Of a DNA stretch of 64,000 bases, positions 1-64,000 are shown piece after piece. How positions within the stretch are numbered: position 1 is the stretch's first letter; each line of letters starts with the position of its first letter. The stretch comes from Saccopteryx bilineata. Taxonomy: Eukaryota > Chordata > Mammalia > Chiroptera > Emballonuridae. The translations under genes were made by a program, and so were the position numbers. The stretch covers positions 63,092,410-63,156,409 of the forward strand of contig NC_089495.1 of the NCBI RefSeq assembly GCF_036850765.1, given 5' to 3'. The notes beneath the pieces were generated by a model. It had not been told where the DNA came from. It did no database searches and saw only the letters and a program-made list of their open reading frames with translations.

Positions 1-490
1 ACTGTTGCATGATATGGGGAATCCCATTTGCCTCAGATAAGTGACTTTGTATCAGAGACTTCCTTGTTTGTTTATTGGATTAAAGGTTTTGATTTCTACA
101 CTATAAAATGGGACAGAGGAGCCCATGTTGGAGGAGAGCAGAGAAAGGCCATGTGGAAGAGGCCAGGAGAAGCAGCCAAGATGGCAGAGTGCTGAAGGAG
201 AAGCCAGTTTGTGCAGAGAGAAGGAGGTAGGGAACTGAGGTGAATAAGGCTGGTGAGGTAGAAACCTGTGATTCTAGGAAACTCGAATAAGTCAGTGACT
301 TTGGAAGCCCTGAATGGAAAGGGAAGTATTTTCCCACTGTGCGTATTTCTTGCCCGCCAGGTGCAAGCTAGGAGAAAGATGATGGCCCACCAGTTCTTGG
401 CTCCATTGTTTCATTACTGTCTGTCAGAATCAAATGCGAACCTGCATGGGCCAGGCAGCTGTGATGGTGGCCGTGGCTACTGGCTTTACA
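1..490 (+). repeat. Endogenous retrovirus LTR, 3' portion (family A)
   Basis: This stretch matches, block for block, the 3' two thirds of the LTRs at 36728-37421 and 38483-39186, including the segment around a TATA-like box (near 100-112) and the terminal GGCTTTACA. It ends in CA at 490. The 5' part lies outside the window. The sequence after 490 does not resemble the primer-binding site that follows the LTR at 37421, so this is either a solo LTR or the 3' LTR of a provirus lying to the left. Short open frames inside it are not genes. Confidence 0.8.
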
Positions 491-1109
491 GAAGCATTAA
501 GACTTATTTATGAAAACAGAGCAGTAAGGTTAAAACAGAGTATCTAAAATCCCTTGAACTGAATAATTACTGCATTGAGAGCTGAACATGGGCCAGTTAT
601 AAGACCAGGCTGTCTGATCAGCAAACTTCCTATAGAGTGTCTCATAAATTGAGGATCATACATTAGGCTTTATAATTATCAATCTAGGTAAGGATGAGTG
701 TGCTAGGGATAAAAATTCCTGTTCCTCACAGCTCTAAGAAGGCTGCAGTATTTAGAATGGATAGTAAAAAAAGAAATGCCACTAACACTGCTGGGTTTTG
801 GTCAGTATCAAAAATTGTACCATTTTTTTGTAGAATAAGCTCATTAAGACCCAAATTGAAGGTAAGGGAGGGCCTGTCATATATAGAAGAAAACAAGTCC
901 TGGAAGCACAGTGCATCACCCACAGTCTGATTAAAGATGATGTCTATATCCACCTAGTATTGATACTTCATTTGGTGGACATATTAGCTGGGTGGTGTTG
1001 GAAAGAGTAGTCAAGTATGGAAATGTATTTCTAGATCTCATAGAGAAGTACTAATTTTCTTGGGTGCTAAGTTATAAAATCTAGACTGTTCAGATTTAAA
1101 TTTAAGCAT
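491..1109. other. Unassigned AT-rich stretch
   Basis: No convincing gene, RNA or repeat is recognised here. Two overlapping open frames of under 80 codons on opposite strands (694-953) lack recognisable motifs and are treated as chance. Confidence 0.5.
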
Positions 1110-1297
1110 GGCCCTCGCCGGATAGCTCAGTTGGTTAGAGCATTGTCCATAAGCACAGAGGTTTCTGGTTTGATCTGCGGTCAGAGCACATACAGAAACA
1201 GATCAATGTTCCTCTCTCTCTCTCTCTCTCTCTATCTATCTCTCTCTCTCTCTTTCTCGCTCTCATTCCTCTCTCTCTAACATCAATAAATTAAAAA
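1110..1297 (+). repeat. tRNA-derived SINE with CT-rich tail
   Basis: The head carries an A-box-like TAGCTCAGTTGGT and a B-box-like GGTTTGATCTG, the split RNA polymerase III promoter of tRNA-derived SINEs. It is followed by a (CT)n/(CTAT)n microsatellite (about 1212-1280) and an A-rich end. Its head differs from the GGTTGGCTCAGCGG type at 34333, so it is another subfamily or an older, mutated copy. Confidence 0.75.
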
Positions 1298-1403
1298 TAT
1301 ATTAATTTTTAAATAAAATTAAGTATAAAGAAGGGAAAAAAATAGAAGGTGCATTTTATCTTCTGAAACCTTCCAGTCTTTTCTGGTTATCATGGTGTGA
1401 GGA

Positions 1404-2040
1404 ACCAGAAGCAGTAATCTGGCGACTCACTCTGTGAGGCCATGTGGGAAGTCCTGTAAGGAAAGCAGCATAAACACCAGAAGTTTCGGAGATGGTGGAG
1501 TGGCAGAGCAGCTTGAAAAACTAAGACCTGCAAAAGGGCTAATACTTTTCTAGCACTGTCAGACTTATTTAAACTCTACACTGTATGTGTCCTGGGGGGA
1601 CCAACAGCACTGTGATAAAGTCAGGGCCATGAATAACCCCCACATAGACTTCAAGGCACTGAAGAAACTCAACAAGAATAAGAAACTGATCAAGAAGCTG
1701 ACCAGGAAGTATGATGCCTTTCTGGCTTCAGAGTCTCTGATCAAGCAGATCTCACAAATTCTGGGCCAAGGCTTGAAAATGGCTGGAATATTTTCTTCTT
1801 TGCTGAGTTCCAATGAGAACATGAAGAAGGTGTTGTGTTTGGCAATGGCTGTTGGCCATGTGAATATAACAGATGATAAACTCGTGTACAACATTCACTT
1901 ATCTGTTAATATCCTGGTGTCATTGCTCAAACATTTTGGCAGAATGTCTGGGCTTTATACATCAAGAAAGCCATGGCCAAACCCCAGTGCCTGTACTAAG
2001 GCACAGCTTAATAAACCATACTGCCACTACACATAAAAAT
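1404..2040 (+). pseudogene. RPL10A: RPL10A processed pseudogene
   Basis: This is a retrocopy of the mRNA for 60S ribosomal protein L10a (uL1), a component of the large-subunit L1 stalk. The longest open piece (1587-2036) encodes blocks close to the middle and C-terminal half of the protein, for example [32 protein letters not shown] and [13 protein letters not shown]. Upstream, 1404-1586 still aligns at the nucleotide level to the beginning of the coding region but is broken by stops and frameshifts. About 14 codons are missing after NENM, and the C-terminus is frameshifted after SLLKHF. There are no introns, and an A-rich tail with AATAAA-like signals follows (2005-2060). It lies in the same orientation as the preceding SINE and is certainly non-functional as L10a. 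Confidence 0.9.
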
Positions 2041-2060
2041 GAATAAATAAATACCTTCCA

Positions 2061-4009
2061 ATTCCATGCTCTTGACACCTGGGTAGAGTTGGAATAATTG
2101 TGTATAATTTACAAATAGGTCCTGTTAATATCCTCTTCACAGATGCTGCCATAGTTGACAAATAGGAAAGATTTTGTTGTTGTGGTAATACCATGACTGT
2201 AATGTTTTTGAACTTATATAAATCCATCAACCAATGGTAGAAATGATGAATACATGTACAGATTCACTGCAGACATTTTTAAAATTACAATGATCTTTGT
2301 TTGACAGTACAGGTGAGACAGATATAGAGATGAATAGAGTGTGAGAGCTGGAGTTTGACAACAAGTTATATATATATCGTATAACTATATATTTAGTCAT
2401 TAATAGCTTGGTGGCCAGTGGTCTCATCATAGAGCTAAAGCCATTATTAATGATGATCCATGAGTTTATGTAAACATGTATTTTAGTTTGTCTTAAGATG
2501 GGATATTTTAAGATGGCATATCCAAGAGCCACATCTGGATTTCAGCTCATGATGAATAATATCTAGTGCCATGTGCAACCAGATACTAATTATCATTACA
2601 GTAAATTGGTGTAACTTTCTACTAGATATTCCAAATTGGAAATGGGTTTTTTTTTTAGTGAATTATGCTTTCTTAATAGGTAACAAATTTCATAGGCAAG
2701 GTTCTTTTGTACTAGTAGTTTAGATTTAGATAATAAAGAAAGGTACTTGTTCTGCAACTTGTGAGGGTGCTGTTACCTCTTCCCGATATTGACCAAGGCC
2801 ATAAGAACCTGGGTTGGCCCTTAGTAGGATGTGCCATTTTCACTTCACTGTAGAGGACATTAAAGCATCAGGGCCCAGCTATTTTTAATCACTGTTGTGT
2901 GAGCAATTTTCTCAGTGGGAGTCAACATCATAACATCGTCAGTACAAAGGAACATTTCAATACTTACCTGTAGTTCATATTGTGTTAAATTATGATTGAT
3001 CCACTGATGAAATATGGTGGAATAATTCAAATAACTTTGTGAAAAGAATGCTCAGATATATTGCAGGCTTTATCACATGGAAATTAATTGATCCTGATCA
3101 TTTTCTGGAAGAACATACACAAAAAATGTTGGCAATTCTAAGGCTTCATACCAGGTACCATAATGGTAGCAGTTTGTTCAGTCCTAGGGATGATATCAAC
3201 TCTTGGTCATACAGCTGGAGTTATTTTCTTCTTTCAACTTTGATATTCCATAGAATTGGTCCAAGTATCAGTGATGTCCACTGTTAGTGGAATAGTTTCA
3301 CATAGGATGCCTGCCTGTATTAAATCTTTTATGAGACGACCAAGTACTTTTTCTTCTCTTATGTTAAGTATGCAATCTTTATAAGTTTTCTAAGTGTGGT
3401 GGGTACCTGGCAATGCACTATAAATATAGTTATAAAACCTGTCAGCAGGAGTTAACAAAGTGTGTTCAAATAGCAGGAAAGCTGCTTGCACTGGGCCTAC
3501 ATGCCATCAAGAACAGTCCATTCAAAAGGTCCAGAACCCCCAACTAATTGTAGTCACTATTTTTGACCAAAAATAATGCCATTTTGTAATGCTGAAAGGG
3601 GAATTTATTTATCAAGATATTACCAACCCCTGGGAATAGTAGATATCTGAGCTCCCAGACAAGCAATCTCAGAAATGCCTGGCAAACTCCAATCTCTATT
3701 TCTTTTTATTTTTTGGTGTATATAAGTTGGAGAATGAAGTTTTCAATCTGGTTTGTAGCAACTGGGAAACAGACTTTTTCCCTATCTTCATTTTATTTGA
3801 ATGGACTTGTTGTGTATGAGAATTTGTTATACCCAGAATGAAGACATAGTGGGGCCCTTTCAGCTTTCCTTTTGAAGGAATATCCCAGGTTACAATTCCA
3901 CTTTTTTCTCTTCTTAGAATTTAGAATTTTTTTGAAATGATGGAAAGAATCCAGGGATGAAAACTTAGCAAACTGTTGTGCAAATAAGTTTGTAAAATGT
4001 GATTTTTAT
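2061..4009. other. Unassigned stretch
   Basis: About 1.9 kb without a gene I can support. Some patches (about 2760-3680) have the mixed-composition look of decayed retroelement internal sequence in antisense, but I could not match any motif to a family. The open frames here are short and carry no recognisable domain. Confidence 0.4.
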
Positions 4010-4510
4010 GTTCACTTTGTTAAAAATGGCTCTGCCCATGTGAATGACACTGCCAGGTGATACTGCTAATTACATTCCTGCTTGGGAAGGGGTTTTGTTA
4101 TGCTAATGTTTGCTGGATGAGGGTTTTAGTGCCCAAAAGTTTTAAGAAGAAGAAGGAAGAGGAAGGAGGCCATGTTTTCACAGAATGAGAGCACGGAGGA
4201 AGAGTGCTGGAGAGAAAGAAGCCATCTTGGCAGATGGGAACCAGAGGGATGAAGGGCTTTGTGAACTCTGCTGAGAATGGTGGGGCCTTTCATTCTATGA
4301 AAAAATGGAAAAGATTCTCCTGGTTGTGGAACCGGAGAATGTGTGAGTGAGTTTTGGTGCCCTGTGTGTTTGTGTTTACTCACCAGCCGGTTGTAAGGCT
4401 AGAATAAAGGGATGGCCCACCATTTATTTGCTTCACTGTTTCTTTATCATTTGTCTGAATCTAATGAGAAACTGCAGCTGAATGACTATGATGGTCATGG
4501 CTACTAACCA
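4010..4510 (+). repeat. LTR of family A, diverged subfamily
   Basis: It starts TGTTCACTTTGTTAAAAATGG and shares with the LTR at 47095 the opening block through CTGCCCATG. Its 3' half shares the family-A blocks: CCATCTTGGCAG, a GAATAAAGGGATGGCCCACCA segment containing AATAAA, and the end motif ATGGTCATGGCTACT. It lacks the TGTTGGTCAAATAAG start seen at 36728, so a subfamily with a different U3 is likely. No internal retroviral sequence is attached, which is consistent with a solo LTR. The exact right boundary is uncertain by about 10 bases. Confidence 0.65.
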
Positions 4511-4534
4511 TAAACAAATATATTACCCTTGGTG

Positions 4535-4579
4535 GCCATCTGTATTAGGTTTCTATTATTGAACTAAGAAATCACTAGC

Positions 4580-4625
<46 letters not shown>

Positions 4626-5160
4626 AGAGAGAGAAAAGAAAAAAATAAAAAGAAATCACTACCAACTTGGTGGCTTACAATAACATCCATTCATCATCTC
4701 ACAATTTTTGTGAGTCAGAAGTCTAGACACAGAGATTCACTTACTTCCCCTATTTTGAGTTTTACAAGATCAAAATTAAAGTGTTAAGAGTGTTGCCGTT
4801 TCCTTTTGTGGCTGAGGGAAAAATACAGTTTTAGGTTTTCAGGGTATTGGGTAGATTCAGCCCCATGTTTTCACTGACTGTTGGCCTGTGCCTGGCTTTG
4901 CTTCTAGTTGTGTTATTACAGTATCATGGCAGATTCACTCACTGGTTGCCTGGGTCACATGCACCTTCTCCATCATCTCAGTTTGGGTATCCCAAAATTA
5001 GTCATATAACCTGCCACAGCTCATGACATTCAGGAGGTATAGAGAAGCTCAATTTAAAATATTTTCCACTTATAAAAAACTATAATTCTGAAACTATAGT
5101 ATGAAACTCCCTCTGATGTTGCATTCTCATGAATGTTTCATGTGTTAATAAGCTATTTCC
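4535..5160 (-). repeat. Old MaLR-like (MLT1-type) LTR, antisense
   Basis: The plus strand reads like the reverse complement of a mammalian MaLR LTR: TGTATTAGGTTTCTATTATTG, then CTTGGTGGCTTACAATAACA and CTCACAATTTTTGTGAGTCAGAAG. It is split by a (TA)n microsatellite. The family name is from memory of the consensus; the right boundary is vague. Confidence 0.45.
4582..4623. repeat. (TA)n microsatellite
   Basis: About 21 uninterrupted TA units lie within the old LTR and are followed by a GAGAGAGA stretch. Confidence 0.95.
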
Positions 5161-7413
5161 TTTTACCTCCAAATCCTCTCATTTTAAATGCTAATATAGA
5201 ATCCTCCAGATATTTTTTTTTGTGGCTCTGTCAGAGTCTGAAGTAGTAGCAATAGATGGTGACTAGAAGAGAGGAGGAGATGACAAGGGAGGCCACCTCC
5301 CTTCTTGTTTGTGTTTCTGCCACTGTTGCCATAGCAATAAACTTCCTTCTTGGAAATGGCAGTTGGTTTCAAGCTTCAGATTCCTGCTGCCCTTCCAGAC
5401 CATCCTCATTACATCCCTTCAGAGTGACCAGCACCAGCTAGTGTCCTCTCATCAATGATCTAGGTCACAGACACAGGATCACGGAACCCCTCTTCCACAG
5501 TTCTAGATCTGGAGATGCCAACATGCTTCCTTTGTTTCCTCCAGCCTGCCGTTACCTGAAACTGCTCTGTGCTCCTTTTTCCTTTCAGGCCTCTGATATA
5601 TTTAACCAATTACCAATACAATACAGAATTAAACTATCTTTGTTCAATAATTGATGTGTTTCTGTTTTTCTGACTTAACCCTCCTTAACTTATAATAGAG
5701 GGGAAGGACAGTACTGCTTTTGGTTGGAAGCCTTGCTGCCTTCCAGTGTCGGCATGGATGTGGTGCACAGGGATTATGCCAGGCTATACACCAACTGTTT
5801 GCCTTTCTTCAATCACAACCATGCAATCTGCTTGCCTAAATAAAATACATTTCCATTTTAATGAGTATCATGATACTTACAAAATCAAATGTGCTTCAGA
5901 TTTTTGACATATCCTATAGTAACACAAAAAATGTTTCAGATATTGCAGTTTTAGATACTTCATTATAGTATCATTTTTTCTTCTAGATAGATAAATTGCC
6001 AAATGGCAAATTATACTTCACTGAAGGAAGCCCCATCAGCATTATTTACATAAGTTAAATATTTTAAATTTGTATCTGTTTACTAATAAAAAACTTCACA
6101 ATTAATATTTTTTCTGTTACAAAAATAATAGGATCAAATATTGTAAAAGAAAAGTAGACCAAGATACTTTTTCCAGTAATGTACTAATTTATATAAAAAT
6201 TTTGCATTTATTGTTAGAGATTTACATTTTTAAATCTTTATATTCCACTAAGTAAATGGTTTTTTATTACATAATTTATCAGTTAAAATGACACTTACTG
6301 ACATTGTCTGTTTCTAAAATAATCATAAAATTAGTTTTGAGTAAAAGCACTTCCAAGTGCACTTATTAATGCTGAACATTTATTCATATGGAATAGCATT
6401 TTATTTTAAAGAACTGTGTAGAATGCAAGCATGGCCTTTCAGCTATTATTAACCATGGTGTAAATTACAAGCAATAAAGTTTGTCACATTTATGCAAAAT
6501 AAGTAATATAACATACATATAAAGAGTTGAACATTATAAAAAAATTAAAAAAAAGATTTAGAGCAATCTGAATTTCTCATTATTTACTGAGATGTTAGAA
6601 ATTAGAATAAAAAATTAAATTGTTCCTTTAGCATGCTAGATTCTGTAGTCTTCTCATCCATAAAGATAGACATCCAATTGAAGTATTGTGGTCTAAGGAT
6701 ATTTTTTAGAACTTAGAATCCCATCTGTATATATCTGGAACACAAGTCTATTCTCCTGATACAGTCAGGTATTAATTGCTCTCTCCCAAGTTAAAAAAAA
6801 AAAAGTGCTTATCTTTACATGAATTTAACAAACATTCATAAAGGTCATTAATTAAAGAAACTTTAAGTTTTAGAGTAAGAAGAAATGAGAAAAAAATACT
6901 AATTACATGTTCAGAGTGACCAAATAATTGTCCTTCGTTAGCATTAAGTCAGGAAAGACAAAGCCAACTATGTTTTTTTTTTCCTGCAAGTCCATTATTG
7001 CTGGTTGAATTTATCTTAAATATATATTTTTAACTTAAAGAAGAAAATAAAATAACTAATTCAAATATTAAGTTATTTAATTTTATTTATTGGGCATATC
7101 AAGTATTATTAAAAATAAATCTTTGAATTTTAATGGTCTTCTTCCCTGGTATACTCTAAAAAATAATGTTCATAAAGGTTTTTATTCCAGTGGAAATAAT
7201 TTACTTAGGTAGAAGATTCCAGCAAAGCCTCAATCATGTCTGAACAATATTAATACTCTTAGTCACAGCTGAACTTATGACCTCCACCTTAGCAAATTCA
7301 TGTTCTGTCTTCAAACCACAATTTGAAACCTGTTGTTTTATCTCTGATTTATTTCTCAGTTTCTGAACTTAGTATGTGCAGCTTTAGATTCATAGTCTTA
7401 TAATACCTTTCCT
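5161..7413. other. Unassigned AT-rich DNA
   Basis: No supported gene or classified repeat. 5180-5660 is somewhat richer in GC; 5860-7400 is very AT-rich, with only short A or T runs. Confidence 0.5.
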
Positions 7414-7423
7414 CAACTTGATA

Positions 7424-7826
7424 ATTTTTTTTGACAGAGAGACAGAGGGAGGGACAGACAGAAAGGGAGAGAGATGAGAAGCATCAATTCTTCATTGTGA
7501 CACCTTAGTTGTTCTTTGACTGCTTTCCCATATGTGCCTAGACCACAGGGCTACAGCAGACCTAGTGACCCCTTGTTCAAGCCAGCAACCCTGGGCTCAA
7601 GCCAGTGACCTTGGACTTCAAACCAATGACCTTTGGGTTCAAGCCAGCGGCCATGGCGTCATGTCTATGATCCCATGCTCAAGCCAGCGAATCATTGCTC
7701 AAGCTGGTGAGCCTGTGCTCAAGCTGGATGAACCCACACTCAATCTGGTGACCTTGAGATTTCAAACCTGAGTCCTCTACAGCCCATTCTGATGCTCTAG
7801 CCACTACACCACTACCTGGACAGGCA
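7424..7826 (-). repeat. tRNA-derived SINE, long form with internal tandem units
   Basis: On the minus strand it runs from a tRNA-like head (GTAGTGGTGTAGTGGCTAGAGC) through a tandem series of ~20-bp units (plus strand TTCAAGCCAGTGACC and variants) to a GAGA/CTCT-rich tail and oligo-T on the plus strand. A short flanking duplication, CAACTTGAT, is at 7414-7422 and 7827-7835. The open frame at 7532-7771 is a by-product of the in-frame repeat units. Confidence 0.85.
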
Positions 7827-7835
7827 CAACTTGAT

Positions 7836-8087
7836 GATTGTTTTCTTTATATATCTGTCAGCTCTCATTTTATCAGTCCTAGTTCAACACCACCCTACTC
7901 CCCAAGGTCAGCCCTAACCAATGATCTCCACTTTACAAATTGTTGGTAAAATAGATTTATAGCCAAAATCTTTTCCCAATCCAGAAAACCTTTCTACTAA
8001 GTTTGAAGAGAAAAAGAGCAGTTTTGTTATTAAATTAGCATTTAACCAGAATGTGATATGCATCACAGGCAATACTAAGGAAATGCA
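7836..8087. other. Unassigned spacer
   Basis: No supported feature between two SINEs. Confidence 0.5.
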
Positions 8088-8272
8088 GCCTGACCTGTTG
8101 TGGTACAGTGTATAAAGCATCAAACTGGAATGCTGAGGTTATCGGTTCAAAATCCTGGAAAGCCTGGTCAAGGCACATATGAGAGTTAATGCTTTCTGCA
8201 CCTCCACCCATCTCTCTCTCTCTCTCTCTCTTCTCTGAAATAAATAAAGTCTTGAAAATTTTAAAAAAGAGA
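8088..8272 (+). repeat. tRNA-derived SINE, short form
   Basis: Head CCTGACCTGTTGTGGTACAG, a B-box-like GGTTCAAAATCC, the shared GTCAAGGCACATATGAGAGTT block, a (TC)n tract and an AAATAAATAAAG tail. It is the same family as the copy at 33373. Confidence 0.8.
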
Positions 8273-11200
8273 GATTGCAAACACCTAATGAAATCTCATC
8301 CATTTATATAGCCAAACAGATACAACCCATTACATCCATGTTGTCCATATAAATAATAACCCCTCCCTAAGTAACAGAATTTAACAAACTCATCAGTCAC
8401 AAATAGTTTATCTTAACTTAGCTGGTAATAAGGGTGAGGAAAAACAAACTATTCTCATCTTCATGACATTAGGTAGTTTTGCAATTTACAAAAAACTTAT
8501 CCACTGAAGTTAGGCTTTTATGTTTTCATAGAAAATGAAACATAGGGGTGTTATTTCCTTCAATGATTACATTTCAAAGATGTGGTTCCTGGGGCCTTGA
8601 CAAAAGACATTCCTGGGTCTTAAAACTGAGCAGAAGTTTATTTAGTATTTTCCAAAATTTTACATACATTTCACATGGAAAGGAAACTTATATTTTCAAG
8701 TGTTCTAAAGTAAAACAAAAAAAGTGAAGCAGGAGTAAGGTGAGTAAAGTTCTCTTTATTTTCAAAAGGAAGAATTATTTGTCATTTTCTATTTGTATTT
8801 TCTCTTACATTATCAGTATCAAGACCATGGATGTCTTATTCACGATCAAAAGCTAAATGATAAGATCCTCTAAGATTTTTTGGTTTGTGAGTATTCAGGA
8901 AAATGAATGTATTTTCAATTATTAATTAATAAATGTCTAATGATAAAGTGGTCAAAAGAATGGAAAATGTTCTTCTGTACCCTGAGAATATTTTGTAAAG
9001 TTCCACTGTAAACACCTAACTTGGAAGATAACAAAGAAGAGCACTATAAGTTCAGAGAATTTCCTTAAATAATGTTTAAAATTTTCTTCTCTTTCAAAAC
9101 AAAAATGAAAACCACATTATCTTACTGTAGGGCAGGACATTTTATTTTAGAGTGGGTTGTGTATACATAACTTTATATTGGTTAGGATGATCTGTCCAGA
9201 GAAATACTGATTTATGTATCACTAAATCTCTAATAAAGATGTCCAGCAACAGCCAAGACATAGTGTCTATCTCCCTAAGGCTCTTTTTTCTTGTACATGG
9301 GACATATTTCTTGTACCTGTTTTATTCCAAGTGTATTTCCACATTAGGGCCAGTACACATTATGTTTCCCACAAGTAATGCTCCCGTTCATATCACTTAG
9401 AACTAGCTCAAATGTTCTACCATCCTGCAACACATTGCTTGCCTTGCATTTTTTTCCACAGCACTTATTTTAACCTGAATCACCATTTTAAAATTTGTTT
9501 TGTCTTTCCAATTCAATTATAAGATATGTGATAGCGTAAACTTCATATATCTTGTTCACAATGTATCTGGGAAGTATTTCCTTAAACAGAGCTAGGAAAA
9601 TAAGAAAAAAGTATTAAAATACAACTTGAAAGTGTAGGTATAAAATATGAATCCTTTTTTAGAACTGGGAGGAGAACTTCTAGGAGGGGCCAAAATTGAT
9701 TTCAGTATTTTAATTGTACCCATATATAAAAACTGAGCCTTTACAAACATCTTTCAGTAACTGTTGTTCTAGAGTACTTAATCTTGAGGCTTGTGGGTGA
9801 GATAAGAGAATGGAAATAAGCTCTCAGTAGCTATAATACCATGTCCACTCTGGTTTTTGTTACATTTTGAAGATAAGATTATGATGTTAATTCTGTGGCA
9901 CATGTAATCATGTAATGAGAGTTGTCAGTTAGTTGACATGAATAATCTGTATTAGTTTTTAAATTATAAATGGTAATGGTTTAATATTCCTTTTTTGTTG
10001 TTGTAAATATTTAGAATTTTGGAGTCTTTCCCTCAGCATATAGCATAGTATCAGGCAAGTAATAAGTATTCAGTAAGTACTTGTCACTAGAATGAATGAA
10101 TTAATATAAGAACAAATTTTATTTTGCTATGATAAATTGGAGTTTGCACAGGCCTAAAACAAATACTGGCATGATGCAAAAGGGTACTAGACAACGCATT
10201 TTAAAAATCTAAATGGACTAACAAGTAGACTAAATAATAAAAATGGAATAGTTTGTCAACATTTTTAGTTTTTATTTACACTAAAACATGTATTAGATCA
10301 ATCTGTATGTCAACCAGTCAATAAGTTTTCATTGAGTGACTTCTAAGAACCAAATTCTCTTCGTGCTATATACAGTAGTAATAAAAGGAGAGTAAGACAA
10401 ATAAACCCAACACAGAGACATGCATTTCTTCCAAGCTCCAGATTCTTGCTATCTGATTGACACACACATACACATACACAAATACATTATAATACTTTAG
10501 AATAAACAATTGTTGTTTGATCAGACAATTTTAGTCTTTTTAATTCATTTATAGCTTTTAATAAAAGTAGAACATTAGAGTTCTTTACATTCCTTGAATT
10601 ACACATATCTCCCAATCATTTAATCTACATGTTCCAAATTTTCATGAAAAAGAAGCTATTGAAAAATAAGGAAGCTATTGAGAAAGACCAGAGTATATGA
10701 AAATAAGTATAAAAGACTAAGTGTAGGAGAATCCTTTTATCTATAATTAAATGTTTAAATTTCTAATGGTGTTTCTTAGTAAAGATTTAAGAAGAAAGGA
10801 AATGTACTAATCAATATTTTAAAATGTTCTTGAAATAATTTATGATAGGAAACATTATTTCTTGAAAGCACTTTTAAAATTACAACAACAATCAAAAAAC
10901 AATCTCAGGAAGAATCTGATGGCCTTTGCAAATCCTCTGACACAGTGAATCATTGTTATAGTGAACACAATCTTGTGGGATAATTGATTAGAGAAATTGA
11001 ATTAATTAAGAAAGCTGCAGGAGTTGGGTCCTTATTATGCGACATACTTTCTTTCTCATGTTTTCTGTCACTACTAGATATCTCTTATAAATTGATAGAG
11101 CTATTTAAGATCAAGACATGAAATTCTCCTTTAGAGACCAATAACATGATGACATTAATGTGTTAAACTGACTACATCCAGGATAAATTCTAGCCTCTAC

Positions 11201-13230
11201 AAAAGGAGGATATATATATAGGAAAGTTAGCAACATCTATAATAGATTGCATGATGTGCCATGGTGCCATGAATTTGAATATCTACTAATAAGGCACAAT
11301 ACAGAAAATATCAAGTTTAGGACTGACACTCTACCCTTCTTTTGTTGACTTTTTACAAATACCTAAATCATTAAATTTCAGTATAAGATTTTGATATTTA
11401 AAAATTATGATTTTCAGTAAAAGCATCAGTAATACTAGCTAAATAATTCTTAGTACATGTTCAAAACTTACTATTTATTAGTTGCTGTGCTAACCCCTTT
11501 ATATACATTATCTCAATTAGTTTTGGGATCAGGCCTATAGCAATATTTATTATCTTTGTTTTTTTTTTAAATATGTTAAGAAATGGAGATTTAGAGAGTT
11601 AAAAGCACTTGCAGGTCATCTGTCTGTTCAATAGTTTACTTACTCAGATGGGCTCAGCATTAAAGAAAACATTCTATGCCAATTGGTCTATGAATCCAAA
11701 ATTTCAGCTTTGTGTTTTTTATTTTGTCAGCTCCTTCAAACAAAAAAAATAGCATATGTACAATCCATAATAACATGATTGCATCCCTGTGTTGGACACT
11801 GGGGAAATAAAGATTAATGAGGTTTAATTACTACCTTTAATTAATTCTCAGACTAAGGTAGACACACTCGTAAGCAAGTTTTTATACTATAGTGACCATA
11901 AAGGCATAAAGTGTTATATAAGCAACAAATGATCAATGTGAAACTTTTCAGGCACAGCCTAAGCAGGGAGAAACAGCAGGCCTACAATCACATTAAACTG
12001 GATGGACATGGCAAAGAGGACGCTGATGGTGCTTACTAGATCTATTTTAGCCAAGGTATTCATCTCTGGTTGCTGTAAATGTTGGCTAATAGCAACTCAC
12101 AGCTGTTCTTTTCTCCAGTAAATTGGCATTTGTGCTTTGCCAAATGTTTCCCCCTGGAAGATATACCCACCAGGCCTGCTGGAGGTAGATCTCCTCAGCC
12201 AATGGTTTAGTGACGCATAGGATACACATTTTCCCCTCTTGCTGTCAAGATAAGTCTGTGGTACAAATTGTGCTTCATTCATAGCTTTCAAGTGGTTTAG
12301 GCTAATTAATCTCTAGTTAAGAAATCATTCTTGCTTATCTTTTCTTCCCCTGTTCTATTCTGTTTTATTTGTTCCCCTCTAAATCAGTGTTTTTTTAACC
12401 AATCCTCAGACAGGTCCATCAGAAATTTCAGGTCAGTCTGCTAAAGAGTTAACCATCTTGATATTGTATGAAGATTATAGACCCAATAATCTTAGTCCAA
12501 TTCACTTATGCTTATGGTGATTTTTGACTTATTGTCTCTAAAATAATTCTTCTATTCTCACCAGTCTCCAAGTGTAAAAAAGGTTAGAAATTACTGCTCA
12601 AAATCATTTGAACAAGAATTTTTATTTTAGGTTCTGCTTCTAGGTAACCAAACCAAAGACATACCTAAACAGTACATAGAGATTGGATTTTAGGGTGTGT
12701 TTAGGGTAGCAGAAGAAGACAAAGTGAGGTAATTGAATAAAGGAGTTAGGCAAGTAACAATTACAAATTTATTCATTCATAGGATGTGAGTGTGTGTGTG
12801 TGTGATTATAAATTTAATGAAAGTAAGAATCTTATCAACTTTATGTCACTTCCTATTATATCTTGTCAGGTTAGATCAGCCCCACATGGATCCCATGTAC
12901 CACTCCTGAAGCCGTGTCATATACATAGTGGAGATTTTAAGACTTGTTGAATAAGTGAACAAAAGTGTGAGATTCTAAATGTGAATGATTCTCTAAAATT
13001 TTTATTTATCAACCCTTGTGTTTGACAAAATATTTCATGTAAACATTTTTATCAGTTTTGCATGATATGTTCAAATACATTCAAGGATAAGTGTCATAAC
13101 AAACAATTACGACATTGGGCCATGCTATTCTTTGCATGGCCGTGGCAAGTACAAAGTGCATTTGTTACAAAATTCAACACAAATTGATTTAAGCAAAATG
13201 AGAAATTATCATATTTAAATAATAATCTTT
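8273..13230. other. 5-kb unassigned AT-rich DNA
   Basis: I see no supported gene, recent transposon or RNA here. Only small simple repeats stand out, such as oligo-T at 11558-11570 and (GT)n at 12788-12803. The region may contain anciently decayed repeats that only a profile search would detect. The open frame at 12097-12291 has no recognisable motif. Confidence 0.5.
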
Positions 13231-13406
13231 TCTTTTTCTTTTTTTTTTTAATTTATTCATTTTAGTGAAGGAGTAGAGAGAGAGAAGGGAGGTGAGGAGC
13301 AAGAAGCATCCTCCCACACTTGCCTTTACCAGGCAACCCAACATTTTGTAGTGGTGACTTCAGCATTTTAAGGTCGATGCTTTATTCACTGTGCCATCAT
13401 AGGTCA
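13231..13406 (-). repeat. tRNA-derived SINE, short form, antisense
   Basis: The minus strand begins CTGACCTATGATGGCACAGTG and contains GTCGATGCT-type and GAAGCATC-type blocks followed by a purine-rich tail (TTTCTTTTT on the plus strand). It is diverged relative to the copy at 33373. Confidence 0.7.
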
Positions 13407-14164
13407 GAATAAATGGTAATCAAAGAATTGTAATCTTATCAGTTCTGTCTTAATTTGGCTGTCAAATACTGTCATCATAAACAAAGTCTTTTATCTTATG
13501 TTTCTGTTATTTTGGCTTTACTGCAACATCAAATCAATTATTGTCCTGTTTCAATTTTAAATCCTCCTAAGCATCGATCTAGGAAAGCAAGAAAGCTTTT
13601 ATTTTAGTATGTTAGCATATAGATTTCATGGCTTACTTTGCTAAAAAAGTGGATACTATGTCTATTCCTGAAATAACTAAGGTGACCAGGAGCTAGTTCT
13701 ATACAAATTTACTAAAACTGAGTCAGCTGGTATTCCACTAATTATATATCACTGTGATAGAGAATTTGTTGTTTTGATTTAGCTAAATGTGACCTATATT
13801 TAGTTAGTACCAGAGATAAAGACCTTCCTTTTTTATATAGACTGTGAGAGTAGAAACAAAGTCAATATTTCCAAAAAGGAATTAAAGGAGACATGTAAGA
13901 CCAAACCAAAATACACTTTCATAGAAATGATATTTATGGAGAATAATTTAATATTCAGTCAATGCATGAAAAATGCATCCCAAAATAATGCTGAATTACA
14001 GAGAAAAGTTAAATTAATGGTTAAGAATAAAAATATGCTTTAAAATTGTATACATGCAAATGGAGATTTTCAAAATGTTTAATGAAGCATTCCCTAACAA
14101 AACTTAATTAAAGTGATATAATAGTTCTAACACTAAAATTATGTAAAGGTATAAAATATTTTCT
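13407..14164. other. Unassigned stretch
   Basis: AT-rich DNA without a supported feature. Confidence 0.5.
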
Positions 14165-14690
14165 TTGGATCTCTTGGGTGGTAGCTTCAGACAGCTGGTG
14201 CCTCAGTCCCAGGATGATCTTCTTGCCCTCAATCACGGCTTGTGTTTCGATTACTGGAAACCTGAATCTCAAACCTGGAGAGTGCCTCTGAATGTGGGTT
14301 GAAGTGGCACTCAACACTGAGTTTTGTGCTAAACCTGGGCAAAGATGGCAACAATGTGTGTGTGCACTTCAACCTTCGCTTTGATATGCATGGGGATACC
14401 AATACAATTCTGTGTAAACACCAGGATGGTGGGGCCTGAGAGTCTTGACAATGAGAGTTTGCCTTCCTCTTACAACCTACAAATGAAACAGATGTGCATC
14501 TCCTTTGACCAAGCAGACCTGACCATCAAGCTGCCAAATGGATACACATTCAAATTCCCCAACTGCCTCAACATAGTGGCCATCAATTACCTGATGGCAG
14601 AAGGTGACTTCAAGGTCAAGTGTGTGGACTTTGAGTAAAATCAACCAACCCATAACTCCCAATAAAGGAAGCTGACTCTGTTATCCCTGA
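14165..14690 (+). pseudogene. LGALS1: LGALS1 (galectin-1) processed pseudogene
   Basis: This is a retrocopy of the mRNA for galectin-1, a beta-galactoside-binding lectin. The 5'UTR is recognisable (ACAGCTGGTGC...), but the start codon is ACG (14233-14235 region) instead of ATG. Coding blocks include CCTGAATCTCAAACCTGGAG, then residues resembling FDMHGDTN, and, in the open frame 14345-14638, CISFDQADLTIKLPNGY and LNIVAINYLMAEGDFKVKC, which match the C-terminal carbohydrate-recognition domain. The frame is broken by a frameshift and stop near 14435. The 3'UTR keeps AATAAAGGAAGCTG (14661 on). No introns are present. The expected poly(A) tail is replaced by, or has evolved into, a (TA)n run. It is not a functional lectin gene. 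Confidence 0.9.
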
Positions 14691-14693
14691 GGG

Positions 14694-14695
<2 letters not shown>

Positions 14696-14734
<39 letters not shown>
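14696..14734. repeat. (TA)n microsatellite at the tail of the LGALS1 retrocopy
   Basis: About 19 TA units lie directly after the retrocopied 3' end. Confidence 0.9.
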
Positions 14735-14738
<4 letters not shown>

Positions 14739-14888
14739 CTTCTTTAAATAAGTCAGTTTTGAATTAAGATTATTCTCTATAATCACTGAATAGTAATAAA
14801 TTCCTTAGTATTAACATATTAACTTTTTATTTCTAACAAAACAAAATAAAATACAATTTAATGGATTTTTATGAGTGAATACTATTCT

Positions 14889-15007
14889 TTTTATTTAATA
14901 GGGACAGAGAGAGAGAGTCAGAGAGAGGGATAGATGGGAACAGACAGGAACGGAGAGAGATGAGAAGCATCAATCATCAGTTTTTTGTTGCAAGACCTTA
15001 GTTGCTC
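14889..15007 (-). repeat. 5'-truncated SINE with TSD
   Basis: This is the 3' part of the long-form SINE (GAGAGATGAGAAGCATCAATC on the plus strand). It is flanked by an exact 11-bp duplication, AATACTATTCT, at 14878-14888 and 15008-15018, so the truncation happened at insertion. Confidence 0.85.
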
Positions 15008-15049
15008 AATACTATTCTAACCAATACCAGTTCAAAAACGTATGCTTTT

Positions 15050-15257
15050 CCTGACCAGATGGTGGTGCAGTGGATAGAGCATTGGACTAGGATGTGGAGG
15101 ATCCAGGTTTGAGACCCCAAGGTCGCCAGCTTGAGCGTGGGGCTCATCTAGTTTGAGCAAAGCTCACCAGGTTGCTGGCTCGAACAAGGGGTTACTCGGT
15201 CTGCTGTAGCCCCATGGTCAAAGCACATATGAGAAAGCAATCAATGAACAACTAAGG
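15050..15257 (+). repeat. Long-form SINE, left part (split by hAT element)
   Basis: Head CCTGACCAGATGGTGGTGCAG with B-box-like GGTTTGAGACC, running to CAATGAACAACTAAGG. The same SINE resumes at 16963 after the inserted transposon. Flanking copies of AAAACGTATGCTTTT-like sequence (about 15035-15049 and 17066-17080) are the SINE's own TSD, slightly diverged. Confidence 0.9.
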
Positions 15258-15783
15258 CAGTGGTTCTCAACCTTTCTAATGCCGTGACCCCACAATACAG
15301 TTCCTCATGTTGTGGTGACCCCAAACCAAAAAATAATTTTGGTGGCTACTTCATAACTGTAATTTTGCTACAGTTATGATACGGAATGTAAATACCTGAT
15401 ATGCATTATGTATTCTCATTGCTACAAATCAAACATAATTTAAACATAGTGATTAATCACAAAAACAATATTTAATTATATATTGAGAAATATTTATTAC
15501 TAATGGCCCTCCTTACCTAGTGTATTGGGGCTACCATTCCGTAAATAGCTGCTTAACTAATGGATCTGTTTTAAACAGATTAGTAGCAAGTTTTCTATAT
15601 AGAACAGTGTGAACTACGTCATAGGATACACTGCAGTTTCTGCACAGCATGGTATCTTTCAGGGCTCTTTCACACTATAAAGCAGTGGTTTCTGTGGTGG
15701 AATCCACATCTCATTTACTTCAATGGGAGACCCGTGGATTCTGCAGAAGAGAGATCCCCTGTACAGCAGAAATGCAGTTCCAA

Positions 15784-16127
15784 CACATTTCTTCCTCTCC
15801 TATTCAAGTTAATGGGAGGCCACAGCAGATTCCGCTCAAATATAGAGCATATTGCTTAATTTTTTCCACGCTAGAACTTTTCCTAGAGCAGCCCCGCCAC
15901 CCCCAATAGACTTCTATAGGAGGCAGATCTTTTACACTGCAGAATCCGCACAGCAGATTCCTCAGTGTGAGGCCTTTTTTAGTCTATTGGGGGTGGCGAA
16001 TTCCACCTTTGGAATTTTTCTGTTCTAGGAAAAGTTCTAGCGTGGAAAAAATTAAGTAACATGCTCTATATTTGAGCGGAATCTGCTGCGGCCTCCAATT
16101 AACTTGAATAGGAGAGGAAGAAATGTG
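15784..16127. repeat. Long imperfect palindrome inside the hAT element
   Basis: The left arm (about 15784-15911) and right arm (about 15981-16127) are reverse complements over most of their length. Examples are TCCACGCTAGAACTTTTCC against GGAAAAGTTCTAGCGTGGA, and CCACCCCCAATAGACT against AGTCTATTGGGGGTGG. The loop is about 70 bp. The right arm has a ~20-bp insertion near 16000. Confidence 0.9.
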
Positions 16128-16352
16128 TCAGAAACTGTCATTTCTCGGCCTCTTATTGAAATCAAAAGGAGGCTGCGGCGGATTGTGTGGTAACCCGAGA
16201 TTCTCGGGAGCTCTCTTCCACAAAATCCGCCGCACTCCCAATGAAATCAATAGGAGGCGGATTCAATGCCGGAAACCACTGATTTCAGCAGTTTCCTCAT
16301 TCAGAACATGGGAAAATAGTGGGAGATATGGGAGATAATTATACATTGGGGA

Positions 16353-16414
16353 ACAGTGTGAACTACATCTTATAGTGGTCTCTTATAGTATAAGACTGAT
16401 GTAGTTCACACTGT
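16353..16414. repeat. Short hairpin (17-bp arms) within the hAT element
   Basis: ACAGTGTGAACTACATC (16353-16369) is exactly inverted at 16398-16414. A third, direct copy (ACAGTGTGAACTACGTC) sits at 15604-15620, so this motif could mark the ends of a nested element of about 0.8 kb. Confidence 0.85.
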
Positions 16415-16962
16415 GTAAATGTATGGTGCTTTGTGTAAGTATAAGCTGCTTTGTGTACTGGGTAATGATTACACACAAAGCACCTTACACTTACACAGTA
16501 TTGTGTGTATGGTGTGTGTACTGTTTTTACATTATTAACCTTTTTTACACCAGCAGGCTGTCCCGCAGGCTCTCTTGGCTCTCCGCCTCTTGCCTCTCTG
16601 CCTCCTAGGCTTCTGTCCTCCGGCGCTTGCTGCACCCGCCCACTGATGACGTCAGCAAGCGCCGAACACACGTGATGCGCTGCTGCTATGGACTGTGGAG
16701 TGTTCCCTGCCCCACTTCCCCCGCCCCTTAGGCCCCAGACGGATGATGCAATCACGTCTGCGCATGACCACAGGCATTCAGTTTGGAACGCACATCCATA
16801 ACAGCGTGCGTTCAAGCTGAATAGCGCTGCTGCAGACGGTAGCATGGCTTCTCAGCGACTAAAGCCATCGGAAATATGTATTTTCCGATGGCTTTAGGTG
16901 ACCCCTGTGTTTTGGTCATTCAACCCCTGCCAGGGTCACAACTCACAGGCTGAGAACTGTTG

Positions 16963-17068
16963 GACTAAGGTGTCACAATGAAAAACTAATGATTGATGCT
17001 TCTCATCTCTCTCCGTTCCTGTCTATCCCTCTCTTTGACTCTCTCTCTGTCTCTGTAAAAACAAACAA
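16963..17068 (+). repeat. Long-form SINE, right part
   Basis: Continuation of the SINE started at 15050: GACTAAGGTGTCACAATG, GATTGATGCTTCTCATCTCTC, a CT-rich run and an A-rich tail. Confidence 0.9.
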
Positions 17069-17080
17069 AAAAACATGCTT

Positions 17081-17554
17081 TGACAACTACTTATGAAGAG
17101 TATCCATATATTCTTTCCCAATATCATACTCTTGCCCTTCGATATAAATAATCACTACCAGTCTTTTTTAGTCATCCTTTGATATCTTTATATCTTTCTT
17201 ACAACTTATTTGTTGATAGCTATTTTTTGTATACATTATAAAGACAGTCAGTTTAGCTGACTATTAAGCCTAGATTTATATTATTTTCTTTGATTTTCTG
17301 AAATACTTGACTCAATCTTCTCTTGCTTTATATATTTAGAATCATATTGAAACATTTTTGATAAATTGAAATGTGTTTTAATCCTTTAATTTCTTTCTAC
17401 TTCCATGTTATTTATATATTTTTTTCTTAAATTATAAATTTTAGTATGTCTTTTCTGTCTCCTTTTAATTTTTAAGAGTTCCTATTACCATGTACCTTTG
17501 GATTTACTAAATATTTGTTGCTTCTCTTGGATATGTTTATATTTGTAGTATTTT
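17081..17554. other. Unassigned AT-rich spacer
   Basis: No supported feature before the LINE-1 cluster. Confidence 0.5.
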
Positions 17555-17568
17555 TACTTTTTTAAATA

Positions 17569-18112
17569 TAGTTTTTTATCATTTTTAAATTAAATTTAAT
17601 GCAGTGACATTGATAACTCAGTGTACATATGTTGAGAGAAAACATCTCCAGATTATTTTGACATTTGATTCTTCTATATACCCCTCACCCAAAGTCAAAT
17701 TGTCTTCTGTCACCTTCTATCTGGTTTTCTTTGTGCTCCTCCCCTCCCCATCCCTTCTCTCCTTCCTCGCCCCATACCCCCTTCCCCCCACCCTCCACCC
17801 CCATTACCATCACATTCTTGTTCATGTCTCTGAGTCTCATTTTTATGTCCCATCTATGTATGGATTCATATAGTTCTTAGTTGTTGTTTTTTTTTTTTTT
17901 TTGATTTACTTATTTCACTCTGTATAATGTTATCAAGGTCCATCCATGTTATTGTAAATGATCCGATGTCATCATTTCTTATAGCTGGGTAGTATTCCAT
18001 AGTATATATGTACCAAAGCTTTTTAATCCACTCGTCCTCTGAAGGACGCTTGGGCTGTTTCCAGATCTTTGCTATTGTGAACAATGCTGCCACAAACATG
18101 GGGTGCATTTCT
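17569..18112 (-). mobile_element. Old LINE-1, 3' end (antisense half of an inverted copy)
   Basis: On the minus strand this holds the last ~80 codons of LINE-1 ORF2 (17866-18108; blocks WIKKLWYIYTMEYY and IRNDDIGSFTITW), then the 3'UTR with its polypurine/G-rich tract (plus-strand C-rich at 17735-17812) and an oligo-T/A-rich end. The preceding part of the same ORF2 is found in the opposite orientation immediately to the right (18113-18396 and 26218-26756). This is the 5'-inversion structure produced by twin priming. A TACTTTTTTAA-like sequence at about 17555 and TACTTTTTAAGAAA at 26757 may be the TSD. Confidence 0.85.
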
Positions 18113-18396
18113 CCTTTTTGACAAAGGAGGTAAGGAAATGCAATGGAGTAAAGACAGCCTCTTTAACAAATGGTGTTGGGAAAATTGGACAGCTACCTGC
18201 AAAAAAATGAAACTAAACCACCAGCTTACACCATTTACAAAAATAAACTCAAAATGGATAAAAGACTTAAATGTAAGCCGTGAAACCATAAGCATATTAG
18301 AAGAAAACATAGGCAGTAAGCTCTCCGACATCTCTTGGAGCAATATATTTGCTGATTTATCTCCACGGGGAAGTGAAATAAAAGACAGGATAAACA
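18113..18396 (+). mobile_element. Old LINE-1, inverted 5' segment, left piece
   Basis: The plus strand encodes an ORF2 stretch (blocks [34 protein letters not shown]) that precedes, in ORF2 order, the piece at 26218. The two are separated only by the L1-A insertion and its duplicated 16-bp target. Confidence 0.9.
18381..18396 (+). repeat. L1-A target-site duplication, left copy
   Basis: AAAGACAGGATAAACA is repeated exactly at 26202-26217, after the poly(A) tail of L1-A. Confidence 0.97.
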
Positions 18397-20798
18397 GGAT
18401 TTGGAGGATGACGTCAGAGTAATGGCGGAGTAGGAAGCGATACCGATAAATCTCCCCCAAAACTCAATAAGATCTTCAACCAGAAACAGAAAAACCTATA
18501 CTTGGAGCCTCCAGATGCTTCACAATACACCCGAAGGTATGGTCGAGTGAAAAATTGGCTAAATATATAACCAAATCCTGAAGGAAATAGGGAGTAAGAA
18601 ATGCTCCGCCTTCCTCACTAACCTAAACAGGGCGGCTTTCTCTGGTAACTGTGAATATAGAAACTGAGGCGGGCAAAGGGGGTGAATACATCCAGGCCGC
18701 GCACAAAAGGCCGAACCAGGCTGTGGCACGGAGATCCTAGCAGAGGAAAAACTGTTCCTGTGGAAGCCGGGCAATACAAGCTAACACTCGCGCAAAACCC
18801 AAACAAAGAAAGACAAGCGGGGCAGCCATTTTACCCGTTCTCCTGGTTGGTGCGCAGTTAGTGGGCGAGAGATCTCTTCCTAAGCCCCAGAAGTGGGTGT
18901 CCGTGTTGCCCCACAGAGAGGCAGGGTCAGAGGCCTTTCTGTGGGCCGAAAGCAGAATCTCTGGGCAGCCCCAGCGCCCTGGGAAAGCCGCGCATGGGAG
19001 GGAGCGAGAACTAATTCCAACAGTGGAAATTTTCCGTGCTGGTGAGGGTTTCACTCAGGGAAACGCGGCCGGCCTCATATCCTGGTTTGCGCGCGCAGAT
19101 AGGTAGTGAGCGATTCCTCCGAGTGCCTCGGCAGGGCGCGCCTGTGTTATCGCACAGAGGGGCAGAGTCAGGGGCCTTTGTGTGGGCAAAAGCGGAATCT
19201 CGGGCCGCCCCAGCGCCTTGCAAAAGCCGCGCATGGGGACAGAGCGAGAGCGAATTCCAGCGCTGCAAATTTCCATGCGGTTGGGGGTTTCACTCAGAGT
19301 GTGAGACTACTGGCCGGATATCCTGGTCTGCGCGCGCAGATAGTGAATGAGAGTTTCCTCCAAGCACCCCGGAAGTGGGTGCCTGCCTGTGTTACCGGAC
19401 AGAGTGGCAGAGCCAGAGGTCTTTGAGTGGGTGGAAAGCCCGCCTGATTATGCTAGCAGCTCTGACTGACTGAGCCTTACCCAGAGCCCTGTGCTGAGTG
19501 GAAATAGAGTGGGGAGTTGCCAGCTCTTTGAACCTCTTACTATCCAGGCAGAGGCAGCAACAACCCCATAGCTGGATTATCAGGCTACTAATTGAGGAAG
19601 GAAAGACTAGGAGAAAGGCTCCAGGAACACGGACTCTCTCACTGTCGGAGCCTATGAAAGCTAATGAGCCTTGACTCCCAACGAGACTAAAGCACAATAC
19701 ATGACATTGCCATAGAGACTTATCAACTGCAAACCTCTACCTGAGCGTGCCAAAGGGGCAGAACCTGGGGTACAGAGTCACCGACCAGGAAGAGGGAGAG
19801 AAAAGAAAAAACAAGAAAATAACCTCTCAAAATCAAGAATAATCTGCAGACTTTATAACCTATCCCATTTTATTATATTTGTTCATTTGTTTCTCTTATC
19901 TTCATTCTTGATACTTTTTTTCCTCCTCCAATTTGGCCGATTAACTCTCTGCCGGTCTTACTCTCTCTTCTCCTTGAACTACACTACCCATAAGTGTTAC
20001 ATCTCCCATTATCTTTTTTCTCCTCTTCCTTTCTCTCTATGAGGGTTGCACTCCAAAACCCTTAACTCTCTCTCTCTCCTTTCTTTTTTCTTCTTTTAGT
20101 AGTTCCCTCTTTTTTTCTCTCTCTCTCTTTCTTTTCTCCATCTATATTAGTTTCTTCCTTTCTCCTTTACATCTCCTCTCATTCAAACCTCAATAACAAA
20201 CAAATTATCTTATCTGGGACTCAAACTTATGTTTGTGGCATTTTGGGGGGTTTTTACTTCACCTTTTTAACTCACTAGCAGTGCTCCCATCCCTGGCTCT
20301 CCATTTTATCTAGTTCTTGTTCCACTAAATACAATAGTATTTTTTTAATTTGTCCCCCCATTTTTCTGTTCTCTTATTCCTCTCATCATAACTCTTAGAC
20401 AACACCAACACCTAAAAGCAAATAATTTTATTCTTGACCCAAATTTTTTCCTTATTTGCTTTTTGTGGGTCCATACCGCCCCCCCCCTTTTTTTTTTCCT
20501 TTTTTTTTCTTTTATTTTTTTTTTTGCCCCTTTATTACTTTTCCCCAATTCAGGCCCTCCATCACAGGCATTGTTTGTTATAATTCACAGTTCACCACAA
20601 GATTTTCTCAAGAAAAAGGGGAGAGGAGAGGAAAAAAGGAGGGGGGGAATAATTTCCTTTTTTTAAAAATTATTATTTTATTTTTCTTTATTTCATTATT
20701 AATTTTTTAAAAAAAAACAACTCTTTTTGATTTTTTATTTTTTTAACTTTTTATTCTTTATTAAATCTCATTAATACTATCAACAAAACCACCCTCAG
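18397..20798 (+). promoter_or_regulatory. L1-A 5'UTR / internal promoter region
   Basis: This GC-rich, CpG-dense 5' region (18600-19450) stands out in an otherwise AT-rich window, as expected for a LINE-1 internal RNA polymerase II promoter. A perfect CRE-like TGACGTCA lies at 18409-18416, and a YY1-like AATGGCGG at 18421-18428 sits near the first base, a position where human L1 also has a YY1 site. The second half (19860-20800) is pyrimidine-rich with long T/C tracts. It is followed by the ORF1 start at 20799. Confidence 0.75.
18841..19440 (+). repeat. Tandem ~240-bp monomers in L1-A 5'UTR
   Basis: Units start at TCCTGGTTGGTGCGCAG (18841), TCCTGGTTTGCGCGCGCAG (19080) and TCCTGGTCTGCGCGCGCAG (19321), giving periods of 239 and 241 bp. 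Each carries a GCACAGAGGGGCAGAGTC-like block, a GCCCCAGCGCC block and GGTTTCACTCAG. The third unit is partial, ending near 19440. The same array is present in reverse orientation at 53370-53945. Confidence 0.9.
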
Positions 20799-21919
20799 AT
20801 GCCATTAAGGAAGAGAAAATCGAATATCATGGATACAAAAGAAAGAGAGGTAACACAGCTAGATGAGGAAAAATCTATGGAGAAAAAATTTAATATATTG
20901 GAAACCTTGGAGCTAAATGACAGAGAATTCAAGATAGAAATCCTAAAAATCCTCCGAGATATACAAGAAAACACAGAAAGGCAATTTAGGGAGCTCAGAA
21001 AACAACTCAATGAACACAAAGAATATATGTCCAAAGAAATTGAAACTATAAAAACAAATCAAACAGAGATGAAAAACTCAATTCACGAGCTAAAAACGAA
21101 GTAACAAGCTTAGCTAATAGAACAGGTCAGATAGAAGAGAGGATTAGTGAAATAGAAGACAAGCAACTTGAGGCACAACAGAGAGAAGAAGAAAGAGACT
21201 CAAAAATTAAAAAAAATGAGATAGCCCTACAAGAATTATCTGACTCCATCAAAAAGAATAACATAAGAATAATAGGTATATCAGAGGGAGAAGAGAGAGA
21301 AAATGGAATGGAGAACATACTCAAACAAATACTAGATGAGAACTTCCCAAGCCTGTGGAAAGAACTAAAGCCTCAAATTCAAGAAGCAAACAGAACACCG
21401 AGTTTTCTTAACCCCAACAAACCTACTCCAAGGCATATCATAATGAAATTGACACAAACCAACAGCAAAGAAAAAATTCTCAAGGCAGCCAGGGAAAAGA
21501 AGAATACAACATATAAAGGAAGGCCCATTAGATTATCATCAGATTTCTCAGCAGAAACTCTACAAGCTAGAAGAGAGTGGACCCCAATATTTAAAGTCCT
21601 GAAAGAGAGAAACTTTCAGCCATGAATACTATACCCATCAAAGCTATCCTTCAAATATGAAGGAGAAATAAAAACATTCACAGATACAGAAAAGATGAGG
21701 GAATTTATCATCAGAAAACCCCCACTCCAGGAATTACTAAAGGGGGTTCTCCAATCAGATACAAAGAACAAAAAAAAAAACAGAGCCACAAGTAAAAGCT
21801 CCAGGAAGAACACAATAAAACCAAATTTAAACTGTGACAACAACAAAAAGAAAGAGGGGGAAAAGATGGAGATTAACAGTAGCAAAGGACGATGGAGTGC
21901 AAAAGTACTCACAAAATAG
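20799..21919 (+). pseudogene. L1-A ORF1 (RNA-binding chaperone), broken
   Basis: ORF1p of LINE-1 is the trimeric nucleic-acid chaperone that coats L1 RNA. The first frame, 20799-21104 (101 codons, start MPLRKRKSN), is Lys/Glu-rich with heptad-like leucines (coiled coil) and ends ELKTK-stop. The protein continues in another frame (about 21097-21625) through the rest of the coiled coil, an RRM-type block (NNIRIIGISEGE) and a C-terminal block (PRHIIMKLTQTNSKEKILKAAREK, with SADFxAETLQARR-like sequence). The shift is explained by a run of five A's at 21092-21096 where six would keep the frame. A TGA at 21623-21625 (Arg CGA in L1-C) then interrupts the C-terminal region, which stays open to 21919. 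The same frameshift occurs in L1-C. Confidence 0.9.
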
Positions 21920-22121
21920 TTTGCTACAATGAACAGGGTAGGGACCCTTTTCATTACTCAAAGGTAACCACCATTGAAAAAACCACCACAGAAGCACATG
22001 AGATAAAAAAGATAGCAACAGAGGAAAGATGTATGGAATACAACCAAATAAAAACAAAAGATAGAAAAACGAAAGAGAAGGATCAAACAAGACACAAAAC
22101 TAACAGAAAGCAAGATATAAA

Positions 22122-25100
22122 ATGGCAATAGGGAACTTACAAGTATCAATAATTACACTAAATGTAAACGGATTAAACTCACCAATAAAAAGGCACAGAG
22201 TAGCAGAATGGATTAAAAAAGAAAATCCAACTATATGCTGCCTACAGGAAACTCATCTAAGTAACAAGGATAAAAACAAATTCAAAGTGAAAGGCTGGAA
22301 AACAATACTCCAAGCAAATAACATCCAAAAAAAAGCAGGTGTAGCAATACTCATATCGGATAATGCTGACTACAAGACAGGAAAAGTACTGAGAGATAAA
22401 AATGGCCATTTCATAATGGCTAAGGGGACACTGAATCAAGAAGACATAACAATTCTTAATATATATGCACCAAACCAAGGAGCACCAAAATATATAAGAC
22501 AGCTACTTATTGACCTTAAAACAAAAACTGACAAAAATACAATCATACTTGGAGACCTCAATACACCGCTGACGGCTCTAGATCGGTCATCCAAACAGAG
22601 AATCAACAAAGACATAGTGGCCTTAAACAAAACACTAGAGCACCTGGATATGATAAACATCTACAGGACATTTCATCCCAAAGTGACTGAGTATACATTT
22701 TTCTCCAGTGTACATGGATCATTCTCAAGAATTGACCATATGTTGGGCCACAAAAACAACATCAGCAAATTCAGAAAAATTGAAGTTGTACCAAGCATAT
22801 TTTCTGATCATAAAGCCTTGAAACTAGAATTCAACTGCAAAAAAGAGGAAAAAAATCCCACAAAAATGTGGAAACTAAACAACATACTTTTAAAAAATGA
22901 ATGGGTCAAAGAAGAAATAAGTGCAGAGATCAAAAGATTTATACAGACTAATGAAAATGACAATACGACATATCAGAATCTATGGCATGCAGCAAAAGCA
23001 GTGATAAGAGGGAAATTCATATCACTTCAGGCATATATGAACAAACAAGAGAGAGCCCAAGTGAACCACTTAACTTCCCACCTTAAGGAACTAGAAAAAG
23101 AAGAACAAAGACAACCCAAAAGCAGCCGAAGAAAAGAGATAATAAAAATCAGAGCAGAAATAAATGAATTAGAGAACAGAAAAACTATAGAAAAAATTAA
23201 TAGAACAAGGAGCTGGTTCTTTGAAAAGATCAATAAAATTGACAAACCCTTGGCAAGACTTACCAAGGAAAAAAGAGAAAGAACTCATATAAACAAAATC
23301 CAAAATGAAAGAGGAGAAATCACCACGGACATCGTAGATATACAAAGAATTATTGTAGAATACTATGAAAAACTTTATACCACTAAATTCAACAACCTAG
23401 AAGAAATGGATAAATTCCTAGAACTTAACCTTCCTAGACTGAGTCAAGAAGAAGCAGAAAGCCTAAACAGACCTATCAGTAGAGAAGAAATAGAAAAAAC
23501 CATTAAAAACCTCCCCAAAAATAAAAGTCCAGGCCCTGACGGCTATACCAGCAAATTTTATCAAACATTCAAAGAAGAGTTGGTTCCTATTCTACTCAAA
23601 GTCTTCCAAAAAATTGAAGAAGAACAATACTTCCAAACACATTTTATGAGGCCAACATAACCCTCATACCAAAACCAGGCAAGGATGGCACAAAAAAAGA
23701 AAACTACAGACCAATATCTCTAATGAATACAGATGCTAAAATATTAAACAAAATACTAGCAAATCGAATACAACAACATATTAAAAAAATAATACATCAT
23801 GATCAAGTGGGATTCATCCCAGAATCTCAAGGATGGTTCAACATACGTAAAACGGTTAACGTAATACACCATATCAACAAAACAAAGAACAAAAACCACA
23901 TGATCTTATCAATAGTTGCAGAAAAGGCTTTCGATAAAATACAACACAATTTTATGTTTAAGACTCTCAACAAAATGGGTATAGAAGGAAAATATCTCAA
24001 CATGATAAAGGCCATATATGATAAACCATCAGCTAACATCATATTAAATGGCACTAAACTGAAGGCTTTCCCCCTTAAATCAGGAACAAGACAGGGTTGT
24101 CCACTCTCTCCACTCTTATTTAATGTGGTAGTAGAGGTTCTCGCCACAGCAATCAGACAAGACAAAGAAATAAAAGGCATCCATATCGGAAAAGAAGAAG
24201 TAAAGGTATCACTTTTTGCAGATGATATGATCCTATACATCGAAAACCCCAAAGAATCCACAAAAAGACTACTAGAAACAATAAGCCAATACAGTAAGGT
24301 CGCAGGGTACAAAATTAACATTCAGAAGTCAATAGCCTTTCTATATGCCAACAATGAAACAACTGAGAAGGAACTCAAAAGAATAATCCCCTTCACGATT
24401 GCAACAAAAAAAATAAAATACTTAGGAATAAACATAACAAAGAATGTAAAGGACTTATATAATGAAAACTATAAACCATTGTTAAGGGAAATTGAAAAAG
24501 ATATAATGATATGGAAGAATATACCTTGTTCTTGGCTAGGAAGAATAAATATAATCAAGATGGCTATATTACCCAAAGCAATATACAAATTCAATGCAAT
24601 TCCCATCAAACTTCTAATGACGTTTTTTAAAGAAATAGAGCAGAAAATCATCAGATTTATATGGAACTATAAAAAACCCCGAATAGCCAAAGCAATCCTA
24701 AAGAAAAAGAATGAAGCTGGGGGCATTACAATACCTGACTTCAAACTCTATTATAGGGCCACGACAATCAAAACAGCATGGTATTGGCAGAAAAATAGAC
24801 ACTCAGACCAATGGAACAGAATAGAAAGTCCAGAAATAAAACCACATATATATAGTCAAATAATTTTTGATAAAGGGGCCAACAACACACAATGGAGAAA
24901 AGAAAGCCTCTTCAATAAATGGTGCTGGGAAAACTGGAAAGCCACATGCAAAAGAATGAAACTGGACTACAGTTTGTCCCCCTGTACTAAAATTAACTCA
25001 AAATGGATCAAAGATCTAAACATAAGACCTGAAACAATTAAGTACATAGAAGAAGACATAGGTACTCAACTCATGGACCTGGGTTTTAAAGAGCATTTTA

Positions 25101-25945
25101 TGAATTTGACTCCAATGGCAAGAGAAGTGAAGGCAAAAATTAATGAATGGGACTACATCAGACTAAGAAGTTTTTGCTCAGCAAGAGAAACTGATAACAA
25201 AATAAACAGAAAGCCAACTAAATGGGAAATGATATTTTCAAACAACAGCTCAGATAAGGGCCTAATATCCAAAATATACAAAGAACTCATAAAACTCAAC
25301 AACAAACAAACAAACAATCCAATAAAAAAATGGGAAGAGGATATGAACAGACACTTCTCCCAGGAAGAAATACAAATGGCCAACAGATATATGAAAAGAT
25401 GCTCATCTTCTTTAGCTATTAGAGAAATGCAAATCAAAACAGCAATGAGATACCACCTCACACCTGTTCGATTAGCTATTATTAGCAAGACAGGTAATAG
25501 CAAATGTTGGAGAGGCTGTGGAGAAAAAGGAACCCTCATCCACTGTTGGTGGGAATGTAAAGTAGTACAACCATTATGGAAGAAAGTATGGTGGTTCCTC
25601 AAAAAACTGAAAATAGAACTACCTTATGACCCAGCAATCCCTCTACTGGGTATATACCCCAAAAACTCAGAAACATTGATACGTAAAGACACATGCAGCC
25701 CCATGTTTATTGCAGCATTGTTCACAGTGGCCAGGATATGGAAACAACCAAAAAGCCCGTCAATAGATGACTGGATAAAGAAGATGTGGCACATATACAC
25801 TATGGAATACTACTCAGCCATAAGAAATGATGACATCGGAACATTTACAGCAAAATGGTGGGATCTAGATAACATGATACGAAGCGAAATAAGTAAATCA
25901 GAAAAAACCAGGAACTGCATTATTCCATACGTAGGTGGGACATAA
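22122..25945 (+). pseudogene. L1-A ORF2 (endonuclease/reverse transcriptase), one frameshift
   Basis: ORF2p nicks target DNA and reverse-transcribes L1 RNA at the nick. The first frame (22122-23660, 512 codons) holds an APE-type endonuclease with the key residues in place: Asn14 in TLNVNG, Glu43 in LQETH, the Asp/Asn pair of GDLNTPL and the C-terminal SDHKAL. A single missing base in the CAATAC run near 23625-23630 shifts the frame; the protein resumes from about 23631 to 25945. The reverse transcriptase has RQGCPLSP and FADD (24215-24226), but the first catalytic aspartate motif, normally SIDAEKAFD, reads SIVAEKAFD (GTT at 23915-23917). A Cys-rich C-terminal motif ([18 protein letters not shown]) is intact. 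No purifying constraint is visible since insertion. Confidence 0.95.
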
Positions 25946-26201
25946 AAGTGAAACTAAGAGACATTGATAAGAGTGTGGTGGTTACGGGGGAGAGGGGGGA
26001 ATGGGAGAGGGAAAGGGGGAGGGGGAGGGGCACAAAGAAAACAAGATAGAAGGTGACAGAGGACAATCTGACTTTGGGTGACGGGTATGCATCATAATTG
26101 CACGACAAGATACCCTGGTCTTGTTATCTTTGAATATATGTATCCTGATTTATTGATGTCACCCCATTAAAGAAATAAAATTATTTAATAAAAAAAAAAA
26201 A
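25946..26201 (+). other. L1-A 3'UTR with G-rich tract and poly(A)
   Basis: A run of G-rich, purine-only blocks (25985-26035, GGGGGAG repeats) could form G-quadruplexes, as in other mammalian L1 3'UTRs. AATAAA-like signals and an A-run precede the TSD. Equivalent tracts lie in the L1 3' ends at 42200-42262, 61040-61085 and 63075-63128. Confidence 0.8.
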
Positions 26202-26217
26202 AAAGACAGGATAAACA

Positions 26218-26756
26218 AATGGGACTATATCAAACTAAAAAGCTTTTGCACAGTAAAGACAATAAGAACAGAAATAAAAGACAAACTACACAATGGGAGA
26301 ACTTATTTGAAAATATGTCTGATAAGGGGTTAATAACCAAAATTTATAAAAAACTTGTAAATCTCAACACCAGGAAGACAAACAATACAATCAAAAAATG
26401 GGAAAAAGGAATGAATAGATACTTCTCCAAAGAGGACATACAGATGGCCAATAGGCATATGAAAAAATGCTCAACATCACTAATCATTAGAGAAATGCAA
26501 ATTAAAACCACAGTGAGATATCACCTCACACCAGCCAGAATGGCACTCATCAACAAAACAACACAGAATAAGTGCTGGCGAGGATGTGGAGAAAAAAGAA
26601 CCCTCCTGCACTGCTGCTGGGAATGCAGACTGGTGCAGCCACTGTGGAAAACAGTATGGAGATGCCTCAAAAAATTGAAAATCGAACTGCCTTTTGACCC
26701 AGCTATCCCATTTTTAGGAATATACCCCAAGAACACCATAGAGCTGCTCCTAAATA
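26218..26756 (+). mobile_element. Old LINE-1, inverted 5' segment, right piece
   Basis: It continues the ORF2 segment of 18113-18396 after the L1-A insertion (GGGACTATATCAAAC...). The open frame at 26219-26779 has blocks [39 protein letters not shown] and PFLGIYPKN. It ends where the antisense half at 17569-18112 takes over in ORF2 order. Confidence 0.88.
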
Positions 26757-27195
26757 TACTTTTTAAGAAATCATTATAGAGCAACAGAAAAGTTGCAAAA
26801 ATAGTACAAAAATATTTCTATATACCCTTTCTCCAGTTTTCTTTAATGTTAACAACTTTCATCATTATATTATATTTGTCAAATAAATAAAATTACCATA
26901 AATATAATAACTGTATAATAAATAAATATAGTAACTATAGTACATGCTTATTCAAAATGATAATGTTATTTTTGCCAATATCCAACCCAGGATTTTACAT
27001 TTCATTTTGCTCCATAAATATTTTTTAAGCAAAATTTTAATTTTAGCTTTAGATTTACACAAAATTTGTAAGAGAGTACAGAGTTCTCAAACATCCCACA
27101 CCCAATTTTCCATATATTAACTGCTTATTATAGTATGGTATATTTGTCATAATCAATGACACAATGTGATGTATTAATATTGGGAAAGGCAGTCT
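26757..27195. repeat. Ancient LINE-1-like debris
   Basis: Blocks such as AACAGAAAAGTTGCAAAAATAGTAC, TATACCCTTTCTCCAG and TTAACAACTTTCATC (and a second, similar set at 27060-27130) resemble a common ancient mammalian LINE-1 3' region in antisense. The family is recalled from memory; it appears twice in decayed form. Confidence 0.4.
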
Positions 27196-27199
27196 CCTT

Positions 27200-28165
27200 C
27201 AACCCCCACTTTACCATAGAATAATGGATCTGGATCCTGGGAACTTCCTTACCAAAGGAAAAAGAACCTACATGGTCATTGCTGGACTTAGCACCTTGTG
27301 TGAGAATATCTTTTCTGTTTCAGTCATGAATACTTTGTTGTTCTGGTTATGCTTGAATGTCAATGGGCCTCAATATGCTCCCAGATTTCACTATTTTAGA
27401 CTCCACAAGGATGAATTGGGGTCCTTCCATGGCAGCAAAAGATGGTTTTACATAGGCCAATTGTGCTCGGCCACCCACATACAGAGGCCTGCTGGCCATC
27501 GGGAAGCTATGTGCCTTGTTAAAACTGATCTTATTCTGTCCATTTTAGTTGTAAGTAAAACGTTGTTCCACCCAGTGTTTTTTTTGTTTGTTTGTTTGTT
27601 TGTTTTTGTTTTGTTTTTTTTTCATTTTTTCTGAAGCTGGAAACAGGGAGAGACAGTCAGACAGACTCCCGCATGCGCCCGACCGGGATCCACCCAGCAC
27701 GCCCACCATGGGGCAACGCTCTGCCCACCGGGGGGCGATGCTCTGCCCATCCTGGGGGTCGCCATGTTGCGACCAGAGCCACTCTAGCACCTGAGGCAGA
27801 GGCCACAGAGCCATCCCCAGTGCCCGGGCCATCTTTGCTCCAATGGAGCCTTGGCTGCGGGAGGGGAAGAGAGAGACAGAGAGGAAAGCACGGCGGAGGG
27901 GTGGAGAAGCAAATGGGCGCTTCTCCTGTGTGCCCTGGCCGGGAATCGAACCCGGGTCCTCCGCACGCTAGGCCAACGCTCTACCGCTGAGCCAACCGGC
28001 CAGGGCCTCCACCCAGTGTTTTATTGTGCTGTTTTACCTGATGACTCTAATACCAAAATATAATGGGCAGACATGTTTGGACTTCTTTTCCTGGTGGTTG
28101 GCATCATGATGATCTTTGCTATTCTCTATATGGAGTCCTACCTTGGAATAAAAAACTAGTGCATG
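27200..28165 (+). pseudogene. Possible unidentified retropseudogene, interrupted by a SINE
   Basis: Not recognised. An open stretch starts at 27224 (MDLDPGNFLTKGK) and runs about 115 codons to the SINE insertion at 27582. After the SINE, a stop-interrupted hydrophobic stretch (FGLLFLVVGIMMIFAILY, about 28075-28130) ends in a stop codon at 28157-28159 followed by an AT-rich tail. The content resembles a spliced message for a small membrane protein, but I could match it to no family. A decayed retroelement is an alternative. Confidence 0.25.
27582..28007 (-). repeat. tRNA-derived SINE (GGCCAGGGC type), young copy, antisense
   Basis: The minus strand reads GCCCTGGCCGGTTGGCTCAGCGG, an intact A box, GGGTTCGATTCCCGGCC (B box), then a ~250-bp body to GTTTCCAGCTTCAGAAAAAATG and an A-rich tail (oligo-T/TTTG on the plus strand). 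An exact 15-bp TSD, TCCACCCAGTGTTTT, lies at 27567-27581 and 28008-28022. It is nearly identical to the copy at 34333. Long open frames within it are shadows of the GC-rich body. Confidence 0.95.
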
Positions 28166-28588
28166 GTACCTTACTTGACAGTTATTAATTAAAATTTATT
28201 TTTTTTCAGATATTCTGAAATATATTTTAATGTCTTTTGCTATGCCAGGATTCCAGAATATACTAAGTTACATTTAACCATCATATTTTCTTAGACTATT
28301 CTTAGATACAACAATTTTTAAGACTTCTTTCATTTTTGATGACTTTGACAACTTGAAGAGTACTGGATAGATATTTTGTAGATTGTAACTAAAATGCGAT
28401 TAATTTGATGCTTTTTTCATGATTGACTATGGTTATGGGTTATTGAGAGGAAGATCACATTTCAGTGTTAATCTTGATTACCTGATTGAATTTCTTAGAC
28501 TTTTAGTCTCTAAAATTACTTTTTTCTCTCTTTCCATGCAATGCACATTGAAAAGAAGTTACTATGTGCAGTCAGCCTTAATAAGTGG
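28166..28588. other. Unassigned stretch
   Basis: AT-rich; no supported feature. Confidence 0.5.
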
Positions 28589-29111
28589 TGTAAGGCCAGT
28601 CGTGATCAACATCACAGCCGCCTGGCCAACACAGTTCAGGTTTGATTCAGATCGAGCATAAAGAAACAATTGAGACAAAAGCTGGTGGTCTATTTTCCTT
28701 TACTCTAGACTCCCACTTGGCAAGGGAGTAAAAACAAACACACTGGGTTCCAAAACCCACTCATTCAGTGCTCACAAAGCTACTGACTTATATGAGTTTT
28801 CCTAGAATCAAAGACTTCTACCTCATCAGTCTTATTCACCTCTGTTCCCCATCTTCTTCTCCTCCACAAATTGGCTTCTCCTTCCCCCATTCCACCATTT
28901 TGGCTGCCTCTTCCACATGGCTGCTCTGCTACATCATGGGCTCCTTCTCTCTACAAGAATGTGATCACTCTCCTCAAAATGGCCTCCTAGATCCACCTTC
29001 TAAAACCTTTGGGAGTGAAAGCCCTCCCCCAACACACATTAGCATAAACACTCCCCTTCCCAAGCAAGAAAGCAATCAGTCGCCCCATGTGGGGAGTGGA
29101 CATCTTTAACA
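28589..29111 (-). repeat. LTR of family A, antisense
   Basis: The reverse complement starts TGTTAAAGATGTCCAC and ends GGCCTTACA. It shares blocks with the copies at 4010 and 47095: the TGCTTGGGAAGGGG segment, GCCATGTGGAAGAGGCAGCC with CCAAAATGG, GTGTGTTTGTTTTTACTC and the CTGAATCAAACCTGAAC end region. No internal retroviral sequence is attached, so it is probably a solo LTR. Confidence 0.75.
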
Positions 29112-29789
29112 GGGTAATCAAAATATATTTTATCTGTTGAATAAGCGGACAGCTATAAGCTACCTGTCATAAGTTATTTGAAATTATTCTGCACAAGATT
29201 TGTGTTTCCTCCTATATTATTTATTTATTCAATTATTTACATATATCCATATAGATTTATGAATACTTACTTTAATCCAATACCACTCTATTTTGTTGCT
29301 AACATTTTCCAGCTTTAATCATTTGGTTTTCAATGGTTTTTTAAAACTTTGATATTTTTGTAATTAGTTTCTTATTTTATCACTAAAAGATACTCCAAAC
29401 TTGTATTGTGTAGTTCCCGCCCCAGTCTTAGAATCAATCATTTTTCTTGAAACGTTAGTTCATTTCACTAGTAATGACATTAGAAACAGAAGTGTATGCT
29501 CTGAATATGCTTGTTGTTGCTAGAATGTCATAGCTTCTCCACTTTCTACACTAGAAAATATATACATGTATACTAACCTGTGTATACACACATATCCAAA
29601 AACATTGTTTTATGCCCTTGGTTAGGGTTAAATTAGACCCTGTAAAACTCATATTCCCCTTATGCAAACATTTTGTAAAGATACAGTTAATTTGCTTGGT
29701 ATTCTCTCTCCTAAACTGTCTGGCATTCACTTTGAAATGTAGCAAAACGTTTATCTTTGCAATGAAAAAACCTGCATTGGGGAGGAACC
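29112..29789. other. Unassigned stretch
   Basis: AT-rich DNA without a supported feature. Confidence 0.5.
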
Positions 29790-30210
29790 TGACCATTAGA
29801 GGAATTTACATCACAATAGTTGTTTGTGAAAGCATGCTCACAGACTCAGGCCCCAGCTGTTACTGGGAGAATGACCTCTTGGTTGTCTTCAGAATTTATT
29901 AAAGACACCAAGTCTGGGCTACACTAAGAAATGTGTGTCTGTGCAGCAGGAATCCCCTTGTTAGGATAGTAACCAAGGCCACAAGAACCCTGAGATGCTA
30001 ATCTAAACTTGCTCAGGTACATGAACCCAATGTCAACAAATTTCTTATATCTAATGCCCTGTTCCGCAGCTTGGGACTGACATCTTTTTACTGGTCTCAG
30101 CCAGCTTGTAGTACCTAGTCTCCAAGCATTTGTAAAATAAACTTTCCTTTTGGAACACACTAGCCTCATACTTTTGGTTTGTCCTGCAGTTTCTACTTGT
30201 ACATTAACAC
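29790..30210 (+). repeat. LTR-like repeat (different family)
   Basis: GC-richer sequence with a polyadenylation-type AAAATAAACTTTCC (30135 region), a downstream T/G-rich stretch (TTTTGGTTTGTCCTGCAG) and an end in AACA near 30210, an arrangement typical of an LTR R/U5 region. Left boundary and family are not determined. Confidence 0.4.
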
Positions 30211-30511
30211 AAGTTTATACTGATATCCCTAGCACTAATCAATTACCACTTGGTTATTAACGTTTATCTGTAATCAACCACTCCAACAATGAGAAACCTG
30301 GCTCTAGTTAATATTATTCATCTTTCATATATTTTAGTCATAAGCAGTAGTGGTATTCAGCCGGTTGACACCGGTTTGGCAAAACCAATACTTTATTTTT
30401 GGTTGAGTTCAGTGAACTGGTTGTTAAAATTGCACTTGTAAACTGGATTTTCTCTAAGGTGGTTGCCTGGGCAGACTTCCTATGTGGAAATCACAAATTT
30501 ATATTCCTTAC

Positions 30512-30706
30512 TCCTTTTTTAAAAAAATAAGATTTTATTTATTCATTTTAAAGAGGAGAGAGAGAGAGAAAATGGAGACAAAATAGGGGAGGAGCAGGAA
30601 GTATCCACTCCTTTATGTTCCTTGATTAGGCAAACCCCCGGTTTCGAAATGGCAATCTCGACATTACAAATTGACACTTTATTTTCTGTGTCATCATAGA
30701 TCAGAC
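30512..30706 (-). repeat. Short-form SINE, antisense, with TSD
   Basis: The minus strand begins TCTGATCTATGATGACACAG. The purine-rich body and A-rich tail lie to the left. A 9-bp duplication, ATTCCTTAC, flanks it at 30503-30511 and 30707-30715. Confidence 0.8.
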
Positions 30707-30914
30707 ATTCCTTACCCTTTTTAATGTTCATCTGCACAACAGCATATTCTAAGTACTTATAGTAATGTTTGTTCCATCCATAGGTGAAAAAATTGCAAAT
30801 GAGGATGCCAGTCAAGAATCAATATAAAAATTAAAGTTTAATTAAATAAAAGTTTTATTGTTTTTGTCAGGTATTATTTAATATTTTTATTAATATTTTT
30901 AAACTCTTTTTAAA

Positions 30915-31316
30915 ATTAATTTATTAATTTATTTATTTTTTTTTGTATTTTTTTGAAGTGAGAAGCGAGGAAGCAAAGAAACACACTCCTGCATACACCC
31001 AACTGGGATCCACCTGGCATGACCACCAGGGGTGATGCTCTGCCTATCTGCCCATCTAAGGTGTTGCTCTATTGTAACTGGGGCCATTCTAGCACCTGAG
31101 GTGGAAGCCATGGGACCATCTTCAGAGCAAGGGGTCAACTTTGCTTAATGGTGCCTTGACTGCAGAAGGTGAAGAGAGAGATAGAGGGAAAGGACAGGGG
31201 GGGAGGGTGGAAAAGCAGATGAACACTTCTCCTGTGTACTCTGGCCGGGAATGAACCCAGGACTTGTACATGCCAGGCCGATGTTCTACCACTGAGCCAG
31301 ACATCCAGTGCTATGT
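30915..31316 (-). repeat. GGCCAGGGC-type SINE, diverged, antisense
   Basis: Same body as the copy at 34333 (AACTGGGATCCACC, CACCAGGGGTGATGCTCTGCC, GGCCGGGAATGAACCCAGG) but with many substitutions. An AAACTCTTxTAAA flanking repeat occurs at 30901 and 31318. Confidence 0.85.
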
Positions 31317-31354
31317 TAAAACTCTTATAAACTATTTTTGTGTACATCTTTTAC

Positions 31355-31553
31355 TGTTTTTTTTTTAGACTTTCTCAAAACATTTTTAATACATTTTAGA
31401 GAGAAGATAGAGAGAGAGAAAAAAGGAAAGAAGAGGAGAGGAGCAGAAAGCATCAACTCCCATGCGTGTCTTACTAGGCAAGCCCAGGGTTTCAAACCAG
31501 TGACTTCTGTATTCCAGGTTGATGTTTTATCCACTGCACCACCACAGGTCAGA
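31355..31553 (-). repeat. Short-form SINE, antisense
   Basis: On the plus strand: oligo-T, a GAGA-rich tract, AGCAGAAAGCATCAACTCCC, CAAGCCCAGGGTTTCAAACC and GCACCACCACAGGTCAG. This is the reverse of the SINE family at 33373. Confidence 0.8.
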
Positions 31554-31559
31554 CTATTG

Positions 31560-33360
31560 TTATTATTTAAGTATTGAAGGAGTAAAATAATAAACTACCT
31601 TTTGGCATACCTTTTTTATTTTTAAACTTAAAATGGTCATTAGGGCAAAGAACTGGTTGTTAAGTTATTTGAATCCCACCACTGATTATATAAATATACA
31701 CTACCCACACACTTCATTAAATTGTAGGTATGTGGATATGCTATTTACCCTTTATGGATTGAACCATTTTATTTCTGTAGTTTAGTTTGCTTTTGTAGGC
31801 TCTGTGACACTTTTTTTTAAAAGATATTAACTATCTAATTAATATTTGATAGATTTTCATGAAGTGAGATAGTAACTCATTTTATTAAAATATATGACTA
31901 AAATAATATTTAAATATGCTAATTTAAAGTGGAAATATCAGGTAATGATATCTGTGAATTGAATTCTCTATAAATAAGCTAAATTTACATAATGTAAATA
32001 TTATATGCCTTGAAAAGTTAACTAGAGGTATTTGATAATCATAACTTACTGAATCTTAAAGATTGAAATAAAATACATTTGTAATATTTTATTAACTATC
32101 AGATATATCTTTAATAATGCCACATTTCAATATCACCTGAATGTTTTTGTGGATTAAGAAAGTTTGGCATTATATCTTGTAATGAAATAATATATCAAAC
32201 AATATCTCCTTGTGATTTTTCTAAGGTTTACTGCTGATTATTTACTTATATTACTGTTGACATAAATGTTATATCATTGCATTTCAGGTAAATTGAGTCT
32301 GTAAGGTAGCCTGAATCTGTTAAAATAATTTGATAACAAACAGATTTTAGAAAGTTATTTTTCCTTTCTAATTCTTTTCAGCAGATGCTTTTGAAATACT
32401 AAATACACTCCCTGGAGATAATTTGTCACAGTGGGAATTTAAGACATAATTTTTTGAAGATATATAACATTTTAAGATTGGGTTTTTAAAATGATGTTAG
32501 TTAACTTGTTATTTAGATTGTAATCTAGATCCTTTAAAACCATATTACTTAGATTGGAATTTATTATGATTTTGAATGCAAATCTACAGGATCTAGTACA
32601 TAGAGACCATGCACTGAATTTAGATAGTTTAAAAAATAAATTTAGAACAAAGACAGCAGAAATAGAGTATTTTTTAGTTATAAGTTGTAATATTTTTTAC
32701 CATCAAATATACTTAAATATGTTTACTGTTGTTTTACATTTTTGATTATATTTAAAGGGTATCTTTTGATCAGACTAAGCCATTCTTTGCAAAATATTAT
32801 AAACTAATAAATGCAGAAGGAAAAATAAAATGAAGAAAATCACCATTTTTCAACAACTAATAAAATAAATGAGAATAATTTAATTAATGTTAAAAATTTA
32901 TTATAAATATTAGAAAAATTGTTCTTCACAACACACTAAAGTTCATTCAAAAGTTATTTTCTGGTCATTGGGGACAAAGCAGTTTCATTATGCAGGAATC
33001 CAGGTTTTAGCAACTGAAACCATGAACAAAATTAACTTCACAAATCATGGGATAACCAGACATTTTACACTTCCTGATTGATGTAATATAAATCACATCA
33101 TATATGTACATTTTCTAAAGAAATGGAAAAAGAATAGTGAGTATTTAGTGCTAATTTTTCAGTTCATAGAATATACAAGGGTCAGAAGAACGTGCTGTAC
33201 AACAAGATGGGACACAAGGTAATTCAGAAAGCAGAAAATTCCAATAGTCGGACTTTGAGCAAGTCAATGGTAGGAAAACAAATGGCTGGAAGTAATGCTC
33301 AAATCAAAAGAGATATAAGTGATATAACTTCTAAGTGTTTAATGTATACTTTCATTAGAA
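31560..33360. other. Unassigned AT-rich DNA
   Basis: No gene or recent repeat is recognised in this 1.8 kb. Confidence 0.5.
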
Positions 33361-33372
33361 TATACCAATTGT

Positions 33373-33631
33373 GCCTGGCCTGTGGTGGCACCGTGGATAA
33401 AGTGTCAATCTGAAACACGCAGGCCATCAATTCAAAACCCTGGGCTTGCCAGGGTCAGGCAAGCCCAAGGTTTTGTTAGGTCAAGGCACATACAGGAAGC
33501 AACTACTACCAGTCGATGCTTCCCACTTCTCCTCTCTTTCTCTCTCTCTCTCCCTCTCTCTCTATCTCTCTCTCTCCCATTCTTGCTCTCACTCTCCCCT
33601 CTCTCTAAAAATCAATTAAATTTTTTAAAAG
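33373..33631 (+). repeat. Short-form SINE with 12-bp TSD
   Basis: Head GCCTGGCCTGTGGTGGCACCG, AAAACCCTGGGCTTGCC, a GTCAAGGCACATACAGGAAG block, a long CT-rich stretch (33518-33605) and an A/T tail. The exact flanking duplication TATACCAATTGT is at 33361-33372 and 33632-33643. Confidence 0.92.
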
Positions 33632-33914
33632 TATACCAATTGTAAAAAATAAATTCATATATTGTGTGTAGAAAAAAACTTGAATATAAACTAGATAACA
33701 GATGAGAATATTAAACTATTGCTGCTAATTTAATTAAAACTAATAATAATATTTTGATTATGTAAGATAACACTGTTACTTTTAGAGAGTCATAATGAAG
33801 TATTGAGGGGTAAAGTGTTGTGATGACAGAGACAAGCTTTATAAAACTTCATCACTCAAAAAAGGATTAGGCAAATATAGCAAATGTGAAATTATTATAT
33901 TAAAACAATATATA
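33632..33914. other. Unassigned spacer
   Basis: AT-rich, with the SINE TSD at its left edge and the mariner TA target at its right edge. Confidence 0.5.
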
Positions 33915-33975
33915 AGGTCTACTGGAAAGTTCTGTCCATTTTTGGAATAAAACAAAATACAAATTTTTCTTACCA

Positions 33976-34293
33976 TCAATACACTTCATTAAATAATATA
34001 ATTGTCATTATTATTAATGATTTCTTGCCAGCATGTGGGCAATTTGTATATCCCATTTTTGAAAAATGTTTTATCTTTTGATGTGAAAAATTGAACCAGT
34101 GCTTTTTGATATCTTCTTCATTTTTGAATTTTTTGCCCTTCAAAAAATTTTGTAAGGACAAAAATAAGTGATAGTCGGAGGGTGCTAAGTCCGGGGAATA
34201 TGGTGGATGCGACAAGCATGCTTCTGTAGCATTTCTTCCTTGTTGAAATTCATAAAAATTACAGTGGCATAAATGAACTTTATCAGTAGCCAT
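33976..34293 (-). pseudogene. Mariner transposase remnant, N- and C-terminal parts fused
   Basis: A 105-codon open frame. Residues 1-27 resemble the start of mariner transposases (helix-turn-helix domain, YEF...G.NATEA). From about residue 30 it is SHPPYSPDLAPSDYHLF and the C-terminal tail, including KKF..EED. About 200 internal residues of a normal ~345-residue transposase are absent, yet the junction kept the frame. This is either chance or a deletion that happened in an element whose frame was still open. Confidence 0.85.
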
Positions 34294-34332
34294 GGGTACA
34301 CTATCGCTTCACACATAAGACTAATGTGAATC

Positions 34333-34735
34333 GCCCTGGCCGGTTGGCTCAGCGGTAGAGCGTCGGCCTAGCGTGCGGAGGACCCGGGTTCGATTCCCGG
34401 CCAGGGCACACAGGAGAAGCGCCCATTTGCTTCTCCACCCCTCCGCCGTGCTTTCCTCTCTGTCTCTCTCTTCCCCTCCCGCAGCCAAGGCTCCATTGGA
34501 GCAGAGATGGCCCGGGCGCTGGGGATGGCTCTGTGGCCTCTGCCTCAGGCGCTAGAGTGGCTCTGGTCGCAATATGGCGACGCCCAGGATGGGCAGAGCA
34601 TCGCCCCCTGGTGGGCAGAGCGTCACCCCTGGTGGGCGTGCCGGGTGGATCCCGGTCGGGCGCATGTGGGAGTCTGTCTGACTGTCTCTCCCCGTTTCCA
34701 GCTTCAGAAAAATGAAAAAATGAAAAAAAAAAAAA
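34333..34735 (+). repeat. GGCCAGGGC-type SINE, young, inside the mariner
   Basis: Intact A box (GGTTGGCTCAGCGG) and B box (GGTTCGATTCC), a GC-rich body and a poly(A) tail. An exact 16-bp TSD, AAGACTAATGTGAATC, lies at 34317-34332 and about 34736-34751. It is nearly identical to the copy at 27582, suggesting recent activity of this family. Confidence 0.97.
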
Positions 34736-34888
34736 AAGACTAATGTGAATCAACTTTGTTTTAGTTAGTTTGCTATGTCAGTATGTATACATTAAGTGAT
34801 AAAAATAGGCACACATGTGCCAAATAAACGTGCTAACGTGTCGAAACTTGTTGTGATAGAAATGGACAGAACTTTCCGGTAGACCTTA

Positions 34889-36722
34889 TATATATGAGGA
34901 TAATAATATTTTCTGTAATTTATATATGCTCATTTAAAAATGAAATTTAAAAATAAAACACAATAAAAAATAAAAGTTATTGTCTTATATTTAGATCTGA
35001 TGAAGCTAATTTTATCACATTTTTACCAAATATATATTTTTCCTATTGAATTTTACTCTGAAAGTTGATTTTATAACAACAACACAGCATGTAAACTTAA
35101 AAATCAAAGAAAAAAGCTTATCCATTTTCTAATTAAGAGCTTTCAGTAAAGTCAGAACCACAAAGTGTAATTGTGGGGCAGCCATCGGAGAAAACTTGGC
35201 TCCCATATGTAAGCAGTACTAAATTTAGACTGTTGAACTTGCTAATAGACACTCTGAAAGCAAAGTAGACTAAACATGTGATTCATTTCAACATTTGAAA
35301 TACTGTAAAATCATATATATACATTATCTGTTGATTATAAAGAGTAAGTGAATTGATAAATGTAAAGAGTTTATAATAATTCTTAGTAATGAATGAATTA
35401 TAAACAGAATATTAGCTAGCATTAATTTATTATTATCCATATGAATAATATTCTATAGAAGTGGAGTAAAGATGCAAAAATATTTCACAGTCCCAGACAC
35501 AAATTAGTAAAAAACGTTTTTTTGGCAAATTAGAAGGGGAAAGCCATAAATTAAGCAATGAAGCAAAAGTCTTCTTAGTTGTTTAATCAAACAATTGTTA
35601 GACAAAATGAAGAGACTAAATAGATATACAAATAACCTTGTTACTAGTCACTCATTACATATTTTAATTTCTCAGGATTCCCTTGACTTTCTGGAAATTC
35701 TATTTGGTTAATAATATACTAGAAAAAAACTAAAATGTATTTTTCAAATGGTAAGAATTTTTTTCTTAATACTTAAAGGTAAATAATTGCAGTTTTAATT
35801 AATATTTATGTTAAATTATTATTTTAGTTTTCATTTTTATATCTGTATTTTTATTATCAATTTTCTAAATACAAGGTTATTTAAAAGACATATCAAATCT
35901 CATATCTCTAAGTGATCTATGTGTTATGGCACTTTTATTTTTCCAGTTTTTCTAAGTAATCCTGCACTCTCAATTTCTCCTTTCTGTATATATAATTTTG
36001 GCATATTAACATATATATATGTATATGTTTTTTACATGTCATGTATGTCTACAAAATATTTGTGGTTATCGTTCACATCAACTTCTCGTGTAAACTACAG
36101 AACTAATTTACATCCTCACAGTCTACCAAGCTCTCCTTCACCTAATATCATTTATTACTGTCACTCCCTAAAGAACTACTATAATGGAAAGATTATCAGA
36201 GTGTTGGAAGGACGGATGTTAATTTCCCCTTTTGATATTGCCATAAGAGAAACTTCAGATGTCACCACTCTTCTCATTTAGAGTACATTAGAAAACCATG
36301 TTTTACCCATGCTTCCTCCACTTCTCTTTCCTTGGTAAAAGATCATACAATTTAATTGAGAATTTTCCATTGTTTCCATTGAGTGTTTTTCTGGCTACCT
36401 TTAAAATTTTATACAGAAAATGATCTGGTCCTGCTCTTTTTCTGTCCATGGAGATTCTTCTAGAGATACATTGGGAGGATCAACTACTATCTTATTTATT
36501 CATCTACAATTAGATATACAATTTGATTTTGAAGTGGGAAGCAATAGTCCCAACTTTATATGGCCATTGATGAAGCCGATATGATAATTTTTTATTTTGT
36601 TTTATATGTCTCCCCTCAAGCAAAAACATAGAGGGTAAAAAATGTGTTTAGCAGCTTTATATATTATGGATTTGAATCTATCATAGTATATTTTAATCAC
36701 ATTTGTCTCCTTTCATCCTATA
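34889..36722. other. Unassigned AT-rich DNA
   Basis: 1.8 kb without a supported gene or classified repeat. The open frame at 35919-36281 (120 codons) has no recognisable motif. Confidence 0.5.
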
Positions 36723-36727
36723 CATAC

Positions 36728-37421
36728 TGTTGGTCAAATAAGTTTGTAAATATGATATATATGTTTGCTTGCTTATCGTTTGCATTGGGTATGAGCTACA
36801 GGCTGTAAGCTGGCAGGGTCGATTTATAGCCTAAGGCTTAGTTTTAAGAATAAACCTTTCCCACTCTTTTAATACTAAGATCTTCTCAAAACTAAGCTTT
36901 TCCCCACACCCTTGATTGTTGCATGATGTGGGGTGGTGAACTCTCATGAGGAATCCCATTATGCCTCAGATAAGTGACTTTGTACCAGAGACTTTTTTGT
37001 TTGTAGATTGTATTAAAGGTTTTGATTTCTACACTATATAATGAGGCAGAGTAACCCATGCTGGAGGAGAGCAAAGAAAGGCCATGTGGAGGAGAGGAGA
37101 AGCAGCCAAGATGGCAGGGTGCTGAAGGAGAAGCCAGTTTGTGCAGAGAAAAGGAGATAGGGAACAGAGGTGAATAAGGCTGGTGAAATAGAAACCTTTG
37201 ATTCTAGGAAACTCAGATAAGTCAGTGGCTTTGGGAGCTCTGAATGAAAAGGGAAGTGTTTTCCCACTGTGCGTATTTCTTGTCCACCAGGTACAAGCTG
37301 GGATTAAAGCTAATGGCCCACCAGTTCTTGGCTCCGTTGTTTCATTACCGTCTGTCCGAATCAAATGCAAACCTGCACAGGCCAGGCAGCCGTGGTGGTG
37401 GCTGTGGCTACTGGCTTTACA
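36728..37421 (+). repeat. 5' LTR of ERV-1
   Basis: Begins TGTTGGTCAAATAAG and ends GGCTTTACA (694 bp). It includes a TATA-like CTATATAATG (about 37034) and a candidate polyadenylation ATTAAAGC (about 37303). The open frames at 37029-37475 and 37198-37431 lie inside it and are not genes. Confidence 0.92.
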
Positions 37422-37423
37422 TT

Positions 37424-37450
37424 TGGTGTAGTCTGTGGCAGGATTTGAAT
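37424..37450 (+). promoter_or_regulatory. Primer-binding site, tRNA-Ser-like
   Basis: TGGTGTAGTC, then TG, then TGGCAGGATTTGAATC follows the LTR by 2 bases. This resembles the complement of the 3' end of serine tRNA (TGGCGTAGTCGGCAGGATTCGAACC-like), with a 2-3 base insertion and a few changes. Confidence 0.6.
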
Positions 37451-38482
37451 CAAATCGGTATGGCTCCACCACCACCTTTGAGAGGTGGAATAGAAGATTG
37501 GCTGCTGTTATGGTTCCCCATGTTTGTCCTTTTGGGGACTGTAGGCTGGCTGACTTTTATAGCCATGTGAGAGGAAATCAAGAGCTCTGTGGAAGAAGCT
37601 TCCCAGGACCTGCAAATCAAGCAGTGGAAGGAGCTGGAGCAAAAGTAGGAGAAAGAGATGCCGACCCTGGAGCTGGAGCAAGGACCAGAGCAGAACTACC
37701 AGGTTTGTGAGATTTGCTTGGAAATGGAACAGCAGCTGGAGAGGGAATCACAGTTTCATGAGTTGCAGATTTCCCTGAACATTGTGGAGAGCCAGCAGCA
37801 GCGGACAGCCAGGGCTGATGCCGAGGCTTGGGCTGCAATGCCTGCAGATCAGAAGGTGGCAGTGGCCCAGGGCTTGAGCCCCGCAGCAGGAGCTAATGTT
37901 TTCAGTTCCTCTTTGGAGGATGAGCAGAATAGGTCTGGAGTTGCAATTCACAGTGTCCAGAAGTTGAGAGCCCAGCAGCAAGGAGTACCTACAACGCCTC
38001 TGGTAGATCTCCGATTTTGAGACATAATGGTGAATGCTATCAAGTTCTCTGGAGCAGAGATGGAAATGCTGACTGCCATTGCCACATGCTCCTCCTTGGG
38101 ACAGTGTAAGACCTTCCAGGATGGCAGGGATGAGGAAGGTGGCTGAGGCCCGATGTGCATGGTCTGGTTCCTGGACTATGATCAGAATGTGCACTAGTTC
38201 CTTTGTTGCATAAACTTATGGCTTTTAGACAATGAAATACCCTGATGAGGGTGGGGAGTGGTTTTGCTGGAGGCTTTCCCCCTGCCCAGGAAGCTTTTCC
38301 TATGACTAGAGAGAAGTCTGAGGACATTTTGTGCTTTTGGCAAAGTGCTCAGAGACTGGTGAAATGTACCTTTGTAATCCTTGAAACTATGATTTGTGCT
38401 GTTGTAATTTGTGTAATGTGTCTAATTTCCTTATGCAGAAATACCTGTGCTTTAGATTGTAAAGTGAGCAAAAGGGGTGGAA
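37451..38482 (+). pseudogene. ERV-1 internal remnant (gag-like, Glu/Gln-rich coiled coil)
   Basis: The best open part, 37658-38020 (120 codons), is rich in Glu and Gln with a heptad-like pattern (EMEQQLERESQFHELQISL) and then AMPADQKVAVAQG. Upstream and downstream frames (37435-37710; 38000-38160) continue in other phases, so the gene is broken. Position after the primer site suggests gag. A polypurine tract, AAAAGGGGTGGAA, lies at 38470-38482. I recognise no capsid or nucleocapsid motif, and pol and env are absent. Confidence 0.55.
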
Positions 38483-39186
38483 TGCTAGTCAAATAAGTTT
38501 GCAACTATGATATATATGTTTACTTGCTTATAGTTTGCATTGGGTGTGGGGTACAGGCTGTAAGCAGGCAGGGTTGTTATAGTCCAAGGCTTAGTTTTAA
38601 GACTAAGCCTTTCCCATTCTTTTAATACTAAGATTTTTTCAAAACTAAGCTTTTTCCTACATCCTGGACTGTTGCATGATGTGGGGTTATGCACTTTAAT
38701 GAGGAATCCCATTATGCCTCAGATAAGTGACTTTCTATCAGAGACTTCCTTGTTTATATATTGGATTAAAGGTTTTGATTTCTATACTATAAAGTGAGGC
38801 AGAGGAACCCATGCTGGTGGAGAGCAGAGAAAGACCACGTGGAGGACAGGAGAAGCAGCCAAGATGGCGGAGTGCTGGAAGAGAAGCCAGTTAGTGTAGA
38901 GTCTGTGCAGAGAGAAGGAGATGGGGAACAGAGGTGAATAAGGCTGGTGAGGTAGAAACCTTTCATTCAGTGTTTTCATTTCAGTCAGTGGCTTTGGGAG
39001 CTCTGAATGGGGAAAGGGAAGTGTTTTCCCACTGTGTGTATTTTTTGCCCGCCGGGTGCAAGCTAGGATTAAAGGTAATGGCACACCAGTTCTTGGCTTT
39101 ATTGTTTCATTACTGTCTGTCCGAATCAAATGCAAACATGCATGGGCCAGGCAGCTGTGACGGTGGCCATGACTACTGGTTTTACA
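38483..39186 (+). repeat. 3' LTR of ERV-1
   Basis: Begins TGCTAGTCAAATAAG and ends GGTTTTACA (704 bp). It is clearly homologous to the 5' LTR but differs at many sites and small indels, so the insertion is not recent. Confidence 0.92.
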
Positions 39187-39258
39187 CTTACCATGTAATG
39201 AAAGAGAAAGAACTCGAAGGACTGACTGAGTTGATTTTAAAAAGTAACAAACCTCAGC

Positions 39259-39591
39259 TGTGAAATCCTTTATCAGCTTTCTGAAATAATTTGCAACACA
39301 GGCAAGAAAAATGGGATATCCGAACAAAGATAAATGGTTTGAACCTCCTCTCATACTCTCTCCCCTCCCAGAGACACAAATGTCACATAGGTCTGGAAAC
39401 AAAGAAGTCAAAGAAATCAGGCACTTGTTATGTGAAAGCTAAACTTGTAAAGGTATATAAGACTCAGAAAATCGAACTTCGGGAGCTTGTATTTTGTTGC
39501 CTTTTTTGGGTCACGCTGCTCCCTTGGCTAAAATAAACCCCCTTTCTCCAGCACTTGTCTGAGTGTTTTTGTTCTCCTTTGTTTCCTGCAA
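39259..39591 (+). repeat. LTR-like repeat, unrelated family
   Basis: TATA box GGTATATAAGAC (39451 region), polyadenylation AAAATAAACCCCC (about 39529), a T-rich GTGTTTTTGTTCTCCTTTG and an end in CTGCAACA. This is the arrangement of an ERV LTR. The 5' start (TGTGAAATCC at about 39259) is tentative. Confidence 0.55.
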
Positions 39592-39975
39592 CAGTAGCAG
39601 TATAAAATAAGTATGTAGTGTTGGTGTAAATATATTCTGAGTTTTCATCTTAAGGAATTCTATAGCTATACGCATTTAATCACTTAATCTGTCAATTACA
39701 TTAAATAGTATAAAATAGTGTTATTATACTACTAGCTATACTACTAGCTTTATGCTCAACTTTCTCTGGTTTATTACACATGTAACTTTTTAAAGTATTA
39801 TATTGTTTACAGTAAGTAATTAGTGTATAGTTTGAGGAATTCATATATGCCAAACTTTCTGTTCAATAATTCGCTTTTGTCATTTCCCTAAATTCTTTTT
39901 CAACTCTTTAGTACAAGTTCATTATTATTATTGTCATTTTATAGGTGATACATCTGACAAAAATAAAAGTTAAGT
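39592..39975. other. Unassigned spacer
   Basis: AT-rich; no supported feature. Confidence 0.5.
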
Positions 39976-39983
39976 GATTTTCT

Positions 39984-40403
39984 TTTTTGTGTTTTTGACA
40001 GAGACAGAGAGAGAGACAGATAGGGACAGACAGAAAGGGAGAGAGATGAGAAGCATTAATTCTTTGATGCGCTCCTTAGTCTCCTTAGTTGTTCATTCAC
40101 TGCTTTTGCAAATGTGCCTTGAGAAGGGAGGCTGCAACAGAGCAAGTGACCCCTTTTTCAAGCCAGTGACCTTATGTTCAAGCCAGCGACGTTGGGCTTC
40201 AAGCCAGCAACCGTTGGGTTCAAGCCAGTGACTATCGGGCCATGTCTATGATTCCATGCTCAAGCCAGTGACCTCACACTCAAGCTGGTGAACCCACACT
40301 CAAGCCTGATGAGACTGTGCTCAAGCCAGCAACTGCAGGGTTTTGAACCTGGGTCATCCACATCCCAGTCTGATGCTTTATCTACTGTGCCAATGCCTGG
40401 TCA
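39984..40403 (-). repeat. Long-form SINE, antisense, with tandem units
   Basis: Same family as 7424 and 55072. The internal CAAGCCAGTGACC-like units number about seven here. The flanking GATTTTCT repeat is at 39976-39983 and 40404-40411. Confidence 0.9.
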
Positions 40404-40742
40404 GATTTTCTAAAATCTTACATCTAGAAAGTTACTTCCAGATCCCATTAATCATTGCCCTATACAATGATTAATAAATATTCACTTTTTTTCATTTTGT
40501 TTAGGTTTTTTGCATTGTTCTGATGATATAAAAATGTGTTAAAATAATTGCTGCCATTCTAGTAATAAAAAAAAAGTTATAGAAAATAGTCAAATTTACA
40601 TTTTTATATCTTATATTGATACTTAAATTTGATTTTTGCAGAAAAAATACAGTTTCCCAAAGATACAGTATATTCCAAATTTATTCATATGCAATTCTAC
40701 ATAATCATTTTATATTACAATTTCAAGTTAAATAACAGGCAT
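40404..40742. other. Unassigned spacer
   Basis: AT-rich; no supported feature. Confidence 0.5.
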
Positions 40743-40760
40743 AAAGAATTGTGTTTATTT

Positions 40761-42157
40761 ATATAATCAAAATGGCCATATTACCCAAAGCAATATACAA
40801 ATTTAATGCAATTCTCATCAAAATTCCTATGAGATTTTTTAAAGAAATGGAACAAAAAATCATCAGATTTATATGGAACTATAAAAAACCCCGAATAGCC
40901 AAAACAATCCTAAGGAAAAAGAATGAAGTTGGGGGCATTACAATACCTGACTTTAAACTATATTATAGGGCCACGATAATCAAAACAGCATGGTATTGGC
41001 AGAAAAATAGACACTCAGACCAATGGAACAGAATAGAAAGCCCAGAAATAAAACCACATATATATGGTCAAATAATCTTTGATAAAGGGGCCAACAACAC
41101 ACAATGGAGAAAAGAAAGCCTCTTCAACAAATGGTGTTGAGAAAACTAGAAAGCCACATGCAAAAGAATGAAACTCGACTACAGCCTGTCCCTGTGTACT
41201 AAAATTAATTCAAAATGGATCAAAGACCTAAATATAAGACCTGAAACAATAAAGTACATAGAAGAAGACATAGGTACTAAAATCATGGACCTGGGTTTTA
41301 AAGAACATTTTATGAACTTGACTCCAATGGCAAGAGAAGTGAAGGCAAAGATAAATGAATGGGACTACATCAGAATAAAAAGTTTTTGCTCAGCAAGAGA
41401 AACTGATATCAAAATAAACAGACAGCCAACTAAATGGGAAATGATATTTTCAAACAACAGCTCAGATAAGGGCCTAATATCCAAAATTTACAAAGAACTC
41501 ATAAAACTCAACAACAAACACACAAACAATCCAATAAAAAAATGGGAAGAGGACATGAACAGACACTTCTCCCAGGAAGAAATACAAATGACCAACAGAT
41601 ATATGAAAAGGTGCTCAGCTTCATTAGTTATTAGAGAAATGCAAATCAAAACTACAATGAGATACCACCTCACCCCTGTTAGATTAGCTATTATCAACAA
41701 GACGGGTAATAGCAAATGTTGGAGAGGCTGTGGAGAAAAAGGAACCCTCATTCACTGTTGGTGGGACTGTAAAGTAGTACAACCATTATGGAGGAAAGTA
41801 TGGTGGTTCCTCAAAAAACTGCAAATAGAACTACCTTATGACCCAGCAATCCCTCTACTGGGTATATACCCCAAAACCTCAGAAACATTGATACGTAAAG
41901 ACACATGTAGCCCCATGTTCATTGCAGCACTGTTCACAGTGGCCAAGACATGGAAACAACCAAAAAGCCCTTCAATAGAAGACCGGATAAAGAAGATGTG
42001 GCACATATACACTATGGAATACTACTCAGCCATAAGAAATGATGACATCAGATCATTTACAGCCAAATGGTGGGATCTTGATAACATTATACGGAGTGAA
42101 ATAAGTAAATCAGAAAAAAACAAGAACTATATGATTCCATACATTGGTGGAACATAA
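40761..42157 (+). pseudogene. L1-B ORF2 C-terminal fragment
   Basis: About 465 codons in a single frame interrupted by two nonsense codons, TGA at 41138-41140 and TAG 9 bases on, both at positions that are Trp (TGG) in L1-A. The Cys-rich [18 protein letters not shown] motif is present. There is no reverse-transcriptase active site. Confidence 0.93.
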
Positions 42158-42424
42158 AAACGAGACTAAGAGACATGGACAAGAGTGTGGTGGTTACCAG
42201 GGGTGGGGGGAGGGAGGACATGGGAGTGAGGGAGGGAGAGAGTTAGGGGGAGGGGGAGGGGCACAGAGAACTAGATAGAGGGTGGCGGAGGACAATCTGA
42301 CTTTGGGCGAGGGGTATGCAACATAATTTAATGACAAAATAACCTAGACATGTTTTCTTTGAATATATGTACCCTGATTTATTAATGTCATCCCATTGCC
42401 ATTAATAAAAATTTATTAAAAAAA
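40761..42424 (+). mobile_element. L1-B: 5'-truncated LINE-1 with 18-bp TSD
   Basis: Only the 3' third of ORF2, the 3'UTR and the A-tail were inserted. The exact TSD AAAGAATTGTGTTTATTT lies at 40743-40760 and 42425-42442. It is closely similar to the end of L1-A and starts in ORF2 at [16 protein letters not shown]. The 3'UTR has the G-rich tract (42200-42262). Confidence 0.97.
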
Positions 42425-42442
42425 AAAGAATTGTGTTTATTT

Positions 42443-42690
42443 CATTTCTAAAATAGATGCATTCTTTATCACAAAAAAGCAAGGTTTTTCTTAATTTGAA
42501 TTATGTACCCTCGATAAGATGTAATAGGTCACAACTTCAACTTTCCTTAAGAAAAGGGAATTGCTCCTGAGAGAATTTTTAAACACATTTAAAGTTCACA
42601 CAGCTTCAGAACACTACAAAGCTGATCAAATTAATTGACATGTTATTTCTTATTCTCAGAAAACTCCTGTTGGGTAAAAAGGTGTTGTTG
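42443..42690. other. Unassigned spacer
   Basis: No supported feature. Confidence 0.5.
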
Positions 42691-42699
42691 TTTTTTAAG

Positions 42700-43091
42700 G
42701 TATACTCGCTATAGGGGTGGCACAATGTGTTTGTAATCTGTGAAAGGCTACGGTGCTTGCCCTCAGGGCAGCAGATTGCAAATTGCGGATTGCCTTCCTG
42801 CTTGGGAAGGGCTATTGTTTGCTACTGTTTGTTGGAGATTTTTTTCTTTTTTACCCCAGCCTGGTTGGCTGAGAGGGCTAAGGAAAGAGAGGGAGAGCTG
42901 AGAGGCTTGAGACCCTGAGATATCGACCCAGCCTCTTTTGCTGGGGTTGCTGAGGCTGATGTGAGCCTGTGTGTCTGGGAGAGTCCAGAGAAGGAGTCGG
43001 GATTTTGGGAGCCCTGAGATAGAAAGAAGCAATCTTCCCTGCCTTTTTGCTTGTTCACCATTATGAGAATTTAATAAGTGAAATGACCCTC
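42700..43091 (+). repeat. LTR-like repeat, left part, interrupted by ERV-2
   Basis: GC-richer sequence ending in AATTTAATAAGTGAAATGACCCTC. It is probably continued at 44328-44366 (CATTTTCTGGCTCTACTTG to GGCTACA) after the provirus. It shares the TTCCTGCTTGGGAAGGG block with family-A LTRs, so it may be a distant relative. The boundary on the left is a guess. Confidence 0.45.
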
Positions 43092-43138
43092 TGTTGGTCA
43101 AATAAGTTTCTAAGTATGATATATATGTTTGCTCGCTT

Positions 43139-43666
43139 GTGATTGCTGGATGGGTGAGAGATTGGGCAACTAAACCACATAGTGGTATGGCCCAAATGTC
43201 TACCCTGGCCAAGTGGGGTGCCTATCTGCAACAACGCTGTGCTCTTAGCACCAGCCCATTGAGGGCAGAACTGCAGGAAGTCTTGGGTCCAGTCACCTAT
43301 GCGACCTTAGAGTCAGGTGCAACTGGGGCTCAGGAGGCAGAACCTGAGGTCAGTCCCTACCAGGAGGGGCGGGTGCCCATCCCCAAAGATGCCTGGTATA
43401 CTGATGGTTCCAGCAGGGGCCAACCTGCCAAATGGATGGCTATCGCCTTCCATCTGGCCACTGAGACTATTTGGATGGACACGGGTACAGGCCAAAGCAG
43501 CCAATGGGCAGAATTAAGAGCTGTTTGGCTAGTTGCCCATAATGAACCTTCACCTCTGGTGCCAGCTACGGTGCTGTCTGCAGACAAAACTCTGGCCTGT
43601 ATTCTGCCAGAGGGAAAAGATTTGCCTCTCTTGGTGCCACTGACAGCTCTCTCATTTCACCCATAG
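43139..43666 (+). pseudogene. Retroviral pol fragment with RNase H domain
   Basis: A 175-codon open frame. After a short leader from the deletion junction, about residues 20-80 resemble the reverse-transcriptase connection region of retroviral pol. A ribonuclease H core follows: AWYTDGSSRG (first catalytic Asp) and SSQWAELRAVWLVAH (catalytic Glu). RNase H degrades the RNA of RNA-DNA hybrids during reverse transcription. The frame then leaves pol-like sequence near residue 145 and ends at 43664-43666, so the rest of RNase H and integrase are missing. The domain is incomplete and presumably inactive. Its link to the LTRs shows the pol type used by this ERV family. Confidence 0.85.
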
Positions 43667-43797
43667 TTTTTGATCTGTTAATCCTATTGCTGTAGTTGGT
43701 ACTATTTCCGTTTATGCAATGTATCCTACTCCTTGCACAGTGACCATCATGGAAGATGCCTGTGGTTTAGATTGTAAAGCGAGCAAAAGGGGTGGAA

Positions 43798-44322
43798 TGT
43801 TGGTCAAATAAGTTTGTAAATATGATATATATGTTTGCTCACTTGTGACTTATATTGGGTGTGGGGGACAGGCTATAAGCAGGCCAGGTTGTTGTAGCCT
43901 AAGGTTTGGTTTTGGGACTAAGCTTTTCCCCACACCCTTGACTGATTGTATGATCTGGGTGGTGCACTCTCATGAGGAATCCAATTATTCCTTGGATAAG
44001 TGACTTTGTATCAGAGACTTCCTTGTTTGTATATTGGATTAAGGGATTTTGGTTTTCTACACTATAAAGTGGGACAGACCAGGAGCTTGGACACACAGTT
44101 CCTGCTATCACAATTGCAGGGGCTTCCCTGATCCCTTGCCCTTCATGGGAAGAGCTGGTTTTCTGCTTTTCCCTTGTCTTCTTTTGTGGTTTGCCTGTCT
44201 TGGTGAGACACCAATAAATAGGATGGCCCCCCATCCTCTGACTCTGACATTTCTTTATCGTCTGCCCGAATCCAATGGGAACCTGCATATCAATGGCCAC
44301 GATGGCGGCTCTTGGCCTTACA
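43798..44322 (+). repeat. 3' LTR of ERV-2
   Basis: Begins TGTTGGTCAAATAAG and ends GGCCTTACA (525 bp). It is shorter than the ERV-1 LTRs and has a different middle (44075-44225), followed by the shared CTGCCCGAATCCAATGGGAAC block. TATA-like CTATAAAGTGGGAC is at about 44061. Confidence 0.9.
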
Positions 44323-44327
44323 CCCTC

Positions 44328-44366
44328 CATTTTCTGGCTCTACTTGTTGTGGGGTACCAAAGGCTA
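44328..44366 (+). repeat. LTR-like repeat, right remainder
   Basis: A short continuation of the repeat at 42700-43091 after the ERV-2 insertion, ending GGCTACA. Confidence 0.4.
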
Positions 44367-44429
44367 CATTATTAATATTGATATTTTAGGAAGCTTAAAG
44401 AACATTTTATTAATTTGAGCTAGGTGGGC

Positions 44430-45256
44430 AGAGAGACTTTATGAATGTGATTTTTGTACTTGTGAGATTAACACCCGTTTAGGGTTGCCGATGGCATTGT
44501 ATTGTGAATGCAGAATGAAAGGAGATTTGAATTTTCTTACCTCCCCCCACACCTGTGAGGAAGCAAGTGAATAGCTAGCCAGGTGCAGGAAGAGAAAAGG
44601 TTAAATTAAACCTTTTCTTATATTGATGGGCCATTTATAGGCATTTGTCCCCATGGAAACTACTCCTCCCCTCCTGGAAGCATGTAGTTAATGTATATAT
44701 CTCTAAACAAAGGAATGGCACACTAGAACAAAGGAATGGTTCACTAATGGTGAACACTAGAAAATATAGGAATATCTTGTAATATGTAGAGTGACATTTT
44801 TACTATTGTGTTATTTTGTAAGTTTTATGTGTAGAAATGATTTTTATGAATCCCATAGACAAATGTTATAAACTTGCTCATGAATTGTGTCCCTTCCCCC
44901 CCTTCATTCTTTTCCCAAACCTGTATAGGTGAAAACAAAGGTCATAATCTTATGCCATAATGTCAGACTTTTCTCCTGCCCATGTATAGTTAAGGGTATA
45001 TAACCAGCCCCTAGAATATTAATCAGATACACGATTTGGGACTGCTGCCCCATGTAAGATATATGTCGCCTGCATATGTAATAAATTTCTTCCTTTAATA
45101 AAACTTTTCAAATTTTATCTGGATTTGGTGTCTCTACAAAAACCCACAGAATTGAAGATTGGATACTTTACAACACACCATCCCTTTACATTCTGTGTGA
45201 ATCCAATAAGAACCTGCATGACCATGATGATGGCCACCAACTAAGTTGGCCCTACA
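44430..45256 (+). repeat. LTR-like composite
   Basis: A TATA box GGGTATATAACC (about 44994), AATAAA signals (about 45080 and 45098) and TTTATCTGGATTTGGTGTCTC are followed by a piece clearly from the end of family A (TCCAATAAGAACCTGCATGACC to GGCCCTACA, 45175-45256). This is either one LTR with an unusual middle or two juxtaposed LTR fragments. Confidence 0.5.
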
Positions 45257-46235
45257 ACTTCTTAGCAAGAAATTAAATTAGAGTGTAGAAGAATTAAATT
45301 CACTGACTTTACTTATAGACTGGTATGCAGATATATAACAGATGGAAGATAAAGGTACTTCTGCTAATGGTTCAAATTTTATTGATAGGTATAAGCCCAG
45401 ATATGTTAATAAGAATACAATCAATTATTGAAACTCAATGATTAAGATAAAAGCTGTTACTAATAATTATATTTTAAAAACAGATGGAGAGGCTAATAAA
45501 GGTAAAACCATAATGTTGATTCAGTCTGAAGTTTGATATACTGTATGTAGAGATTCTACAAATTTGTTTCATTGTCAGTAAGGTAAAGAAGTCTAATATA
45601 TATAGTTGTAGACTAATAAATCAAATTTTATAGTGGGTTATTTACTCAAAATGAGGAAAATAAACCAGTGAAAAGTTTAATGTAAGTGCAGAATACCTTC
45701 AGATGTTGAATGTAATATATTAAAACAAATATAAAATGACTACGCACATTATATATAAATCAAAGATATTTATTCTTATGCTGGAAAAGATTTTTTTTTA
45801 AAAAATCTTAATATATTTATCTCTGAAAGATATATTGAAAAGTAGAAGTAAACAATGTAAACACTATTTGTAAAAAAAATACTTTGTTATGTACTGTGAC
45901 ACTTGGGATTTTCACACAAATTCAAATACTTTCTATGATGAGACTATAAAAACAAACAACTGTTTATTTTTTAAGTAAAATAAGAAACAGTCTTTTTATT
46001 TTGAAATGCTTGTGTGTGTGTGCATGTGTATTTAGGTGGTTAAAGTGTTTAAAATGCAAAAAAGATAACATATACTATAATTTGTTAAGAACAATTTAGT
46101 ATTAGATACTAAACTTTCTCCATATTTCCTTGAACAGGGTGGTTTACGCCTTTCTCATCTTTCTTTTAGACAAGTCAGCATGCATTTTAATAGTTTTATA
46201 TAACCAACGCAAATGTATACTTGACATAAGAAATA
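45257..46235. other. Unassigned AT-rich DNA
   Basis: No supported gene. Small (TG)n at 46010-46030. Confidence 0.5.
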
Positions 46236-46237
46236 TA

Positions 46238-46310
46238 CTACTCACAAAAATTAGGGGACATTTTATCACTTTATATTCATTTTAAAATATCACTTATTTT
46301 TTGTGAGCAA
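46238..46310. mobile_element. Small mariner-type MITE (~73 bp)
   Basis: The ends CTACTCACAAAAATTAGG and TTTTTTGTGAGCAA are imperfect inverted repeats flanked by TA on both sides. Only ~45 bp separate the ends, so it is a palindromic miniature element without coding capacity. Tc1/mariner origin is inferred from the TA target. Confidence 0.6.
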
Positions 46311-47094
46311 TATATATTACCTATATGTCTGTAGAAGAAAACTCTTAAAACATAAATTCATTAACAAATTTCAACACTAATGAACTGTATCCCCCCCCTA
46401 TTCAATAAAGAATTGGATTTACCAAAGCTGTTAAGACACATATAGTATAGCCTCATTTATAAGCATCTAAGTAACTGTCTGTTTCAACCATGATTCAAGG
46501 TTATGTTTAAGGAACAGAAAGATCTGGAACTTGTAGCCTTACAACTGACAATTCTGCAAATCTCCTTTTCCAATTAATATTCATTGATCCTTCCTAGATT
46601 AAGAGTGTTCTGAGTGCCATTGAGGAAATAATTATGAACAAAGCAGATAGTGTGCCTGCGCACAAAGCTCATAGGAGCTCTCTTTTTAAAATGTCAATGT
46701 CACACTGACTCCGAAGTTATCTGTGCATATCTGTATTCAGTAACCTCATTAAGAAACATCAGATTGGTATAAGCTGATAGAAAGGGGGAAACTCTTAACA
46801 GTAGCTTTGGTTCATTTGTTCAGGGAAAAGTTTAGGTAGCCTTATAAGCTAACAAGCTTAAAAATTCCAGACCTACTAAAAATAAAATTTGTGAATTAGG
46901 CAAAAAAAAATTCTGGATCATAGCAAAAATCTATGTCAATAAATCACTAATATAATGTAAATAGAGATACAGAAAAATAAAGAAATCTCATGACTGCAAT
47001 TTTGTATAAATGATAAAGCTTGTATGCAGCAAAAGGTTGAAAGCAAAACATAAAATTATTTCGTTTCTGAGCCTTGGGCAGATAAAATATACTA
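46311..47094. other. Unassigned stretch
   Basis: No supported feature. Confidence 0.5.
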
Positions 47095-47816
47095 TGCTCA
47101 CTTTTTTAGAAATGGCACTGCCCATGTAGAAACCTGTCACCCAGTTGATGTTAGTTGCCCTTCTGCTTGGAATGGGGGTGATTATATTAATGTGTGTTGG
47201 GGTGTGCTGTGGGCAGGCAGGATCCTTGTAGCCTGGGGCTTCGTTTTAGAACTAAACCTTTCCCACCCTTTTTGATGTGGGGTGATGCAATCCCATCATG
47301 CCTCAGATAAGTGACTTTGTACTAGAGACTTCCCTATTTTGTATATTGGATTAAAGGTTTGGATTTCTGCACTATAAAGTGGGACAGACCAGGAGCTTGT
47401 TCTCTCGGTTCCTGAGATTAGCATTAGAGGAGAGAGCAGAGAGGAAAGCAAAGAGAGGCCACGTGGAGGAGGCCAGGAGAAGCAGCCAAGATGGCGGAGT
47501 GTTGAGTGAGAAGCCTGTTTGTACAGTTTGTGCAGGGAGAAGGAAGGAGATGGGGAACAGACGTGAATAAATCTAGTGAGCTAGAAACCTTTGATTCTAG
47601 GAAAACTCGGATAAGTCAGTAGCTTTGTGAGCACTGAATGTGAGTGGGTTTTGGAGCCCAGTGTGTGTTTTTACTTGCCCGCCAGATGCAAGCTAGGATT
47701 AAAGATGATGACCCATCATCTTTTGGCTCCGTTGTTTCTTTACCAACTGTCCGAATTCAATGAGAACCTGCGTGGGCCAGGCAGCTGTGATAGTGGCCGT
47801 GGATACTGGCTTGACA
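47095..47816 (+). repeat. LTR of family A, subfamily with TGCTCAC start
   Basis: Begins TGCTCACTTTTTTAGAAATGG, like 4010, and contains ATTAAAGG, TATA-like ACTATAAAGTGGGAC (47371), AGCAGCCAAGATGGCGG, GTCCGAATTCAATGAG and the end GGCTTGACA. It is the most complete copy of this subfamily in the window (722 bp), with no attached internal sequence. Confidence 0.8.
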
Positions 47817-49130
47817 CTGAGCAACATTTTATTTTTGCTCAAAGTTTTCTGAATTTAAAAGAAAGTTAGAATTTTGAAATGTTCATATATTAGCTTCAAG
47901 GTATTTGAGAAGAGATAAAGATTAATCAAAGTCATTGGTGAAGTATGAAGGGATGACTTCTGATATATGTTTGTAAAATCAGAATTTTGTTTAAATTATT
48001 TAGTTAGTGATGAAATAATAGCATATATGTGCAGTTTTTATTTTGGAGCAAGATTAGCTCACTTCGATTCCATAGCCTTTCTGTAGTCTCTACTGTTTCA
48101 ATGAGATTTTAGTGAGATCTTTGAACACCAGATGGCTGAACTTGTGTCTCCCAGAACACTGTGAAATGTAGAATGTCCTCTTGGCTCATGCATAGCTCCC
48201 AGTAGTTTCCAGGCTTCACAGCCTCACACTCTATGCATATATAGTCATATATTGGGCTAAACTTTTAAAGAGACTTCTATGGAGATTTCTGGTACTGTTC
48301 TGTTTGCTCTCTTCTCTTTAGAGCTCTGATTTACAAATTTTAGCCATTTCTAAACAAACTCTCAAACTTCCTATATAATGCTTGGTTTTATTTTTTTGCC
48401 AATAAGATTGTTGACCTCTGCTAGAATTTATGTCCTTGTGCTATTACTGTATTTAAAAAGACCTGGGGCAAAAGCTAAGGTGTGTGTTTCAGTTAATGTT
48501 TTTCACTTATCAACTGTCACAGAATTGAAATGTTTATTGTCTAAGGACTGAAGAGTATTGTTTTAAATAGTAATGTGATTAGTGTTTTCTTTGTTTATGA
48601 TGATAAGGCAAGTCTTGATACCCATTTTTTCTATTATGACTTGAACCAGAACTTCCCTAGTTATTAAACTGTAAAAAAAGTAATTCACTTAGTATTTATA
48701 TATCTTTAGCTTTCAGGCTTCATGCTTTTGTTCTTGCAAAGCTTTGTTTTATTTACCTTTCTCTAATACCAAATTATTATTACCTATCTTTGGGAAAATG
48801 TATGAATTTCTATTTTCTTTGATGTTTTCTGTGAGTACCTCAAGCTTTTTTATATGTGAATTTTTATATTTGTTTTTTGCTCTACAACTTATTTTAAAGA
48901 ATTTCATACTGCTTATTGATACTACGATACTACTTTAACTATTAATAAATCTAAATTAAATTCTTTGGATTTTTAAATTATGTTTATATGCTTATTACTT
49001 ATATTTTATGTGAGGTAATTAAGTTTTATATTTATCCCTCTTTTTCAATAGCTACAAAGACAATATCCATATATTAACTAACCAAAATATTTAGTAGTTA
49101 ACTTGAATTTCTGTAAACTTATTTATCTAT
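47817..49130. other. Unassigned AT-rich DNA
   Basis: No supported gene or classified repeat. Confidence 0.5.
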
Positions 49131-49134
49131 TTAT

Positions 49135-49260
49135 TTATTAATTTAATTTATTGGGAAAACATTGGTTAATAAAATTATGTAGGTTTTGGGTATATAATTA
49201 TACAATACACCATTTTTATATTTTATTGTCTACCACCTTAAGAGCTGGGGGAAGTAGAAG
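49135..49260 (-). repeat. LINE-1 3'-end fragment, antisense
   Basis: TTTATTGGGAAAACATTGGTTAATAAAATTATGTAGGTTT and the following ATACACCATTT read as the reverse complement of a common mammalian LINE-1 3' end (from memory). Only ~125 bp are recognisable. Confidence 0.5.
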
Positions 49261-49357
49261 ATAGTAAAGAGGGTACTAAACGGTGAATTCAATGATTTTT
49301 AAACCATGTTCTTTTATTTATATTTATAAAAAAATTAATAAACTACAAATTTAAATT

Positions 49358-49711
49358 TTATTTTATTTTTTGAATTTTTCTGAAGTTGGAAACAGGGAGG
49401 CAGTCAGACAGACTCCCACATGTGCCCGACCAGGATCCACCTGGCATGCCCACCAGGGGGTGTTGCTCTGTTGCAACCAGAGCCATTCTAACAACTAAGG
49501 CAGAGGCCATAGAGCCATCCTCAGCACCCGGGCCAACTTTGCTCCAATGGAGCCTCGGCTGCGGGAGGCGAAGAGAGAGACAGAGAGGAGGGAGAGGGGA
49601 AGGGGGGGAGGAGCAGATGGGCACTTCGCCTGTGTGACCTGGCCGGGAATCAAACCTGGGACTCTTGCACACCAGGCCGATGCTCTACCACTGAGCCAAC
49701 AGGCCAGGGCT
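49358..49711 (-). repeat. GGCCAGGGC-type SINE, antisense, with 14-bp TSD
   Basis: Same body as 27582, with a shorter middle (one CACCAGGGGG unit fewer). The exact duplication TACAAATTTAAATT is at 49344-49357 and 49712-49725. Confidence 0.95.
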
Positions 49712-49729
49712 TACAAATTTAAATTAAAA

Positions 49730-50085
49730 AAAATTTTATTGTAAGTTAGAGGAAGGGAGATAGAGATCTCCAACTGGTATGCACCCTAACTGGGATCCAT
49801 TGGCAACCCCTGACTGGGGCTAATGCTCTGCTCATCTAGGGCCCAGGCTTGCAACAAAGCTATTTTTAGCACCTTAGGCAGTGGCTCCATGGAGCCATCC
49901 TCAGTGCCTGGAGCCAACATGCTCAAAAAAATCAAGCCATGGCTGTGGAATAGGAAGGGATGGAGAGAGAGAAAGAGAATGGGGAGGAGAGGAGAAACAG
50001 ATGGTCACTTTTTTTCTGTGTTCCCTGATTGAGAGTCAAACACAGGAGTTCCAAATACCAGGTAGAAGCTCTATCACTAGTTTTA
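49730..50085 (-). repeat. Old GGCCAGGGC-type SINE, antisense
   Basis: Diverged body: AACTGGGATCCATTGGCAACC, GGGGCTAATGCTCTGC, GAGAGTCAAACACAGG and AGAAGCTCTATCAC. Truncated or mutated at the head. It sits directly next to the younger copy at 49358. Confidence 0.75.
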
Positions 50086-50095
50086 TAATTGCCTA

Positions 50096-50672
50096 GTGTT
50101 TTTATTTTTCTAAACTCAGTAGCTACTCATTCGATAAAAACATGTTTTGAATTATACAATATTAGTAATAAAAATTCCTTGCATTCAATATTATTATTTT
50201 TAAAAATATAGAAATTAAGGTTAAGAAAGTTTGAATGTTGTCAAAGACCACACAGCTACTAGAGAGAACTATAGTAGAACACTAGTTTTTGATCTTCTAA
50301 TAAAATTATCTTTATACCAAATAGTCTATGTGAGCCCTTCAGAAATGATTTATGAAGAAACAGATTATTTTCAAAACCTACTTCAAAGAAAGTACATAAA
50401 TCATTTCAAATATTTGTAGATTTAGAACAGAAAATTATTTACTGAATTTAATTTTGAATAATTTTATAACAATTTGTTGAATAGTTGATCTTTGCACTAG
50501 ACACAAAAACAAAAATGTTTTTATTGTTCCCAACTCACCCTCACTGTGCTATAAGTAGTTTGCTTTCTTAAGGAGTAAAATAATCTTATCAATAGTTCAG
50601 AAAAATACCATGCATTTTCAAGTATTGATGGTTATATTTAAAAACCTCAGTTGATTCTAGTTATAAATGGTA
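50096..50672. other. Unassigned stretch
   Basis: AT-rich; no supported feature. The open frame 50231-50419 has no recognisable motif. Confidence 0.5.
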
Positions 50673-50974
50673 ACCTCATATACATTTTCCTTCTCTTTCG
50701 TTTTTCTATCTTTTGTTTTTATTTGGTTGTATTCCATACATCTTTCCTCTGTTGCTATCTTTTTTATCTCATGTGCTTCTGTGGTGGTTTTTTCAATGGT
50801 GGTTACCTTTGAGTAATGAAAAGGGTCCCTACCCTGTTCATTGTAGCGAACTATTTTGTGAGTACTTTTGCACTCCATCGTCCTTTGCTACTGTTAATCT
50901 CCATCTTCTCCCTCTCTTTCTTTTTGTTGTTGTCACAGTTTAAATTTGGTTTTATTGTGTTCTTCTTGGAGCTT

Positions 50975-51969
50975 TTACTTGTGGCTCTGTTTTTTTTTGT
51001 TCTTTGTATCTGATTGGAGAACCCCCTTTAGTAATTCCTGGAGTGGGGGTTTTCTGATGATAAATTCCCTCATCTTTTCTGTATCTGTGAATGTTTTTAT
51101 TTCTCCTTCATATTTGAAGGATAGCTTTGATGGGTATAGTATTCGTGGCTGAAAGTTCATCTCCTTCAGGACTTTAAATATTGGGGTCTACTGTCTTCTA
51201 GCTTGTAGAGTTTCTGCTGAGAAATCTGATGATAATCTAATGGGCCTTCCTTTATATGTTGTGTTCTTCTTTTCCCTGGCTGCCTTGAGAATTTTTTCTT
51301 TGCTGTTGGTTTGTGTCAATTTCATTATGATATGCCTTGGAGTAGGTTTGTTGGGGTTAAGAAAACTTGGAGTTCTGTTTGCTTCTTGAACTTGAGGCTT
51401 TAGTTCTTTCCACAGGCTTGGGAAGTTCTCATCTATTATTTGTTTGAGTATGTTCTCCATTCCATTTTCTCTCTCTTCTCCCTCTGATATACCTATTATT
51501 CTTATGTTATTCTTTTTGATGGAGTCAGATAATTCTTGTAGGGCTATCTCATTTTTTTTAATTTTTGAGTCTCTTTCTTCTTCTCTCTGTTGTGCCTCAA
51601 GTTGCTTGTCTTCTATTTCACTAATCCTCTCTTCTATCTGACCTGTTCTATTAGCTAAGCTTGTTACTTCGTTTTTAGCTCGTGAATTGAGTTTTTCATC
51701 TCTGTTTGATTTGTTTTTATAGTTTCAATTTCCTTGGACATATATTCTTTGTGTTCATTGAGTTGTTTTCTGAGCTCCCTAAATTGCCTTTCTGTGTGTT
51801 CTTGTATATCTCGGAGGATTTTTAGGATTTCTATCTTAAATTCTCTGTCATTTAGCTCCAAGGTTTCCAATATATTAAATTTTTTCTCCATAGATTTTTC
51901 CTCATCTAGCTGTGTTACCTCTCTTTCTTTTGTATCCATGATATTCGATTTTCTCTTCCTTAATGGCAT
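50975..51969 (-). pseudogene. L1-C ORF1 (RNA-binding chaperone), broken
   Basis: Read on the minus strand. 51664-51969 (101 codons) is nearly identical to the first frame of L1-A ORF1 and ends with the same ELKTK-stop. The remainder is in another frame: 51188-51460 is open after MENILKQI, with a TAG at 51188-51190 where L1-A has TGG. Then 50975-51160 encodes the C-terminal part (PRILYPSKLSFKYEGEIKTF) that is cut by a nonsense codon in L1-A. The coiled coil, RRM block and C-terminal domain are all recognisable. The shared frameshift and the private nonsense codons show that the shift predates both insertions. Confidence 0.9.
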
Positions 51970-53369
51970 CTGAGGGTGGTTTTGTTGATAGTATTAATGA
52001 GATTTAATAAAGAATAAAAAGTTAAAAAAAATAAAAAATCAAAAAGAGTTGTTTTTTTAAAAAAATTAATAATGAAATAAAGAAAAATAAAATAAAATAA
52101 AAATTTTTTTTAAAAAGGAGATTATTCCCCCCCTCCTTTTTTTCCTCTCCTCTCCTCTCCCCTCTTTCTTGAGAAAATCTTGTGGTGGACTGTGAATTAT
52201 AACAAAAAATGCCTGTGATGGAGGGCCTGAAGTGGGGAAAAGTAATAAAGGGGCAAAAAAAAAAAAAAAGAAAAAAGGAAAAAAAAAAAAAGAAAAAAGA
52301 AAAAAAAGAGCGTATGGACCCACAAAAAGCAAATAAGGAAAAAATTTGGGTCAAGAATAAAATGATTTGCTTTTAGGTGTTGGTTGTCTAAGAGTTATGA
52401 TGAGAGGAATAAGAGGAAAATGGAAAAATGGGGGGACAAATTAAAAAATTACTATTGTATTTAGTGGAACAAGAACTAGATAATATGGAGAGCCAGGGAT
52501 GGGAGCACTGCTAGTGAGTTAAAAAGGTGAAGTAAAAACCCCCCAAAATGCCACAAACAAAGGTTTGAGTCCCAGATAAGATAATTTGTTTGTTATTGAG
52601 GTTTGAATGAGAGGAGATGTAAAGGAGAAAGGAAGAAACTAATATAGAGGGAGAAAAGAAAGAGAGAGAGAGAAAAAAAGAGGGAACCACTAAAAGAAGA
52701 GAAAAGAAAGGAGAGAGAGAGAGAGAGAGTTAAGGGTTTTGGAGTGCAACCCTCATAGAGAGAAAGGAAGAGAAGAGAAAAGATAATGGGAGATGTAACA
52801 CTTATGGGTAGTGTAGTTCAAGGAGAGGAGAGAGTAAGACCAGTAGAGAGTTAATTGGCCAAATTGGAGGAGGAAAAAAAAGTATCAAGAATGAAGATAA
52901 GAGAAACAAAAGAACAAATATAATAAAATGGGATAGGTTATAAAGTCTGCAGATTATTCTTGATTTTGAGAGGTTATCTTCTTGCTTTTTCTTTTCTCTC
53001 CCTCTTCCTGGTCGGTGACTCTGTACCCTGGGTTCTGCCCCTTTGGCACGCTCAGGTAGAGATTTGCAGTTGATAAGTCTCTATGGCAATGTCATGTATT
53101 GTGCTTTAGTCTCGTTGGCAGTCGAAGCTCATTAGCATTTATAGGCTCCTACAGTGAGAGAGTCCGTGTTCCTGGAGCCTTTCTCCTAGTCTTTCCTTCC
53201 TCAATTAGTAGCCTGATAATCCAGCTATGGGGTTGCTGCTGCCTCTGCCTGGATAGTAAGAGGCTCAAAGAGCTGGCAACTCCCCACTCTATTTCCACTC
53301 AGCACAGGGCTCTGGGTAAGGCTCAGTCAGTCAGAGCTGCTAGCATAATCAGGCGGGCTTTCCGCCCAC

Positions 53370-53945
53370 TCAAAGACCTCTGGCTCTGCCACTCTGTCCG
53401 GTAACACAGGCGGGCGCCCACTTCCGGGGCGCTTGGAGGAAACTCTCACTCACTGTCTGTGACCAGGATATACGGCCAGCAGTCTCAGGCTCTGAGTGAA
53501 ACCCCCAACCGCAGCGAAAAGTTGCAGCGTTGGAATTGAGTCTCGCTCCGTCCCCGTGTGTGGCTTTTGCAAGGTGCTGGGGCAGCTCGAGATTCCGCTT
53601 TTGCCCACACAAAGGCCCCTGACTCTGCCCCTCTGTGCGATAACACGGGCGCGCACTGCCGAGGCACTCGGAGGAATTGCTCACTCCTTATCTGCACGCA
53701 CAAACCAGGATATGAGGCCGGCCGTGGTTCCCTCTGAGTGAAACATCCTCCAGCACGGAAAATCTCCACCGTTGGAATTAGTTCTCACTCACTCCCGTAC
53801 GTGGCTTTCCCAGGACGCTGGGGCTGCCCAGAGACTCTGCCCTCGGCCCACAGAAAGGCCTCTGACCCTGCCTCTCCGTGGGGCAACACGGGCACCCACT
53901 CTCGGGGCCTAGGAAGAAATTTTCACCCACTAACTGCGCACCGAC
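53370..53945 (-). repeat. Tandem ~240-bp monomers in L1-C 5'UTR
   Basis: The landmark ACCAGGATA/ACCAGAA recurs at about 53463, 53704 and 53944, periods of 241 and 240 bp, matching the L1-A array. CpG-dense. Confidence 0.88.
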
Positions 53946-54366
53946 CAGAAGACCGGGTAAAATGGCCGCTCCGCTTTTCTTTCTTTGTTTGGGTTTGGCG
54001 CGAGTGTTAGCTTGTATTGCCCGGGTTGCCACAGGATCAGATTTTCCTCGGCTTGGATCTACGTGCCACAGCCTGGTTCGGCCGTTTGTGCCGCGGCGGC
54101 CTGGATCTATTCACCCCCTTTGCCCACCTCAGTTTCTATATTCACAGTTACCAGAGAAAGCCGCCCTGTTTAGGTTAGTGAGGAAGGCGGAGCATTTCTT
54201 ACTCCCTATTTCCTTCGGGGTTTGGTTATATATTTAGCCAATTTTTCACTCAATCATACCTTTGGGTGTATTGCGATGCATCTGGAAGCTCCAAGTATAG
54301 GCTTTTCTGTTTCTGGTTGAAGATCTTGTTGAGTTTTGGGGGAGATTTATCGGTATCACTTCCTAC

Positions 54367-54391
54367 CCCGCCATTACTCTGACGTCATCTC
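54367..54391 (-). promoter_or_regulatory. CRE-like and YY1-like sites at the L1-C 5' end
   Basis: TGACGTCA at 54380-54387 and CCGCCATT at 54368-54375 mirror the sites at 18409-18428 of L1-A, within the first 25 bases of the element. Confidence 0.65.
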
Positions 54392-54406
54392 CCTCATATA
54401 CATTTT

Positions 54407-55059
54407 AAATCTGATTTTTAATCTACAACACTGAGAATTGGAGTGAGTAAGGAAAGTGGTATTTTATTTTATTCTTTCTCTCCTTTTCTCAGCTTTGGGC
54501 GGGTACATTGTCTGTTTTTGAGACATATACCTCTTCCCCCTTCATTTCCTATGTTAATTGGGTTCAGACAAAAATGTGAACCAAAGGTAAGATTCTATTG
54601 GTTACCTAACACTTTTCTGCTTTTCCTCTATTGATTGTGATAATGTTTCTGTCTTTCATTTGTATAGACTTCAAGAAATTCTAATTCTTTTAAGAAGAGT
54701 ATGTGTATGATTTTGGAGTTTTCCAGTAAAACCTTAAAAATCGTGTTTCTATTTTTTGATAGGCAGATTATTACCCTGTCATCTTTCTCTACTTCAGCTT
54801 CCTCCTTCACATGTAACCAAAGATTCTAACTCTCATCTTAAATAAGTATCAGCAAAATTTGAAATGGGCACAACCTTTGGAAAATTTTGAGGACTCTCAG
54901 TAAGGTAATTGAGCAAGAGTACCCAGAATACAGAAAAAATGTCACTATAAATGAATACATTCAGAATTTTTTTTAAAAAATCAAGATTTTTAGTAGGTGT
55001 CAACACTAAATGCAAAATTGTTCCCATGACCTAAAACTACAAATCTCTTGATTATTAAA
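54407..55059. other. Unassigned stretch
   Basis: No supported feature. Confidence 0.5.
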
Positions 55060-55071
55060 AAAAATTATCCA

Positions 55072-55522
55072 GCCTGATCAGGTGGTGGTGCAGTGTATAA
55101 AGCATAGTACTGGGACGAAGAGGACCCAGGATAGAAACCCCGCGATTCCAGCTTGAGTGTGGGTTTATCTGGCTTGAGTGGAACCTCACCATTTTGAGTG
55201 AGGGGTCACTGACTTGAGCATGGGATCAAAGACATGACTCCATGGTTGCTTGCTTGAGCTCAAAGGTCACTGGCTTGAAGCCCAAGGTCACTGGCTTGAA
55301 CCCAAGGTTCTTGGCTTGAGAAAGGGATCACTTGCTCTGTTGCAGCCTCACCCCCCTTGGTCAAGGCACATATGAGAGAGAAATCAATGAACAACTTAGG
55401 AGACTAAGGACACACAATGAACAATTGATGCTTCTCATCTCTCTACTTCCTGCCTGTTTGTCCCTATCTGTCCATTTCTCTGTCTCTGTCTTTGACTCTG
55501 TTCAAAAAAAAAAAAAAAGAAG
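55072..55522 (+). repeat. Long-form SINE with tandem units and 12-bp TSD
   Basis: Head GCCTGATCAGGTGGTGGTGCAG, then GGATAGAAACCCCGCGA, about six ~20-bp units of the TCACTGGCTTGAAGCCCAAGG kind, the GTCAAGGCACATATGAGAG block, a CT-rich tail and poly(A). The exact TSD AAAAATTATCCA is at 55060-55071 and 55523-55534. Confidence 0.95.
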
Positions 55523-55534
55523 AAAAATTATCCA

Positions 55535-58220
55535 AGACAAGAGAGCTGTTCTCTTTTAGCTTTATAAAATAACTTTTAATTTGAAATGAAATAAAATTAT
55601 TCCTTTATAACTTATGTTTATTCATCATCACAATAACTTATTTTTCCTCAGTGACCAATAATCTACCCCCCCCCCATTTTTTCTGGAAAGATTTCATGGG
55701 GGGAAAAAAGAAGCTGAACCTCTATGTAAATATAGTCTCTGTGTAGTTCTTTAGTTTTTATTTAATAGAAGGGCAGAACAAGCAATCTTTGTGACTACTC
55801 AGAATGTTATTTATTTTTCTTTCTCTTTTAGAACTTAGCTGCATCATTACTACTCCATATCAGTGACTGAATCATATATCTTTTTTGCTTCTCATAATAT
55901 CTGCTATAGTACAGTGGCAAATGTAAGCCTCTATTAATTACTTATTCCTTTGAATATTGTAATTTAGAACTAGAAATCCTTGTGATTTTATGCTATATTT
56001 TATTCACTGGGAGAATTTAAATACTTAGGCAAACTGATATTGGAGGTAATGAAGATGAGGTAGTTTGGTCCTAAAAAGTGTCATTATTTAATTCAGAAGA
56101 TCTAAGAAGAATCTCTTAAGTTGATGAATTCATATTTATTTTCTAAATTAAATATTTTTAAGACAATCTCCTTGCTTTAGTTATATCTATAGTATATCAT
56201 TTATGTCTACCTCTTGATATCAATCAATCAATCAACTAATCATCTATTCATCTTTTACACATATAATCAAAACAGATCTTCCTTGTACTGAAGTAGATGG
56301 AGAGATGACACAATCAGAATCTGTATATGAAAAAAAAACACATTTTAATTCAAGGAAAAAAAAACACCAGTACATTCTTTGTTATTTACAACAATCAGGA
56401 TTTTCACTAGAGAATGCCAAGCTGTAAATTTCACATTTGACTGAGTAGAAATTAAATTAAGATCTTGGAATAAAAATAATCTGAGCAACATTAAACAGGG
56501 AAGTATCCTATGTATTATAAAAATCAGGGAAGACCAAGAGTCTAGCCTTTGGCTTTTTTGACAGAGAGTCACAATCTTTGGAAATTTACATAGCTTCTGT
56601 ACTCAGTAAAATAGTATAGTCACTTGTGAAATGAAGAAATGATACACTTCCTTCATGTATACTATGAACAATCTTGAGTTATAAGAATTAAAAAACTTGA
56701 ATTTCATCATGTGTTTTGAGTTGAACGTTTAAGCTATTTCTCTCCTTAAGGATAATATCTTAAGAAATATTTTAAACTGTATTTACTAGATAAAGAAAAG
56801 TAACTTATTTTTGTTACAGAAGAAAAAATACCCTTATTTTAATGACAAAAGTTTTACTCTGGTATTATCCAAACACACTTTGTATGCAAAGATATTCAGA
56901 AAACCTACGTGCAGTACAGATTACCATGAATTAGTAGAATTGAAAGAAGAAAGACATTGATTTGATGCTTGCAAAATGCAATGGGTTTATAGGAACTAAG
57001 CAATTTGATATTTATGCTTATATGGTCTCTGTGCCTCGTAATTCTAAGCAGATATTCCATTATTATTATATAACAACGACACATAATTTCCTTTTTTATT
57101 GTGATGATTTTGGCTTTTCAATAGAATTAAAATGTTGAGAATACTTTTTTTTATAGTAGTAACAAAATAAAACCAGTACACATTGAGGTAGAATATTTTA
57201 ATTTGCAAGCACTGCATGATAAATCACAAGTCAACCTGTTTAGATTTTTTTTCTATTATTACATTAGAAGTATAAGTCACAACTGCCTAAAATCAGTAAT
57301 AGATTGGAAGATTATGAACAGAAAAATGTGCAGAACAAAATTATGGTTTACTTATTTTGTTAAGCTTACAATAAAAATACAAAGTTGACAGAAAACCCCT
57401 GGATACAAGATAAAAAGACTATGTTCTTTCTGTTAATACCTAGTTTTGCTTTGTCCATTTCATTTTTTGTTTTAGTTAGTGAAAATTCAGTTTTGAAATG
57501 TCACCTGGTTTTTGCATTCTGATGCAAGTCTTGCCCAAACAGTGACTAAAATATATATGAAGATAAAAACAGATGAACTTGTACAATATTGAAATTAAGT
57601 ATGGTAATTAACTTGTTGTCAAATTTGGAAGAAATGTTTTTTACTTTCCAGCATGAGGCACCTGCATTGGTATATGATGTAGTTTTCTCTGCCACAACAT
57701 ACAGGGTGACTAAAAAAATCCAAATACTAATTCCTAATTCATATTATATCAACAATTAAGAGATATAAAGACAATACTGAATTGACCATTGTTATGCTAG
57801 TCTTTCTCTTCATGAATTTTACATTTTTTCATATACAGAAATATCCCTTAACTACTTTTTTTATTTTCTACATATCCCAAATTGACATGTATCAGAAAGA
57901 CAAATTTTTATTTCAAAATACATGATGACTACGTAGAATACTTATAGAGACAGAAATAATATTATTTCCAGGGCAGATTTCATATTGTAGCTTTTTATTT
58001 CATGATATATTTAGAGTTTACAGCTCAGGATGTCAGAGAATGTACAAATGCCTTCTCGGACCCAATATAAGATATTTTGTTTGAAACTAGGAACTGATAT
58101 AGGAACAAAATGCATCAACCAACTTAACTTGCAACTTTATATCTTCTAAAAGAGTTTATCTAGCAGCTAAAGACACAAAGGTAAGAGTAAAAAAGATTGT
58201 ACTGTTATTAATTAATAAAC
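55535..58220. other. Unassigned AT-rich DNA
   Basis: 2.7 kb without a supported gene or classified repeat. Short (TCAA)n at 56220-56236. Open frames here are short and featureless. Confidence 0.5.
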
Positions 58221-58224
58221 AAGT

Positions 58225-58323
58225 GCACCCTGGCTGGTTGGCTCAGCAATAGAGCATTGGCTCGGCATGTGAAAGTCAGAGTTCGATTCCCAGTCAGGGC
58301 ATACAGGAGAAGTGACCATGGGA
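58225..58323 (+). repeat. GGCCAGGGC-type SINE, head only
   Basis: CACCCTGGCTGGTTGGCTCAG, GAGTTCGATTCCCAGTCAGGG and CATACAGGAGAAGTGACCATGG are the first ~100 bp of the SINE; the body and A-tail are missing, so it is 3'-truncated or deleted. Confidence 0.8.
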
Positions 58324-58383
58324 ACCAACCATAAAAATGCCACTATTTATATAGTACTGTTCCTTTTTAAGCTTAAAAAAAGA

Positions 58384-59280
58384 AAAATGAGGTAGAAGAA
58401 TGGAATACCACCAAATAAAAACAGCTGATAGAAAACAAAAGAGAAAAACCAAATGAGACACAGAGCTACACAAAATGGCTACAGAAAATCCTCACATGTC
58501 AATAATTACACTAATTGTAAGTGGATTGAACTCACCAATAAAGAGGCACAGAGTAGCAGATTAAATCAAACAGCAATATGTTACATTCAAGAGACACATC
58601 TATCCTGCAAATACAAAGTAGACTCAAAGTGAAAGGTTGGAAAACAATTCTTCAGGCAAATAATACCAAAGAAAAGCAGGTGTAGCCATATTCATATTTG
58701 ACAATACTGACTTCAAGACAACAAAAGTAACCAGAGGTAAAATGGACATTTTATAATGATAAAGAGAACATCATATCAAGAAGACATAACACTTCTTAAT
58801 ATATATGCACCAATCGAGAGAGCACCAAAATATATAAGACATCTACTAACTGATCTAAAAATGAAACAGACAAAAACACATTCATACTTTGAGATCTCAA
58901 CACACCATTGACAGTCTAGAATAATCATCCAAACAGAAAATCAATAAAGAAATATTGGCCTTAAATGACACACTAGACCAAATGGAAATAATAGACATTT
59001 AGAAGACATTTGATTCCAGAGCCTCAGAGTATAAATATTTTTCCTGTATATGGAACATTTTAAAGAATAGACCATATGTTGGGCCACAAAACTTACATTA
59101 ACAAATTCAGGAAGATTAAAATTATACCAAGCATATTCTCTGACCATAAGGCTTTAAAATTAGAATTCAACTGCAGAAAGAAGTAAAGAAACCAACAAAA
59201 ATGTGAAAATTAAACAACATACTTCTAAAAAATGACAGGATCAAAGAAGAAATAAAAGCAGAAATGAAAAATATATACAA
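58384..59280 (+). mobile_element. Old LINE-1 (L1-E), first piece
   Basis: It begins in the ORF1-ORF2 spacer (GGAATACCACCAAATAAAAACAG, comparable to 22035 of L1-A) and runs through the ORF2 endonuclease region with many stops and indels. It continues at 61263 after the insertion of L1-D. It is clearly the oldest LINE-1 of the cluster. Confidence 0.88.
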
Positions 59281-59383
59281 TTTTCAGTTTTTTGAGGAAC
59301 CAACATACTTTTTTCCATAATGGTTGTACTACTTTACATTTCCACCAATAGTGTATGAGGGTTCCTTTTTCTCCACAACCTCT

Positions 59384-60700
59384 CTAACATTTGCTATTAC
59401 CTGTCTTGTAAATAATAGCTAATCTAACAGGTGTGAGGTGGTATCTCATTGCAGTTTCGATTTGCATTTCTCTAATAACTAAAGAAGATGAGCATCTTTT
59501 CATATATCTGTTGGCCATTTGTATTTCTTCCTGGGAGAAGTGTCTGTTCATGTCCTCTTCCCATTTTTTTATTGGATTGTTTGTTTGTTTGTTGTTGAGT
59601 TTTATGAGTTCTTTGTAAATTTTGGATATTAGGCCCTTATCTGAGCTGTCGTTTGAAAATATCATTTCCCATTTAGTTGGCTTTCTGTTTATTTTGTTAT
59701 CAGTTTCTCTTGCTGAGCAAAAACTTCTTAGTCTGATGTAGTCCCATTCATTAATTTTTGCCTTCACTTCTCTTGCCTTTGGAGTCAAGTTCATAAAATG
59801 CTCTTTAAAACCCAGGTCCATGCGTTGAGTACCTATGTCTTCTTCTATGTACTTAATTGTTTCAGGTCTTATGTTTAGATCTTTGATCCATTTTGAGTTA
59901 ATTTTAGTACAAGGGGACAAACTGTAGGCCAGTTTCATTCTTTTGCATGTGGCTTTCCAGTTTTGCCAGCACCATTTATTGAAGAGGCTTTCTTTTCTCC
60001 ATTGTGTGTTCTTGGCCCCTTTATCAAAAATTATTTGACTATATATATGTGGTTTTATTCCTGAACTTTCTATTTTGTTCCATTGGTCTGAGTATCTATT
60101 TTTCTGCCAATACCATGCTGTTTTGATTGTCGTGGCCTTATAATAGAGTTTGAAGTCAGGTATTGTAATGCCCCCAGCTTCATTCTTTTTCTTTAGGATT
60201 GCTTTGCCTATTTGGGGTTTTTTATATTTCCATATAAATCTGATGATTTTTTGCTCTATTTCTTTAAAAAATGTCATTGGAATTTTGATGGGAATTGCAT
60301 TAAATTTGTATATTGCCTTGGGTAATATAGCCATCTTGATTATATTTATTCTTCCTAACCAAGAACAAGGTATATTCTTCCATCTCATTATATCATTTTC
60401 AATTTCCCTTAACAATGGTTTATAGTTTTCATTATATAATTCCTTTACATTCTTTGTTATGTTTATTCCTAAGTATTTTATTTTTTTTGTTGCAAACATG
60501 AAGGGGATTATTCTTTTGAGTTCATTCTCAATTGTTTCATTGTTGGCATATAGAAAGGCTATTGACTTCTGTATGTTAATTTTGTATCCTGTGACCTTAC
60601 TGTATTCGCTTATTTTTTCTAGTAGTCTTTTTGTGGATTCTTTGGGGTTTTCGATGTACAGGATCATATCATCTGCAAAAAGTGATACCTTTACTTCTTC
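59384..60700 (-). pseudogene. L1-D ORF2 fragment, inverted part
   Basis: A 427-codon open frame without internal stops (59384-60667, extending upstream through FADD to 60700). It carries the FADDMILY motif with the last catalytic aspartates of reverse transcriptase, [20 protein letters not shown], and the end of the RT domain. The long uninterrupted frame points to a fairly recent insertion. The N-terminal endonuclease and the first catalytic aspartate are absent. Confidence 0.93.
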
Positions 60701-60703
60701 TTA

Positions 60704-61003
60704 CTGGGTATATACCCCTAAAACTCAGAAACATTGATATGTAAAGACACATGCAGCCCCATGTTCATTGCAGCATTGCTCACAGTGGCCAGGACATGGA
60801 AACAAACAAAAAGCCCGTCAATAGATGACTGGATAAAGAAGATGTGGCACATATACACTATGGAATACTACTCAGTCATAAGAAATGATGACATCGGATC
60901 ATTTACAGCAAAATGGTGGGATCTTGATAACATGATACGAAGTGAAATAAGTAAATCAGAAAAAAACAGAAACTGCATTATTCCATACATAGGTGGGACA
61001 TAA
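60704..61003 (+). pseudogene. L1-D ORF2 C-terminal end
   Basis: The last ~90 codons of ORF2 (blocks [50 protein letters not shown]), ending at the normal stop. The 3'UTR follows, with a G-rich tract at 61040-61085. Confidence 0.93.
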
Positions 61004-61244
61004 AAGTGAAACTAAGAGGCATTGATAAGAGTGTGGTGGTTACAGGGGGAGGGGGAAAGGGAGAGGGAAAGGGGGAGGAAGAGGGTCACAAAGAAAACTA
61101 GATAGAAGGTGACAGAGGACAATCTGACTTTGGGTGATGGGTATGCAACATAATTGAATGACAAGATAACCTGGACTTGTTATCTTTGAATATATGTATC
61201 CTAATTTATTGATGTTGCCCCATTAAAAAAATAAAATTATTAAA

Positions 61245-61270
61245 TATATATATATATATATATATATATA
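61245..61270. repeat. (TA)n at the L1-D 3' junction
   Basis: TA expansion at the boundary between the L1-D A-rich tail and the duplicated target. Confidence 0.85.
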
Positions 61271-62904
61271 CAAACAAGAATGACAACAGAACATATCAAA
61301 ATTTCTAAGAGCAGCAAAAGCAGTATTAAGAGAAAAGTTTATATTTTACAAGGTTGTATCAAGGAACAAGAGAGAGTCCAAGTAAACAACTTAACATCAC
61401 ATTTTAAGTAACTAGAAGAAAAAGAACAAAGACAACCTGGAATTAACAAAAGAAAAAAATAATAAAAATTAGAGCGGAATAAATGGAATAGAGAACAACA
61501 ACAACAACAAAACCCAAAGAAAATTAATAAAACAAAGAACTGGTTCTTTGAAAAAAATCAATAAAATTGACAAAACCTTGGCTAGACTCACTAAGGAAAA
61601 AAGAAAAAGGACTCATATAAACAAAATCCAAAATTACCACAGATATCATAATAAAGAAAAGATCATTGTAGAATATGATGAAAAAATCTCTGCCATCAAA
61701 TTTAACAATCTAGAAGAAATGGATAAATTTCTAAAACTATACAATCTTGCAAGGTTGAGTCACGAAGAAATGGAAAGCCCAAATCAACTCATAAGCAAGG
61801 AGGAAATAGAAATAACTATCAAAAACCTTCCCCCAAAATGAAAGTCCAGTACCAGATAGCTACACTGGTGAATACTATCAAACATTCATAGAAAATTTGG
61901 TGTCTATCTTTCTCAATGTCTTATGAGAAATTGAAGAAGAAGTAATATTTCTTAATATATTTTATGAGGCCAACATAATATTCATACCAAAAACCTATTA
62001 ATAACAATGCAAAAAAACAAAACAAAACCCAAAACAAAAAAAAAACTACAGACCAATATCTCTATTGAATACAGATGTAAAAATCCTAAACAAAATAATA
62101 GCAAATTGAATATAACCACACATTAAAAAAATAATACATCACGATCTACTGTGATTCATTTCAGGAGTACAAGAATGGTTCAACATAACTAAATCAATTA
62201 ACATAATACACAATATCAACAAAACAAAGAATAAGAATCATATGACCCTATCAATAGCTGCAGAGAAAGCATTTGATAAAATGCTTTTATGTATTAAACA
62301 CTCAATAAAATGGGTATAGAAGGAAAATACTTCAACATAATACAAGCCATATGTGACAAACCATTGGCTAATATCAAACTAAATATTAAAAAAACTGAAA
62401 GCTTTTCCTCTAAAATTAGAAAAAAGACAAGGTGCCCACTCTCTCAATTCTTATTCAATAAAGTGCTGGAACTTTAATCCAGAGCAAACAGACAAGAGAA
62501 AGAAATAAAAAACATTCATATCAGAAAAGAAGTAATGGTTTCACATTTTGCAGATGACATGATCTTGTATATAAAAACCCCCAAAGTCTCCACAGAAAGA
62601 TTATTAAAAACAATAAACCAATACAGTAAGGTCACTGGATAAAAATACAATATACAGAAGTCTATTGCTTTCATATATGTTAATAATGAACCTTCAGAAA
62701 ATGAACTGAAAAAAATAATCCCTTTTAAAGTTACAACAACAACAAAAAATAAAATACCTAGGAATAAAATTTAACAAAGAATATAAAGGATCTATATATT
62801 AAAAACTACAAAACATTATTAAAGGAAACTGAAAAAGACACAATGAAATAGGAAAATATTCCATGTTCATGATAAGGAAAGATAAAATAGTTAAAATGGT
62901 CATA
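61263..62904 (+). mobile_element. Old LINE-1 (L1-E), second piece
   Basis: Continues the ORF2 of 58384-59280: a degraded endonuclease-RT linker (61548-61841 encodes [27 protein letters not shown]), then the RT region with stops, including a TTTGCAGATGAC (FADD) at about 62548. It is interrupted by L1-F at 62905. Confidence 0.88.
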
Positions 62905-63286
62905 CTACTTAGCCATAAGAAATGATGACATCGGATCATTTACAATAACATGGATAGACCTTGATAACATTATACGGAGTGAAATAAGTAAATCAGAAAA
63001 AACTAAGAACTATATGAACCTATACATAGATGGGGCATAAAAATGAGACTCAGAGACATGGACAAGAATGTGATGGTAACAGGGGGGGGCGAGAAAGGAG
63101 AGAGAGAGGGTGGGGGGGAAGGGAGTGGCACAAAGAAAACCAGATAGAAGGTGATGAAAGACAATTTGACTTTGGGTGAGTGGTATACAACATAATCAAA
63201 TGTCAAAATAATCTGGAGATGTTTTCTCAAAACATATATACCCTGATTTATCAATGTCACTGCATTGAAATTAATAAAAATAAGAA
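62905..63286 (+). mobile_element. L1-F: short 5'-truncated LINE-1 3' end with TSD
   Basis: About 380 bp: the last codons of ORF2 (SHKKxxDIGSF-type region), the 3'UTR with a G-rich tract (63075-63128) and a TTAATAAAAATAAG tail. The exact 12-bp TSD AAAATGGTCATA is at 62893-62904 and 63287-63298. Sequence similarity is to the old L1 at 17569 (ITWIDLDNI type). Confidence 0.92.
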
Positions 63287-63298
63287 AAAATGGTCATA

Positions 63299-64000
63299 TT
63301 ACCTAATAAATATACAAATTTAATGCAATTCCCATAAAAATTCCATTGTTGTTTTTTAAATAAATTGAACAAAAAATCACCAGGTTTGTATAGAACCATA
63401 AAAGACCCTGAATAGCCAAAACAATCTTGAGAAAAAAGAACAAATCTGGCTGTATTACAATATATGACTTCAAATTATACTTTAGAGTAATGATAAACAA
63501 AACAGCTTGGTATGGGCAGAAAAATAGACACATAGATCAATGAAACAGAATTGAGAACACAGAAATAAAATCATATATATCATATATGGACAAATCATCT
63601 TTGACTAAGGAGTCAAAAACACACAATGAAGAAAAGGTAGCCTCTTTGATAAATGGTGCTGAATAAATTGTAAAGCCACATGCAAAAGAATGAAACTTAA
63701 CTATCGATTGTACCCCTGCAGAAAAATTTATTCAAAATGAATCAAAGACCTAAATATAAGATCTGAAACAATAAGTTAAATATGAGAAAACATAAGTACT
63801 AAACTCATCAACCTAGGCTATAGAGAACAATTTATAAATTTGACCCCAAAGGCCAGGAAAGTAAAGGCAAAAGTAACTGAATGGGACTACATCAAACTAA
63901 GAAACTTCTGCACAGCAAAAGAAACTAATAACAAAACAAAAAGCTAACTAAATGGGAGATATTTACAAACAACAGCTCCAATAAGGGGTTAATATCCAAA
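63299..64000 (+). mobile_element. Old LINE-1 (L1-E), third piece, running off the window
   Basis: Degraded ORF2 resumes with TTACCTAATAAATATACAAATTTAATGC (comparable to 24571 of L1-A) and continues through KWC-type and EWDYIKL-type blocks to the window edge. Many stops. Confidence 0.88.

Follow-up and report, generated by a model that had tools for sequence, protein, structure and literature searches.

A SPIN-like hAT family of the bat Saccopteryx bilineata whose palindromic interior probably represents the leader of its parent element

Introduction

Canonical SPIN (SPACE INVADERS) elements are about 2.8 kb long, and Buster-type hAT elements leave target-site duplications (TSDs) of the pattern nnnTAnnn. 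Transfers of SPIN and of other hAT elements into bats are known (PMC4971623, PMC4298943, PMC5857283, PMC11614815, PMC11008031, PMC4054807, PMC9409754). Buster2 of insects and an evening bat resembles the family described here in being a hAT element with short non-autonomous forms that was transferred into a bat; unlike that of our family, its terminal inverted repeat (TIR) is given in the text of that report as CAGGGGTGGCCAACCT (PMC4298943). Similarly, hAT-6_XT of turtles, fishes and Xenopus is a hAT element transferred among vertebrates including a frog, but it bears another family name and the main text of its report does not mention bats (PMC11008031).

The family described here shares with SPIN an 8-bp TSD with a TA core and transposase relatives of the ZBED5/ZBED8/FAM200 kind, and alignment of its consensus ends to a presumed SPIN MITE sequence gives identity in 126 of 141 columns at one end and 81 of 93 at the other, so that the ends are probably of SPIN type. 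It differs from SPIN in carrying a long palindromic leader and a CpG-rich block between the transposase and one end, and in the length of its long copy, L101, which exceeds that of canonical SPIN: L101 measures 6.2 kb, a figure to which two SINE insertions of about 0.39 kb and a 534-bp segment contribute. Closest by protein are transposases of the frogs Ranitomeya imitator (P0001) and Eleutherodactylus coqui (P0002), known here as proteins only, which are 91% identical over a 365-aa part and form one clade with the bat sequence. A literature search by sequence strings and by topics, judged from its listings, brought no paper on this family to our notice; we do not claim that it is absent from print, and it may already be catalogued somewhere. 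TIR-like strings do occur in some papers, which by their titles are unrelated.

We consider it highly probable that the element studied here is a non-autonomous copy of about 1.7 kb from a young SPIN-like hAT family, that its interior is the leader of the parent element, and that a transfer linked to frogs preceded the amplification of deletion derivatives.

Results

The window element interrupts a tRNA-type SINE

The stretch of Saccopteryx bilineata DNA that was analysed (the window) is 64,000 nucleotides long. Positions 15258-16962 hold a 1705-bp hAT-type element sitting inside a tRNA-type SINE, presumably of the VES family, whose left part lies at 15041-15257 and right part at 16971-17062, both on the plus strand; when the two flanks are joined, they align with four further SINE copies of the window. 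An earlier note, made from the letters alone, had placed the element at exactly these positions and had assigned it hAT/SPIN-type ends with an 8-bp TSD. The hAT-type ends and the TSD stand, and the ends are probably of SPIN type. The left TSD AACTAAGG (15250-15257) and the right TSD GACTAAGG (16963-16970) agree in seven of eight letters. Read across the four uninterrupted SINE copies, the empty site is AACTAAGG in three and AACTTAGG in the fourth, and thus the G of the right duplicate looks like a later change. The TIRs are CAGTGGTTCTCAACCT (15258-15273, plus strand) and, in reversed reading, CAACAGTTCTCAGCCT (16947-16962, minus strand), and in the family consensus they match at 15 of 16 positions.

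The window also holds SINE copies of about 400 bp at 27609-28006, 34333-34729 and 49361-49710, with Rfam tRNA matches near 27931, 34338 and 49635. A nearly complete L1-like element lies at 21044-25945 with ORF1-like and ORF2-like frames, the second of which shifts frame near 23.6 kb and so falls into two parts, and more L1-like pieces lie at 40745-42157, 51188-51724 and 59384-60700. An open frame at 43106-43666 contains the stretch YTDGSSRGQPAKW, which we take to be RNase H-like and probably a retroviral remnant.

A large palindrome, smaller hairpins and a CpG-rich block fill the interior

The interior is dominated by a palindrome, P1 (15602-16414; 813 bp including its outer arms), which was found by an inverted-repeat scan, shuffles and RNA folding and is also present in L101. 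The best inverted-repeat score of the palindrome is 94, whereas none of 35 other tiles of the window exceeds 21 and all 50 single-base shuffles score 0, and the predicted RNA fold of 15602-16414 reaches -440 kcal/mol versus -226 (sd 7.3) in 20 shuffles. The stem, previously estimated at about 125 bp, is real, but its length needs correcting: arms 15778-15891 and 16020-16133 pair along 114 bp at 94% complementarity, seven positions being mismatched, while the inner arms of the consensus form an exact 153-bp inverted repeat. In window coordinates the left inner arm, shorter in this copy, occupies 15778-15912 (consensus 521-673), the 68-nt loop 15913-15980, and the right inner arm 15981-16133 (consensus 742-894).

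The smaller hairpins and the GC-rich block that had also been noticed in the interior were confirmed. A second hairpin, P2, lies at 16410-16499 and a further one at 16621-16664, and a perfect 16-bp hairpin common to family copies (16859-16897) adjoins the right end. The CpG-rich block (16541-16858, minus strand) has a GC content of 0.594 and a CpG o/e of 0.73, against 0.24 for the whole window, and its consensus reaches 0.94. It is not unique in the window, where the areas at about 18.9-19.1, 34.3 and 53.8 kb hold equal or higher CpG; a 241-bp unit repeated 2.2 times lies at 18903-19431, in an area where CpG density, taken over 318 bp, is the highest of the window. The strings TGACGTCA, CACGTG and CCCCGCCCC occur in the block and presumably mark a candidate promoter end. 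The block is probably the promoter end of the parent element.

An Rfam scan of the element returned eight matches at E up to 1, all under the gathering scores, seven of them to microRNA families on or around P2. Two interior ORFs had no match in the protein collection, and ATGGCTTCTCAGCGACTAAAG at 16843 was dropped as a protein start because half of it is an arm of the 16-bp hairpin.

The element belongs to a young mobile family

Searches of the bat's own genome covered the 2.61-Gb assembly in 256 contigs. The whole element gave at least 139 matching stretches and, besides the window, at least 26 places over 1.5 kb (best 40 of 2173 candidates scored); the palindrome gave at least 37 further near-full-length places (best 40 of 334 scored). 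Other probes, again with the best 40 scored each, gave 394 candidates for the GC block, 990 for the left 243 bp and 271 for the right 104 bp, numbers that are not copy counts. The family thus comprises dozens of near-full-length copies, most with their own 8-bp TSD around TA. Among 20 loci that the palindrome search added to those of the whole-element search, the left end was present in 20 and the right end, called at a score of at least 28 of 38, in 19 (L067 being the sole failure; a few places were left unfetched). The earlier note had envisaged a mobile family joining SPIN-like ends to a palindromic interior, and such a family exists: the possibility that no other copy joins the two is contradicted by many copies that carry both.

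Both ends were located in 50 of the 64 loci fetched. The TSD agreed in at least seven of eight letters in 40 of these, in all eight in 31 and in fewer than seven in 10, while a mispaired control, in which the left flank of one locus was set against the right flank of another, reached seven of eight in 40 of 2450 pairs. The 40 loci with good TSDs show T at position 4 in every case and A at position 5 in 38, which is the Buster-type pattern. The 8-bp TSD, the short TIRs and the hAT transposase of the autonomous-type relative L101 place the family in the hAT superfamily.

At non-CpG sites the mean distance of 42 full-length copies to the consensus is 1.70% K2P (sd 0.52%), a value that may lean young since the aligned copies are the best-scoring ones. 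Taking about 2.3e-9 substitutions per site and year as the neutral rate, this corresponds to a family age near 7 million years. CpG is abundant in the consensus (72 CpG, o/e 0.79), so the CpG poverty of the ends of the window element reflects decay since the family spread.

The palindrome is a site of instability, and many copies are broken, duplicated or fused to other DNA at the edges of the loop. Of 68 distinct loci, 42 aligned without a counted break, 19 had a break, duplication or truncation at the loop and seven had one elsewhere. Outside four copies of type B (see below), 24 of 45 breakpoints fell within 111 bp around the hairpin loop, of 1717 bp in all, although these are not all independent events: a single locus can contribute several, and subfamilies may have inherited some of them.

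A long copy places the interior upstream of a transposase gene

L101 is a 6.2-kb copy on contig C10 (44072800-44079100) with the TSD CCTTAAAA (8/8). Its order is the left 247 bp, a minus-strand transposase gene, more palindromic leader, the palindrome, a 534-bp segment, P2, the GC block and the right end. In detail, L101 91-337 equals consensus 1-247 at 98%, L101 3834-5173 (with a SINE at 4430-4824) equals consensus 242-1167, and L101 5708-6259 equals consensus 1163-1717. Hence the first 247 bp of the window element (15258-15504) correspond to the end downstream of the transposase gene, the ACTAAT at 15499-15504 marks the site of the missing gene, which ACTAAT flanks on both sides in L101, and 15505-16962 (minus strand, as the gene reads) correspond to the upstream leader region and the other end. 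The order of these parts and the microhomology junctions identify the window interior as the leader of the L101 layout. The non-autonomous status proposed for the window element is borne out, as it has the L101 layout minus the transposase.

The transposase gene of L101 is broken by one SINE inside it and by a frame change near the C part; a second SINE interrupts the palindrome. Both insertions, of about 0.39 kb, have their own flanking duplication and are related to the window copies at 27.6-28.0 and 34.3-34.7 kb. The 534-bp segment (L101 5174-5707) contains three 53-bp repeats and is missing from derivatives A and B, by an insertion in L101 or a shared loss, so that L101 is not the exact parent of these types.

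The ATG of L101 is preceded by a splice-acceptor-like stretch, TTTTATTTTTTCTTTAG, which raises the possibility that the leader is an intron downstream of a CpG-rich promoter. The leader also contains recurring units such as CTCCCATTGAGATCAATGGGA, which may resemble frog repeats. L101 1800-3830 (the N part of the transposase and DNA upstream of it) was matched in full only by itself (best 40 of 257 candidates scored), the other matches being an inverted self-match in L101 and, elsewhere, a piece of about 90 bp from the outer palindrome. The first 305 transposase residues had one 100% match in the genome, with the next relatives at 34-41% over the main stretch (129 of 6635 candidates scored). 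A second long copy was seen neither among these 40 DNA candidates nor among these 129 protein candidates, and the same 40 revealed no resident genomic source for the leader part outside the derivatives. Besides L101, the 128 other scored places encode hAT transposase-like proteins at 34-41% identity, many in open frames without stops and some of about 600 codons (for example C3:159919032-159919904, C3:176279218-176280093 and C29:118883-119749). These are other, possibly young, hAT families of the same genome.

Derivatives probably arose at short microhomologies, which argues against capture

Three kinds of derivative were distinguished. Type A is the window type, and its junction joins the ACTAAT at L101 332-337 to that at L101 3834-3839, a 6-bp microhomology. 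Type B (L086/L043, L044, L046 and L077) carries the left 247 bp, about 1 kb of transposase-like pieces in both orientations, and consensus 669 onward; its inner stretch occurs in at least 30 near-complete places (best 40 of 299 candidates scored), and at its junction, where transposase meets the loop edge, only AGA is common. Type C (L095, L097, L098 and L100; 530-540 bp) joins consensus 1-165 to about 1348 onward with TTGC common to both sides, retaining the ends and the GC block without the palindrome. Of ten loci selected through the right end it accounts for four, and L100 has an 8/8 TSD.

The earlier note had suggested that a SPIN-type derivative captured another element or foreign DNA; in this scenario a short SPIN MITE would have acquired unrelated palindromic DNA before its amplification. 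Type C, which lacks the palindrome but keeps the ends and the GC block, could be read as such a precursor, and an 11-of-12 direct repeat (15487-15498 and 16871-16882; reached in 11 of 2000 shuffles) flanks the interior. However, a captured interior should be absent from the autonomous relative, and L101 carries it, with the palindrome between the GC block and the transposase. Moreover, the derivative junctions are short microhomologies, and the TTGC of type C is what a deletion would leave. Once the L101 layout was read, the direct repeat was dropped as a TSD of the interior: each of its two copies is part of an end of the parent itself, and the interior is not a later insertion with a TSD of its own. 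Capture by a short SPIN MITE is therefore very unlikely, and it is superseded by the reading of the interior as the region upstream of the transposase gene.

The L101 transposase groups with two frogs

A 421-aa query from L101 matched 1808 proteins at E<=0.001 among 4481 candidates, of which 120 were listed (best E 1.7e-219), and the ORF matches ZBED5/ZBED8/FAM200/SCAND3-like proteins. Pfam matches of L101 were below the cut-off (PF05699, E 0.0014, in the C part; PF14291, E 0.016); those of P0001 and P0002 were likewise sub-threshold in our scan, with a precomputed PF14291 listed for both. Among the 120 listed proteins the closest were the two frog sequences, at 91% over about 87% of the query each. 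Over a similar span, Bufo bufo reached 84-85%, Protobothrops 85%, Myotis yumanensis 84% and Rana temporaria 81%; two partial proteins are not far behind the frogs, one from Hipposideros (88% over 54% of the query) and one from Crotalus (87% over 63%), so that by identity alone the lead of the frogs is not large.

The tree was built from 42 of the listed proteins and the 365-aa part of L101. It places L101 and the two frogs in one clade with support of 100/100, the order within the three being unsettled, and around it stand Myotis, Xenopus, Nycticebus, rodent and squamate rows. Constraining L101 to group with all eight bat rows was rejected (p-AU 0.000174). Since these rows do not group in the free tree, L101 was also held with four separate bat groups, named by host and chosen after the tree was seen (Myotis brandtii P0017 stood outside these tests), and each was rejected: Hipposideros (p 0.00123), Myotis P0008 (p 0.000719), Myotis P0016 with P0031 (p below 1e-100) and Cnephaeus with Eptesicus (p 0.00123).

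Because the transposase falls with the two frog sequences and apart from the bat transposases in the analysis, the comparison points to a fairly recent horizontal transfer linking frogs and this bat line, which could have been direct or through intermediates and in either direction. The earlier suggestion of horizontal transfer is thus upheld by the frog clade and the rejected bat constraints. An alternative is an ordinary bat SPIN inherited from the known vespertilionid event, and transfer of SPIN into vespertilionid bats is indeed reported (PMC5857283). Yet the frog grouping, the rejection of every tested bat grouping and a divergence of just 1.7% among the aligned copies speak against it, and we hold that origin to be highly unlikely. 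Frog DNA contaminating the assembly, which the single copy of the frog-like transposase might suggest, is practically untenable, as L101 has a TSD, is part of a contig of 82.7 Mb and contains two window-type SINEs, each with its own duplication, and its derivatives are spread over 14 contigs (C1-C13 and C90).

Other collections added little, as they hold almost no vertebrate DNA: five exact element patterns had no match in viral contigs, the inner-arm pattern none in the genome-contig collection, and the element none among plasmids and phages. Two pattern matches of P0001 to viral contigs were not confirmed, and a motif-pattern match in an Acidobacteria record (L001 of the genome-contig collection) was taken as chance.

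Discussion

On the reading that the window interior is the parent's leader, the palindrome and the CpG-rich block would have been part of the parent, as its leader and probable promoter end, rather than a later insertion. The horizontal transfer linked to frogs would have come first, and the deletion derivatives would have been amplified afterwards. Short copies would have been born by internal deletion or template switching at short microhomologies, and transposase from an L101-like parent, supplied in trans, would have mobilised them.

A fuller version of these events is more tentative, and we give it rather less than even credence. It holds that a single recent transfer from a frog brought the hAT element together with a frog-derived palindromic leader of a few kb, that one broken long copy survives, that many derivatives (candidates number 271 to 394) have spread the leader, and that the arms are long enough to yield dsRNA from the element's own promoter end.

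If the link to frogs holds, the family would record a datable transfer between frogs and a mammal in which a long copy survives beside its derivatives, and the non-coding leader could fingerprint the donor. The family shows the birth of deletion derivatives, a single layout having given rise to three kinds through short microhomologies, as well as the fate of a long palindrome in a mammalian genome.
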